Of a stretch of 45,322 nt of DNA, positions 1 to 45,322 are shown piece by piece. Position numbers and translations under genes: made by a program. The notes below the pieces were generated by a model. It worked only from the letters and a program-made list of their open reading frames with translations, did no database searches and had not been told where the DNA came from. The DNA comes from a virus, in the IMG/VR virus record IMGVR_UViG_3300032092_002150, positions 1-45,322 of that record. The stretch is one strand, 5' to 3'. Within the stretch, counting starts at the first letter, position 1. Each line of letters opens with the position of its first letter.

Positions 1-1171
1 AGATCTTGATGCTGATTATTACATTAATGGTTACGGAGAACTTGCTGTTGTTGAAGCACTAAATCATGCTTTCTCTAATGGTAAAATAAAGGGTATTCCA
101 CTTAAAAATGGATGGTTGATTAATGCGATTCACATGTATCCAGCCTATCCACCAGAAACAGTTGGTGGGTCATACTCAATAGAATATGAAGATAGAGATT
201 TCATATTACCATCTGATGTATTGACTATTGAGTTAGAACGAGGATGTAAATTTAAATGTAAATATTGTTCATATCCGATCCTTGGTGTAAGGGGTGATAC
301 CTCAAGAACTGAAGAAGACATGTATCGCGAACTCCAATCTAATTACGATAAGTGGGGTGTTATAAATTACGCGATCGCAGATGAAACTATTAACAGTAAT
401 GTAGAGAAGTTAATAAAGTTTTCATCAGCTGTAAAACGATTGTCATTTAAACCAAATTTCACTGGATTCGTTAGACTAGATTTACTTTACAATAATACTC
501 GGGATAGAGAATTGTTGCTAGAGTCGCGCATCTGGGGACAATACTATGGAGTAGAAACATTCAATCATGAAAGCGGAAAACTGATTGGAAAGGGTTTACA
601 CCCAGACAAGAATAAACAAACAGCATTAGAAATGAGAGAGCTGTTCAATAAAGAACTTGGATTGTATGTATCAACTATGTCTATGATTACAGGGTTACCT
701 AGAGAATCTTATGAGTCGCTTGACAATACTGTAAAATGGTTTAAAGAAAATTGGATGGACCAGCATTGGGTGTTTTATCCATTGACAATACATAAAAAAA
801 TATCTGAACAAGATGGAGCAATCAAACTCTCAGCCATGGGCGAGGATTTATCTAAATATGGATATAAAGAAATCCCAGCGGAATTAGATATGGAAGATTT
901 TAAACATAATGGTGCGTATCCATATAGTGTTAATTGGGAAAACGAATATGGAAACAAAGACAAAGCAGTCGCTTGGTCGTCTGCAAATACTGGCGACAAT
1001 CAAAATGCATATCTAGATTCGTGGGATGTTTGGGGAGTTGCATCATATAGTGGTCTAGATATCCAAACCATTAGAAATAGTGCATTTACAAGGCAACATG
1101 CTGATGATCTTGTCTATAAAATTGCGCCATTTGAAAACCAATACATAAAAAAGAAACTTGCTTTATATTGA
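1..1171 (+). CDS. Radical SAM protein, 5'-truncated by window edge
   Basis: The reading frame is open from base 2 with no start codon that fits, so the gene begins upstream of the window. Counting from the TTG at 116, which I do not take as the start, a radical SAM CxxxCxxC cluster motif (RGCKFKCKYCSYP) has cysteines at residues 44, 48 and 51. It would bind a 4Fe-4S cluster and S-adenosylmethionine. The part before it (YYINGYGELAVVEAL, then an xPS-type linker) resembles the tail of the B12-binding-like domain often fused ahead of radical SAM domains; that is inference. Downstream are typical barrel segments such as MSMITGLPRES. The substrate is unknown. Similar genes are known as accessory genes in aquatic T4-like phages. 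The gene ends 15 bases before a late promoter motif, so it belongs to a separate upstream transcription unit. Confidence 0.85.
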   Translation, partial: DLDADYYINGYGELAVVEALNHAFSNGKIKGIPLKNGWLINAIHMYPAYPPETVGGSYSIEYEDRDFILPSDVLTIELERGCKFKCKYCSYPILGVRGDTSRTEEDMYRELQSNYDKWGVINYAIADETINSNVEKLIKFSSAVKRLSFKPNFTGFVRLDLLYNNTRDRELLLESRIWGQYYGVETFNHESGKLIGKGLHPDKNKQTALEMRELFNKELGLYVSTMSMITGLPRESYESLDNTVKWFKENWMDQHWVFYPLTIHKKISEQDGAIKLSAMGEDLSKYGYKEIPAELDMEDFKHNGAYPYSVNWENEYGNKDKAVAWSSANTGDNQNAYLDSWDVWGVASYSGLDIQTIRNSAFTRQHADDLVYKIAPFENQYIKKKLALY

Positions 1172-1185
1172 GCAATCAGGTATTA

Positions 1186-1193
1186 TATAAATA
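1186..1193 (+). promoter_or_regulatory. T4-type late promoter motif
   Basis: An exact TATAAATA octamer, the T4 late promoter consensus, lies in the gap after the radical SAM gene and 74 bases before the next start codon. Late promoters need a gp55 sigma-like factor, the gp33 coactivator and the sliding clamp; a gp33 homologue is encoded at 4689-4904. Position and orientation fit late transcription of the 92-residue gene and perhaps the lysis-like genes after it. Confidence 0.65.
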
Positions 1194-1267
1194 ATGATAC
1201 ACAGTGGGTTGAAGGATCCCAATAAAACCTTCATTACACACAACTCATAACACACAAGGAGTAAAAC

Positions 1268-1546
1268 ATGAGTAACTTGACCCCGTTCGAGATTCGCCTA
1301 GAACTTTTAAAAATGGCGAAGGATATGCTTTCCGAGGAATACTACGGTAAGCGTGAAGTAATTAGCAACGACTGGCAAACGAAAGTCGAATCTGCTAAAA
1401 TCAATGGTGGCACGATTCCTGATCATCCAGGATTCCCTGCTTATCCAGTCGAAAGCGATATCATTGCAAAGGCGCAAGTCCTAAATGGTTTCGTTTCAAA
1501 CGTCCCCCAAGATACAACAAAGACTATTAGCAAGAAGTCAACCTGA
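1268..1546 (+). CDS. Small conserved phage protein (92 aa), unknown function
   Basis: A 92-residue soluble protein with no membrane segment or signal peptide. The N-terminal part (LTPFEIRLELLKMAKDML) is a predicted amphipathic helix and resembles small proteins I associate with aquatic T4-like phages, where function is unknown. The ATG start is supported by AAGGAG at 1256-1261, six bases upstream. It is the first gene after the late promoter motif at 1186 and is followed directly by a hairpin terminator, so it can form a one-gene late transcript. The C-terminus is polar and Lys/Thr/Ser-rich and probably disordered. No catalytic motif is visible. Confidence 0.85.
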   Translation: MSNLTPFEIRLELLKMAKDMLSEEYYGKREVISNDWQTKVESAKINGGTIPDHPGFPAYPVESDIIAKAQVLNGFVSNVPQDTTKTISKKST

Positions 1547-1556
1547 TACGGGATCG

Positions 1557-1585
1557 GGAAGGTATGTTCACGCATACCTTCCTTT
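1557..1585 (+). terminator. Hairpin terminator after the 92-aa gene
   Basis: A perfect 10-bp stem (GGAAGGTATG at 1557-1566, CATACCTTCC at 1573-1582) with a six-base loop is followed by only three T residues, so intrinsic termination may be partial. It lies 10 bases after the stop codon of the 92-residue gene and before the ribosome binding site of the hydrolase gene. It could also act as an mRNA-stabilising hairpin. Confidence 0.6.
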
Positions 1586-1605
1586 AACTAATTAAGGAGA
1601 TAAAA

Positions 1606-2241
1606 TTGCACAAAACAATTTTTCTAATAATAACAACGATAGTATTTTCAATAACAACAATAGTGTTGGCAAATAACAACTCACTATTTCCTATTCGTGT
1701 AACAGCGGATCAATTAACCAATAAGGCTAGAGCGGAAGTAGAGTGTTTAGCAGATAATATATTTTTCGAAGCAGCATATGAACCAATCGAAGGTCAAAGA
1801 GCAGTGGGTATAGTAACCCTCAATCGTGTTCGTTCTGGGCAGTTTGGAAACAATATATGCTCTGTTGTGAAAGAAAGAAGCCATAGAACATGTCAATTCT
1901 CATGGTATTGCCAAGATCGCGAAAGATCTATGGCTTATAATAAAGAACGTCTTTTTTCTGATAGACAAAAAGATGTGTATGAAAAAGTATATAATGTGGC
2001 ATTAGACCTATATGTAAACTCTCATACCATAAAAGATAATACAGATGGTGCGCTGTTTTACCACGCTGATTATGTGAACCCAAAGTGGAATCATCTAAAT
2101 AGAACTGTTAAGATTGGTTCACACATTTTTTATAAACATGGAGAGAAGTATGCCCACCAACATGATGCAAAAATTAAATCTAGAATTGAAAACGAGCGAC
2201 AGTTTGTCGCATTCGTTCTTCCCTCTAATGGAGGATATTAA
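1606..2241 (+). CDS. SleB-type cell wall hydrolase, candidate endolysin
   Basis: A 211-residue exported protein. Residues 1-22 form a signal peptide or signal anchor (short basic start, long hydrophobic run ending VLA). Residues from about 45 match the SleB / hydrolase_2 family of peptidoglycan hydrolases: CLADNIFFEAAYEP holds the expected catalytic glutamate (E55), followed by the EGQRAVGIVTLNRV helix and the CQFSWYCQ motif at 96-103. It would cut peptidoglycan in the periplasm. Start is TTG, chosen because AAGGAGA (1594-1600) lies five bases upstream and the signal peptide begins there. With a signal sequence it may be a SAR-type or Sec-exported endolysin needing no classical holin. Small membrane proteins follow downstream, so this may be a lysis module; T4 instead uses the unrelated e lysozyme. 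Confidence 0.88.
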   Translation: MHKTIFLIITTIVFSITTIVLANNNSLFPIRVTADQLTNKARAEVECLADNIFFEAAYEPIEGQRAVGIVTLNRVRSGQFGNNICSVVKERSHRTCQFSWYCQDRERSMAYNKERLFSDRQKDVYEKVYNVALDLYVNSHTIKDNTDGALFYHADYVNPKWNHLNRTVKIGSHIFYKHGEKYAHQHDAKIKSRIENERQFVAFVLPSNGGY

Positions 2242-2722
2242 TTTAACTGTTGCAAAACAAGCAGTAGAGTGGATCTTTGAGGCAAACTTTGCCGAGGAAA
2301 GACCCTCATTATTAAACTTACTGATAACAAGTCCAGGTGGAGATCTTACAGCAGCGTTTGCTCTGATAGATGTTATACGTGGATCTGCGATACCAGTAAG
2401 AACAATCGGATTGGGACAAGTATCTAGCGCAGGACTTTTAGTCTTCACAGCAGGAACTAAAGGTATGCGTGTCCTAACACCAAACACTTCAGTTCTGAGT
2501 CACCAATACTCATGGGGTGCGTTTGGAAAAGAGCATGAACTTTTTGCTACGGTAAAGGAATTTGATTTAACTACAAAAAGGATGATCGCTCACTACAGAA
2601 AATGCACTGGTTTGAGTGAGATAAAGATACGCGAAACTTTACTACCACCCCAAGATATTTGGTTATCCGCTGAGGAAGCCCAAAAACTTGGATTGTGTGA
2701 TCAAGTAAAAGATTTAAAATAA
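2150..2722 (+). CDS. ClpP-like serine protease
   Basis: A 190-residue protein of the ClpP/crotonase fold. Visible family motifs: LLITSPGGDLTAAFALID (oxyanion-loop glycines), GLGQVSSAGLLVF with nucleophile S93, SHQYSWG with H118, and PQDIWLSAEEAQKLGLCD with D169, so the Ser-His-Asp triad is complete. ATG at 2150 is chosen because GGAGAGAAG (2140-2148) precedes it. The first 92 bases therefore overlap the end of the hydrolase gene in another frame, and the overlapped part encodes the first beta strand of the fold. ClpP homologues in phages can act as prohead proteases or as loose peptidases. No scaffold or capsid gene is nearby, so the role is open: head maturation, modulation of the host Clp system, or processing of another phage protein. 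Confidence 0.88.
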   Translation: MPTNMMQKLNLELKTSDSLSHSFFPLMEDINLTVAKQAVEWIFEANFAEERPSLLNLLITSPGGDLTAAFALIDVIRGSAIPVRTIGLGQVSSAGLLVFTAGTKGMRVLTPNTSVLSHQYSWGAFGKEHELFATVKEFDLTTKRMIAHYRKCTGLSEIKIRETLLPPQDIWLSAEEAQKLGLCDQVKDLK

Positions 2723-2723
2723 G

Positions 2724-2900
2724 ATGATGGATTTTTTAAGGTACTCTGGAATTTGGTTTGGCTTTGTTGTCAATCCATATCACTGGAGAATAAAAATAGA
2801 GTCGCCAACTGACGAATTTGACCACAGTGCACTTCACGGTATAGCAATATATCTTGGTCCACTTTGGTTTAGATTTATTATTGATGATGGCTCACGATAA
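2724..2900 (+). CDS. Small aromatic-rich protein (58 aa)
   Basis: This 58-residue frame begins MMDFLRYSGIWFGFVVNPYH and ends FIIDDGSR, with stop at 2898-2900. It starts one base after the ClpP-like stop codon and has no strong ribosome binding site, so translational coupling is likely. It is rich in Trp, Phe and Tyr with two short hydrophobic stretches but no clear full membrane helix. Dense packing and the following ribosome binding site (AAGGAG at 2899-2904) support it as a real gene. Function not recognised; it may be part of the lysis or accessory cluster. Confidence 0.65.
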   Translation: MMDFLRYSGIWFGFVVNPYHWRIKIESPTDEFDHSALHGIAIYLGPLWFRFIIDDGSR

Positions 2901-2911
2901 GGAGAAGAAAA

Positions 2912-3031
2912 ATGTTAGACACACTATTATGGGTAGCAGTAGGAGCTTTTATTGGTTGGAATTTACCTCAGCCATTCTGGGCAAAGGTGATTCAAGAAAA
3001 ACTTTCAGCAATGTTGAAAGGTAAACAATGA
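2912..3031 (+). CDS. Very small single-pass membrane protein (39 aa)
   Basis: A 39-residue frame starting MLDTLLWVAVGAFIGWNLPQ, with one hydrophobic N-terminal segment (residues 4-18), then a proline-containing turn and a short basic amphipathic tail (KVIQEKLSAMLKGKQ). AAGGAGAAG stands 6 bases before the ATG, a strong ribosome binding site. Its stop overlaps the next start in an ATGA junction. Size and topology would suit a pinholin-like or regulatory membrane peptide near the cell wall hydrolase, but no family motif proves that. Confidence 0.72.
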   Translation: MLDTLLWVAVGAFIGWNLPQPFWAKVIQEKLSAMLKGKQ

Positions 3032-3267
3032 AGATAGAAATTATTGTCGCTGCGGTATTCTGTTTCATTGCAATGATCGCTTCAGTAGCGTATTATCATA
3101 CGAAAGAGCAAGAAAATATTTCTAAGACCATGGCTTTGGCTATGGAAAGAGGTATTGACCCGATGGCAGTTCGTTGTTCTTATGCAGAACCCAATGATAT
3201 GGTCTGCGTAGCCTATGCAGCGTCGGGCAAGAGGGCTGAATCCGCTCCAATACTGAATAAAAAGTGA
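3028..3267 (+). CDS. Small membrane-anchored protein (79 aa)
   Basis: A 79-residue protein with one N-terminal membrane segment (residues 4-22) after a short basic start, followed by a soluble domain with two cysteines (RCSYAEPNDMVCVAYAA, about residues 50-65) that could form a disulfide if exported. The ATG overlaps the stop of the preceding 39-residue gene (ATGA), so translation is probably coupled. The motif of an Ala/Met-rich helix followed by a Cys-(8)-Cys loop is familiar from small proteins of aquatic phages with no known role. It is the last gene before the tandem terminators. It could be a spanin or holin component of a lysis cassette; that is inference from position and topology only. 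Confidence 0.75.
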   Translation: MKIEIIVAAVFCFIAMIASVAYYHTKEQENISKTMALAMERGIDPMAVRCSYAEPNDMVCVAYAASGKRAESAPILNKK

Positions 3268-3275
3268 AAATCACA

Positions 3276-3302
3276 AAAAACCCTACTTTTTGAAGGGTTT
3301 TT
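3276..3302 (+). terminator. Intrinsic terminator, first of a tandem pair
   Basis: AAAAACCCT at 3276-3284 pairs with AGGGTTTTT at 3294-3302 around a nine-base loop, ending in a T run. It lies 8 bases after the stop codon of the 79-residue membrane protein gene. Confidence 0.75.
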
Positions 3303-3327
3303 AGCTGAAAATGGTCCAAAAACCAAG

Positions 3328-3353
3328 AAAACCCTACTTTTAGTAGGGTTTTT
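3328..3353 (+). terminator. Intrinsic terminator, second of a tandem pair
   Basis: A perfect 11-bp stem (AAAACCCTACT at 3328-3338, AGTAGGGTTTT at 3342-3352) with a TTT loop ends in a T run. Its stem shares the CCCTACTTTT sequence with the first hairpin, which suggests duplication. The symmetric A and T flanks mean it could also stop minus-strand transcripts. It separates the late-type module from the host-promoter module that starts at 3366. Confidence 0.85.
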
Positions 3354-3365
3354 CACATAAAGTGC

Positions 3366-3394
3366 TTTACTTTAATTCAATAATCGTGTATAAT
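3366..3394 (+). promoter_or_regulatory. Sigma-70-type promoter (TTTACT-17-TATAAT)
   Basis: A perfect TATAAT (-10, 3389-3394) is preceded at 17 bases by TTTACT (-35, 3366-3371). It lies just after the tandem terminators and before two small conserved genes. Recognition by host RNA polymerase would make this an early or middle promoter. The expected start is about 3400-3402, which coincides with an ATG at 3401. Confidence 0.8.
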
Positions 3395-3424
3395 AGTCTT
3401 ATGATGATTGATAAAGGGAACGAA

Positions 3425-3661
3425 ATGACTGAATTTGAGAAAAACTGCTACGGTATGACTGAAGCCGATATCCGCGACCAATACATGAACTCTATTACTG
3501 CTCGCTTGAGTGGTTTGGAAATGGTTGCGATGGGTGTGTTGTCTGATGCGCAAGAATTAATGACTTTTGGTCATGATCAAGCAACTGATCAAGCTCGCAA
3601 AAACATTAACATCGCGAAGTTTATTCTCTGTGAAATGATGGAAGCAAAGGAAACTGTATAA
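3425..3661 (+). CDS. Small conserved phage protein (78 aa)
   Basis: A 78-residue soluble, mostly helical protein (MTEFEKNCYGMTEADIRDQY at the N-terminus, then a region rich in Met, Ala and Leu). ATG at 3425 is chosen because AAAGGGAA lies just upstream at 3411-3418, but an in-frame ATG at 3401 falls exactly at the expected transcription start and would add eight residues on a leaderless message. The stop overlaps the next start in a TAATG junction. It resembles small proteins of unknown role found in T4-like phages of aquatic bacteria. Being first after a sigma-70 promoter, it is probably expressed early. Confidence 0.85.
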   Translation: MTEFEKNCYGMTEADIRDQYMNSITARLSGLEMVAMGVLSDAQELMTFGHDQATDQARKNINIAKFILCEMMEAKETV

Positions 3662-4026
3662 TGACTAGCTGGGAAGAAATGTCTGTGTTGGAACAAATGC
3701 AATGCCAGTTCTGGGATATGTACAAGGATGCGTATGGCGTCCGTCCTCGTGGTATCGATACCACTAATTGGACTGAGGAAGAATTCATGGCTGAATTCGA
3801 AACTCTCGGTCGAGTCATCGAGCGTGAAGAGATTGCTCGCAAGGAAGCTGAAGCAGAAGCCACTGCCAAATTTGAGCAGCATGTTACCAACACAATTTGT
3901 ATGGGTGCGAGGGATCGGGCAACTGCTCTCCGCTGGATTATGGATGCCAGTCAAGCAGATGGCGACTGGGAATACTTCTGTTTCCTCAATGGTTTGCCTT
4001 ATGGATATTTTCGGGAAGCAGCATAA
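3661..4026 (+). CDS. Conserved phage protein (121 aa), unknown function
   Basis: A 121-residue soluble protein. It has an N-terminal conserved-looking block (MQCQFWDMYKDAYGVRPRG, about residues 13-31), a long charged helix rich in Glu, Ala and Arg (about 42-75, coiled-coil-like), and an aromatic C-terminal block (WEYFCFLNGLPYGYF). The FWDMYKDAYGVRPRG block is one I associate with uncharacterised proteins of many tailed phages. It overlaps the preceding gene by one base (TAATG) and is co-transcribed from the promoter at 3366. No catalytic motif or membrane segment is visible. Confidence 0.85.
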   Translation: MTSWEEMSVLEQMQCQFWDMYKDAYGVRPRGIDTTNWTEEEFMAEFETLGRVIEREEIARKEAEAEATAKFEQHVTNTICMGARDRATALRWIMDASQADGDWEYFCFLNGLPYGYFREAA

Positions 4027-4038
4027 TCTTGGTAATGC

Positions 4039-4067
4039 TTGACATTAATTCATGATTGGGGTATAAT
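4039..4067 (+). promoter_or_regulatory. Consensus sigma-70 promoter (TTGACA-17-TATAAT)
   Basis: Both hexamers match the bacterial consensus exactly: TTGACA at 4039-4044 and TATAAT at 4062-4067, with the optimal 17-base spacer. It lies in the 47-base gap between two small genes and would drive the operon leading to gp33, gp59 and perhaps gp32. The expected start at about 4073-4075 coincides with the ATG at 4074. Confidence 0.92.
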
Positions 4068-4073
4068 TATACT

Positions 4074-4409
4074 ATGATTCTTATACATACACATATTCCA
4101 AAGGCGAAGAAGCGCAAGCCTACTAAAAAACAGCGTGAGTTGCAAGCATCTTGGGAAGCCATGCTTGCTAAGTATCCAACTAAATCTTTGCCGAAGAATG
4201 TGGCTATGCCAAAACCACAGCCAGCATATCATCGCGAGACTGTTAGACATCCTAGTCTTAACAGTGGGTTGGGTAATGCTACTCTGAAACCTTCTAAGGT
4301 GTACACTGGTACTTTGGTGAAGGGTATCGCTACTATGCATAAGTCTAATGCGGTGCCTGTGTTTTCTAATGAAGAAGCTGTTGAAATTTCTAAAATGAGG
4401 AGAGGTTGA
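4074..4409 (+). CDS. Basic small conserved protein (111 aa)
   Basis: A 111-residue, strongly basic protein beginning MILIHTHIPKAKKRKPTKKQ; the Lys/Arg-rich N-terminus suggests nucleic-acid or ribosome contact, but no domain is recognised. The HTHIPKAKKRKPTKKQ opening is one I associate with small proteins of T4-like aquatic phages, which supports ATG 4074 as the true start. That start lies six bases after the -10 box, so the message would be essentially leaderless. It is the first gene of the unit that continues to gp33 and gp59, consistent with early expression. Confidence 0.82.
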   Translation: MILIHTHIPKAKKRKPTKKQRELQASWEAMLAKYPTKSLPKNVAMPKPQPAYHRETVRHPSLNSGLGNATLKPSKVYTGTLVKGIATMHKSNAVPVFSNEEAVEISKMRRG

Positions 4410-4411
4410 TT

Positions 4412-4696
4412 ATGGAACTACATGTTTCTGAGTATTATGAAAAGTTTTCTTTGTGTGCAATTGATCGTGATTTGCCAGCACTAGTGCGTTTACGCAATTC
4501 GTTGCTTAGCGATCGTCAAAAGATGGACTCATGGTTCGACAAATTTTTGGATAAATGTAACAAGAGAATGGATTCTTCCAAACTTGACACACCCGAGTGG
4601 AAGTTATATAATAAAAAGTCAGAAGAATATAGTGAGTTGAATCGCTTAATCGTTTCAGCTGATGCCTATATCCGAAAGGTTGAAACTAATGTTTGA
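4412..4696 (+). CDS. Small charged helical protein (94 aa), unknown function
   Basis: A 94-residue soluble protein, almost entirely predicted helix with many Lys, Asp, Glu and Arg residues (RQKMDSWFDKFLDKCNKRMD, then KKSEEYSELNRLIVSADAYI). ATG 4412 is chosen over the in-frame TTG at 4406 because GAGGAGAGG (4397-4405) sits six bases before it. The last eight bases overlap the start of gp33. Function is not recognised. Its place directly before gp33-gp59 suggests a part in replication or transcription switching, but nothing in the sequence proves this. Confidence 0.82.
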   Translation: MELHVSEYYEKFSLCAIDRDLPALVRLRNSLLSDRQKMDSWFDKFLDKCNKRMDSSKLDTPEWKLYNKKSEEYSELNRLIVSADAYIRKVETNV

Positions 4697-4904
4697 AGAT
4701 AGTGGTTCTTTTTCGTTATACATTGAGCAGATAGTGAAGGATAAAAAGTGTACGCATCTTGATGCTGTTCTTAAATACTGTGAAGAAAATTATATTGACC
4801 CACAGGATATAAAGTCTCTGGTCAGCAAATCGCTCAAACAAAAGATTGAAGCGAACTTTATTGAAATGAATTTTTTACCTAAACAAGCAAAACTTGATGT
4901 GTGA
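4689..4904 (+). CDS. 33: Late transcription coactivator, gp33-like
   Basis: A 71-residue protein resembling the phage late-transcription coactivator family (T4 gp33). It has an N-terminal FSLYIEQIV helix, a central helix with a CEENYIDPQD turn, and a C-terminal LKQKIEANFIEMNFLPKQ helix. Gp33 bridges host RNA polymerase (beta flap) and the gp45 sliding clamp so that gp55-bound polymerase fires late promoters. It is shorter than T4 gp33 (112 residues), as is usual in aquatic T4-likes. ATG 4689 overlaps the previous gene by eight bases, with AAAGG at 4675-4679. Its stop overlaps the gp59 start (TGATG). The gp33-gp59-gp32 neighbourhood matches T4, where 59, 33 and 32 are neighbours. The TATAAATA motifs elsewhere in the window are its expected targets. 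Confidence 0.78.
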   Translation: MFEDSGSFSLYIEQIVKDKKCTHLDAVLKYCEENYIDPQDIKSLVSKSLKQKIEANFIEMNFLPKQAKLDV

Positions 4905-5509
4905 TGGATGGATTTAAAGCATACAAATATTACATTGCTGTAAAGTTACACTTTACTACCAATAGTTTTGATGTGTTCGTTAACCCAAATGTAAAAGGAA
5001 GTCGTGATGTTTTTGAGTCTAGAAATGATCGTAGAATATTTGAGAATCTTGCGAGAAGGTTTGATAAAGACTTTGATCTCATACAGTTCTATGTTGCAAA
5101 CTTTGCTTATGGTCATGATGCCACAGTATATTCCCTTGGTGAGTCGGATCGCAATCTAACTCTTTGGCAAAAACGTAAACAATCAATTACTCAAGTGTTT
5201 CAAGCAGACTGTAATACAATTATTCTTCATATGGAAAAATCTAAGCTGAAAAGCGTTGATCTATTTGAAGCAAAGATTCCTGAATTACTCAAACTCTATC
5301 TGGGTGGACATATATCCATTGAGAGTATGTGTATTTTGGAAAAACTCTATGGTTATCTTGATTCTTGGAAAGCAAATACAAACTTGCTTTGGGAACAAGA
5401 ATACCGTAGAATATGTAAGTGTGGACCTTTCGTTAAATACGATGCCACAAAAATCGACTTAATCAATTCTAATTTTAAATCGGAACTAGAAGAGTTACAA
5501 AATGGCTAA
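4904..5509 (+). CDS. 59: Helicase loader gp59-like
   Basis: A 201-residue protein matching the T4 gp59 family, which loads the gp41 replicative helicase onto gp32-coated forked DNA. Support: the N-terminal FKAYKYYIAVKLHFT block, the mid-protein FYVANFAYGHDATVYSLGE block, the WQKRKQSITQVFQ segment, and the C-terminal KLYLGGHISIESMCILEKL helix, in the order seen in the family; length is close to T4 gp59 (217). ATG 4904 overlaps the gp33 stop (TGATG), indicating coupled translation. It sits two genes before gp32, its known physical partner. No Cys ligand set or ATPase motif is present, as expected for a loader without enzymatic activity. Confidence 0.82.
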   Translation: MDGFKAYKYYIAVKLHFTTNSFDVFVNPNVKGSRDVFESRNDRRIFENLARRFDKDFDLIQFYVANFAYGHDATVYSLGESDRNLTLWQKRKQSITQVFQADCNTIILHMEKSKLKSVDLFEAKIPELLKLYLGGHISIESMCILEKLYGYLDSWKANTNLLWEQEYRRICKCGPFVKYDATKIDLINSNFKSELEELQNG

Positions 5510-5702
5510 GACGAGGAAGTTAAATCATCGGGACATTGATGATGATTTTCAAAGAAAGAAGCATCCGAGCAAACAGCAAGGTATGCGTATTATAAATAGA
5601 TGGGTCGAGGAAGACTATGATGATGGATATCTAGATGATGAAGATGATGAAGACACACTACCTTCTAAGACACATACATTTAAACAAAAATTTATACTTT
5701 AA
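5502..5702 (+). CDS. Small acidic protein between gp59 and gp32 (66 aa)
   Basis: A 66-residue protein with a basic N-terminal half (KTRKLNHRDIDDDFQRKKHP) and a highly acidic C-terminal half (a run of Asp and Glu around residues 38-51). It overlaps gp59 by eight bases. No family is recognised; in T4 the small gene dsbA occupies the comparable place before gene 32, but no similarity is claimed. The acidic tail could imitate DNA or the gp32 C-terminus. A TATAAATA motif lies inside its coding sequence at 5591, so late transcripts for gp32 may begin within it. Confidence 0.8.
   Translation: MAKTRKLNHRDIDDDFQRKKHPSKQQGMRIINRWVEEDYDDGYLDDEDDEDTLPSKTHTFKQKFIL
5591..5598 (+). promoter_or_regulatory. 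Candidate late promoter inside the small acidic gene
   Basis: An exact TATAAATA lies within the coding sequence 129 bases before the gp32 start. In T4, gene 32 has several promoters including a late one, so late expression from here is plausible. The motif encodes ordinary residues (IIN), so it could be chance. Confidence 0.4.
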
Positions 5703-5726
5703 CATACTTTAAACAAAGGAAATACG

Positions 5727-6656
5727 ATGGACATTCAAACACTACGCAAAATGCGCAACACCGACTTCTCTAAAATCGCATCTGAGTTCGACAAGATCGC
5801 GAGTCCAGCAGGAGAAAAAAAATCCTATGATGACGACCGAATCTGGAAATTAACACCAGATAAAGCTGGTAACGCATCTGCGGTTATTCGGTTCTTACCA
5901 CATACTCAAGGCGACGAACTCCCATTCGTTAAAGTCTTCAGTCATTCATTCCAAGGTCCAACTGGAAAGTGGTATATTCAAAACTCCCTTACTACTCTTG
6001 GCGAAAATGACCCAGTTGGTGAACTCAATTCTAAGTTGTGGAACTCAGGATCTGAATCCAACAAAGAAATTGCTCGCAAGCAAAAACGTAAGTTGAGTTT
6101 CGTTGCTAACATCTATATTGTTAGTGACCCAGCAAAACCAGAAAACAACGGCAAGGTATTCTTGTTTAAATTCGGCAAGAAAATCTTTGACAAACTTATG
6201 GACAAAGCTCGTCCTACTTTTGCTGAAGATAAACCAGTAAACGTCTTTGATTTGTGGGAAGGCGCAGACTTTAAACTACGTATGCGCAAGGTTGATGGTT
6301 ACCCAAACTACGACCAATCCACATTCGCTGATGCTACACCATTATTGTCTGGTGACGAAGATCAACTTCTTGAAGTAGTCGGTAAACAATATCGATTGGC
6401 AGAGTTCCTTGATCGTAAGAACTTTAAGTCTTATGAAGAACTATCCCGAATCCTTAGCGATGTGTTAAGCGAAGGTGGGTCAGCTGTTCGCAGTGCTGCT
6501 TCGATGTCTGATGATGAAGATTATGTTGCACCAGTTCCACCAAAGTCAGTTGGTGCATCTAAGCCAGCGCCAGCACCAAAGGTAGCTACTAACTCTACGC
6601 CAGATGATGACGAAGATGTTATGGCTTACTTTAATAAGATCGCCCAAGAATCATAA
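5727..6656 (+). CDS. 32: Single-stranded DNA-binding protein gp32
   Basis: A 309-residue T4-type ssDNA-binding protein that coats replication and recombination intermediates. Order of features: N-terminal cooperative-binding region (1-20), OB-fold core with RIWKLTPDKAGNASAVIRFLP (38-58), KWYIQNSLTTLG (81-92), RKQKRKLSFVANIYIVSDP and GKVFLFKFGKKIFDK, FDLWEGADFKLRMRKVDGYPNYD, a proline/alanine linker (about 255-290), and an acidic C-terminal tail (DDDEDVMAYF) that recruits partners such as gp59. The T4 zinc ligands are missing: H73 is kept, but the three cysteines of T4 (C77, C87, C90) correspond to residues other than Cys, as in aquatic T4-likes. AAAGGA lies six bases upstream of the ATG. Confidence 0.95.
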   Translation: MDIQTLRKMRNTDFSKIASEFDKIASPAGEKKSYDDDRIWKLTPDKAGNASAVIRFLPHTQGDELPFVKVFSHSFQGPTGKWYIQNSLTTLGENDPVGELNSKLWNSGSESNKEIARKQKRKLSFVANIYIVSDPAKPENNGKVFLFKFGKKIFDKLMDKARPTFAEDKPVNVFDLWEGADFKLRMRKVDGYPNYDQSTFADATPLLSGDEDQLLEVVGKQYRLAEFLDRKNFKSYEELSRILSDVLSEGGSAVRSAASMSDDEDYVAPVPPKSVGASKPAPAPKVATNSTPDDDEDVMAYFNKIAQES

Positions 6657-6676
6657 AGCGATTTTCATAGCAATAA

Positions 6677-6705
6677 AAAAGCCACCTTCGGGTGGCTTTT
6701 CTTTT
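6677..6705 (+). terminator. Bidirectional terminator between gp32 and the minus-strand block
   Basis: A six-pair GC-rich stem (GCCACC, GGTGGC) is closed by a TTCG tetraloop and flanked by A and T runs (AAAA at 6677-6680, TTTTCTTTT at 6697-6705). It follows the gp32 stop by 21 bases and reaches the stop codon of the opposing 824-residue gene. The symmetric flanks let it work on both strands. Confidence 0.92.
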
Positions 6706-9178
6706 AGAACGCATACTTAGAGTCATTATATTTCGATAACGACGAGTCATTGTTTCGTATAGGTGGTTTTATTGCAGTAGTTGTTCTCTGTTGAACATTC
6801 GTTTGACTTACTGTGTTTGTTGAATTCACCTGCGTTCCACCTTGACCTTCTTTCGCTGTTGCTACATCTTTAGAAAAAGAATCAACAGCCTTTGATGATG
6901 TGGGCGCATTTGCTGGTTTTACAGCACCCTCATCAAATCCCTTTTTACCTGATGCTAATGCGTCAGCTTCCATCTTTTTATTTGCTGTGTCGAATTCAGG
7001 TTTTTGTTTTGCGTATTGCGCTTCAACTTCTGCTGGGTATGGATATTTGTTATCTTTATCCATCATTTTTTTCATACTGATCGCACGCATCTGTTTATCG
7101 GACAATGGACTTCCTGCAACAAAATCATCTCCAGCAATCTGTATTTTTTCAGTTTTGGTTGTAACAGAACCACCAGCTGGTTTCGCTGCAGCTGGTTTCG
7201 CTGCATCTGCTTTTGGTGATGATGCTGTTGCGGTAGCAGCTGCTGCTTGCGCTGCCTCTGCCTTTGGTGTTGCGGTAGCAGCTGCTGCTTGCTCTTTACC
7301 TTTACCTTCTGATTCTTTTTTCTTACCTTTGTTTTGGCGATCAGATATCTCTCTCATCTTCGCTTTATATTCTGGCGACTCAATCTTCTTCGCTATGGCG
7401 ATAAACTTTTTCGCAGCATCATCCATTGCTGCAGCATCATTAGCCGATTCAGCTTTACCGAATGCATCCCATTGCTTCATTGCTTCATCTACATCTTCTT
7501 TCTTACCGCTAAGATTATATCCTGATTCGTAGCCAGCAATAGTATGACCACCAATTTTTTCTTGTTGAACCTTTGCACGTGAAAACTTTACTTCTGCTTC
7601 TTTCGGTGCTGTTTGTGTATTAGGTGCATTCGCCAGAGTTTCTGTTTTGGCAGCAGCACCTGACTTGTCAGGATTAGGACCACTAAATGCATTTACAATT
7701 TTACCACCTGTCTCACCCAAGAAACTTCCTGCTTTACCACCAAGAAAAGATCCACCAAGACCACCAACTGCTGCACCAATTAATCCACCAACAGCAGTTC
7801 CAAGTACAGGAACAACTGAGCCAATAGCAGCTCCAACTGCTGCGCCTTTGAGCGCACCAACTGTTCCGCCAACTGCCATTCCCGTACCCTCACCAATCGC
7901 ACCACCTTTTTCTACAGTTGCTTCTTCAGCAGTTATCTCACCCTTCGCTAACTTTTCGTTTGCGCCAGTATAACCTGAATATGCAGTGTAAGCGCCAGCA
8001 CCAACTGATGCTATGGCTGCAGCTGGACCAGCAAATTTACTGGCACCTTGTAGTAGGCTTCCTGCTTTAGATGCTATGCCACCGATCTTACCTACTTTAC
8101 CTGCTTTTTTACCACCTTTACCCAACATATCCATAGCACTATCTGCTACATCACCTATACTACTTCCGCTACCACCTGCTTTAACCGCAGCCAATAGTTC
8201 TGCGTCAGCTTTTGCAATTCTTGTTTTTTCTTCGCGCCACTCTTCCAAATAAATTGGGAACGCAGCTGTGTTTTCTTGAACATTTGAAAACAATTCATTT
8301 TGTGTGTTCATCAAGCGAAGGTTTTCTAATTCAGTTTCTTTAGCGCCACCAAGAACATCACCACCATCTCCCTTAGAAGGGAATGGAATTACATTTGATG
8401 GCATCTCTGATGCAGCTGGACCAGCAACTGACGCAGCCATTCCACCAAGAACACCCTTTACTTCTTGCTTTCTAAATTTGTCTACAGACAATTCTTCAGC
8501 TTGGGCTGTTTCTAATGCTTTCTTTTGTCGTTTACCACCAATTGATTTACCTAATTCTTCTTCGCTTATGCCACTGGCCATTAGCGAGTCCATCTTGTAC
8601 TTTTCAGCTTGTGTTTTTGCCTGCGCTGGCGCAAACTTTTCTTCGTGTTGTTTAATGTAGTATTGTCTTACCTTCTCATCATCCCCACCGAATTGTTTTA
8701 AATTCTTCATCTGAGGATTCATCTTCATCAACGTGTCGGCACGTTTTAATTTATCTTCACGTCTACCAGCAAGATTACCAAAGAAACTATCATCCTTCAT
8801 TCCAAATACGGATTTACCTAAACCACGTACACTTCCCAACTTATACTTTAACGAATCTTGATCGAAGGGGTCTCGTTTTCCATCAGATCCTTTTCGTCCT
8901 AGCAGTCCATCTTTAAATTGATCTTTTACGGTTCTCTGATCAAATGTGCCACCTTGCTTATAATTTACTTCACCTGCTCCACTAGATTTAATGCCACCAC
9001 CACGAACAGCTAATGCTAATTTTTCCAAATTGGTTGCTAGTTTCTCACTAGTCTTAACCAATTTCTCATTCACATCAAGCGACTTCTTTTCCAGTTCTTT
9101 TGACTGTTGATCAACTTGAGATGTGCCTGATGAGTCACGATATTGACTCATTGGAATAATTTTTGCTAGGTTTGCCAT
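6704..9178 (-). CDS. Large glycine-zipper protein, candidate tape measure (gp29 position)
   Basis: An 824-residue protein of low sequence complexity. Regions: an N-terminal coiled coil (about 24-58, KELEKKSLDVNEKLVK); a charged helical part (about 60-220); a long Gly/Ala-rich hydrophobic part (about 365-500) with glycine-zipper patterns such as GAAVGAAIGSVVPVLGTAVG, able to form membrane helices; a Lys/Glu helical part; an Ala/Pro/Lys low-complexity stretch with two related copies (about 630-680); and a Thr/Gln-rich end. Tape-measure proteins combine coiled coils with such hydrophobic segments and stand directly after the tail assembly chaperone genes, as here after gp26 and the gp51-like segment. 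No direct similarity to T4 gp29 is visible to me. It could alternatively be a hub or ejected protein. The ATG follows the preceding stop with no gap. Confidence 0.62.
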   Translation of the reverse strand: MANLAKIIPMSQYRDSSGTSQVDQQSKELEKKSLDVNEKLVKTSEKLATNLEKLALAVRGGGIKSSGAGEVNYKQGGTFDQRTVKDQFKDGLLGRKGSDGKRDPFDQDSLKYKLGSVRGLGKSVFGMKDDSFFGNLAGRREDKLKRADTLMKMNPQMKNLKQFGGDDEKVRQYYIKQHEEKFAPAQAKTQAEKYKMDSLMASGISEEELGKSIGGKRQKKALETAQAEELSVDKFRKQEVKGVLGGMAASVAGPAASEMPSNVIPFPSKGDGGDVLGGAKETELENLRLMNTQNELFSNVQENTAAFPIYLEEWREEKTRIAKADAELLAAVKAGGSGSSIGDVADSAMDMLGKGGKKAGKVGKIGGIASKAGSLLQGASKFAGPAAAIASVGAGAYTAYSGYTGANEKLAKGEITAEEATVEKGGAIGEGTGMAVGGTVGALKGAAVGAAIGSVVPVLGTAVGGLIGAAVGGLGGSFLGGKAGSFLGETGGKIVNAFSGPNPDKSGAAAKTETLANAPNTQTAPKEAEVKFSRAKVQQEKIGGHTIAGYESGYNLSGKKEDVDEAMKQWDAFGKAESANDAAAMDDAAKKFIAIAKKIESPEYKAKMREISDRQNKGKKKESEGKGKEQAAAATATPKAEAAQAAAATATASSPKADAAKPAAAKPAGGSVTTKTEKIQIAGDDFVAGSPLSDKQMRAISMKKMMDKDNKYPYPAEVEAQYAKQKPEFDTANKKMEADALASGKKGFDEGAVKPANAPTSSKAVDSFSKDVATAKEGQGGTQVNSTNTVSQTNVQQRTTTAIKPPIRNNDSSLSKYNDSKYAF

Positions 9179-9319
9179 TTATCTTTTACTCGCTAATCTT
9201 TGTTTTTCTTCTTCTAGGTATTGAAGCAACATCGTAACATATATGTCTCTCTCAAATGGAATCATATTTTCAATCTCAGCCAAGGAATACTTATGGTATT
9301 GCATGAGAGAAAAGTTCAT
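9179..9319 (-). CDS. 51: gp51-like tail/baseplate hub assembly segment, probably made by frameshift
   Basis: A 46-residue frame from the first ATG (MNFSLMQYHKYSLAEIENMI, then PFERDIYVTMLLQYLEEEKQ). The IENMIPFERDIYVTMLLQYLEEE block is the pattern of short proteins placed at the gp51 (hub assembly) position in aquatic T4-likes and of the C-terminal part of tail assembly chaperones. There is no convincing ribosome binding site before the ATG (TTGGGAAACTTTTATAAA). The frame is open for 14 codons further upstream, back into the T8 run at the gp26 stop, so the segment could be made as a gp26 extension by -1 frameshifting (60 extra residues). Its stop TAA abuts the ATG of the 824-residue tape-measure candidate. 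T4 gp51 itself is longer, so the name is by position. Confidence 0.78.
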   Translation of the reverse strand: MNFSLMQYHKYSLAEIENMIPFERDIYVTMLLQYLEEEKQRLASKR

Positions 9320-9357
9320 TTTATAAAAGTTTCCCAAATCCTCATGACTGAGATTAA

Positions 9358-10071
9358 TTAAAAAAAACTTTCAACACCCTCCAAGGTTCTATTGTTTTCT
9401 TTTTCACAAACAGGGCACTTAAATGTCACACTGTGTTTTAGTTTTGGCATCGTATCAAAAAAGATTTCAATTTTCTTGAACTGTTGTTGCGTCAAACTAT
9501 TTAAAAAGTCTGTCATCTCTTGCTTGGTTTGTTCTTTTGCATGAAACACTTCTTCATCATTATACACATAATCAATGCAGTCAGCAACCACATCAAAAAT
9601 TGCTTCGATATTACCATTACGCAAACTCTCAAGAGCAATGAGAGTGGTAATATTTGGATACTTCATCATAATTCCAAGACCATTGTGTAGATCAACCTTT
9701 AAGGTATGATCTTTTACACCATGTACTTCAATTTTACTAATGTCTATTTGTTGTTGAGACTTTGCTTTTTCGTCATCGCAGGTGTCGCAGTAAAATAGAA
9801 GATCGACATACTCACCGACAGATTTAGAGCGTAACTGTGTGAAGATAAATTCTAAGTCAAAGATTGCCAATGCATCAACATCTATTGGTTCTTTAACACA
9901 AGAAGAAACAATTTCCTTCAATGTGTCAACCATAATGTTTATGTCTGCGCTTTGTTGCGCCAGCAATAATGCCTTTTCTTCTTTCACAAGAAAGGGTCTA
10001 ATCTTAATTTCCTTCTGCGTTGAGGGAATTTTAATTGTGTATATCGGTGTCTGTATAATAGGTAAAGCCAT
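9358..10071 (-). CDS. 26: Baseplate hub / tail assembly protein gp26
   Basis: A 237-residue protein of the T4 gp26 family. The N-terminal pattern PIYTIKIPSTQKEIKIRPFLVKEEKALLLA (about 9-38; only fragments quoted elsewhere) is diagnostic: a beta hairpin followed by RPFLVKEEK. FDLEFIFTQLRSKSVGE (71-87) is the second conserved block. Two CxxC pairs (C95/C98 and C219/C222) could form a four-cysteine zinc ribbon. T4 gp26 (208 residues) is needed for hub assembly but its biochemical role is unclear; together with gp51 it sits where other phages encode tail assembly chaperones. Its stop codon is preceded by a slippery T run. The start ATG is five bases after the gp16 stop on the same strand. Confidence 0.88.
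   Translation of the reverse strand: MALPIIQTPIYTIKIPSTQKEIKIRPFLVKEEKALLLAQQSADINIMVDTLKEIVSSCVKEPIDVDALAIFDLEFIFTQLRSKSVGEYVDLLFYCDTCDDEKAKSQQQIDISKIEVHGVKDHTLKVDLHNGLGIMMKYPNITTLIALESLRNGNIEAIFDVVADCIDYVYNDEEVFHAKEQTKQEMTDFLNSLTQQQFKKIEIFFDTMPKLKHSVTFKCPVCEKENNRTLEGVESFF
9360..9367 (-). other. Slippery T8 run, candidate -1 ribosomal frameshift site
   Basis: On the minus strand the gp26 gene ends GAA AGT TTT TTT TAA, so the heptamer T TTT TTT lies in the X XXY YYZ phase immediately before the stop. A -1 slip would continue TTA ATT AAT CTC and stay open for 60 codons through the gp51-like segment, giving a 297-residue fusion beside the 237-residue gp26. Position at the end of the first of two small genes before a tape-measure candidate matches the lambda G/G-T arrangement. 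Confidence 0.65.
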
Positions 10072-10075
10072 GTTC

Positions 10076-10492
10076 TTAATCTCCTTTAGTCATATTCTTA
10101 ATTAACTTATTCAACTCAGTAGTACTTCCAACAAAAATTGCGTTATTGTTGGTTATCTGTTTCGACTTTTCTTTTTCTACAGGATCATCTAGTTTTTGTT
10201 TCTGTTTATGTAGATCCATCAATTGCTGGTTTGCGTCGACCAACTGTTTCATTAAATTCCCAACTACTTCGAATGCTCTTGGGTGTTCAGATTGTTTGGC
10301 AATTTCTAAGGCACTTACCAAGGCTTCGTGCCCTTGTTTAAGTAGCGCTTGAATGTTACCTCTCGTTAAAGTATAATCATCTTCAACTTTTTCATTAGAT
10401 GGTTTTATTATTTCTCCATCTTGTGTTATAATTTCTGTTTTCATTGTACTCTCAATGTCAAAAACTTCATTTAATTTATCATCCATTTTCAT
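10076..10492 (-). CDS. 16: Terminase small subunit gp16
   Basis: A 138-residue protein of the T4 gp16 family, the ring-forming DNA-recognition subunit that works with the gp17 ATPase/nuclease during headful packaging. The conserved central part is present: RGNIQALLKQGHEALVSALE, then QSEHPRAFEVVGNLMKQLVD (helical hairpin), and the C-terminal NAIFVGSTTELNKLIKNM that characterises the family in aquatic T4-likes. It is a little shorter than T4 gp16 (164). It lies between gp54 and gp26 in the minus-strand block rather than next to gp17, which is not in the window. The gap to gp54 is two bases, so it is part of the same operon. Confidence 0.86.
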   Translation of the reverse strand: MKMDDKLNEVFDIESTMKTEIITQDGEIIKPSNEKVEDDYTLTRGNIQALLKQGHEALVSALEIAKQSEHPRAFEVVGNLMKQLVDANQQLMDLHKQKQKLDDPVEKEKSKQITNNNAIFVGSTTELNKLIKNMTKGD

Positions 10493-10494
10493 AA

Positions 10495-11250
10495 TTAAAT
10501 TGTATTCCCTCTCACACCTAAACGAAGTGAACCATCAGGATCAGCAGGATCTAACCCTCTTGCTCTCATCTCTCTAACATATTCTGACTCAGAAGATTGA
10601 CGAGATTGCGATGATGGTGATATGTTTGCTGCAACCTGCGGTATAATAACCTCGCCAGGAGATAGAGCAGGGTCGGATTCTATTGCTGATTGTTTTTGTG
10701 CCACTGCTGCTTTTCCAAAGTTTAGAATTTCATAATATCTATATTGCATCTGCACCTGTAGCCTCATAACATCTTTGGCTTCATATGATAACTGTATTGC
10801 GCTAATTTGTTTTGGGTAACATTCAAATAGTTTAACACCATACGTTCTATTGTTTTCACTATCCAATGTGACTACTGTCATATCAACTGTGTAATCTTTG
10901 TAGTAGGAGAATGTTCTTGTCTTTGTGTTTTGAATGTTCGATGCCCACGAATCAAAAAATCCCTTAATCCACATATCTCTGTCGCAATAAAATGTCAACT
11001 GAAGTGGATCAAAAATTCTTTCGTATGGAATCTCTCTAAATTCACCGAATGTTCTTGATTGTGTTGATGTATATGAGAGACCAGGAAGAGATGCCTGTTC
11101 GCAGTACAATAACATTGTTCTCCAATTACTATCCTCTTTATACTGCGTGTCCTTTAGAACTTTTGGCTTTGCGATAGTAACCTCAAACTTAGAAGGCTTC
11201 GCTAGTCCCGATACCTTTATCGCTGAAATGAATTCGTTTAGCGTGCTCAT
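10495..11250 (-). CDS. 54: Baseplate tail-tube initiator gp54-like
   Basis: A 251-residue protein of the T4 tube-protein fold family (gp54/gp19). Visible features are LNEFISAIKVSGLAKPSKFEV at the start, MLLYCEQASLPGLSYTSTQSR (about 46-66), the RTFGEFREIPYERIFDPLQLTFYCDRD strand region, and LFECYPKQISAIQLSYEAKDV. The separate longer gp48 and the baseplate setting favour gp54, on which the tail tube polymerises, over the main tube protein gp19. The C-terminal 55 residues are Ser/Arg-rich and probably disordered. The start overlaps the end of the upstream gene by four bases (ATGA). Confidence 0.8.
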   Translation of the reverse strand: MSTLNEFISAIKVSGLAKPSKFEVTIAKPKVLKDTQYKEDSNWRTMLLYCEQASLPGLSYTSTQSRTFGEFREIPYERIFDPLQLTFYCDRDMWIKGFFDSWASNIQNTKTRTFSYYKDYTVDMTVVTLDSENNRTYGVKLFECYPKQISAIQLSYEAKDVMRLQVQMQYRYYEILNFGKAAVAQKQSAIESDPALSPGEVIIPQVAANISPSSQSRQSSESEYVREMRARGLDPADPDGSLRLGVRGNTI

Positions 11251-11846
11251 CTTGTTTTCCTTATAGAGTCTGCCCAGACTGTTTCTTTTTTAGCCCCAAC
11301 GAATCTTTCAACAGGTAACATCATTGCAGTTGACCAGTCGCTTGCTGGTACAAACTTAAACTGAGATTTAACGTGATTGTCTAGGTAGTGTTTTATACAA
11401 GGTTTCGCAAGATTAAACTTAGATAGACCAGAGATTGTTTCCCATGAATATCTTATTCTTGTTGTCTCATCTAATTTACTGTTAGACGCAAACATCATTA
11501 GACGATCTAATAATCTAACACGCAGTTGGTAGGGTAAATAATGCATGTTTAAACCCATGAACCCACCTGGAATTTTTTGATATGGAAAAACCAGTGGGAA
11601 TAGGTCGTAGTATGGTAACGTATCTTTTGTCTTTGGGTCATATAAAAACATGAACAGTTTTCCTGGAGCAATTTTACCTTTTAATCTATCAGCCTCATTG
11701 TTCATAACCTTGTTGGGTGTGAGGAATCGCTGCTTTCCAGATAAAAGCAATGCCTGTTGTTCGTACCAAGTTTTAGATTTTCCCGCAATATTTGGGTCCA
11801 TTCTAAACTTGTCGAACAGGGATTGGAATGATTCGTTTTTAGCCAT
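11247..11846 (-). CDS. Conserved T4-like structural or packaging protein (199 aa), unassigned
   Basis: A 199-residue soluble protein with conserved-looking blocks: TWYEQQALLL, PGKLFMFLYDPKTKDTLPYY (about 62-81), FPLVFPYQKIPGGFMGLNMHYLPY, FNLAKPCIKHYLDNHVKS and SDWSTAMMLPVERFVGA. I associate these with a protein shared by T4-like phages of aquatic bacteria without a firm function. Its place between gp4 and gp54 corresponds to the T4 region holding gp2 (DNA end protector) and gp3 (tail completion), so either role is possible, but I see no similarity that decides. It is coupled to gp54 by an ATGA overlap. No membrane segment. Confidence 0.75.
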   Translation of the reverse strand: MAKNESFQSLFDKFRMDPNIAGKSKTWYEQQALLLSGKQRFLTPNKVMNNEADRLKGKIAPGKLFMFLYDPKTKDTLPYYDLFPLVFPYQKIPGGFMGLNMHYLPYQLRVRLLDRLMMFASNSKLDETTRIRYSWETISGLSKFNLAKPCIKHYLDNHVKSQFKFVPASDWSTAMMLPVERFVGAKKETVWADSIRKTR

Positions 11847-11855
11847 ATTGTATAT

Positions 11856-12302
11856 TTATCTAGTTTGTGACAGCCCAAGTTCATATTCAGTAATTATCTT
11901 AAAATGCCATCCTCTGTCTTTGGCATAAGAATCGGCAGCTTTCCACTTGGCTTGATTTATGACAAAGGTGGAAGATTCTGTAAGATATCGTTTAGTTTGT
12001 CTCCCAGGATAACTTGGGGGCTGTGTTTGGTTATAAGGTTTTACCTCAACCAAATAGGTTGAGAGTTTCCCTGTTTTATCTCTTGCCTGAATCCTAAAAT
12101 CTATAAAATACCGATGAACCTTGTCATCAATGGGCGATCTATAAGGAACAACTGTTTCCTCTGAAGACCACTTTATAATAGACGTGCTTCGATCACACCA
12201 TGAGGCGAATCTGGTTTCCCAGCTCGATCTCATAATGATATTGGTTGGGTCACCATCATATTTTTCTGGATTCGATGGTTTATATTTTCTCTTGTGAAAC
12301 AT
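11856..12302 (-). CDS. 4: Head completion nuclease gp4
   Basis: A 148-residue protein of the T4 gp4 (gp50/65) family, needed to complete heads before tail joining. It carries a PD-(D/E)XK-like nuclease pattern: MRSSWETRFASW (E29), YFIDFRI (D68), and LVEVKPYNQTQPP with E86 and K88, followed by INQAKWKAADSYAKDRGWHF and FKIITEYEL, the usual C-terminal strand. Length matches T4 gp4 (150). It is the first gene of the minus-strand block. The ATG is at the edge of the divergent intergenic region, whose inverted repeat would supply its promoter. Confidence 0.88.
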   Translation of the reverse strand: MFHKRKYKPSNPEKYDGDPTNIIMRSSWETRFASWCDRSTSIIKWSSEETVVPYRSPIDDKVHRYFIDFRIQARDKTGKLSTYLVEVKPYNQTQPPSYPGRQTKRYLTESSTFVINQAKWKAADSYAKDRGWHFKIITEYELGLSQTR

Positions 12303-12345
12303 AACTAAATAATAGAAGGCTTACCTTATTTAACATATTTAGTTA
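12302..12345. promoter_or_regulatory. Divergent intergenic inverted repeat with two CTAAATA late-type motifs
   Basis: The 53-base gap between the divergent gp4 and gp48 genes carries a perfect 10-base inverted repeat: TAACTAAATA at 12302-12311 and TATTTAGTTA at 12336-12345. Each arm holds CTAAATA, a close variant of the late consensus, reading inward: the left arm toward gp48 (ATG 45 bases on) and the right arm toward gp4 (ATG 34 bases on). It is the only place from which both structural operons can start. It may be two late promoters or an operator. Confidence 0.55.
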
Positions 12346-12355
12346 GAGAATCCAG

Positions 12356-13462
12356 ATGGCAAATCAAGAAAACCCGACAGAAACCCTATTTACTTCTGCC
12401 GATGGCAGCAAGTACAATATAGATAAACTTACTTATCCACTAGACTTAGTAGGAAACTACTCCGAGTATGGAGAGAGTATGATCCTGTTTAACATCAATG
12501 TGTTAGAGGAATCAAAGTTGGGTAAGGGTCCAGAAGACACTTTTGTGAAAGATTTTACCCCAAGTGTTCAAAGTGAATTGAGAGCTGCTAATTATGATGC
12601 TCTGCGAGCTACTGGTGCATTTGTAGCAGCAGGTGCGATTACAGGTTCAGGAGTTAGTAGTTTTGCTGGTGGAAATACCGCAGGTGGCGCTATTCTTGGC
12701 GGTGGTGTAAATGCTGTAGCTGGTCTATCAGTATTACCACAGAGTGGTAAATTTACAAGACCTGTTAAGCGTTTAAAAACAGCCATTGCTTTACATATGC
12801 CAAATCAATTGCAAATTAGATATGGAATGAATTGGCAGGACAAAGAGATGTTAACAGAAACAGCAATGATTGAAGCAGCGAATCTAACAACACTTGCTGG
12901 TGCTCTCGCTGGTGGTGCCGTCGCAAAGGGACTTGGTAACAGTGTAGCAAGTGGCGCAGCAATTGGTGCTGGTATTGGCGCAACTATCGCTAATCCTACA
13001 GTTACTGCAGCTTTAGCACTTCAAAGTGTTCCTGGTGGCGAACTGATGCAAGCGGGTACGGGGATGGCAGTAAACCCCAAGAAAGAACAGACATTTAAAG
13101 GTGTTGATTTTAGAACATTCAACATTAACTATGAATTTTATCCAAGAGACGCAGATGAAGCAAGAAACGTATTAAATATCATCTATCAATTTAAGTACCA
13201 CATGCATCCAGAATACAAAGATGGTACTACGTTCTTGTTTGTATATCCATCAGAATTTGATGTATTCTACTATAAGGGTAAGGGTTTAAATAAATCAATC
13301 CATAAACACACCTCATGTGTATTGGCTGACATGACTATCAACTATACGCCAAATGGACAATTCGCAACATTCGCAGATGGGACACCAACTCAAATCAATA
13401 TTCAATTGACATTTAGAGAATTGGGTGTTCTTACTAAAGATAAAATTAAAGAGGGTCTATAA
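12356..13462 (+). CDS. 48: Baseplate tail-tube cap gp48
   Basis: A 368-residue protein of the T4 gp48 family, which joins the baseplate hub to the tail tube. Support: N-terminal KLTYPLDLVGNYSEYGESMILFNINVLEES-type block (24-53), and the C-terminal tube-like part with FRTFNINYEFYPRDADEARN, FKYHMHPEYKDG and LADMTINYTPNGQFATFADG. Two Gly/Ala-rich hydrophobic stretches are inserted (about 79-128 and 175-232), resembling glycine zippers and the hydrophobic part of the tape-measure candidate. Length matches T4 gp48 (364). The stop overlaps the gp53 start by one base (TAATG). Confidence 0.85.
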   Translation: MANQENPTETLFTSADGSKYNIDKLTYPLDLVGNYSEYGESMILFNINVLEESKLGKGPEDTFVKDFTPSVQSELRAANYDALRATGAFVAAGAITGSGVSSFAGGNTAGGAILGGGVNAVAGLSVLPQSGKFTRPVKRLKTAIALHMPNQLQIRYGMNWQDKEMLTETAMIEAANLTTLAGALAGGAVAKGLGNSVASGAAIGAGIGATIANPTVTAALALQSVPGGELMQAGTGMAVNPKKEQTFKGVDFRTFNINYEFYPRDADEARNVLNIIYQFKYHMHPEYKDGTTFLFVYPSEFDVFYYKGKGLNKSIHKHTSCVLADMTINYTPNGQFATFADGTPTQINIQLTFRELGVLTKDKIKEGL

Positions 13463-13953
13463 TGTATTTCGATAACTTCAATCAAATATACTATGATTTT
13501 GAAACATCACCTGGAAATTTTGATTTGATGGTGTTGAGAGATATAACAAAAAATGTGCGTTTTAGAAAAGAAGTAGTTGAGAATGTTTCCCAGTGGGAAT
13601 ACTATTATATTAAAGATGGTGAAACAATGGAAATGATTTCGGAAAAACTATATGGATCTCCAATGTATCATTGGGTTCTTATGATTCTAAATGAGAAATA
13701 TGACTACATTAATGATATGCCATTGTCACAACCACAACTAGATAAACATGTAATAGCAAAATACGGTCAGGCAAATATAAATGCAGTCCACCATTACGAA
13801 AATGCTGCAGGACTTATTGTTAATTCTGGTGTCGGCACAACTACTATCAGTAACACTCTATATGAAGATAGAGTGAATGAAGAAAAAAGAAAATTAAAAA
13901 TATTGGCGCCAGCCTTATTGTTTGAAGTTTTAAGTATGTATAGGAAATTATAA
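13462..13953 (+). CDS. 53: Baseplate wedge gp53 with LysM-like domain
   Basis: A 163-residue protein of the T4 gp53 family, the last wedge protein added, which clamps neighbouring wedges together. It opens with the MYFDNFNQIYYDF block and DITKNVRFRKEV, followed by the LysM-like YYYIKDGETMEMISEKLYGS (about 47-66), and the PMYHWVLMILNEKYDYINDMPL segment typical of gp53. The C-terminal third after residue 110 is variable. Length is close to T4 gp53 (196, slightly shorter here). Both ends overlap neighbours by one base in TAATG junctions, so it is probably translated by coupling between gp48 and gp27. Confidence 0.88.
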   Translation: MYFDNFNQIYYDFETSPGNFDLMVLRDITKNVRFRKEVVENVSQWEYYYIKDGETMEMISEKLYGSPMYHWVLMILNEKYDYINDMPLSQPQLDKHVIAKYGQANINAVHHYENAAGLIVNSGVGTTTISNTLYEDRVNEEKRKLKILAPALLFEVLSMYRKL

Positions 13954-15239
13954 TGTCGTTGATGGGTTTAAAGTTTCCTGGTGATGTAAATATACAAGAA
14001 GCACGAGTAAGATCTTCTAATGGATTCGTGCAAGATATACTTGGGCAGGTTATACAGGTAGAAGTGTTTGAAGATATTTTTTCTCCATTTATTACAGGTA
14101 CATTAGTTCTTTCAGATGCAATCGATCTGGTCAACTTCTTCCCATTTATTGGCGAAGAGTATTTATCATTGAAAATTGCTACTCCTACGATGGATTCTAA
14201 AAACAGAATCATTGAAGGAGATTTCTATCTTTACAAAATGGATCAACGTCTATTGCTGAACGATAAAAATGCATTGTTTGTTTTACACTTTATTTCAAAA
14301 GAAGCAATCGCAGATTTAAATTTTAAAATTAGTAAATCTTTTGAGGGTAACTGTAGTGATATTGCAAAAGAAATTATCGGAACACCACGTGGATTAAATT
14401 CTCAGAAGTTAGTAAGATATGAACAAGCTGCTAACAAAGTCAGATTTGTTTCTAATTTTTGGAGCCCAGTTGCTTGTTTAAATTATCTGGCAAAAGTTGC
14501 AGTAAGTGATAAAAATAATAGTACGTACTTATTTTTTGAGAATAGAACTGGTTTTAATTTTGTTACTTTAAACGAACTTTACAGTGCTCCTGTATTTCAA
14601 GAGTTTATTTTTGATAACAAGACTAGAGCATTTACACCGCAAGGCACAAATATACAAGATACCGATGAGGGGTTTAAGCGTGTGTTACAATTAAATGTTG
14701 ATCGGTCTTTTGACTACATGCAGAGAACACGTAGTGGCGTATATGCCTCAAAAATGATAACGCACGATTTTGTCAGTAAGAAATATTCTGTGAAAAACTA
14801 TAATCTTTTACAAGATTTCTCTAATCATAATCACTTAAACAAATTTCCAATAGCATCTTCCCGTGTTCCTGTAGCGCCAAATGCACTACAGATATATGAA
14901 CAAAAACACTTTGGTGTTTATACAAATTACAACGATATAACTAATACAAAATATACACAGCAAAGAATATCTTTGACTGGACAAGCAGAGTCGTTTAAAA
15001 TACAAATCGTTGTTTCGGGAAGAACAGACTACACAGTTGGAATGAGGGTAAATTTGACTACATACAAAACAGCAGCAGGATATACGCAAGAAAACACAGA
15101 AGATTTAATTGATAAGATCCATTCTGGAAATTATTTGGTCGCTGCAATAAATCATACAATTGATAAAGAACAGCATACATGTCACATGGAACTAATAAAA
15201 GATTCTATGATGGTTGATCTTGATAGAGGTGGAAGATGA
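13953..15239 (+). CDS. 27: Baseplate central hub gp27-like
   Basis: A 428-residue protein placed between gp53 and gp5, where a gp27-type hub is expected; gp27 forms the trimeric torus that carries the gp5 spike. The N-terminal half has QVEVFEDIFSPFITGTLVLSDAIDL and EGDFYLYKMDQRLLLNDKNA, the beta-rich pattern of the hub proteins, followed by SKEAIADLNFKISKSFEG and a CLNYLAKVAVSDKNNSTYLFFE segment seen in hub proteins of contractile tails. The C-terminal part, with VSGRTDYTVGMRVNLTTYK, resembles the last barrel that contacts the spike. Length is near T4 gp27 (391). Coupled to gp53 by TAATG and to gp5 by ATGA. Assignment rests on pattern plus position. Confidence 0.76.
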   Translation: MSLMGLKFPGDVNIQEARVRSSNGFVQDILGQVIQVEVFEDIFSPFITGTLVLSDAIDLVNFFPFIGEEYLSLKIATPTMDSKNRIIEGDFYLYKMDQRLLLNDKNALFVLHFISKEAIADLNFKISKSFEGNCSDIAKEIIGTPRGLNSQKLVRYEQAANKVRFVSNFWSPVACLNYLAKVAVSDKNNSTYLFFENRTGFNFVTLNELYSAPVFQEFIFDNKTRAFTPQGTNIQDTDEGFKRVLQLNVDRSFDYMQRTRSGVYASKMITHDFVSKKYSVKNYNLLQDFSNHNHLNKFPIASSRVPVAPNALQIYEQKHFGVYTNYNDITNTKYTQQRISLTGQAESFKIQIVVSGRTDYTVGMRVNLTTYKTAAGYTQENTEDLIDKIHSGNYLVAAINHTIDKEQHTCHMELIKDSMMVDLDRGGR

Positions 15240-18200
15240 GTAATTTAATGTTTCATACTGGAGTTGTAGAAAGTCGTGACGATCCACTAAAAATCGGAAG
15301 ATGTAAAGTCCGAGTAGTTGGTATTCATACTGAAGACGCAACAATTTTACCAACGGATGATTTGCCATGGGCTTATCCTATGCAGCCTGTAACTTCTGCT
15401 GCTATGAATGGTATAGGTCATACTCCGATCGGTCCAGTAACAGGCACTTGGGTAATCATATTTTTCCAAGATGAGGCAAAACAGTTTCCTGTTATGATGG
15501 GAACTATTGGTGGTATACCACAACAAAGTTTATATGGGCAAATTGATACTGATAATAATAACATAGTACAGATACCAGCGGATTCAGCTGTTGAATTAAG
15601 AACTACTCCGTCTCAATTGCCTGTTACAGAATTAACATTTTACGATCCGAATGGACAGATTGAAAACTTAACAGAAAAACTCAGCAAAGATATGCGAGTT
15701 TTTGGTCCAGGTATACAAGAAGAAACTCTGATTGAACAAGTGCTCAACGCTAGGAGCATTAGAATCAATAAACCCTTCGGTCTTTCTGGCGAACAGATTA
15801 TTACATTTAAATCTGCTCCTACTAATTTAGACTCAGTAAAAGAAAGTCGTAGCGGTCAAGAAGAAACATTAGAAACTGGTGGAACCATCAATGTTACTGA
15901 AGGTGTTCCGACAAGATCAGCAGCACCAACACCTGCGACTACAACTGCAACAACTTCTACATCAGATACACCTACAGCAACTGATGTTAATAAGGCTATC
16001 CCGACAGTTCCGCCAAAGGGTGTTACAAATAACACAGCAGCAGCAAGTGCAGGCATTAAGGCAATGATTGCTGCTTGCGATAAGGTAGGTCTAACATCGA
16101 AAGCGCAAAAATGTGCGCTGCTTGGTATTGCTGGTGGTGAATCAACATGGTTGCCATTGCTTGAAAATACTTACTATGACGAGAAAAGATTTGCTCAAAT
16201 ATTTCCAGGAATAACCAATAAGCGTCCCGAGGAAGAGTGGAAACAATATGTTAGATGGTCTGCCGATGCTAAAGGTAGAGCAGGTTTCTTTAGTTACATT
16301 TATGGACCAACAACAAGAGGAAAAGGATTCTTCAATCACTTGACCGATGAAGAGGGTGGTAAATATTTTGGTCGTGGCTTTATTCAACTGACTGGTAAAT
16401 CTAACTATGTTAGATACAACAATCTTGCTAAAAAACTAGGATTGAATATTGACATTGTCAATAATCCAGATTCTTTAAACTCTGATTTAAATGTTTGTGC
16501 CCTTGTTGCTGCTCTTTATCTGGTAGACAGGGTTCCTGCTAATGCTCCTACTGATGCAAGATATTTTGACATTGCTAAGAGAGCGGTTGGCGTAAATTCT
16601 CCAGACATTTCAGCTAAAAAGAAAAGATACTTTGAGTATTTTTACGGCGAAGAATCAAACTCTATCGCTGACAAAGATGCTTCAGCCACAACTCCTGGCG
16701 ATACTACAGAGGCAGCAGCAGGAACTGATTCTAATGGTGCAGTAATTCCATCTCCATCAGCGAATGAAAGTAAGTTTGGTTTTAGAGATCCTAACGGTAA
16801 GTATCCACTGGGTAACTTAATAAATGAACCAGACACAAACAGACTTGCTCGTGGTGTTACTAAGGGAACTGTCATTGATATAAAAGATGGACTTAGAGTA
16901 TTAAAAATTCCTACATCAAATAGTAGCTTTTGGGATCAACCAGAAGCACCTTATGGTGGTCAATATCCATTTAATAAAGTATACGAGAGCGAATCTGGTC
17001 ATGTTTTAGAGATAGACGATACTCCAGGAAATGAAAGAATAACATCTTTCCACAGAGCAGGAACATATTCCGATATAGATGCTGACGGAACACGTGTTGA
17101 TTATATTAATGGCGACTCTTATACCATTATGTCAAAGAATGGCTTTGTTTATGTCTATGGCGCATGCAATTTAACAGTCGGTGGCCAAGTCAATATACTT
17201 TGCCAATCTGACGCAAACATTAAAGTAGAAGGTAATGCTGAAGCAGTGTTTGGTGGAAACGTGGATATTGGTGTCGCCAAGAATTTAAATATCGCAGTGG
17301 CTGCTGATCTTTCGTTAAAGGTGGGTGGTAATTTAGATATTGATGTAGGAGGAAGTGCTTCAGCTGCAGTTAAAGGTAATCTTGGCATAGCAGTTACTGA
17401 ATTGACAGATATTAAATCTACTGGAAGTGTGAGGTTTAGTACTGATTCTGCCATGGAGATAAAATCGGGTGGTGCTATGCGTCTTGATTATTCTAGAGGC
17501 GATTTTGGTAATGGCGCTAATGAAGCCACACCAACTGCTCCTGAAGATGCGACAGCATTAGTGTTCCCTGCAGAAGGATCTCCTTTGGGTAATAGTATTC
17601 CAGCGCTTGAGCCAAGAGAGCGAACTCAAAGTAATGAGAAAGCGGGAGAAACCGAAGAAGATTTACAAACACCAGAAGGCAGAAAATTAGCATACGATAA
17701 AGAACAAGAAACTGGTGGTAGAACAAATACTGATGATGCATATGAAACTGCACCAGCAGCATCTGGTGGTACTGCTCCTGGTCAACCTGTTAGCTGCGCC
17801 ATTATTTTAACAACTGATAGATTTAATGACAGCTATAAACTCACTAAGAACTTTACACTTGGTATGTGTGTTGATGGTGGTGTTAACGGACGTCACAGGT
17901 TACAGAACCAAACTCTAACTGATGTTTTACAAGGCAATAAACAAAGAATTTACACACCACAAGAAGTTGTGTGTAACTTAGCGAATACCGTACAAGCCTG
18001 TCTCGAGCCATTGGTTGAGAAAGAAATTTTACCTGAAGGTATGAGAGGGTATAAATCAGGGCTATGGGGTATTAATTCAGGATATCGATTAAAGGGTGTG
18101 CTAGCAGCAGAATCTGCGAGTTCAATGCATCCTAAAGGACAAGCACTTGATATTGGTCTGAGAGGATCGAGTCGTTACAAACGAACATACGAACTTGTGC

Positions 18201-18415
18201 AATTAGTCGAACGTGCCATCCCGTATGACCAAATTATTCTTGAGTACGATAATCCTTCATCTGTATGGATACACATCGGATATAATTATGCAGGTGGAAA
18301 TAGAAAGATGGCATTTACTATGTCTCGCCATTCAACTTATGGAAGAAATAGCAAAGGAGTGCCAGCTGGATTCTTCTTATTAGAACCTGAAAATGGTGTG
18401 TTCCCTAAAAAGTAA
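15236..18415 (+). CDS. 5: Tail spike gp5 with GH19-like and M15-like enzymatic domains
   Basis: A 1059-residue puncturing spike, much longer than T4 gp5 (575). Order: OB-fold (about 1-100, TGVVESRDDPLKIGRCKVRV, GTWVIIFFQDEAKQFPVMMG); Thr/Ala-rich linker (about 205-260); a GH19 chitinase/lysozyme-like domain (about 267-470) with likely catalytic E302 in IAGGESTW and the GRGFIQLTGKSNYVRYN motif; linker; beta-helix spike (about 580-760) with repeating VxG units such as GGNLDIDVGGSASAAVKGN; disordered Glu/Thr linker; and an M15/VanY-like zinc peptidase domain (about 850-1030) with H965 and D972 in MHPKGQALDIG and H1013 in WIHIGY. T4 gp5 has a T4-lysozyme domain instead. It would cut both glycan and peptide bonds of peptidoglycan during injection. 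Confidence 0.9.
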   Translation: MSNLMFHTGVVESRDDPLKIGRCKVRVVGIHTEDATILPTDDLPWAYPMQPVTSAAMNGIGHTPIGPVTGTWVIIFFQDEAKQFPVMMGTIGGIPQQSLYGQIDTDNNNIVQIPADSAVELRTTPSQLPVTELTFYDPNGQIENLTEKLSKDMRVFGPGIQEETLIEQVLNARSIRINKPFGLSGEQIITFKSAPTNLDSVKESRSGQEETLETGGTINVTEGVPTRSAAPTPATTTATTSTSDTPTATDVNKAIPTVPPKGVTNNTAAASAGIKAMIAACDKVGLTSKAQKCALLGIAGGESTWLPLLENTYYDEKRFAQIFPGITNKRPEEEWKQYVRWSADAKGRAGFFSYIYGPTTRGKGFFNHLTDEEGGKYFGRGFIQLTGKSNYVRYNNLAKKLGLNIDIVNNPDSLNSDLNVCALVAALYLVDRVPANAPTDARYFDIAKRAVGVNSPDISAKKKRYFEYFYGEESNSIADKDASATTPGDTTEAAAGTDSNGAVIPSPSANESKFGFRDPNGKYPLGNLINEPDTNRLARGVTKGTVIDIKDGLRVLKIPTSNSSFWDQPEAPYGGQYPFNKVYESESGHVLEIDDTPGNERITSFHRAGTYSDIDADGTRVDYINGDSYTIMSKNGFVYVYGACNLTVGGQVNILCQSDANIKVEGNAEAVFGGNVDIGVAKNLNIAVAADLSLKVGGNLDIDVGGSASAAVKGNLGIAVTELTDIKSTGSVRFSTDSAMEIKSGGAMRLDYSRGDFGNGANEATPTAPEDATALVFPAEGSPLGNSIPALEPRERTQSNEKAGETEEDLQTPEGRKLAYDKEQETGGRTNTDDAYETAPAASGGTAPGQPVSCAIILTTDRFNDSYKLTKNFTLGMCVDGGVNGRHRLQNQTLTDVLQGNKQRIYTPQEVVCNLANTVQACLEPLVEKEILPEGMRGYKSGLWGINSGYRLKGVLAAESASSMHPKGQALDIGLRGSSRYKRTYELVQLVERAIPYDQIILEYDNPSSVWIHIGYNYAGGNRKMAFTMSRHSTYGRNSKGVPAGFFLLEPENGVFPKK

Positions 18416-18418
18416 ACT

Positions 18419-18889
18419 ATGTTTTATCCTACTGATACCCAGCTTGGCACTGTTACTGAAAATCAATCTCTAAATTTTGAGATTTATTATGAGGAAGAAG
18501 ACATACTTACACTGGCTGTTACCAGATATCCTGTCACCATAGTGCCCAACCAAACGAATCCAAGTACGATTCTAATACAATCACTTGTATCTCCAATCAG
18601 GTCAAGTATAAGTGGATATTATTTTGACTCTTTTACGAATAGTATACAGTATAGAACTCCCACTGATACTTTCGTTACTGTGCCGAAATTTGAACAAATT
18701 GACATCACAAAATTGTCTGAAATGGTTTCTTATGATGCTGATACTACTTTCACAAAAAATTATACATATACAGCGACTGCAAGAGATGGATTGATTGTAA
18801 AGGGAATAAATATCTATACCATAACAGTGCAAAATGATTGGACTAATGGTAAAAATTCTCTCCAAACTTATGTAGGATACACAGTATAA
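18419..18889 (+). CDS. Unassigned structural-like protein between gp5 and PAAR (156 aa)
   Basis: A 156-residue, beta-rich, Thr/Tyr-rich protein (MFYPTDTQLGTVTENQSLNF at the start, TNGKNSLQTYVGYTV at the end). No enzymatic motif, signal peptide or membrane segment. It is packed between the gp5 spike and the PAAR tip, starting three bases after gp5 and overlapping the PAAR gene by one base (TAATG), so it probably serves the spike complex or hub. I recognise no family; an Ig-like or small beta-sandwich fold is a guess from composition. Confidence 0.78.
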   Translation: MFYPTDTQLGTVTENQSLNFEIYYEEEDILTLAVTRYPVTIVPNQTNPSTILIQSLVSPIRSSISGYYFDSFTNSIQYRTPTDTFVTVPKFEQIDITKLSEMVSYDADTTFTKNYTYTATARDGLIVKGINIYTITVQNDWTNGKNSLQTYVGYTV

Positions 18890-19197
18890 TGCCAGCAATC
18901 GTAAGAGTTGGAGACAAAAGCACTGGACATGGTTGTTTTCCACCAACCCCTATGTTACAAACACCAGTTTCTAAGACCTTTGTGAATGGTATAAAGGTTG
19001 GTGTAGTGAATAGTGGGTCGTTTCATGCCACTCATTCTTGCGGTAATACGGTACACCCCCAACCAAGCGCAAGGGCACATGTTTCTGGCTCTGGCAACAC
19101 TTTCATAGAAGGGTTTCCTGCTGCTAGAATTGGTGATAATATTTCTTGCGGAGACGCAATCGCACAAGGTTCCACGAATACCTTCATTGGTGGATAA
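18889..19197 (+). CDS. 5.4: PAAR-repeat spike tip protein (gp5.4-like)
   Basis: A 102-residue PAAR-motif protein that caps the gp5 spike with a metal-bound sharp point. Family features: MPAIVRVGDKSTGHG at the start, HATHSCGNTVHPQPSARAHV (about 46-65) with histidines and a cysteine for metal binding, GSGNTFIEGFPAARIGDN (the PAAR signature, about 67-84), and the closing SCGDAIAQGSTNTFIGG. Length matches T4 gp5.4 (97). It follows the gp5 operon and is coupled to the preceding gene by TAATG. Confidence 0.94.
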   Translation: MPAIVRVGDKSTGHGCFPPTPMLQTPVSKTFVNGIKVGVVNSGSFHATHSCGNTVHPQPSARAHVSGSGNTFIEGFPAARIGDNISCGDAIAQGSTNTFIGG

Positions 19198-19208
19198 TAA
19201 ATAGGTAT

Positions 19209-19601
19209 ATGGCAAACAATACTAGAACATTCGTTGACTTAAACCTCAACTTTACGAAACACCCAGTTACAGGCGATATCGCAGTTTTACTGGATGAGAA
19301 TGCCATCAAGCGTTCTGTTCGTAATCTTGTGTTAACAAAAAACTATGAGCGTCCTTTCCACAGTGAAATTGGTTCTCAAGTTACAGCACTTTTGTTTGAA
19401 TTAGCAGACCCATTTACCGAAGCAGTAATTAGGCAAAGTATTATTGATTTAATAAACACGTTTGAGCCAAGAGTAAGTTTAATAGATGTTCAAGCTGTAT
19501 ATGATGAAGGTAATAATTCGATTGCTGTCCGAATAGATTTTAAAATTTTAAACACATCAGTTCCAGTTACACTGGACTTAGTCTTAGAGAGATCTCGATA
19601 A
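19209..19601 (+). CDS. 25: Baseplate wedge gp25
   Basis: A 130-residue protein of the GPW/gp25 family that starts sheath assembly at the baseplate. Features are TFVDLNLNFTKHPVTGDIAV (about 6-25), the RNLVLTKNYERPFHSEIGSQ block with the EPR-like core motif, FELADPFTEAVIRQSIIDLI, and NTFEPRVSLIDVQAVYDEGN. ATG 19209 gives the standard length (T4 gp25 is 132), so longer in-frame extensions upstream into the PAAR gene are rejected. The ribosome binding site is weak (AGG at 19203-19205). AATAAATA at 19196-19203 is too close to be its promoter. It abuts gp6 without a gap. Confidence 0.93.
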   Translation: MANNTRTFVDLNLNFTKHPVTGDIAVLLDENAIKRSVRNLVLTKNYERPFHSEIGSQVTALLFELADPFTEAVIRQSIIDLINTFEPRVSLIDVQAVYDEGNNSIAVRIDFKILNTSVPVTLDLVLERSR

Positions 19602-21440
19602 ATGGCAACAACAAATAAAAGAATAAAGATTGGCGAACTTGGTTTCGATGGCATTAAAGATAATTTAAAAGATTATCTAAAAGCGCAAACACAATTTCAA
19701 GATTATAATTTTGAAGGATCTGGTCTTTCTGTTTTGCTAGATGTCCTTGCATATAATACACATTATAATGCTCTGTATACAAACTTAGCAGTAAACGAAA
19801 TGTTTTTGGATTCAGCCAGCAAAAGAAACAGTGTTGTTTCAATTGCTAAAATGTTGGGATACTTACCAAGATCTTCTCGAGCTGCACAAGCAACTGTAAA
19901 TATTCAAATCACACCGACATCTGTTACACCTCCACCATTTTTAGTTTTAGATGCTGGTACTGCATTTACTACTACTATTGACAGTACATCGTATATACTA
20001 TACACAAGAGAAGCATTTACCAGTGCGCTTGTTGCTGGAAAATATACTTTCACTGGTGTAACATTATTTGAGGGAACACCATTAGAGTATCAGTTTACAT
20101 TCCAAGAAGGATCGCGATATATTATACCGAATACTCAAGTAGACACATCTTTATTGAAGGTTAGTGTCCAAGAAGGATCGATAGCTGGCGCATATACTGT
20201 ATACACTTTCTCAAATAAAATTACAGAAATAGATGCAACAACAAGAGCATACTTCTTAAAAGAAGTAGACGATGGATTATATGAGATTTATTTCGGCGAT
20301 GATATCATAGGATATAAACCATCAAATGGCAACACTGTGTTGGTGTCATATATTAGATGTAACCAAGATAAAGTAAATGGCGCAAGCGCATTTAATATGC
20401 AAGGTGCAGCTGCCAATGTAGGAAATGTTGTAATAACAACTACTACAGTTGCTAGTGGTGGTGCTGCTCCAGAATCTATCGCAAGTATCAAATCTAATGC
20501 ACCAACAAACTATTCCGCACAAAATCGTGCTGTTACTGCTGAAGATTATAAAGTTATTTTACCACAATTATACAGTAACATCGATGCTATCTCAGTATGG
20601 GGTGGTGAAGAAAACGATCCGCCAATATATGGAAAAGTTTTCATTACTGTTAAACCAATTACTGGTGAGACGTTGACACCAGAGACAAAACTTAAAATAA
20701 CAAACGAATTACTTAAGAGTAAAAATGTTGTTTCTATAACACCTGAAATTGTTGATGCTGAGTTTCTAAGAGTTAATTTAACAGCCACTGTTTACTACAA
20801 TCCAACAATAACTAATAATAGCGCATCTTCCATCTCATCATTAGTTAGACAAGCCATTGTTAATTTTAACCAAACACAATTAAATAAATTTGACAGTGTT
20901 TTGCGCTCTAGTGCACTGACAAAAGTTATAGATGGTGCCGAGAAGGGTATTATTAACAGCATCATTTCAATTAGATTAACAAAATCGTTCGTGCCAATTT
21001 TTAATCGTGTTCAAACATATAATGTAAGTTTAGGAAATCCTATTTACAGCGAAACTGGTGTTGTCGGAACTGTAGTGAGCACTGGATTTACTGTGTCGAA
21101 TGATGCTACAACATATTACTTAGAAGACAATGGATTAGGTTTCTTAAAAAGATTTTCTATAACAAACACTGGTCAAAAAATTGTTTCTCCAGGAACTTAT
21201 GGAACTGTAAATTATCTAGCTGGAAAAATTGTTTTCCAAAGTGTAAACATTACATCAGCAGTGGATAATAAAGTTGAATTTACAGTTAGACCTGCAGCGC
21301 AAGATGTTGTCTCAGTTAGAAATCAGCTGGCCACACTTAATGAAGCAAAAATTGTTCTAAACGTAATCGAAGATAAAGTTGCATCTGGCGAAACAACCGC
21401 AGGACAATATGTCTTCACTAAAACAAATACTATAACATAA
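19602..21440 (+). CDS. 6: Baseplate wedge gp6
   Basis: A 612-residue protein of the gp6 / baseplate-J family, which forms the inner iris ring linking the wedges. N-terminal blocks: FDGIKDNLKDYLKAQTQFQD, FEGSGLSVLLDVLAYNTHYN, MFLDSASKRNSVVSIAKMLG and YLPRSSRAAQATVNI, the diagnostic series of aquatic T4-like gp6 proteins. In the middle, YEIYFGDDIIGYKPSNGNTV and RAVTAEDYKVILPQLYSNID are baseplate-J hallmarks. Length is close to T4 gp6 (660). It begins directly after the gp25 stop and ends one base before gp7. Confidence 0.93.
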   Translation: MATTNKRIKIGELGFDGIKDNLKDYLKAQTQFQDYNFEGSGLSVLLDVLAYNTHYNALYTNLAVNEMFLDSASKRNSVVSIAKMLGYLPRSSRAAQATVNIQITPTSVTPPPFLVLDAGTAFTTTIDSTSYILYTREAFTSALVAGKYTFTGVTLFEGTPLEYQFTFQEGSRYIIPNTQVDTSLLKVSVQEGSIAGAYTVYTFSNKITEIDATTRAYFLKEVDDGLYEIYFGDDIIGYKPSNGNTVLVSYIRCNQDKVNGASAFNMQGAAANVGNVVITTTTVASGGAAPESIASIKSNAPTNYSAQNRAVTAEDYKVILPQLYSNIDAISVWGGEENDPPIYGKVFITVKPITGETLTPETKLKITNELLKSKNVVSITPEIVDAEFLRVNLTATVYYNPTITNNSASSISSLVRQAIVNFNQTQLNKFDSVLRSSALTKVIDGAEKGIINSIISIRLTKSFVPIFNRVQTYNVSLGNPIYSETGVVGTVVSTGFTVSNDATTYYLEDNGLGFLKRFSITNTGQKIVSPGTYGTVNYLAGKIVFQSVNITSAVDNKVEFTVRPAAQDVVSVRNQLATLNEAKIVLNVIEDKVASGETTAGQYVFTKTNTIT

Positions 21441-21441
21441 A

Positions 21442-23994
21442 ATGTCTCTTGTAAAAACTAAAGTTTCAACTGCAGTTTCAAAACAAACTCCCCAGTTTGT
21501 AAGAGAAGACCATGAGACATTCATCAGTTTCTTAGAAGCGTATTATGAGTGGTTAGAGCAAGAGTATAAGACTAGAGAGTTAGAAAACATTCGAGATGTT
21601 GATGCAACTCTTGATGAGTTTGTTGCTAATTTTAAAAACGAGTTACTGAACCAATTACCCGATTTCGCAATAACTGACAAGCGTTATCTGGCTAAAGTTA
21701 TTCAAGACGTATATCGTTCTAAAGGTACTGCGAAATCTTATGAATTTTTATTCAGAGCAGTATTCAACGAAACACCTACATTATATTTTCCTAAAGTAGA
21801 TTTACTGCGTGTCTCTGACGGTAAATACAGTCAGAAATCAATTTTACGTGTTGCCCCAAAAACCACATTAACAGGCGATCCATTAAATTATTTGTCACAA
21901 ACTATTGTTCAGTATGATAATAATGGTAATGTTATATCATCGGCAAGAGTTGAGAATGTTGTAGCTGAACAAACAACAAGTGGATTAATATACAATTTAA
22001 CACTTAACGCAGATTCCATTATTGGCACATTTAGTCCAGGAATTGATGTTGAAGGTGGTAGTAACTCAAATTCTGGTCCATCGGTAATCATATCAACTGT
22101 AAAAACAGGTGTTACAAGTTTCCAAATAATTGATGGTGGCACTTATGCTTCAGTCGGCGATCCTGTTTCAGTTATTGCTGGTGTTGGTACTGGTGCAACA
22201 GTTGAAGTGGCAGAAGTATTTAATAATGGATCTGTTACAGAAATTATTATTGACGATCCTGGTAAAGATTACTCAGTCGGTCAAGAACTAATTTTCAATA
22301 ACACCAATACGGGTGGCGCATCTTCTAACCCTCTTGTTTCAGCGAGAGCTGTTATTTCAGAGGTATCAGGAACTGGTGGAATTAAAGCCATCAAATTGTT
22401 ATCTGGTGGAAATTTTTATACAAAACTACCAATAGTCTCGGGACCAGTTCTACCACCAGTTGTTCCACCTCTCACTACTGGTGGTGCTGTGCTGTTAGCG
22501 TCTTCCAATAATATTGGTAAAATTACCAAATTACAAGTTTCAACTTTTGGACTAGATTATGAAAGTCCACCAATTTGCGTACCACCACTATCAGTTTTAT
22601 TGACAGACGTAAGCGAATTTTCTATTGGCGAAATTATACGTGGCGAACCACAAACCTTTTCTAAAGAAGATCTCGATGAACTGCTATTAGAATCAGGCGA
22701 TAGATTTTTACTTGAATCGCAGCAAGCACCAGAAGGTGTTTTGGTCGCAGCCGATACGGTAAGAAACCTTTACAAATTATTTCCTGTGTCGGATAGATTT
22801 GGTTATATTCTTGAAGATGGCTCAGGTGTACTAACTACTGAAAGTGGTGACCAATTTGTTACTGAGGGATCTGCTAAATTTTTGAAGAACATGACTGTTA
22901 AAGGTTATGGAACAAATGGCATAAACCCTTCAGGCTCACAAGGTAAACTTAGTGCAATCGCTCAAGCTGAGATAAAGGGTAACATTAGTACTGTTGGTAT
23001 TACGCAAGGCACGTTTTTAAATGCTGATGGAAAAATATCTGAAGCATCTAAACGTGTTCAGGATAGTTACTTCTATCAAGACTTTTCTTATGTTATTAAA
23101 GTTGGTCAATCGATTGACAAGTATCGAAGCATCGTTAGAAAATTATTGCACCCAATAGGATTGGCGTTATTCGGTGAAGTAGCGATTCAATCTGTTGCTC
23201 CTGCTAAATCGGAACTTTTTGCTGGCGCACGAATACAGCTTCTTGGTTATGTGCTGGGAGCACTCATTAATGCTAAGATGAAAGCAGTAGGTAACTACCG
23301 AACAAATGGTGAGCAATTTAATATAAACAAAGAACAAGTTACGTTATTCTTAGAAGATTTTGTAGCTTCTATTCTTTCATTATCTGTTTCTACTTCTGAG
23401 TTCTTACCAACTATCAATTTCCCAAATCTAACACCTGCAGAGGTAAACCTATTAGATCTAAGAGCATTGACAAAACAAGATGTAGAAACTATTATTCTAC
23501 AACAATTAAAACTTACAAAAGTTCAAACCAAGCCCAGCTATTATGAAAAGGAATTAGAAGTAAATCCAGATAGAACTGATGCGACAATTAAATTGGGTAA
23601 CAGACTAAACTGGTTAGAAAAATGGAAATTTACATTTGCTCCATATGTGGCTGGCAGCAAAGGGAGCATTCAGGTTTATAAGGGTGATTGGGTTCAACCA
23701 TATCCTGGATTAAACAACAATTACTGGACTATTGGTAGCACACAAATTAAAGATTTCGGAGATATAACGATCTCCGACGTTATAAATAACCCTAATAGAA
23801 GAGTAAATCTTGCGTTCGAATCATTCATCGATGTAGTCGCTTTACCAAGGGGTGCTATTACATTCGATAAGATAACTGGTGGACATTCATTCGACAACAA
23901 CTTGGCATACCGATTTGATGCTGATTCAATTGAACTTGACAATACTGCATATTCAATGGACAACAATAAAATCAAATTCGACAATCTAACATAA
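21442..23994 (+). CDS. 7: Baseplate wedge gp7
   Basis: An 850-residue protein assigned to gp7, the elongated wedge protein that joins gp10, gp8 and gp6. The first 120 residues have QTPQFVREDHETFISFLEAY and YEWLEQEYKTRELENIRDVD followed by the YRSKGTAKSYEFLFRAVFNE block, typical of gp7 in aquatic T4-likes. A central region (about 200-330) contains Gly/Thr-rich beta repeats (GGTYASVGDPVSVIAGVGTG) like those in gp8. The C-terminal part includes QDSYFYQDFSYVIKVGQSID and a late repeat of FDNN/DNNKIKFDN motifs. T4 gp7 is 1032 residues. Placement between gp6 and gp8 matches T4. Confidence 0.83.
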   Translation: MSLVKTKVSTAVSKQTPQFVREDHETFISFLEAYYEWLEQEYKTRELENIRDVDATLDEFVANFKNELLNQLPDFAITDKRYLAKVIQDVYRSKGTAKSYEFLFRAVFNETPTLYFPKVDLLRVSDGKYSQKSILRVAPKTTLTGDPLNYLSQTIVQYDNNGNVISSARVENVVAEQTTSGLIYNLTLNADSIIGTFSPGIDVEGGSNSNSGPSVIISTVKTGVTSFQIIDGGTYASVGDPVSVIAGVGTGATVEVAEVFNNGSVTEIIIDDPGKDYSVGQELIFNNTNTGGASSNPLVSARAVISEVSGTGGIKAIKLLSGGNFYTKLPIVSGPVLPPVVPPLTTGGAVLLASSNNIGKITKLQVSTFGLDYESPPICVPPLSVLLTDVSEFSIGEIIRGEPQTFSKEDLDELLLESGDRFLLESQQAPEGVLVAADTVRNLYKLFPVSDRFGYILEDGSGVLTTESGDQFVTEGSAKFLKNMTVKGYGTNGINPSGSQGKLSAIAQAEIKGNISTVGITQGTFLNADGKISEASKRVQDSYFYQDFSYVIKVGQSIDKYRSIVRKLLHPIGLALFGEVAIQSVAPAKSELFAGARIQLLGYVLGALINAKMKAVGNYRTNGEQFNINKEQVTLFLEDFVASILSLSVSTSEFLPTINFPNLTPAEVNLLDLRALTKQDVETIILQQLKLTKVQTKPSYYEKELEVNPDRTDATIKLGNRLNWLEKWKFTFAPYVAGSKGSIQVYKGDWVQPYPGLNNNYWTIGSTQIKDFGDITISDVINNPNRRVNLAFESFIDVVALPRGAITFDKITGGHSFDNNLAYRFDADSIELDNTAYSMDNNKIKFDNLT
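23781..23788 (+). promoter_or_regulatory. Candidate late promoter motif inside gp7
   Basis: An exact TATAAATA lies inside the gp7 coding sequence, 225 bases before the gp8 start. It could give extra late transcripts for gp8 and beyond, but it encodes ordinary residues (INN) and may be chance. Confidence 0.3.
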
Positions 23995-24012
23995 ATTTAG
24001 GAGACAGCAAAC

Positions 24013-25425
24013 ATGGCTGCTATTATAACAACAAAATTTCGTATTCACAACGCACAGGCATTCAAAGAAGGTTTCGATGAAGCTGCAGCAACCAATATCT
24101 ATCTTGGAATAGGTAGACCACAATCTTGGTCAAACGATAACGCACCAGACACACCGAAAGATACGGTTTCTGATGAGTTGTATTATTGGGATGATATGAT
24201 TGCATTGAAGCGTGTTCAGACATCTGACGTAGCTTTATCAATCGTTCGTCGTAATTGGACAACAGGAAAGTATTATGACATTTATCGCCATGACTATAAT
24301 GGAACAACTACTGGTGTAAACATTAACGATGGTGGTGTAACAACTCCAGCAACATTGGCAGATGCAAACTTCTTTGTTATTACAGACGAGTATCATGTCT
24401 ATAAATGTATTAGCAATAGAAACTCAGCAGGTACTGTTGTTCAATCAACAAGCAAGCCAACAGGAACTACCCCAAATGCATTAATCGGTCCATTGGCTGA
24501 TGGATATATTTGGAAATATATGTTTACAGTTTCTCCAGCAGATGTGCTAAAATTCGTTTCTACAGACTTTATTCCTGTAAAAACATTAGCAAGCAATCCT
24601 GGAACTACTGACGCATACTATACACAATGGCTATCACAAAATGCTGCTATCGATGGCGCACTTGATCACGTTCTAGTAACAAACCAAGGAACCAGTTATG
24701 CAACTGTTCCAACTGTAGCGATTGCTGGTGACGGAACAGGCGCTACTGCCACCGCTACTATCGACGTAGGAACAGGTAAAGTTACAAAAATTACATTAAC
24801 AAATAGAGGTACTGGTTATACATATGGTACTGTTACACTAACAGGTGGAACAGCTGGCACACCAGCAACAGCCTCTCTTATTATTTCGCCGAAGGGTGGA
24901 CATGGTAAAGACCCAGTTGAAGAACTTGGTGGTTTTTATGTTATGATGAATGTTCGTTTAGAATATGATGATGGCGCTGGTGACTTCCCAGTCGACAATG
25001 ATTATCGTCGTATTATGTTGGTTCGTGATCCATTCAACTTTAATACATCAGTAGTTGCCTCATCTACTACGTTACGTTCTATGCGTGTTCTTACTGTAAC
25101 TGGTGTTTCAGGAACATTCGTGCCAGATGAAGTAATTACAGGTGGATCTTCAACAGCTAAAGGTCGTATTGTTCGCGTATGGAGCGAATCTGGTACAAAT
25201 TATATCAGCTACGTGCAAACAAGAGCTGAGAATCTTACAGGATTATTGTTCACTAATGGTGAAGGTATTACTGGCGCAACAAGTTCAGCGACTGCTACTA
25301 TTGGCGCAATCGCATTACCAGAAGTTCAACCAGATAGTGGTGATGTAATGTACGTAGAAAATAGACGTCCAATTAATCGTGCCCTTGACCAGATTGAAGA
25401 TATTAAAATCATTGTTGAAATGTAA
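24013..25425 (+). CDS. 8: Baseplate wedge gp8
   Basis: A 470-residue protein of the gp8 family, a wedge component that binds gp7 and gp10. N-terminal ITTKFRIHNAQAFKEGFDEA, NIYLGIGRPQSWSND and SIVRRNWTTGKYYDIYRHDY are diagnostic, as is the C-terminal YVENRRPINRALDQIEDIKI. Compared with T4 gp8 (334) it is longer because of a Gly/Thr/Ala-rich insertion (about 215-300; VTNQGTSYATVPTVAIAGDG) made of two related beta units that also occur in gp7. The ATG is preceded by TAGGAGA at 23997-24003. A late promoter motif follows its stop by a few bases. Confidence 0.94.
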   Translation: MAAIITTKFRIHNAQAFKEGFDEAAATNIYLGIGRPQSWSNDNAPDTPKDTVSDELYYWDDMIALKRVQTSDVALSIVRRNWTTGKYYDIYRHDYNGTTTGVNINDGGVTTPATLADANFFVITDEYHVYKCISNRNSAGTVVQSTSKPTGTTPNALIGPLADGYIWKYMFTVSPADVLKFVSTDFIPVKTLASNPGTTDAYYTQWLSQNAAIDGALDHVLVTNQGTSYATVPTVAIAGDGTGATATATIDVGTGKVTKITLTNRGTGYTYGTVTLTGGTAGTPATASLIISPKGGHGKDPVEELGGFYVMMNVRLEYDDGAGDFPVDNDYRRIMLVRDPFNFNTSVVASSTTLRSMRVLTVTGVSGTFVPDEVITGGSSTAKGRIVRVWSESGTNYISYVQTRAENLTGLLFTNGEGITGATSSATATIGAIALPEVQPDSGDVMYVENRRPINRALDQIEDIKIIVEM

Positions 25426-25426
25426 T

Positions 25427-25434
25427 AATAAATA
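25427..25434 (+). promoter_or_regulatory. Late promoter motif before the large baseplate protein
   Basis: AATAAATA, a one-base variant of the T4 late consensus, lies in the 38-base gap between gp8 and the 2239-residue gene, 29 bases before its ATG. Gap position, orientation and spacing fit a late promoter. Confidence 0.55.
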
Positions 25435-25463
25435 TATGCTAATAACACTGTTAGGTAAACCGA

Positions 25464-28400
25464 ATGACAATTAACTTTAACGTAAACCCATATTACGACG
25501 ACTACGCAGACGAAGATTTATTTCTTCGTGTGTTGTTTCGTCCAGGATATGCGGTTCAGGCAAGAGAATTAACGCAAGCCCAAACAATTTTACAAAAACA
25601 AGTAAGTCGTTTGGGTGACCATATATTTAAAAATGGATCAATGGTCATTCCTGGTGGTGTAAACGTAGACAACCAAGTACACTTTGCTAAACTAGAAGAT
25701 TTGTATCAAGGTATTGCTGTTAAATCATACCTGACACAGTTTGTTGACAAAGTTATAACTGGCACAACCTCTGGACTTAAAGCTGTAGTAGTTGATACCT
25801 CAGAGTGTGCGTGTGTTTTAGCAGATGAAAAAGAAATCGCTACATTGTATTATAAAATTGATGGTACAGGCGATGATGATACAACAAAGAGATTTATTCC
25901 TGGCGAGCAATTAATTGCGTATGAAGTAGACAATCAAACTACAACAAACTATCGTTTGACAACAAACCAAACAGGCGACCTTGTTGTAAACATAAGAGGA
26001 TTCGGTGATACTGGTTTAGTTGGAACTACATACACAAATGATCCAATCAAAGATGTATTGGGTTATGGATATGTTGTTGAGGTTGAAGCTGGTATCTATT
26101 ATATTGATGGATTTTTCGTTAGAAACGAAGAACTCCATCTTTACATCGGAAGATTTAGTACAGACACAACTGCTCGTGTTGGGTTCAGCGTAAGTGAAGT
26201 AATTGTTACACCAGAAGACGATAATGCATTAAACGATAATGCGCAAGGAACAAACAACTTCGCAGCTCCTGGTGCACATCGCTATAAGATACAACTCTCT
26301 TTAGCGAAAAAACAACTATTAACAACTGATGAAGATAGATTTATTGAACTTGTTCGCGTTAAAGCTGGTCGTGTTCAGCAAATTTTATCTAAGTCATCTT
26401 ATGCCGAACTAGAAAAAACATTTGCCAGAAGAACATTTGATGAATCAGGTAGTTATGAAGTAAATAAATTTAAACTTTCTGCCTTTGAGCATTTACAAGA
26501 TGTGAATCACCCACTGGGAATTTATACAGCTGCTGGTGGTGGTAATGAAGATAAATTTGTTGTTGAGATTGATCCTGGAAAGGCATATGTTCAGGGCTAC
26601 GAAATCGAATCTGTGTCGGGACAATATCTCACGTTAAATAAAGCACGTGATGCAGCAACAGGGCATATTCTCTCTTTAAATAATCAGCCTGTCGCAACAC
26701 CTGTTGGAAATTATGTACTTGTAAATAGTATATACAACTACCCAGACTTCTCAACATTCTCTACAGTATATCTTGTAAAAAAACTTAACGCATCTGGTGG
26801 CGCAGCACCATCAGCAGCTGATGTAATCGGTACTGCTAAAGTAAGATCTTTCCAGCTACACAACGGAGACTACGCTACTCCAATATTCAAATTAAGTTTA
26901 TTTGATATTAAAATTGATGCTGGCTATTCTTTTGAAAATCACGTAAAATCAATTGTAAGTGGTTTATCTGGCGCAACAAATTTTACATGTAATATTGTTC
27001 CTAACAATAAACAACTGACAGGTTCAGCGACATCAGCTACTAATAGCGCAGCAGTTACGGGAACTGGTACTAAGTTTACTTCTGAACTCGTGGCAGATGA
27101 TGTTATCTTTATTGATGGTGTGCAAGCAGGAACACTGGCATCAACCCCAACTAACAACGCAGCATTAACATTATCTGCAAATAGTGCTGTGGCTAAAACT
27201 GCTGGTATCGTTTCTGTGTTTAGAGCAAAAATATTTGAACCTGATTCTCAGGCACTCATATTTAAAATTGGTTACGAATCTATTAAAACATTACTAGGAT
27301 TTGATGGTTCGGCATATTCGCTAAACGAAACAACAACAAAAGTAAGAAGAATTTTCACTACGAAAACAGCAGCAGACAATAAGATTGAATATACACTCAA
27401 CACTAACTTAGAAACATTCCCTTCTGATTTAGATATTTCTAACTATCTGTTGTATAACACATCGACTAATGCTGTCGTTGCAATAACACCTGCCGATGTA
27501 ACAATTACAGTAAATAACACTAAGGTGGAAATTTCTGGCTTAACGAATGGTGTGATATATCGTTTAATCGCGACAGTCACACAGGCTAATACAGAGGGTA
27601 GCGCAAAAGAAAAAATCTTAGCAACAAACACAGAATATATTACTGGCCAAAAAACAGTTATTAATAAAATTATCCCACTAGCAAAAAATGATTTGTTAAA
27701 GGTTGATAGTATTATTATGAACGCTGGCGACTTTACAGGTAACACTTTTACTACAGGTATTGATGTTACTAATCGCTTTACGCTTGATGATGGCCAACGT
27801 GATACGCACTACACAAATGGATCGCTTGTTCTAAGACCTGGAGAAGCTGTACCATCTGGTGCATTAAGAGTAGTATACAAATATTTTAATCATGGTGGTA
27901 CTGGTGATTATTTCTCTGTAGATTCTTATACTAACTCTATTAACAATAATCCTACATTTAACTATGAAGACATTCCATCTTATGCAGTAAAAAATGCAGA
28001 TGGAAAAGTAGACACCATTTATCTACACGATGTTATTGACTATCGCCCATGTATCGGTGGCAACAACACAAGTTTCAATGAAATACCAGTTATTGGTAAT
28101 GAGATGACAACTGACATCGCTTACTACTTACCACGTTTTGATAAGATTGTTTTAGATTCAGTCGGTCGTTTTAATATTATAACAGGTGTCCCTTCTGCGA
28201 CCCCACAAGAACCTCTAGATCCTAAAGACGGTATGGTTCTTGCTGCTATTATGATTCCAGCTTATACGAAATCAGTTGGCGACATTAAATTCTATCAACG
28301 TGACAATCGTCGCTACACAATGCGCGATATCGGCGATCTAGAAAGAAGAATTTCAAATCTTGAATATTATGTCTCATTAAATCTTCTTGAAACTGAAACA

Positions 28401-31400
28401 GCTCAATTACAAATTAAAGATGCAATCACTGGTATCGATCGTTTTAAGAACGGATTTATCGTTGATCAATTTACTGGTCATGGAATAGGCGATGTTAAAA
28501 ATGAAGATTATAGAGTTTCTATTGATACTATCAATAGAGAACTTCGTCCTATGCATGAAACAAATGCGGTAACAATTGTTGAAGATCTAGAATCTGCAGC
28601 ACAACGTGCCAACTCAGGATACGCAAAAACTGGCGACATTATTTCTTTACCATACACTAAAGAACCATTCATCTTCAACCCAAATGCAACAAGAACAATT
28701 GATGTTAACCCATATAAAATTGGCGCATTCAAAGGCGAGATAATTTTAAATCCAGAAAGCGATGTTTGGAAAGACACTGAACGTAGACCCGATTTAACTG
28801 TTGTTGACGATAATGGATATGATGCTATTCGCTTTATGGCTGAGCAGCTTGGTGTTACTGGAACACAGTGGGGTGAGTGGCAAACTAACTGGACAGGTAT
28901 CTCTACTGCAACTTCAACATGGCAAACTGGCGATCCTAACCAACGACGCCAAACTGTTACTGGGTTCGAGCAAACAATTACTACACAAACTGGAACCTCT
29001 TCAAGAGAAGGAATCCAAACATCATTAACTGGCACAACCAATGCAGTTGACTATGGTGATCGTGTAGTTGATATTTCTTACGCACCATATATGCGTGCAA
29101 GACCTATTGTTTACACAGCAAAAAATCTGAAGGCACAAACTAAATTCTATGCGTTCTTTGATGGTAGATCTATTAGTCAATTTATTAAACCAGCGGACAT
29201 ATTTAAAGTCAATTTAGCAGCTGGCGCTAATAAAATGATTTTTGATCCAGCAGAATTGACGGAAAATATTTTAACTGATAGTATTGCTAGAACAGAGAAT
29301 GGTATTGTTCAACCAGCATTTAGCGTTGGCGACGTAGTAGAAAACGAAACACATACACCAACAAACATTGCTAGCATTTCGCATATAACTAATGTGCTCG
29401 GCGCAGCTTCATTCACATTAACTGTTGCTTCAACGACACAAATAAAACCTGGACACTTTGTTCAACTGTATAACTTGGGTCCATCTAGAGTGATCGCTTC
29501 AACAAATACGTTGTTTGCTGATCAAGTTAGAGGAAATTCTACAATAGTTGATTATACACTTAATACTAGTAGAGAATTAAATTATAGAATCTTTAAAGTA
29601 ACCAATGTATCTGGAACAACACTGACATTGGCAGATCCAAGTGGTGCAACTATCCCAGCATTTAGTGCATACAATATTGCAGCATACAACAATGGTGATG
29701 GTGGTAAAGTGAAACGTCTAACAGCTTCTGGTGTTGTTGCGTTTGCTGGTGCAGTAACTACTTATACTACTGTGACGAATATAATATATCCTTCTGATAT
29801 GGAAATTCATGTTGTAAATATTAAAAATGGATTTGCTCCTGGTGATGTTTTACAAGGAACCACCGATATAGAGATTGGTGTTAAAAATCGCGTAGACCTA
29901 GAATTAATCAATGGTACTGGTGTTGGCTTATTGCCAACAATGAAAGTAGTTGGTGATTCTATTAAGACTGATATTTGGGGTTCTGCTGTTGGGGTGTATA
30001 ATCTTCCTGAGGCAACATTTAAATCTGGTGAAAGAACATTTAAACTAATCGACAATATTTCTAACAGCGATGCAGACTTTGATTCGAAGGGTTCTGCTTT
30101 CTATATCTCATCTGGAACTACACTCGCAAAAGAAAGAACCATTGTTAATTCAAGAGATGTTCGTTTTGTTCAAGATAGACTTTATGAAGAAATACCAGTG
30201 CGTAGAACATCGACATCTACACGTGTGTTGTATTCATATTGGACAGGACATGATCCAGTTGCGCAAACATTCACAGTAAGTTCACTTGGTGGCGCTTTTG
30301 TTACTGGTGTTGATGTGTATTTCCAAGAAGCAGGCGCTCGCCCAGTTTCTATTGAGTTGAGAACAACTAATAATGGAGTACCATCATCTAAGATCGTACC
30401 ACTAACTGAAGTTACTAAATCACCGCAGGAAATCAAGACTTCAGAAAATGGATCTGTAGCTACAAGATTTGAATTCGCTTCACCCGTATATTTACAAGAT
30501 GCTGAGACATATGCTCTTGTCGTTAAGACTGATGAGCCAGGATGTCAAATCTTTGTTTCTGAATTAGGACAAAGCGATATTATAACAAACAACATTGTAA
30601 CATCACAACCATTAACGGGATCTCTATTCTTATCACAGAATACACAAGAGTTCCAAATTAATCCGTTACTAGATCTGAAGTTTACATTATATCAAGCGAA
30701 GTTTGATACATCAGCTACTCTCACTGCTTCATTCAAAGCAGTACCACCAACTACTATTAATCTAGATGTAAATCCGTTTGAGATTTCAAAGGGTACTGCG
30801 AAAATTCGTGTTTCCGCTAAAAATCATGGATTTGCTGCTGGCGATAAAGTTGTCATCAGTCATGTACCGCTCGGTAACTACGGAACGAATGATTCAGAAT
30901 TAGGCATTCCTTCCACATTATTGAATGGTATACAAACTGTAATCGCAGATGGACTTTCTGATAATAACTTTGTGTTTAATATTACTACACAAGATAATTT
31001 AACACCTCCGAATTTATTGCTTGCGAAAAAAGCAACAGGAAACGTGCAAACTACATTAGCTACATTGGTAAAAGGTAACTATGGTGGCGCAGGAATTAAG
31101 ATTAGTAGACAACTAAGCGCAGATCAAATCTACGTTAAGACTGCAGATTTAACATTCCCTGAGACAACTCTTAGATATAAAGCAAGCGCAGAAAATGCTG
31201 CAGGAACTGCATCTTCGTTTGAATCTATTGTCACTAATTCTGACTATATTTTTGATACAAGAAAAGTTGTAAAATCTTTAGAAAACCAATTTGTTAACGT
31301 GGTGACAGGTGCTATTCGTCCTTCACTAAGATTACAAGCAGAACTATCATCTACCAATGAGAATGTATCGCCGATAATTGACATGCAAAAAATTACAACA

Positions 31401-32183
31401 TATGTTGTAAAGAATTTGGTTAATGATGTGCAAGAATTTGATATCAACGTAAGTGATATTGACAAGCGAATTTTATTGAACAATACAATAACATCTTCAC
31501 TAACATTCGCAAACGCTACATCAACAACATGTACAATATTAACTGATGATGACGCTGCAGATAATTTACTATCAACTATTACACCTGGAAAATTTATTCA
31601 AATAGAAAATGCCAGCATCGATCTAAATGGTACTGGACCTGTCGGCACTTCAACAGGAAAATACCATGTTAAGAGTGTTGTAGTTTCATCTGATACAGTT
31701 GATTCTGGCGATGCTGAGGGCGATAAGGTATTGGTTACTTTGTCTGGTCAATTTAATGCAACAGGAACTATTGCAACTAATTCACAAGGTTCGACATTCG
31801 CAATTAGTGTATTAGATAAATTCCTATCAGATAATGCAGCAGTAGGTTGTAGCAATGCAGCAAATTATGTTACTAGAGCGTTATCATTATCTTCTCCTGC
31901 AGATTCTTTCAAAATTGTGTTTGACGCAAACTTACCTGAAGGAACTACCTTGAATGTGTTGTATAAAACTTGGTCTAATCCTGTTGAACTAAATAGTGTT
32001 CAATACGAAAGCACAGGGTTCTCTAAATCAACATCAGATGCACGTGATGTATTCAGCGAAAGAACGATAACAATTGAAAACATTGCTCTGTTTAAAAATA
32101 TTATCGTGAAGTTGGTGTTAAAATCGAACCATCCTGTGTATGTTCCGAAACTTAAAAACTTAAGAGTGGTTGCTTATTCATAA
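25464..32183 (+). CDS. Giant DUF4815-type baseplate/tail protein (2239 aa)
   Basis: A 2239-residue protein. The start NVNPYYDDYADEDLFLRVLF, followed by RPGYAVQARELTQAQTILQKQ and GDHIFKNGSMVIPGG, is the hallmark of DUF4815 virion proteins in aquatic T4-likes. Around residues 850-1060 come GDFTGNTFTTG, DTIYLHDVIDYRP, IGDLERRISNLEYYVSLNLLE and a RELRPMHETN block that belong to the same family. The rest is Gly/Thr/Ala-rich beta structure in repeating modules (about 1280-1420 and 1730-2230). Position after gp8 matches T4 gp9/gp10, the peripheral wedge proteins that bear the fibres, so it may combine such roles; I see no direct gp9 or gp10 similarity. It would be the largest virion protein of this window. 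Confidence 0.82.
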   Translation: MTINFNVNPYYDDYADEDLFLRVLFRPGYAVQARELTQAQTILQKQVSRLGDHIFKNGSMVIPGGVNVDNQVHFAKLEDLYQGIAVKSYLTQFVDKVITGTTSGLKAVVVDTSECACVLADEKEIATLYYKIDGTGDDDTTKRFIPGEQLIAYEVDNQTTTNYRLTTNQTGDLVVNIRGFGDTGLVGTTYTNDPIKDVLGYGYVVEVEAGIYYIDGFFVRNEELHLYIGRFSTDTTARVGFSVSEVIVTPEDDNALNDNAQGTNNFAAPGAHRYKIQLSLAKKQLLTTDEDRFIELVRVKAGRVQQILSKSSYAELEKTFARRTFDESGSYEVNKFKLSAFEHLQDVNHPLGIYTAAGGGNEDKFVVEIDPGKAYVQGYEIESVSGQYLTLNKARDAATGHILSLNNQPVATPVGNYVLVNSIYNYPDFSTFSTVYLVKKLNASGGAAPSAADVIGTAKVRSFQLHNGDYATPIFKLSLFDIKIDAGYSFENHVKSIVSGLSGATNFTCNIVPNNKQLTGSATSATNSAAVTGTGTKFTSELVADDVIFIDGVQAGTLASTPTNNAALTLSANSAVAKTAGIVSVFRAKIFEPDSQALIFKIGYESIKTLLGFDGSAYSLNETTTKVRRIFTTKTAADNKIEYTLNTNLETFPSDLDISNYLLYNTSTNAVVAITPADVTITVNNTKVEISGLTNGVIYRLIATVTQANTEGSAKEKILATNTEYITGQKTVINKIIPLAKNDLLKVDSIIMNAGDFTGNTFTTGIDVTNRFTLDDGQRDTHYTNGSLVLRPGEAVPSGALRVVYKYFNHGGTGDYFSVDSYTNSINNNPTFNYEDIPSYAVKNADGKVDTIYLHDVIDYRPCIGGNNTSFNEIPVIGNEMTTDIAYYLPRFDKIVLDSVGRFNIITGVPSATPQEPLDPKDGMVLAAIMIPAYTKSVGDIKFYQRDNRRYTMRDIGDLERRISNLEYYVSLNLLETETAQLQIKDAITGIDRFKNGFIVDQFTGHGIGDVKNEDYRVSIDTINRELRPMHETNAVTIVEDLESAAQRANSGYAKTGDIISLPYTKEPFIFNPNATRTIDVNPYKIGAFKGEIILNPESDVWKDTERRPDLTVVDDNGYDAIRFMAEQLGVTGTQWGEWQTNWTGISTATSTWQTGDPNQRRQTVTGFEQTITTQTGTSSREGIQTSLTGTTNAVDYGDRVVDISYAPYMRARPIVYTAKNLKAQTKFYAFFDGRSISQFIKPADIFKVNLAAGANKMIFDPAELTENILTDSIARTENGIVQPAFSVGDVVENETHTPTNIASISHITNVLGAASFTLTVASTTQIKPGHFVQLYNLGPSRVIASTNTLFADQVRGNSTIVDYTLNTSRELNYRIFKVTNVSGTTLTLADPSGATIPAFSAYNIAAYNNGDGGKVKRLTASGVVAFAGAVTTYTTVTNIIYPSDMEIHVVNIKNGFAPGDVLQGTTDIEIGVKNRVDLELINGTGVGLLPTMKVVGDSIKTDIWGSAVGVYNLPEATFKSGERTFKLIDNISNSDADFDSKGSAFYISSGTTLAKERTIVNSRDVRFVQDRLYEEIPVRRTSTSTRVLYSYWTGHDPVAQTFTVSSLGGAFVTGVDVYFQEAGARPVSIELRTTNNGVPSSKIVPLTEVTKSPQEIKTSENGSVATRFEFASPVYLQDAETYALVVKTDEPGCQIFVSELGQSDIITNNIVTSQPLTGSLFLSQNTQEFQINPLLDLKFTLYQAKFDTSATLTASFKAVPPTTINLDVNPFEISKGTAKIRVSAKNHGFAAGDKVVISHVPLGNYGTNDSELGIPSTLLNGIQTVIADGLSDNNFVFNITTQDNLTPPNLLLAKKATGNVQTTLATLVKGNYGGAGIKISRQLSADQIYVKTADLTFPETTLRYKASAENAAGTASSFESIVTNSDYIFDTRKVVKSLENQFVNVVTGAIRPSLRLQAELSSTNENVSPIIDMQKITTYVVKNLVNDVQEFDINVSDIDKRILLNNTITSSLTFANATSTTCTILTDDDAADNLLSTITPGKFIQIENASIDLNGTGPVGTSTGKYHVKSVVVSSDTVDSGDAEGDKVLVTLSGQFNATGTIATNSQGSTFAISVLDKFLSDNAAVGCSNAANYVTRALSLSSPADSFKIVFDANLPEGTTLNVLYKTWSNPVELNSVQYESTGFSKSTSDARDVFSERTITIENIALFKNIIVKLVLKSNHPVYVPKLKNLRVVAYS

Positions 32184-32401
32184 TGCATAAAGTTGAGAAT
32201 TTTCCTGATCTTAAGAAAGACTTGAACACAGGTGGTGTAGTTAACACTAATCTTGATTCTTACGAAAGTTACAAGCTGTATAGAGCTAAACTTTTAATGG
32301 AACAAAGCGAAAAAGCCACCATGACAGAAGAGATAAATAACATGAAGAACGATATTAATGATATCAAATCAATGCTAAAAACTTTATTAGGTAAACCATA
32401 A
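32183..32401 (+). CDS. Small coiled-coil protein (72 aa)
   Basis: A 72-residue protein: N-terminal part with NTGGVVNTNLDSYESYKLYR, then a heptad-like coiled coil (about 40-70, EEINNMKNDINDIKSMLKTL). Proteins of this plan follow the DUF4815 gene in aquatic T4-likes and are of unknown role, possibly a structural or chaperone peptide for fibres. Both ends share TAATG overlaps with neighbours (32181-32183 and 32399-32401), indicating coupled translation. Confidence 0.82.
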   Translation: MHKVENFPDLKKDLNTGGVVNTNLDSYESYKLYRAKLLMEQSEKATMTEEINNMKNDINDIKSMLKTLLGKP

Positions 32402-32610
32402 TGGCGCTCCAAACACCTGTTGTAACTGTACCACAAACTGATACCTTTGATCAGTGGCGTGTAAAAACAAACTCTGTCATCACACAGTCGAATCAGACTG
32501 TTCAAGACGTGGGTGACATCGCAGCTCTCGGTGGTGGACAGTCTAATATAGTTCAAGCAATAAATGATGGTACAGATTTTTCAATTGCGATAACAATTGC
32601 GTTAGGATAA
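32401..32610 (+). CDS. Small fibre-associated protein (69 aa)
   Basis: A 69-residue protein with TDTFDQWRVKTNSVITQSNQ (about 13-32), the FDxWRxKTN pattern that opens many T4-like tail-fibre or fibre-adapter proteins of aquatic phages, then QSNIVQAINDGTDFSIAITI. It may be a stand-alone fibre adapter. Starts at a TAATG overlap and ends three bases before the next ATG. Confidence 0.8.
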   Translation: MALQTPVVTVPQTDTFDQWRVKTNSVITQSNQTVQDVGDIAALGGGQSNIVQAINDGTDFSIAITIALG

Positions 32611-32613
32611 TAC

Positions 32614-32937
32614 ATGGCAAATAATTTTAAAAATGCTTTAGCACGAAACGTAGGGACATCTGCGGTGCAAGTCTATCAAGCACCAGCTACTAAAAAAGCG
32701 ATTATGATCGAACTTGATTTATGTAATACAACACAGGGTGCAGTTACTGCCAGTGTGTATATAACATCAGGTGGTAACGATTATTATGTTGTAAAAAACG
32801 CACCAGTTCCAGTTGGTGGTTCGTTACAGGTAATTGCTGGTCAAAAAATCGTTTTATTTAATTTAGATACTATAAGTGTGGTGTCTAGTACTGGCACATC
32901 TTTAGATGTTATTGGTTCTATTTTAGAGGACGTTTAA
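32614..32937 (+). CDS. Small virion-like protein (107 aa)
   Basis: A 107-residue beta-rich protein (ARNVGTSAVQVYQAPATKKA, then TQGAVTASVYITSGGNDYYV and GQKIVLFNLDTISVVSSTG). The pattern of a short N-terminal turn and a jelly-roll-like strand series is typical of small decoration or fibre-accessory proteins placed among tail-fibre genes of aquatic T4-likes. No enzymatic motif. It ends in a TAATG overlap with the fibre gene that follows. Confidence 0.82.
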   Translation: MANNFKNALARNVGTSAVQVYQAPATKKAIMIELDLCNTTQGAVTASVYITSGGNDYYVVKNAPVPVGGSLQVIAGQKIVLFNLDTISVVSSTGTSLDVIGSILEDV

Positions 32938-34367
32938 TGGCTTACATCGGTTCAGGTCCAGAAGACACAACAACAGGCGCACGACCAAGAGATGAGTATC
33001 TTGGTAATGGGGTTCAATACATTTATCCATTGGGACAACAAGTTCCAGGTGGATTCGAGTCTGGTTTAATTGTAGTTGTCGATAACGTAGTACAAGAACC
33101 TGTAGAAGCATACTTAATTTCCGATTTGGTATTGCTATCAATAACAAATATCGCAGGAACAATTACCACTAGCAAATATATCCGCATAGGTTCAGCTGAG
33201 GGTATAATCGTACAATCAGCCAGCACTTTCGTGCGTGTTTATAAAACAACACCAAATGCTAACTTTACTACTGGTTCAGCTATAATTGCAAACACTTCTG
33301 GTGGCACTAGTGTCGCAACAGCTACAATCTCAGCTGTGGCTGTAGAAGAAAACAAAGGATTACATTTTACTGGTGTTCCTGAAGCTGGTCAAAATATTTA
33401 CGCATTACATCAAGGTGGATCCACTTATCAATTACAACCTGCAGCTGGATCTGTAACGGCAGAAACACTTTCCGCGAATTTAAAGGCATTTACTGTAGAT
33501 AAGTTTGTTGCCACGCAAGGACAAACTGTTTTCAATCTATCACAAGTTCCAGCATCTATACAATCAATAATTGTTACAGCAAATGGATCAGTCTATACTG
33601 ATAATGTTGACTTTTCGCTAACAGGAACAACATTAACATTGGCTGTAGGTTTATCTGCTGGTGTTAAAGTTACTGTGTTCCACTTAGGATTCGGCACTGT
33701 TTCAAGAAATGCATTTACCGATGGCTCAGTATCAACTCGTGCTCTTGAAGATTTATCTGTAACTACTACTAAACTCGCAGCTTCGGCAGTTACTGGACCG
33801 AAACTAGCGAATGGCGCTATCGCAGCTTCTTTGGGATATACTCCTTTAAATAAAGCTGGCGACACTGTCACAGGCACACTAACAGTAAATAATCTTATTT
33901 TAGGTACGGGCACTTCGCAAGGAAGAATACAGTTTCCATCAAACAGTTTCCCATCAGCTGATCCTTACACATTAGACGATTATCAAGAGGGCGACTGGTT
34001 TCCTATACTAGAAATAAACAATGCTACAACTGGTATCGTACAAGCTGGAACAACATACGGCACATTTACAAAAATGGGTAATAGAGTTTTTTGCACAGGA
34101 AGAATTGTGTTGACCAACAAAGGTTCTTTAACTGGAACAGTAAAAATATCAGGCATACCATTTGCTGTAGCGAATGAGCATATCGCTCAAGTTGCTGTTA
34201 TAAATGGTAGTAGTGTGGGTTCTACATTGGGTCGTCTATCAAACAACTCAGGTCTCATTTCTTTAGTTACACAACCTACATCTGGTGCGTTTGTTGACGT
34301 CACAAATACTAATATAACTAACACAACTGAGTTGTTTTTCAACTTTATGTATCAATCTAACGACTAA
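32937..34367 (+). CDS. Tail fibre / receptor-binding-type protein (476 aa)
   Basis: A 476-residue fibre-like protein. N-terminal MAYIGSGPEDTTTGARPRDE resembles the attachment part of the protein at 40823. Middle: FVATQGQTVFNLSQVPASIQ (about 184-203) and ALEDLSVTTTKLAASAVTGP (a region common in phage fibres), followed by SLGYTPLNKAGDTVTGTLTV. C-terminal part LDDYQEGDWFPILEINNATT, then a GTFTKMGNRVFCTGRIVLTN segment and ISGIPFAV, is the DYxEGxWxP-type beta-sandwich that ends many short tail fibres and often contacts receptors. Its stop codon overlaps a CTAAATA late-type motif. Confidence 0.83.
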   Translation: MAYIGSGPEDTTTGARPRDEYLGNGVQYIYPLGQQVPGGFESGLIVVVDNVVQEPVEAYLISDLVLLSITNIAGTITTSKYIRIGSAEGIIVQSASTFVRVYKTTPNANFTTGSAIIANTSGGTSVATATISAVAVEENKGLHFTGVPEAGQNIYALHQGGSTYQLQPAAGSVTAETLSANLKAFTVDKFVATQGQTVFNLSQVPASIQSIIVTANGSVYTDNVDFSLTGTTLTLAVGLSAGVKVTVFHLGFGTVSRNAFTDGSVSTRALEDLSVTTTKLAASAVTGPKLANGAIAASLGYTPLNKAGDTVTGTLTVNNLILGTGTSQGRIQFPSNSFPSADPYTLDDYQEGDWFPILEINNATTGIVQAGTTYGTFTKMGNRVFCTGRIVLTNKGSLTGTVKISGIPFAVANEHIAQVAVINGSSVGSTLGRLSNNSGLISLVTQPTSGAFVDVTNTNITNTTELFFNFMYQSND

Positions 34368-34370
34368 ATA
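34364..34370 (+). promoter_or_regulatory. Candidate late promoter motif at the end of the fibre gene
   Basis: CTAAATA overlaps the stop codon of the 476-residue fibre gene and lies 20 bases before the next ATG (34391). It matches the motif in both arms of the 12302-12345 repeat. The same seven bases occur at other coding sites, so the weight is moderate. Confidence 0.4.
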
Positions 34371-34390
34371 GTAATAGGAGATACTAGAAA

Positions 34391-34633
34391 ATGGCCATAA
34401 GCAAAATAAAATCAAACTCACTGCAAGATGATATTCAAATGCAGGGTCAAACCGTAAGACTGCCTGTCGGCGAACAGGTTGACAGACCAGTTGGCGATGC
34501 TACTACATATCTGAAGGGTCAGTATCGTTTTAACAATACTACAAAGAAAGTTGAACTTCACGATGGTTCGAAGTGGGATTTAGTTCCAACTCAATCATTG
34601 ACTGTCGCATTTGGTATAGCATTGGGAGGATAA
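34391..34633 (+). CDS. Small fibre-region protein (80 aa)
   Basis: An 80-residue protein (MAISKIKSNSLQDDIQMQGQ at the start; KGQYRFNNTTKKVELHDGSK near residue 50). The RFNxxTxKxExxDGxxW pattern (49-63) is the common phage-fibre motif that matches a parameter to a collected value, found in fibre and tail accessory proteins. The ATG has AGGAG at 34376-34380. It is probably a fibre adapter or accessory protein. Four bases separate it from the next gene. Confidence 0.82.
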   Translation: MAISKIKSNSLQDDIQMQGQTVRLPVGEQVDRPVGDATTYLKGQYRFNNTTKKVELHDGSKWDLVPTQSLTVAFGIALGG

Positions 34634-34636
34634 CCC

Positions 34637-35257
34637 TTGGCATTTTGGAATGATGAGGTGGTCGCCGTAAGGCGAAATCAAGGTTACGTAGTACAGAAAT
34701 TGTGTGGTGAAGCTGGTGATATAGGAATGATCACTATACCATGGAAGGGTTTGTGTACTGTAACTTTTATAAAGCAGGGTTCAGTTCATGTTGTTAATGA
34801 ACATGGGAAAATTCTTGGTAAATTAGGAACAGGAAGATTTCACTATTCATTAATAGATCTAGAAACTAGGAAAGAAGTACCATTTCGAAACGCAGCGAAA
34901 GTTGAACCTGTAGATGGGTATATTCCCACTAAAGAAGAACTTGACGCAGCAGGTGCTCAAAAACAAATAAAGCTGGTGAGTCTTGAACCGACAGTATTTT
35001 ATTGCATTAGCGATCCGAATGGGCAGTTAAAATTAGATGGAGAATTATTTGAGTTTACAGAAGAATCTCCATACTATGATATATCACCTGAGCAACTGAA
35101 AAGATTGATACCTATTGACGATGGAATAAGACTAAATAATGAAGAGATTAAAATTCATAAAGTTATATACACCGACCAATATGACAGCCTCAGAATATCA
35201 GGAACAATTGGTTCGCAGTTTATAATTTTTAAATATGTTGGAAATATTCAACAGTAA
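34637..35257 (+). CDS. Unassigned virion-region protein (206 aa)
   Basis: A 206-residue soluble protein: MAFWNDEVVAVRRNQGYVVQ, then CGEAGDIGMITIPWKGLCTV, and later TKEELDAAGAQKQIKLVSLE. Start is TTG at 34637 with GGGAGGA nine bases away; no better ATG keeps the conserved-looking FWNDEVVAVRRNQGY opening. Beta-rich first half, helix plus beta in the second. It sits between small fibre genes and the 1842-residue protein, so a tail role is likely. No family recognised. Confidence 0.75.
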   Translation: MAFWNDEVVAVRRNQGYVVQKLCGEAGDIGMITIPWKGLCTVTFIKQGSVHVVNEHGKILGKLGTGRFHYSLIDLETRKEVPFRNAAKVEPVDGYIPTKEELDAAGAQKQIKLVSLEPTVFYCISDPNGQLKLDGELFEFTEESPYYDISPEQLKRLIPIDDGIRLNNEEIKIHKVIYTDQYDSLRISGTIGSQFIIFKYVGNIQQ

Positions 35258-35281
35258 AAACATTTATAAGGGAATGAAAGC

Positions 35282-38200
35282 ATGGCAAAAAAGTTAATAT
35301 ACACTGGATATACACTGGATACCGTAAATAATACGATTGCAATTCCAGGAAATATCAGACCGAATAGATTGTTGTTGATGACTGATGTGACAAACAATCA
35401 GATTATTTACAACTTTGCGGATCCTACGCTAGGATTTGAGTCATTCAACTTTTCAGAACAACAGGAAATGACTACCTATGTTCTGACTGCTGACTTGTCC
35501 ACTCTTGGTTGTTTGGATGATGACGATATTCAGATCTTTATTGAAGAAGACCACGCTAAGATGGGCTTCGAAGAAGCCATGCTTGACCCAGTTAATAAAC
35601 TCCGTGTGTCAACTCCAGGTAACTTGATCGATACCGACTTTGAGTATGGTCTACAGGGAACTAAGTGGGAAACTTTACAAACTGTTCAAAACATTCCAAC
35701 AATTTATTCTTCAGGTGGCGATGTTCCACTAGAAGGATTGTTATCAATTACAACAACAGCTTCGTCTAAAGTTGTCAAAGTAATCTTATCTCAAGGTACT
35801 GACCTTAAACTTGGCGACCCAATCGTTGTGCTCGGTGTTACACTATCGCTAGCTGAGGGTGCATTCTTAATTACTGGTGTGTCTACTTCTACAGAATTTT
35901 TCTATGAGATTGACCAAGCTGCAACAAGAACAGAAGTTATTTCTGGTTCATATACTACAGTTACACAAGCAAAATTTTTCGAAGGTTCTGCAATACCACT
36001 TGATGAATCAGATGGTTTGGGTATTATAACAGACGCTGCAGCTGGCGCTTCTACTCTTACTATTGGCTGCCCAGAAGTTCATGGTTTAAATCCTAGAACT
36101 AAAATTTATCTTAGAAATACTATCGGACCAAAGTCATTAGTAATACCAAATGCAACTGCAACTGCTGCAGACGGAAGACCAACTGTTGATGTCGACCCAG
36201 CTATCATAACTACTGCAACAGTTGATGCCACACTTATAACCAGTAGAGGTGGATTTTTAGAGTTCCCAGTTGTTACATGGGACTGGACATCTACATATAA
36301 TTTATACCTATCGCCAGGAATTATTGATACTGCGACAGAACAAATTACTTGGACAGCTCATGGTTTAAGAGATAACTACTGCCTTGTTTTCCAAACACAA
36401 ACTCGCAACTTATCCACAGGTGGAATGCTAGACGGAACTGTCTATTATGTTAAGCGAGTTACAGACAACACTTTCCAGTTATGCACCGACTACGGAACAT
36501 TGGCCAGTGTTGTTAATCTTAGTGCATTAGACATTACACGTGGTCATCCAAGACTAGGATTAGTATATAAAGTTGAACAAAGAAATGGTCTTGAACGTGG
36601 AACAGCATTCTTCAATAGAAACAATACAGTAAACACAAATGGTATAACACAAACTAGAAATTCAAATACCTACAGTAACACTACTGTCAATTACTTAGTT
36701 GATCTTACTTCCACATATGGTGTAGGAAATGTTCCTTGGTCGCTTACACTTTCACAGGTAAACTACTCATCAAGCGCAAACACTTTTGCTGGATCTGGTG
36801 TAAACGTATTCTCTGGTGAAGGTACACCAACAGGTCGTCAGGCTACATTCCGTGTTGGTGCTATTGGTGCTGGATCTGGATCACAATTCCCAAATCAAAA
36901 TATTTCAGCTGCAATTTTCCAAGGTAATGGATCAACTTATAACGGAACAGCAACAACTGCAGGTAGATATTACTTGGGGTATGGTTTGAACCCAGATGCT
37001 GGTATGACAACCAAAGACAAATTTGGTAACCCAACATCTAACTGGTCTGTGACATTAATATATTCTGGTCAGTTCCGTCCTTCCTCATTGAACTTAAATC
37101 ATTCTGGTAGCGATTTCGCAACAGCTCAATTCGGTTTAGGTGGTAATGGTTCACGACTAATTGCTTTCCAAAGCAGAACACCTGATAACGCATATACAAA
37201 TAGTGCCGATGGTTACTCTTTCTTACCGAACCAGCGTCTAAATGGACGTTTCGGTACAGGTGGTCACAAGTACGGTAACGCTGCATCAGCGACAAATAGT
37301 TTTGGTATTATTACTACCAACTATAACGATGCTGGTTTAAATGTATTCTCTAGCAATAGCACCCATGTTTACTACATGTTCGCTAACGATATCGCAGCTA
37401 ACTTCCGTAACAGTATTTTCAAAGCAGCTCACGGATACAATAATGGCGACGCATGCGAGGTTACAGTTACCAACTATACAACAAGCAATAGATTTGAATT
37501 TGTTGACAGTACTGGCGCAAGTATTCCTATTGCATCGGCAACATTTGCTGGAAGAATTACCGTAGTTACAGAAGATTTGTTTAAAATTCAAATAACTCAA
37601 GCACCAAATACAGACGATATTTCTAGTTATCCAGCAGGGTTTGTTGTTAATGTTCAGAAAGTAAACCCAACATACAATTCAATCTTTGTAGCAAACCACA
37701 AAATCACATCGACAAGTGATGCTACATTTACAACTCAAGGCACAGCGCCATCGCCATTAACAAATAACCAATCACTTCGTGTGGCACGTTTAAATGATAA
37801 TCGTCTTATCTTTAAACAATCTTCGGGTGCGGGTGCAACAGCTGTAACATCAGCGTTTGGTAATACATCTAATGCTGCAACTGACTTTAACGTAAACTTC
37901 CAAACTCCACTTGGTTTAGATCCTTCTGTTGCCTCTATTACTAAAGTTGAATATCGTGGCGACTTTAGAAATGCCACAGAATTCGTTGTGTTAAAGTTTT
38001 ACAACGCTGATGGAACTACAGTAAATAGCACGTTTAATATTGGTAACGTGGCACCGAAGGCATTTACTTCTGCTTTCCAGACAGCAACAAACTGGACATC
38101 TAAAGACGTTTCTTCACTGTTAAGAACCGATGGTGGGTTTAAGGGTATTCGCGTAAACGTCGACCCGACATCTGATGTTAACGCAGCCCCTGCAGGTATG

Positions 38201-40810
38201 ACTAACTGGTGGGAACTACGATTTACTGTTGTCGCATCTTCAGAAGATATCCGCTTAACAACACAGGGTGTGGGGCAACAAACAATAACCTTGGTAAATC
38301 AAGTTGGCGCATATGATGGAGCATATCCAATTATTGATGTTCCTGCAGCTGATGGTGGTAAATCGTTCTCAGTTTCAGCGCCATTCCAAGTTGTAAAAAG
38401 ATCATACAGCGTTACATCGGCAAGCGTCGATACAGCTAACGATATTATTACTACCTCTTCGACAGCTGACCACAATCTAATCTTGGGTGAGCAGATTGAG
38501 TATGATGCGAATGGTAACACTGCTATAATTGATGCATCAGCAAGATACGTAATTCCGATTACTGATAAGACTTTCCGTCTAGCAACTTCAGTGCAAGATG
38601 CGATTGACGGTAACTATGTTCAAATTAATGCTCCAACTGGAACTCACATCTTTAGATCTGCTAACATTGTTAAAGGTCTTGCAGGTGTTGGTACAGTGGC
38701 AGGAACAGTAAATAAGAGTATTATTACTGGAACATCAACTAAATTCTTGACAGACTTTAAGAAGGGCGATAACCTCTATATGTTTGTTGGTGGTCGTATG
38801 CGTAAATTTAGCGTTGATCTAGTGTTTACTGATACATCTTTGTCTATTCTAGAAACAGTTCAGGCTACTACTGCGTCTTCAAAATACTTCTTGAAGACAA
38901 CAGTAAACCTACGTCCTGATGGATATAACTTACACAAGTCTTTCGATGGTGGTGTTGATATTACTGCGGGTACTTCTCCGAATAGTAAGATCGTTCGTCA
39001 ATCTCGTAAGTACTTCCGTTACCAATCTGGTAAAGGTATTCAAAACTCTTTCGCGATTAACTTCTCTCCAGCTAAAACACTGGCTAAGTTGATTTACACT
39101 GCATCAAACAACTTAATTACTGCGACTACACAAGAACCACACAATCTTGTGGTTAATGATAGTATCACAGTTCAAGATGCGGTAACAACAACAGGAACTA
39201 ACTTCTATAATGGAACCTTCCTTGTTACTACAGTTGTTGATCCGTTTACCTTTAAAGTAACATCTGGTGGTACGATTGATCAATCGATTGCTTCGGGATT
39301 CCCAGAATACTACAGAAATGAGTGGCGCGATTCATATATTCGTGCTGGTATGTTTGATGATCAGAACGGATTCTTCTTTGAATATGATGGACAAGAAATT
39401 TATGTTGTTCGCCGTTCTTCAACATTACAGCTCTCTGGTGTAATTAAGGCAGTTAAGAACTCTCAAGTTATTGAGGGAACTAATACAAGTTTCCAAGGAC
39501 AAATAGAAACAGGCGATTACATCTCTATTCGTGGTTCTTCGTATAAAGTTGTTTCGATCCAATCTGATAGTCGTTTAATTATTCAACCAGCATATCGTGG
39601 TGCATCTTCAACGCAAGTTAAAATCACCAAGATGGTTGACGTTAGAATACCAAGAACTGAGTGGAACATAGATCAGGCTGATGGTTTAGGACCATCAGGA
39701 TATATCTTTAATCCACATAAGATTCAGATGTGTTACGCTGACTATTCATGGTATGGTGCTGGTAAAATTCGTTTCGGATTTAAAGATCGTTATGGACACG
39801 TGTTCTACTTCCATGAATTTGTCCACAACAACAAATTGAACGAATCATACTTCCGCTCAGGTAACTTACCTGGACGTTATGAGATCGACAATGGTGATGA
39901 TCCTACATCTTCACCTACACTATTCCACTTCGGTACTTCCGTTATTATGGATGGTTTGTTCTCTGATGACGGAGCATATAAATTCTCTGCTATCTCTAAG
40001 CCATACGTATTCGCCAACGGAGTAACAGGAACTGTTACAACAAATGCGGTATCGGTCTTCGAGCAAATTACATTACGTGGTAAACGTGTATATGTGTATA
40101 CTCTTGGTGTAAGTGCTGCTGATGCTGGTAAAGTTATTCAGGGTCAGTTGATCCGCGACGCTTCTGGTGTGCTACCTACTTCTACCTACATTACACAGGT
40201 TAAGGTGCTTGGCGCTACATCGAAGATTTACACAAACTATCCAGCCACTGCCGTTGTTCCAGATGTTGGAACATATCTCGACGTAGCTTCAGGAATTGTT
40301 GCTACCTTCGGCGAGTTGTCTGCAACTGACTTGACAAGACCACAACCAATTATATCGATTCGACTAGCCCCATCTGTTGATTCGTCTTTAGTTGGATTCT
40401 TAGGTGAACGCGAAATTATTAATAGAATGCAGGTTATTCTTGATTCTGTTTCTATCACTTCATCGAAAGAAATTGACTTGTTCCTAGTGTTGAATGGTCA
40501 ACCTTCTAACCTTGTATTTACAGGTGTGGGAACTCCTTCGTTGTCACAATTTATTGACCACAATACTGGCGACTCTGTTGCTGGTGGTGTTACTCTATAC
40601 GTGGGTAAAGTAAGTGGTGGTACAACATCTTCCTTCGAACTAAATGGATTGGTTGACTTAGGTAACTCTATTTTGGGCGGTGATGGTATTTTCCCTTCTG
40701 GTCCAGATTTGTTAACCTTATTGTGTCAGCCTACAAATACTACAACTATTACTGGTGCTTCGCCATTTATTGTATCAGGAAAACTTTCTTGGTCTGAGTC
40801 ACAAGCATAA
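35282..40810 (+). CDS. Giant virion structural protein (1842 aa)
   Basis: A 1842-residue protein. The start KLIYTGYTLDTVNNTIAIPG followed by RPNRLLLMTDVTNNQIIYNF and the TDFEYGLQGTKWETLQTVQN block (about 118-137) is the signature of large structural proteins of aquatic T4-likes. The rest is beta-rich with many Thr, Asn and Gly residues and repeated modules, among them two similar VxxxADGNxxNLxxGExI-like units (about 1060-1110 and 1275-1320). C-terminal MCYADYSWYGAGKIRFGFKD and FHEFVHNNKLNESYFRSGNL (about 1480-1530) look like a specific conserved domain. Function unknown; its position among fibre genes suggests a large tail or fibre component. The start has AAGGGAA at 35268-35274. Confidence 0.82.
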   Translation: MAKKLIYTGYTLDTVNNTIAIPGNIRPNRLLLMTDVTNNQIIYNFADPTLGFESFNFSEQQEMTTYVLTADLSTLGCLDDDDIQIFIEEDHAKMGFEEAMLDPVNKLRVSTPGNLIDTDFEYGLQGTKWETLQTVQNIPTIYSSGGDVPLEGLLSITTTASSKVVKVILSQGTDLKLGDPIVVLGVTLSLAEGAFLITGVSTSTEFFYEIDQAATRTEVISGSYTTVTQAKFFEGSAIPLDESDGLGIITDAAAGASTLTIGCPEVHGLNPRTKIYLRNTIGPKSLVIPNATATAADGRPTVDVDPAIITTATVDATLITSRGGFLEFPVVTWDWTSTYNLYLSPGIIDTATEQITWTAHGLRDNYCLVFQTQTRNLSTGGMLDGTVYYVKRVTDNTFQLCTDYGTLASVVNLSALDITRGHPRLGLVYKVEQRNGLERGTAFFNRNNTVNTNGITQTRNSNTYSNTTVNYLVDLTSTYGVGNVPWSLTLSQVNYSSSANTFAGSGVNVFSGEGTPTGRQATFRVGAIGAGSGSQFPNQNISAAIFQGNGSTYNGTATTAGRYYLGYGLNPDAGMTTKDKFGNPTSNWSVTLIYSGQFRPSSLNLNHSGSDFATAQFGLGGNGSRLIAFQSRTPDNAYTNSADGYSFLPNQRLNGRFGTGGHKYGNAASATNSFGIITTNYNDAGLNVFSSNSTHVYYMFANDIAANFRNSIFKAAHGYNNGDACEVTVTNYTTSNRFEFVDSTGASIPIASATFAGRITVVTEDLFKIQITQAPNTDDISSYPAGFVVNVQKVNPTYNSIFVANHKITSTSDATFTTQGTAPSPLTNNQSLRVARLNDNRLIFKQSSGAGATAVTSAFGNTSNAATDFNVNFQTPLGLDPSVASITKVEYRGDFRNATEFVVLKFYNADGTTVNSTFNIGNVAPKAFTSAFQTATNWTSKDVSSLLRTDGGFKGIRVNVDPTSDVNAAPAGMTNWWELRFTVVASSEDIRLTTQGVGQQTITLVNQVGAYDGAYPIIDVPAADGGKSFSVSAPFQVVKRSYSVTSASVDTANDIITTSSTADHNLILGEQIEYDANGNTAIIDASARYVIPITDKTFRLATSVQDAIDGNYVQINAPTGTHIFRSANIVKGLAGVGTVAGTVNKSIITGTSTKFLTDFKKGDNLYMFVGGRMRKFSVDLVFTDTSLSILETVQATTASSKYFLKTTVNLRPDGYNLHKSFDGGVDITAGTSPNSKIVRQSRKYFRYQSGKGIQNSFAINFSPAKTLAKLIYTASNNLITATTQEPHNLVVNDSITVQDAVTTTGTNFYNGTFLVTTVVDPFTFKVTSGGTIDQSIASGFPEYYRNEWRDSYIRAGMFDDQNGFFFEYDGQEIYVVRRSSTLQLSGVIKAVKNSQVIEGTNTSFQGQIETGDYISIRGSSYKVVSIQSDSRLIIQPAYRGASSTQVKITKMVDVRIPRTEWNIDQADGLGPSGYIFNPHKIQMCYADYSWYGAGKIRFGFKDRYGHVFYFHEFVHNNKLNESYFRSGNLPGRYEIDNGDDPTSSPTLFHFGTSVIMDGLFSDDGAYKFSAISKPYVFANGVTGTVTTNAVSVFEQITLRGKRVYVYTLGVSAADAGKVIQGQLIRDASGVLPTSTYITQVKVLGATSKIYTNYPATAVVPDVGTYLDVASGIVATFGELSATDLTRPQPIISIRLAPSVDSSLVGFLGEREIINRMQVILDSVSITSSKEIDLFLVLNGQPSNLVFTGVGTPSLSQFIDHNTGDSVAGGVTLYVGKVSGGTTSSFELNGLVDLGNSILGGDGIFPSGPDLLTLLCQPTNTTTITGASPFIVSGKLSWSESQA

Positions 40811-40822
40811 GGAGCCTCAAAG

Positions 40823-41353
40823 ATGGCATACATCGGAAGAGATCCTCTCTATGGATTGTTTGAGAAACAGGTGGTTTCTGCCAACGGCAGTACCACTTTG
40901 TTTACCTTAGATTTTTTAGTAGGCTCTGCATCTTCTATCCTAGTAGTTGACGATGGCGCAGTAGTGCAGCCTGGAGTTGGATATACTATTGTTGATGGTG
41001 GCACGAAAATACAGTTTTCTGCTGCACCAGCTGGAGTAGTATACCTAATCTATCTTGGTAAACAATTATTAGTTCCATCTTACGACAAAACAATTCTTGC
41101 TCAAGATTTGAGTGGGAACATAACTTTAACTACATCGGGTATCAGAGATATAATTTCTGTAAACCCTCTGGTTTCCAACAGAACAATTTTTATACCTGTT
41201 GCAGCAGATGCTGTTGGGTATCAGACTACTATAAGAAATAGATCTTCATCGCTGTCAGTTGTCATAAATGCAGGATCAACTGTTGCTACGGTTTCTCCAA
41301 ATAGTTCAGTTACTATTGCCTCTGATGGTATAGGATGGTTTGTCGTACTTTAA
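40823..41353 (+). CDS. Fibre-like protein with MAYIG-type N-terminus (176 aa)
   Basis: A 176-residue protein. MAYIGRDPLYGLFEKQVVSA (1-20) parallels the start of the fibre at 32937. SASSILVVDDGAVVQPGVGY (about 35-54) followed by TIVDGGTKIQFSAAPAGVVY is the common phage-fibre N-terminal module. The C-terminal half (about 100-176) is a compact beta domain (TTIRNRSSSLSVVINAGSTV). It ends just before a terminator, so it closes the unit begun upstream. Likely a tail fibre adapter or short fibre. GGAG at 40811-40814 precedes the ATG. Confidence 0.82.
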   Translation: MAYIGRDPLYGLFEKQVVSANGSTTLFTLDFLVGSASSILVVDDGAVVQPGVGYTIVDGGTKIQFSAAPAGVVYLIYLGKQLLVPSYDKTILAQDLSGNITLTTSGIRDIISVNPLVSNRTIFIPVAADAVGYQTTIRNRSSSLSVVINAGSTVATVSPNSSVTIASDGIGWFVVL

Positions 41354-41356
41354 TTT

Positions 41357-41376
41357 AAAACCCGAAAGGGTTTTTT
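41357..41376 (+). terminator. Intrinsic terminator after the 176-aa fibre protein
   Basis: AAAACCC at 41357-41363 pairs with GGGTTTT at 41368-41374 around a GAAA tetraloop (GNRA type), followed by further T residues. It begins three bases after the stop codon region of the fibre-like gene and is followed by a late promoter, so it marks a transcription unit boundary. Confidence 0.85.
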
Positions 41377-41397
41377 GTTTCTCTACCTTGCAATAAT

Positions 41398-41405
41398 TAT
41401 AAATA
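41398..41405 (+). promoter_or_regulatory. T4-type late promoter
   Basis: An exact TATAAATA lies between the terminator at 41357-41376 and the GTG start at 41431, 25 bases upstream of it. Consensus match, non-coding position, terminator just before and gene just after make this the best-supported late promoter in the window. It would drive the last fibre operon. Confidence 0.82.
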
Positions 41406-41430
41406 TAGTTGTATTCTAAAGGGACAAAAA

Positions 41431-41760
41431 GTGGCAACATTATCTAATCTTTATATTGATCAAGGATCTGATTATAGTTCAATCATTACATTGAACAATC
41501 AGGATGGAACACCACTAAACTTAACCAACCACACATTAGCAGCGCAGTTTAGGAAGTCATATAATTCTTCTTCCTCCACTAATTTTGATGTAAGTGTGTA
41601 TAATGGAGCACTTGGCCAAATTAGACTGAGATTATCTGCATCCGCTTCTTCTGCAGTATCAGCAGGGAGATACTTATACGACGTAGAGACTACAGTCGGT
41701 AGCGAAAAGAAACGAGTGCTTGAAGGTATAGTCGTGCTTTCTCCAGAAATAACAAGGTAA
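41431..41760 (+). CDS. Small beta-sandwich-like tail protein (109 aa)
   Basis: A 109-residue protein (ATLSNLYIDQGSDYSSIITL, then GTPLNLTNHTLAAQFRKSYN, VSAGRYLYDVETTVGSEKKR). The LYIDQGSDYSSIITL...LNLTNHTLAAQFRKSY pattern is that of small Ig-like tail proteins found next to fibres in many aquatic T4-likes. Start is GTG at 41431 with AAAGGGA at 41418-41424. It begins the operon under the late promoter at 41398. No enzymatic motif. Likely a fibre-attached or decoration protein. Confidence 0.85.
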   Translation: MATLSNLYIDQGSDYSSIITLNNQDGTPLNLTNHTLAAQFRKSYNSSSSTNFDVSVYNGALGQIRLRLSASASSAVSAGRYLYDVETTVGSEKKRVLEGIVVLSPEITR

Positions 41761-41764
41761 TAAT

Positions 41765-41980
41765 ATGCCAGAAGTAATAGTACAACCCGACGCACAAATT
41801 ACTGTTAGCACAGTTGGTATACAAGGTCTATCTGGTGCGCTCAGCCCTCTTAGCGCCAACGTCGAAGTCGACGCAACAGGAAAAACTGAAGGATCTTTGT
41901 TGGTATATAAAACAGCAACAAGTAAGTGGACAGCAACAACAACATTAAACGCCCAAAATTTAGAAGGCGGGAATTATTAA
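41765..41980 (+). CDS. Small fibre-associated protein (71 aa)
   Basis: A 71-residue protein (MPEVIVQPDAQITVSTVGIQ, then GLSGALSPLSANVEVDATGK and GSLLVYKTATSKWTATTTLN). The glycine-rich TxGIQGLSG turn and the VYKTATSKWTA segment are patterns of short phage-fibre proteins. It is probably a linker or adapter placed before the long fibre. AACAAGG precedes the ATG at about 10 bases. Confidence 0.82.
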   Translation: MPEVIVQPDAQITVSTVGIQGLSGALSPLSANVEVDATGKTEGSLLVYKTATSKWTATTTLNAQNLEGGNY

Positions 41981-41998
41981 CATTCAAGGGAAATAGAG

Positions 41999-44773
41999 AT
42001 GGCATCAATTATTCGCATAAAAAGATCTACAACCGCTGGGGATCCTACCACACTTGGTAATGGAGAACTAGCATATTCAGCAGCAGATTCTAGCGTTGTC
42101 TCTGGTGGTGACCGACTTTACGTTGGTATCGGTAATGAGATTTCTGGTAATGCTGCAACGCACATTGTTATTGGCGGTAAATATTTTACCGACATGCTGG
42201 ATCATGCGAAGGGGGTTCTAACCGCATCTTCTGCAATTATTACTGATTCTAGCAGTAAGATCGACAACTTAAAAGTTGATAACCTTGATCTTAACGGTAA
42301 TACAATATCATCTACAGATACTAATGGAAACGTCGTTCTTGCTCCAAACGGAACTGGTAAATTAGTTCTTAATAATCCATATGTTAACGGCACTACTGAT
42401 ACACTCGCTGAGTACATTCAAGATACAGTAAATGCTACATTTGTAGAAGGCGAAGGTATTGACTTAACCTACAATGATGGCGCTAACACATATACTATTT
42501 CTGCAGAAGATGCTACTGATACCAACAAAGGTATTGCTTCTTTCGCATCGCAAGACTTTCTCGTAACTTCAGGCGCTGTTACACTTAAATCTGAAGCCAT
42601 TGAAGATATTGTTGGAGGAATGGTTTCTTCTAACACTGAATCTGGAATCTCAGTAACATATGATGACACAAATGGTAAGTTAGATTTTAATGTAAATGAT
42701 CCTACTATCACTATTGACGGCGATGCTGATGGTTCTGCTACAATGACAAATCTTGGTAATACTACAATTAGTGTTACCTTAGATACTGTAAACTCTAATG
42801 TTGGAACATTTGGGTCAGCGTCATCAATACCATCTATTACTGTAAACGCAAAAGGTCTTGTTACTGCAGTAACTACCAATAATATTTCAACAAGTCTAAG
42901 TATCGCAAGCGATGCTGGACAAGGCACAGACTCTATTGCTCTTGGTACTGATACGTTAACATTCGCTGGTGGCGAAGGTATTGATACAGCAATCAATTCA
43001 GCAACTAATACTGTTACTATTTCTGCAGAAGATGCTTCTACATCCAACAAGGGTGTTGCTTCTTTTGAAACTACTGACTTTAACATAACTGCTGGTGCAG
43101 TTGAGTTAAAAGACACAGTAATCAAAGGTTTAACTGTCGATGCTTCTGCTGCAGTAACCCCAAGTGGTCATGCGATTGCTATTGTTGGTGGTGAAGGTGT
43201 TGATGTTACAGCATCTGGTGCAACTATTACTGTTGCAGGCGAAGATGCTACTTCTACTAACAAGGGTATTGCTTCTTTCGCGACATCTGGTTTCAATGTT
43301 ACTGCTGGTGTTGTTACTTTAGCTGACTCAGTTGTAAAAGCTGTTACAACAGACAGTGGCGCAATGAGTATGGGTGGGAATGCTATTAGCATTCTTGGTG
43401 GTGAAGGTATTGATGTTACACATACTGGAACATCAATTACAGTAACTGGAGAATATGCGAGTGGTGCCAATGCTGGTATTGCTTCTTTCTCTGCAACTAA
43501 CTTCGACGTATCAAACGTAGGCGATGTTACGATTAAAACTGCTGGAGTTGCTAACTCCAAACTTGTAAACAGTGCAGTAACAATCGGTTCTTCATCTGTC
43601 TCTCTTGGTGCGACACAAACCTCATTGGCAGGTCTTACTGCAGTTACTGTTGATAACATTAATATCGACGGAAACACAATTTCTTCTACAGATACTAATG
43701 GTAATATCGTTCTTGATCCAAATGGAACAGGTGTTATCGATGCTTCTGCAACTCGCATCACCAACCTTGCTGAACCAACGGCAGATAGTGATGCTGCTAC
43801 AAAATACTACGTTGATGCTGCTCGTTCTGGGCTTGATGTTAAAAATTCAGTTAAAGCTGCCACAACTGCAAATATTACACTAAGCAATACACAAACTGTT
43901 GATGGTGTTGCTCTTTCTGTTGGCGATCGTGTTCTTGTTAAAGACCAATCAACCGCATCTCAGAATGGTATCTATGTTGTTGCTTCTGGTGCTTGGACTC
44001 GCTCAACAGATGCTGATGCTCCTGCTGAATTAAATCCAGGAACTTTCGTTTTCGTTGAACAAGGTACTATAAATGATAACACTGGTTTCGTTGTAGTTTC
44101 TGATAGTGTTGTAACTATCGGCACTGACGCAATCAACTGGACTTTATTCTCTTCTTCTGGTACATTAATTGCTGGTAATGGTTTATCTAAAAATGGATAT
44201 ACGCTAGAAGTTAATGTCGCAGGATCTGGTGGTATCGAAATATCATCTGATTCCTTACAACTAAAATCGTCATTAGCAGGTACTGGTTTAGATTATGCTT
44301 CTGGTGTTCTTTCTCTTGAAACAACATTAGCTGGTCTTGGTTTAACATATACTGCTGGTGTAATCGACCTTAATGTCGCTACGAATGGTGGCTTAGAATT
44401 AGACGGATCAGATAATCTACAACTAAAATCAACTGTTGCTGGTACTGGTTTAACACTAACATCTGGTGTTCTAGATGTTATTGGAACTGCAGATAGAATT
44501 ACTGCCAATGCAAATAGTATTGATATTGCGTCAACATATGTTGGTCAAAGCACTATTACTACTCTTGGTACTATCACTACTGGTACTTGGCAAGGTAGCG
44601 TAATTGCAGCACTATATGGTGGTACTGGCCAATCTAGTTACAGCGTTGGTGATTTGTTGGTTGCTTCTGGCGCATCTGCTTTAAGTAAACTAACAGTTGG
44701 CACTAGCGGAAAAATTCTACAATCTAATGGTACAACATTAGTTTATGCTGACCTTGATGGTGGATCGTTCTAA
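41999..44773 (+). CDS. Repeat-built long tail fibre protein (924 aa)
   Basis: A 924-residue fibre. N-terminal IIRIKRSTTAGDPTTLGNGE with LYVGIGN resembles phage-fibre head-attachment regions and the start of the next gene. Residues about 140-520 have four imperfect repeats around EDATxxNKGIASF. The SNVGTFGSASSIPSITVNAK segment and ASATRITNLAEPTADSDAAT followed by KYYVDAARSGLDVKNSVKAA are widespread phage-fibre modules. The C-terminal part has LGTITTGTWQGSVIAALYGG and TGQSSYSVGDLLVASGASAL, common in fibre shafts. Probably a trimeric fibre shaft; a receptor-binding tip may lie in the next gene. RBS AAGGGAAA upstream. Confidence 0.88.
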   Translation: MASIIRIKRSTTAGDPTTLGNGELAYSAADSSVVSGGDRLYVGIGNEISGNAATHIVIGGKYFTDMLDHAKGVLTASSAIITDSSSKIDNLKVDNLDLNGNTISSTDTNGNVVLAPNGTGKLVLNNPYVNGTTDTLAEYIQDTVNATFVEGEGIDLTYNDGANTYTISAEDATDTNKGIASFASQDFLVTSGAVTLKSEAIEDIVGGMVSSNTESGISVTYDDTNGKLDFNVNDPTITIDGDADGSATMTNLGNTTISVTLDTVNSNVGTFGSASSIPSITVNAKGLVTAVTTNNISTSLSIASDAGQGTDSIALGTDTLTFAGGEGIDTAINSATNTVTISAEDASTSNKGVASFETTDFNITAGAVELKDTVIKGLTVDASAAVTPSGHAIAIVGGEGVDVTASGATITVAGEDATSTNKGIASFATSGFNVTAGVVTLADSVVKAVTTDSGAMSMGGNAISILGGEGIDVTHTGTSITVTGEYASGANAGIASFSATNFDVSNVGDVTIKTAGVANSKLVNSAVTIGSSSVSLGATQTSLAGLTAVTVDNINIDGNTISSTDTNGNIVLDPNGTGVIDASATRITNLAEPTADSDAATKYYVDAARSGLDVKNSVKAATTANITLSNTQTVDGVALSVGDRVLVKDQSTASQNGIYVVASGAWTRSTDADAPAELNPGTFVFVEQGTINDNTGFVVVSDSVVTIGTDAINWTLFSSSGTLIAGNGLSKNGYTLEVNVAGSGGIEISSDSLQLKSSLAGTGLDYASGVLSLETTLAGLGLTYTAGVIDLNVATNGGLELDGSDNLQLKSTVAGTGLTLTSGVLDVIGTADRITANANSIDIASTYVGQSTITTLGTITTGTWQGSVIAALYGGTGQSSYSVGDLLVASGASALSKLTVGTSGKILQSNGTTLVYADLDGGSF
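42278..42358 (+). repeat. First copy of an 81-bp in-frame fibre repeat
   Basis: Encodes the DGNTISSTDTNGN-type unit followed by VVLAPNGTG; a second diverged copy lies at 43652-43732 (1374 bases, 458 codons downstream). Both are in the same frame of the 924-residue fibre and the DNA is strongly similar, so they could pair in recombination. Confidence 0.75.
42506..43520 (+). repeat. Array of four imperfect in-frame repeats in the tail fibre
   Basis: The segment starting GAAGATGCT (protein EDATxxNKGIASF) occurs at 42506, 43028, 43241 and, diverged, at 43451. Spacings are 522, 213 and 210 bases (174, 71 and 70 codons), all in frame. The last three form a near-tandem array of about 70-residue units, each with a GEGID or GEGV strand, the EDATxxNKGIASF block and an FxVTxGxVxL strand. 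Confidence 0.8.
43652..43732 (+). repeat. Second copy of the 81-bp in-frame fibre repeat
   Basis: Diverged copy of the unit at 42278-42358, encoding NIDGNTISSTDTNGNIVLDP followed by NGTG. Base changes fall partly at third codon positions, consistent with an old duplication kept under selection. Confidence 0.75.
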
Positions 44774-44775
44774 TA

Positions 44776-45322
44776 ATGGCGAATGTAATTAAGTTAAAGC
44801 GTTCTGAAGTTGCCAATGTAGTACCATTGGTAGGAGACCTGCAGGTCGGGGAAGTCGCATTTAACTCAGCTGATAAAAAAATATACACAAAAGATAGTGG
44901 TGGTAATGTTGTATTAATTGCGACTGCCAGTGATACTCTTCAAAATATTACTAGTCGTGGGGCTTCGTCATCAAACGCTATTACTTTAAGTAATGCAACT
45001 GCTTCAACATCAACTACTACTGGCGCATTAAAAGTTACAGGTGGTGTTGGCGTCGCAGGAAAATTGAGCGCAGGTTCAGTAAGTGTAAATAATGCATATA
45101 CGTTACCGACAGCAGACGGAGCTGCGAACCAAGTTATCTCAACAGATGGCGCAGGGAATTTAACCTTTATCCCCAACGGATCTGGTTTTGCTTCCATAAC
45201 TTCTCCGAGTCAAACCTCATTATCTGCAATAACATCATCTTCTTTAGATTTTGTTGGTGGTTCAGGTATTTCTATTACTCTGGACTCTATACTAAATAAG
45301 ATAACGATTACTAATACTGGAC
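44776..45322 (+). CDS. Second fibre-type protein, 3'-truncated by window edge
   Basis: The frame starts two bases after the long fibre gene and is open for 182 codons to the end of the window. The N-terminal ANVIKLKRSEVANVVPLVGD is followed by VGEVAFNSADKKIYTKDSGG, the K(L/I)KRS...GE(V/L)A...LY pattern of phage-fibre attachment modules shared with the preceding protein (IIRIKRSTTAGDPTT...GELAYS). Further on, SSTTTGALKVTGGVGVAGKL-like and TDGAGNLTFIPNG motifs are frequent in tail fibres. The C-terminal part, probably with receptor-binding function, lies outside the window. Confidence 0.8.
   Translation, partial: MANVIKLKRSEVANVVPLVGDLQVGEVAFNSADKKIYTKDSGGNVVLIATASDTLQNITSRGASSSNAITLSNATASTSTTTGALKVTGGVGVAGKLSAGSVSVNNAYTLPTADGAANQVISTDGAGNLTFIPNGSGFASITSPSQTSLSAITSSSLDFVGGSGISITLDSILNKITITNTG

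Follow-up and report, generated by a model that had tools for sequence, protein, structure and literature searches.

Genes and Features of the Junction

The window, meaning the whole stretch of DNA that was analyzed, is one virus record of 45,322 bases, and its source is a marine-type virus of bacteria. On its minus strand, a gp26 homologue ends at a run of T residues, and a gp51-like segment carries on in the -1 frame as far as the tape-measure gene. The features of this region are as follows.

6704..9178, minus strand: tape-measure gene, 824 aa (phrog_794 tail length tape measure, E 1.8e-8)
9179..9361, minus strand: -1 frame segment (TAC-C, gp51-like), 60 codons and a stop (phrog_634, E 2e-25)
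9360-9358, minus strand: 0-frame stop TAA, which ends gp26, directly 3' of the heptamer
9367-9361, minus strand: slippery heptamer T TTT TTT in the X XXY YYZ phase, in phase in 160 of 160 junctions
9382-9377, minus strand: Shine-Dalgarno-like GGAGGG inside gp26, 9 nt 5' of the heptamer, a putative 5' stimulator of slippage with synonymous-site bias
9358..10071, minus strand: gp26 homologue (TAC-N), 237 aa, the product of normal translation (PF12322 T4_baseplate, E 1.5e-58; phrog_150, E 3.9e-64)
10495..11250, minus strand: tail tube protein, gp19-like, upstream (phrog_45)

The 3' end of gp26 reads TTG GAG GGT GTT GAA AGT TTT TTT TAA. The first-pass annotation had described an in-phase T TTT TTT touching the stop codon of gp26, a -1 frame open for 60 codons up to the base before the next gene, and a tape-measure candidate as that gene. 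All of this agrees with the sequence: the heptamer and the stop adjoin, the open codons run from the slip site at 9361 to 9182 and end with the stop at 9181-9179. Immediately 3' of that stop, at 9178, is the ATG of the following gene, which matches phrog_794. Together, gp26 and the -1 segment would make a 297-aa fusion (TAC-NC). There is also a match between the -1 segment and the C-terminal end of the phrog_150 profile (E 8e-7), so members of phrog_150 may in some cases continue into this segment.

Two further genes deserve a mention in their own right. A small-terminase gene (PF11053, phrog_445) lies at 10076-10492 on the minus strand and separates gp26 from the tail tube gene. At 11856-12302, also on the minus strand, the gp4-like head-closure protein (phrog_218) matches the N-terminal domain of TnsA-like endonucleases as well (PF08722, E 7e-21).

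Conservation of the Slippery Heptamer

For comparison, 159 IMG/VR loci were retrieved with the gp26 protein and the -1 segment protein as queries, giving 160 junctions with the window, a few of them counted twice because the same contig was found by both queries. Because protein similarity and not the T run decided which loci were taken, the heptamer counts as a largely independent observation; the -1 segment query selects for the presence of the segment, not for its frame. Relatedness was reduced by taking 109 representatives with less than 85% identity over 300 nt. These are still related to one another, so the z scores and P values given below are descriptive.

An in-phase T TTT TTY stands at the end of gp26 in every one of the 160 junctions, and a conserved phase of the T run in relatives is what the first-pass annotation had named as support. 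Elsewhere in gp26, the same motif occurs in phase at only 4 of 23,811 codon positions of the representatives, and its presence at the end of the gene is far beyond chance. The distance from the heptamer to the 0-frame stop is 0 nt in 96 junctions, 3 nt in 61, and 24 nt in 3, and 71 of the 160 carry the shorter run T TTT TTC. The residue that precedes the two phenylalanines is variable among the representatives (S, D, N, A, G, or T). The third base of its codon is nonetheless T in 109/109 (expected 61, descriptive log10 P -30), and the first phenylalanine codon is TTT in 109/109 (expected 74, descriptive log10 P -19). The synonymous sites within the heptamer are frozen.

The same signal is found in named phages, with an in-phase T TTT TTN in 16 of 20 junctions. 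These include S-PM2, P-SSM2, S-SM2, S-H68, S-WAM2, ACG-2014e, S-CRM01, HTVC008M, Melnitz-3, and phiN3, and also Vibrio Va3, Vibrio D480, and ORM_20; in RHph_I1_9, P10VF, and RHph_I1_18, the last codon of the heptamer is TTG or TTA. The records of S-WAM2 (L170:1511-1688) and ACG-2014e (L180:1511-1691) leave the gp51 segment unannotated, as a gap before the next gene.

The canonical heptamer is absent from the remaining four junctions: Salmonella Vi01 (L172:2238-2402), Klebsiella May (L173), and Enterobacter EspM4VN (L181), which belong to the Ackermannviridae, and Vibrio D493 (L174). All four still keep a homologous -1 frame of 54-60 codons after gp26, and since these Ackermannviridae-type relatives retain the frame without the canonical heptamer, not every member of the wider family has that signal. 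The Vi01 version of the frame is found in 280 phage records. The -1 frame is unannotated in the records of Vi01, May, and EspM4VN.

Possible Stimulators of Slippage

E. coli dnaX has a Shine-Dalgarno-like element about 10 nt upstream of its slip heptamer. In the 109 representatives, a glutamate codon a few codons 5' of the two phenylalanines is GAG in 73 of 90 cases (expected 25.5, descriptive z 11.5), and the preceding leucine codon has G as its third base in 57 of 82 (expected 23.9, descriptive z 8.3). The outcome is a GGAGGG or GAGGG 9 nt 5' of the heptamer, a Shine-Dalgarno-like element of the dnaX kind. Part of this match is imposed by the amino acids Leu-Glu-Gly, and a five-base Shine-Dalgarno match is accordingly seen in 29.5% of synonymous shuffles, compared to 61% of the observed sequences (67/109). 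The codon bias suggests that GGAGGG acts as a 5' stimulator of slippage.

The picture is more varied downstream. No stable RNA structure was found downstream in the window (z 0.14), no 3' stem-loop at a shared register was found in the window's class, and RNAalifold gave no consensus fold for the ungapped class alignments. Across the representatives, the mean z for downstream folding was -1.26, against -0.35 to 0.01 in control stretches. The cyanophage class mostly has T TTT TTC, with the stop one codon further on; in 22 of its 56 sequences, a stem of 7 bp or more is present at one fixed register, compared to 6.5 with shuffled arms and none to four at other registers. This stem starts about 5-8 nt past the heptamer, and in loci L026 and L037, for example, it lies 5-35 nt past it. 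It is fairly likely that the signal is a dnaX-like cassette, with a selected internal Shine-Dalgarno element and either an immediate stop or a stem-loop 5-8 nt downstream, and with a tuning that differs between T4-like lineages.

The -1 Frame and Rival Explanations

Relative to gp26, the gp51 segment is in the -1 frame in all 160 junctions, and no stop interrupts it. A lack of stops in relatives had been named as support in the first-pass annotation. In the window, the first TTG of the frame is at 9337 and the first ATG is at 9319, 16 codons past the slip site. One could consider gp26 and gp51 as separate products, with gp51 initiated independently at an ATG or TTG or through termination-reinitiation past the gp26 stop. 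Databases do annotate gp51 as a separate gene, the stop of gp26 shares bases with an ATG in Vibrio Va3 and D480, Rhizobium P10VF, and S-CRM01 (TAATG or TGATG), and 31 of the 109 representatives have an ATG 5 codons past the slip site. However, the representatives differ in where the first start codon falls, and 38 of them have no start of any kind within the first 12 codons. The earlier remark that the first ATG has no clear ribosome binding site extends to the relatives, with a Shine-Dalgarno match before it absent in 105 of the 109. The internal GGAGGG was considered as a ribosome binding site for gp51 and rejected, as there is no start at a usable distance in the window's -1 frame.

The amino acids encoded 5' of the first ATG also speak against separate initiation. 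In codons 4-16 after the slip site, which precede the first ATG of the window, 68% of single changes in the window's class are synonymous in the -1 frame, compared to 14-26% in the other two frames; in the other class, the values are 49% and 13-14%. The same codons hold no stop in any of the 109 sequences (53 and 56 in the two classes). These comparisons indicate that the -1 frame is under purifying selection at the protein level 5' of any start codon. Independent initiation cannot explain this conservation, and it leaves the frozen synonymous sites of the heptamer unexplained. Separate production of gp51 is therefore very improbable.

Less probable again is transcriptional slippage, in which RNA polymerase would add a base to some mRNAs at the T run and so bring about the -1 shift. 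The 8-T run of the window is near the lengths at which bacterial RNA polymerase is known to slip (runs of 9 A or T, PMC5009743). However, 71 of the 160 junctions have only the 6-T run of T TTT TTC, the phase is exactly that of ribosomal slippage, and the conserved internal Shine-Dalgarno-like element fits ribosomes only. A run of six T residues is too short for efficient polymerase slippage. As for an error in the length of the T run or a decayed pseudogene, homopolymers are error-prone in sequencing and the window is a single virus record, but this reading has next to no probability and is refuted by conservation, because 159 other contigs share the frame and phase, 71 of the 160 junctions with a shorter run, and the heptamer recurs in 16 of 20 named isolates, while purifying selection on the -1 frame contradicts a pseudogene.

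A Probable Tail Assembly Chaperone Pair

The best reading is slippage by the ribosome. As in many tailed phages, -1 slippage at the T run almost certainly gives this virus two forms of a helper protein for tail building from a single stretch of DNA. We infer that most ribosomes would translate gp26 and stop at the TAA, giving the short form, TAC-N. A minority would slip by -1 at T TTT TTT as tRNA-Phe re-pairs in both the P and A sites. The internal GGAGGG, 9 nt 5' of the heptamer, would probably aid them, as would the adjoining stop codon, which may also slow the ribosome. The slipped ribosomes would read 60 further codons to give the gp26-gp51 fusion of 297 residues, TAC-NC. If the two forms act as gpG and gpGT do in lambda, the short one would coat the tape-measure protein and the long one would recruit tail-tube subunits.

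The layout of the locus is that of lambda G and G-T: overlapping open reading frames, the second in the -1 frame without its own start, located between the tail tube and the tape measure. The gene order, tail tube, gp26/gp51, and tape measure, and the match of T4 gp51 to the fusion along its whole length (below) support the earlier suggestion that gp26 and gp51 form a tail-assembly-chaperone pair. As judged from sequence comparison, the locus very probably encodes such a pair, gp26 as TAC-N and the 297-aa fusion as TAC-NC, made via -1 slippage.

The AlphaFold model of gp26 is confident, with a pLDDT of 87.6. Among PDB structures, the tail assembly chaperone of HK97 (2OB9) ranks first against it, but at E 1.6 and probability 0.33 the likeness of the predicted fold to 2OB9 is only suggestive. 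The top named matches of the model in a viral library are gp26 relatives. A search of the gp26 profile against the sequences of solved structures gave nothing relevant, and an NCBIfam search gave no match.

T4 keeps genes 26 and 51 apart, on opposite strands, and its gene 26 ends GAG TTC TTT GAG TTA CTA TAA, without the heptamer. For T4 gp26, the match to TAC-N extends as far as its Phe-Phe (E 1.3e-18). T4 gp51 (249 aa) aligns with the profile of the whole fusion over residues 6-247 (E 1.3e-15), and its residues 14-200 align with T4 gp26 itself (E 3.6e-7). Sullivan et al. (2010, PMC3037559) noted that cyanophage gp51 is without the first approximately 200 residues of T4-type gp51, and this difference in length is explained by the full-length alignment of T4 gp51 with the frameshift fusion. 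T4 gp51 is required for assembly but is absent from the final particle (PMC3004832), as described earlier for that phage.

Likeness to Known Systems

The first-pass annotation knew of no description of this kind for T4-type gp26/gp51, but a 2022 study by Vladimirov and colleagues had dealt with these genes. Frameshifting is reportedly conserved in several T4-like groups, with T4 using separate genes 26 and 51. The study identified which genes encode the tail assembly chaperones in T4-like phages (Vladimirov, Gautam and Davidson, Virology 2022, 566:9-15); the genes (26 and 51) and the idea of a short and a long form are the same as here. A 2025 paper (PMC12846349) cites Vladimirov et al. for -1 frameshift signals of the poly-T kind in the TAC-N genes of this phage group, and the PRFect paper (PMC10885494), also citing them, describes some T4-like phages as using a short gene and a longer fusion gene, with no frameshifting. 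Atkins et al. (2016, PMC5009743) had treated the G-T frameshift as widely conserved and T4 as the exception. The main claim was thus already made in 2022, and the locus is a further case of a known T4-like frameshift. The synonymous-site statistics and the Shine-Dalgarno-like element may be additions to Vladimirov et al. (2022), and the hairpin of the cyanophage subset and the Ackermannviridae without the heptamer are possible additions.

The likeness to other systems is one of signal and layout. Compared to lambda gpG/gpGT, which uses another slippery heptamer, the heptamer here touches the 0-frame stop and a Shine-Dalgarno-like element lies upstream. With E. coli dnaX, the upstream Shine-Dalgarno-like element is shared, as is a downstream stem-loop in the cyanophage subset. 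In the window, a candidate 5' stimulator was found at a suitable spacing, but a 3' stem-loop was not. The heptamer is T TTT TTY here and A AAA AAG in dnaX, the product here is a phage tail chaperone, and frameshifting yields the longer product here but the shorter one in dnaX. Phages of the Vandenendeviridae and Andersonviridae likewise shift by -1, at a GTTTTT motif where TAC-N ends, and the -1 frame is open in each of the genomes (PMC12846349); they are a different phage group and are compared here by signal.

Significance

The gp51-like segment has matches in 615 phage records. Hundreds of genome records therefore contain it, and in those examined, it is annotated as a separate gene or missed. 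The products gp26 and gp51 have long been called hub components or catalysts in T4-type phages, and the finding supports regarding them as the tail assembly chaperones that had been missing. In a large group of marine phages, the long form would come from frameshifting, whereas T4 uses two genes.
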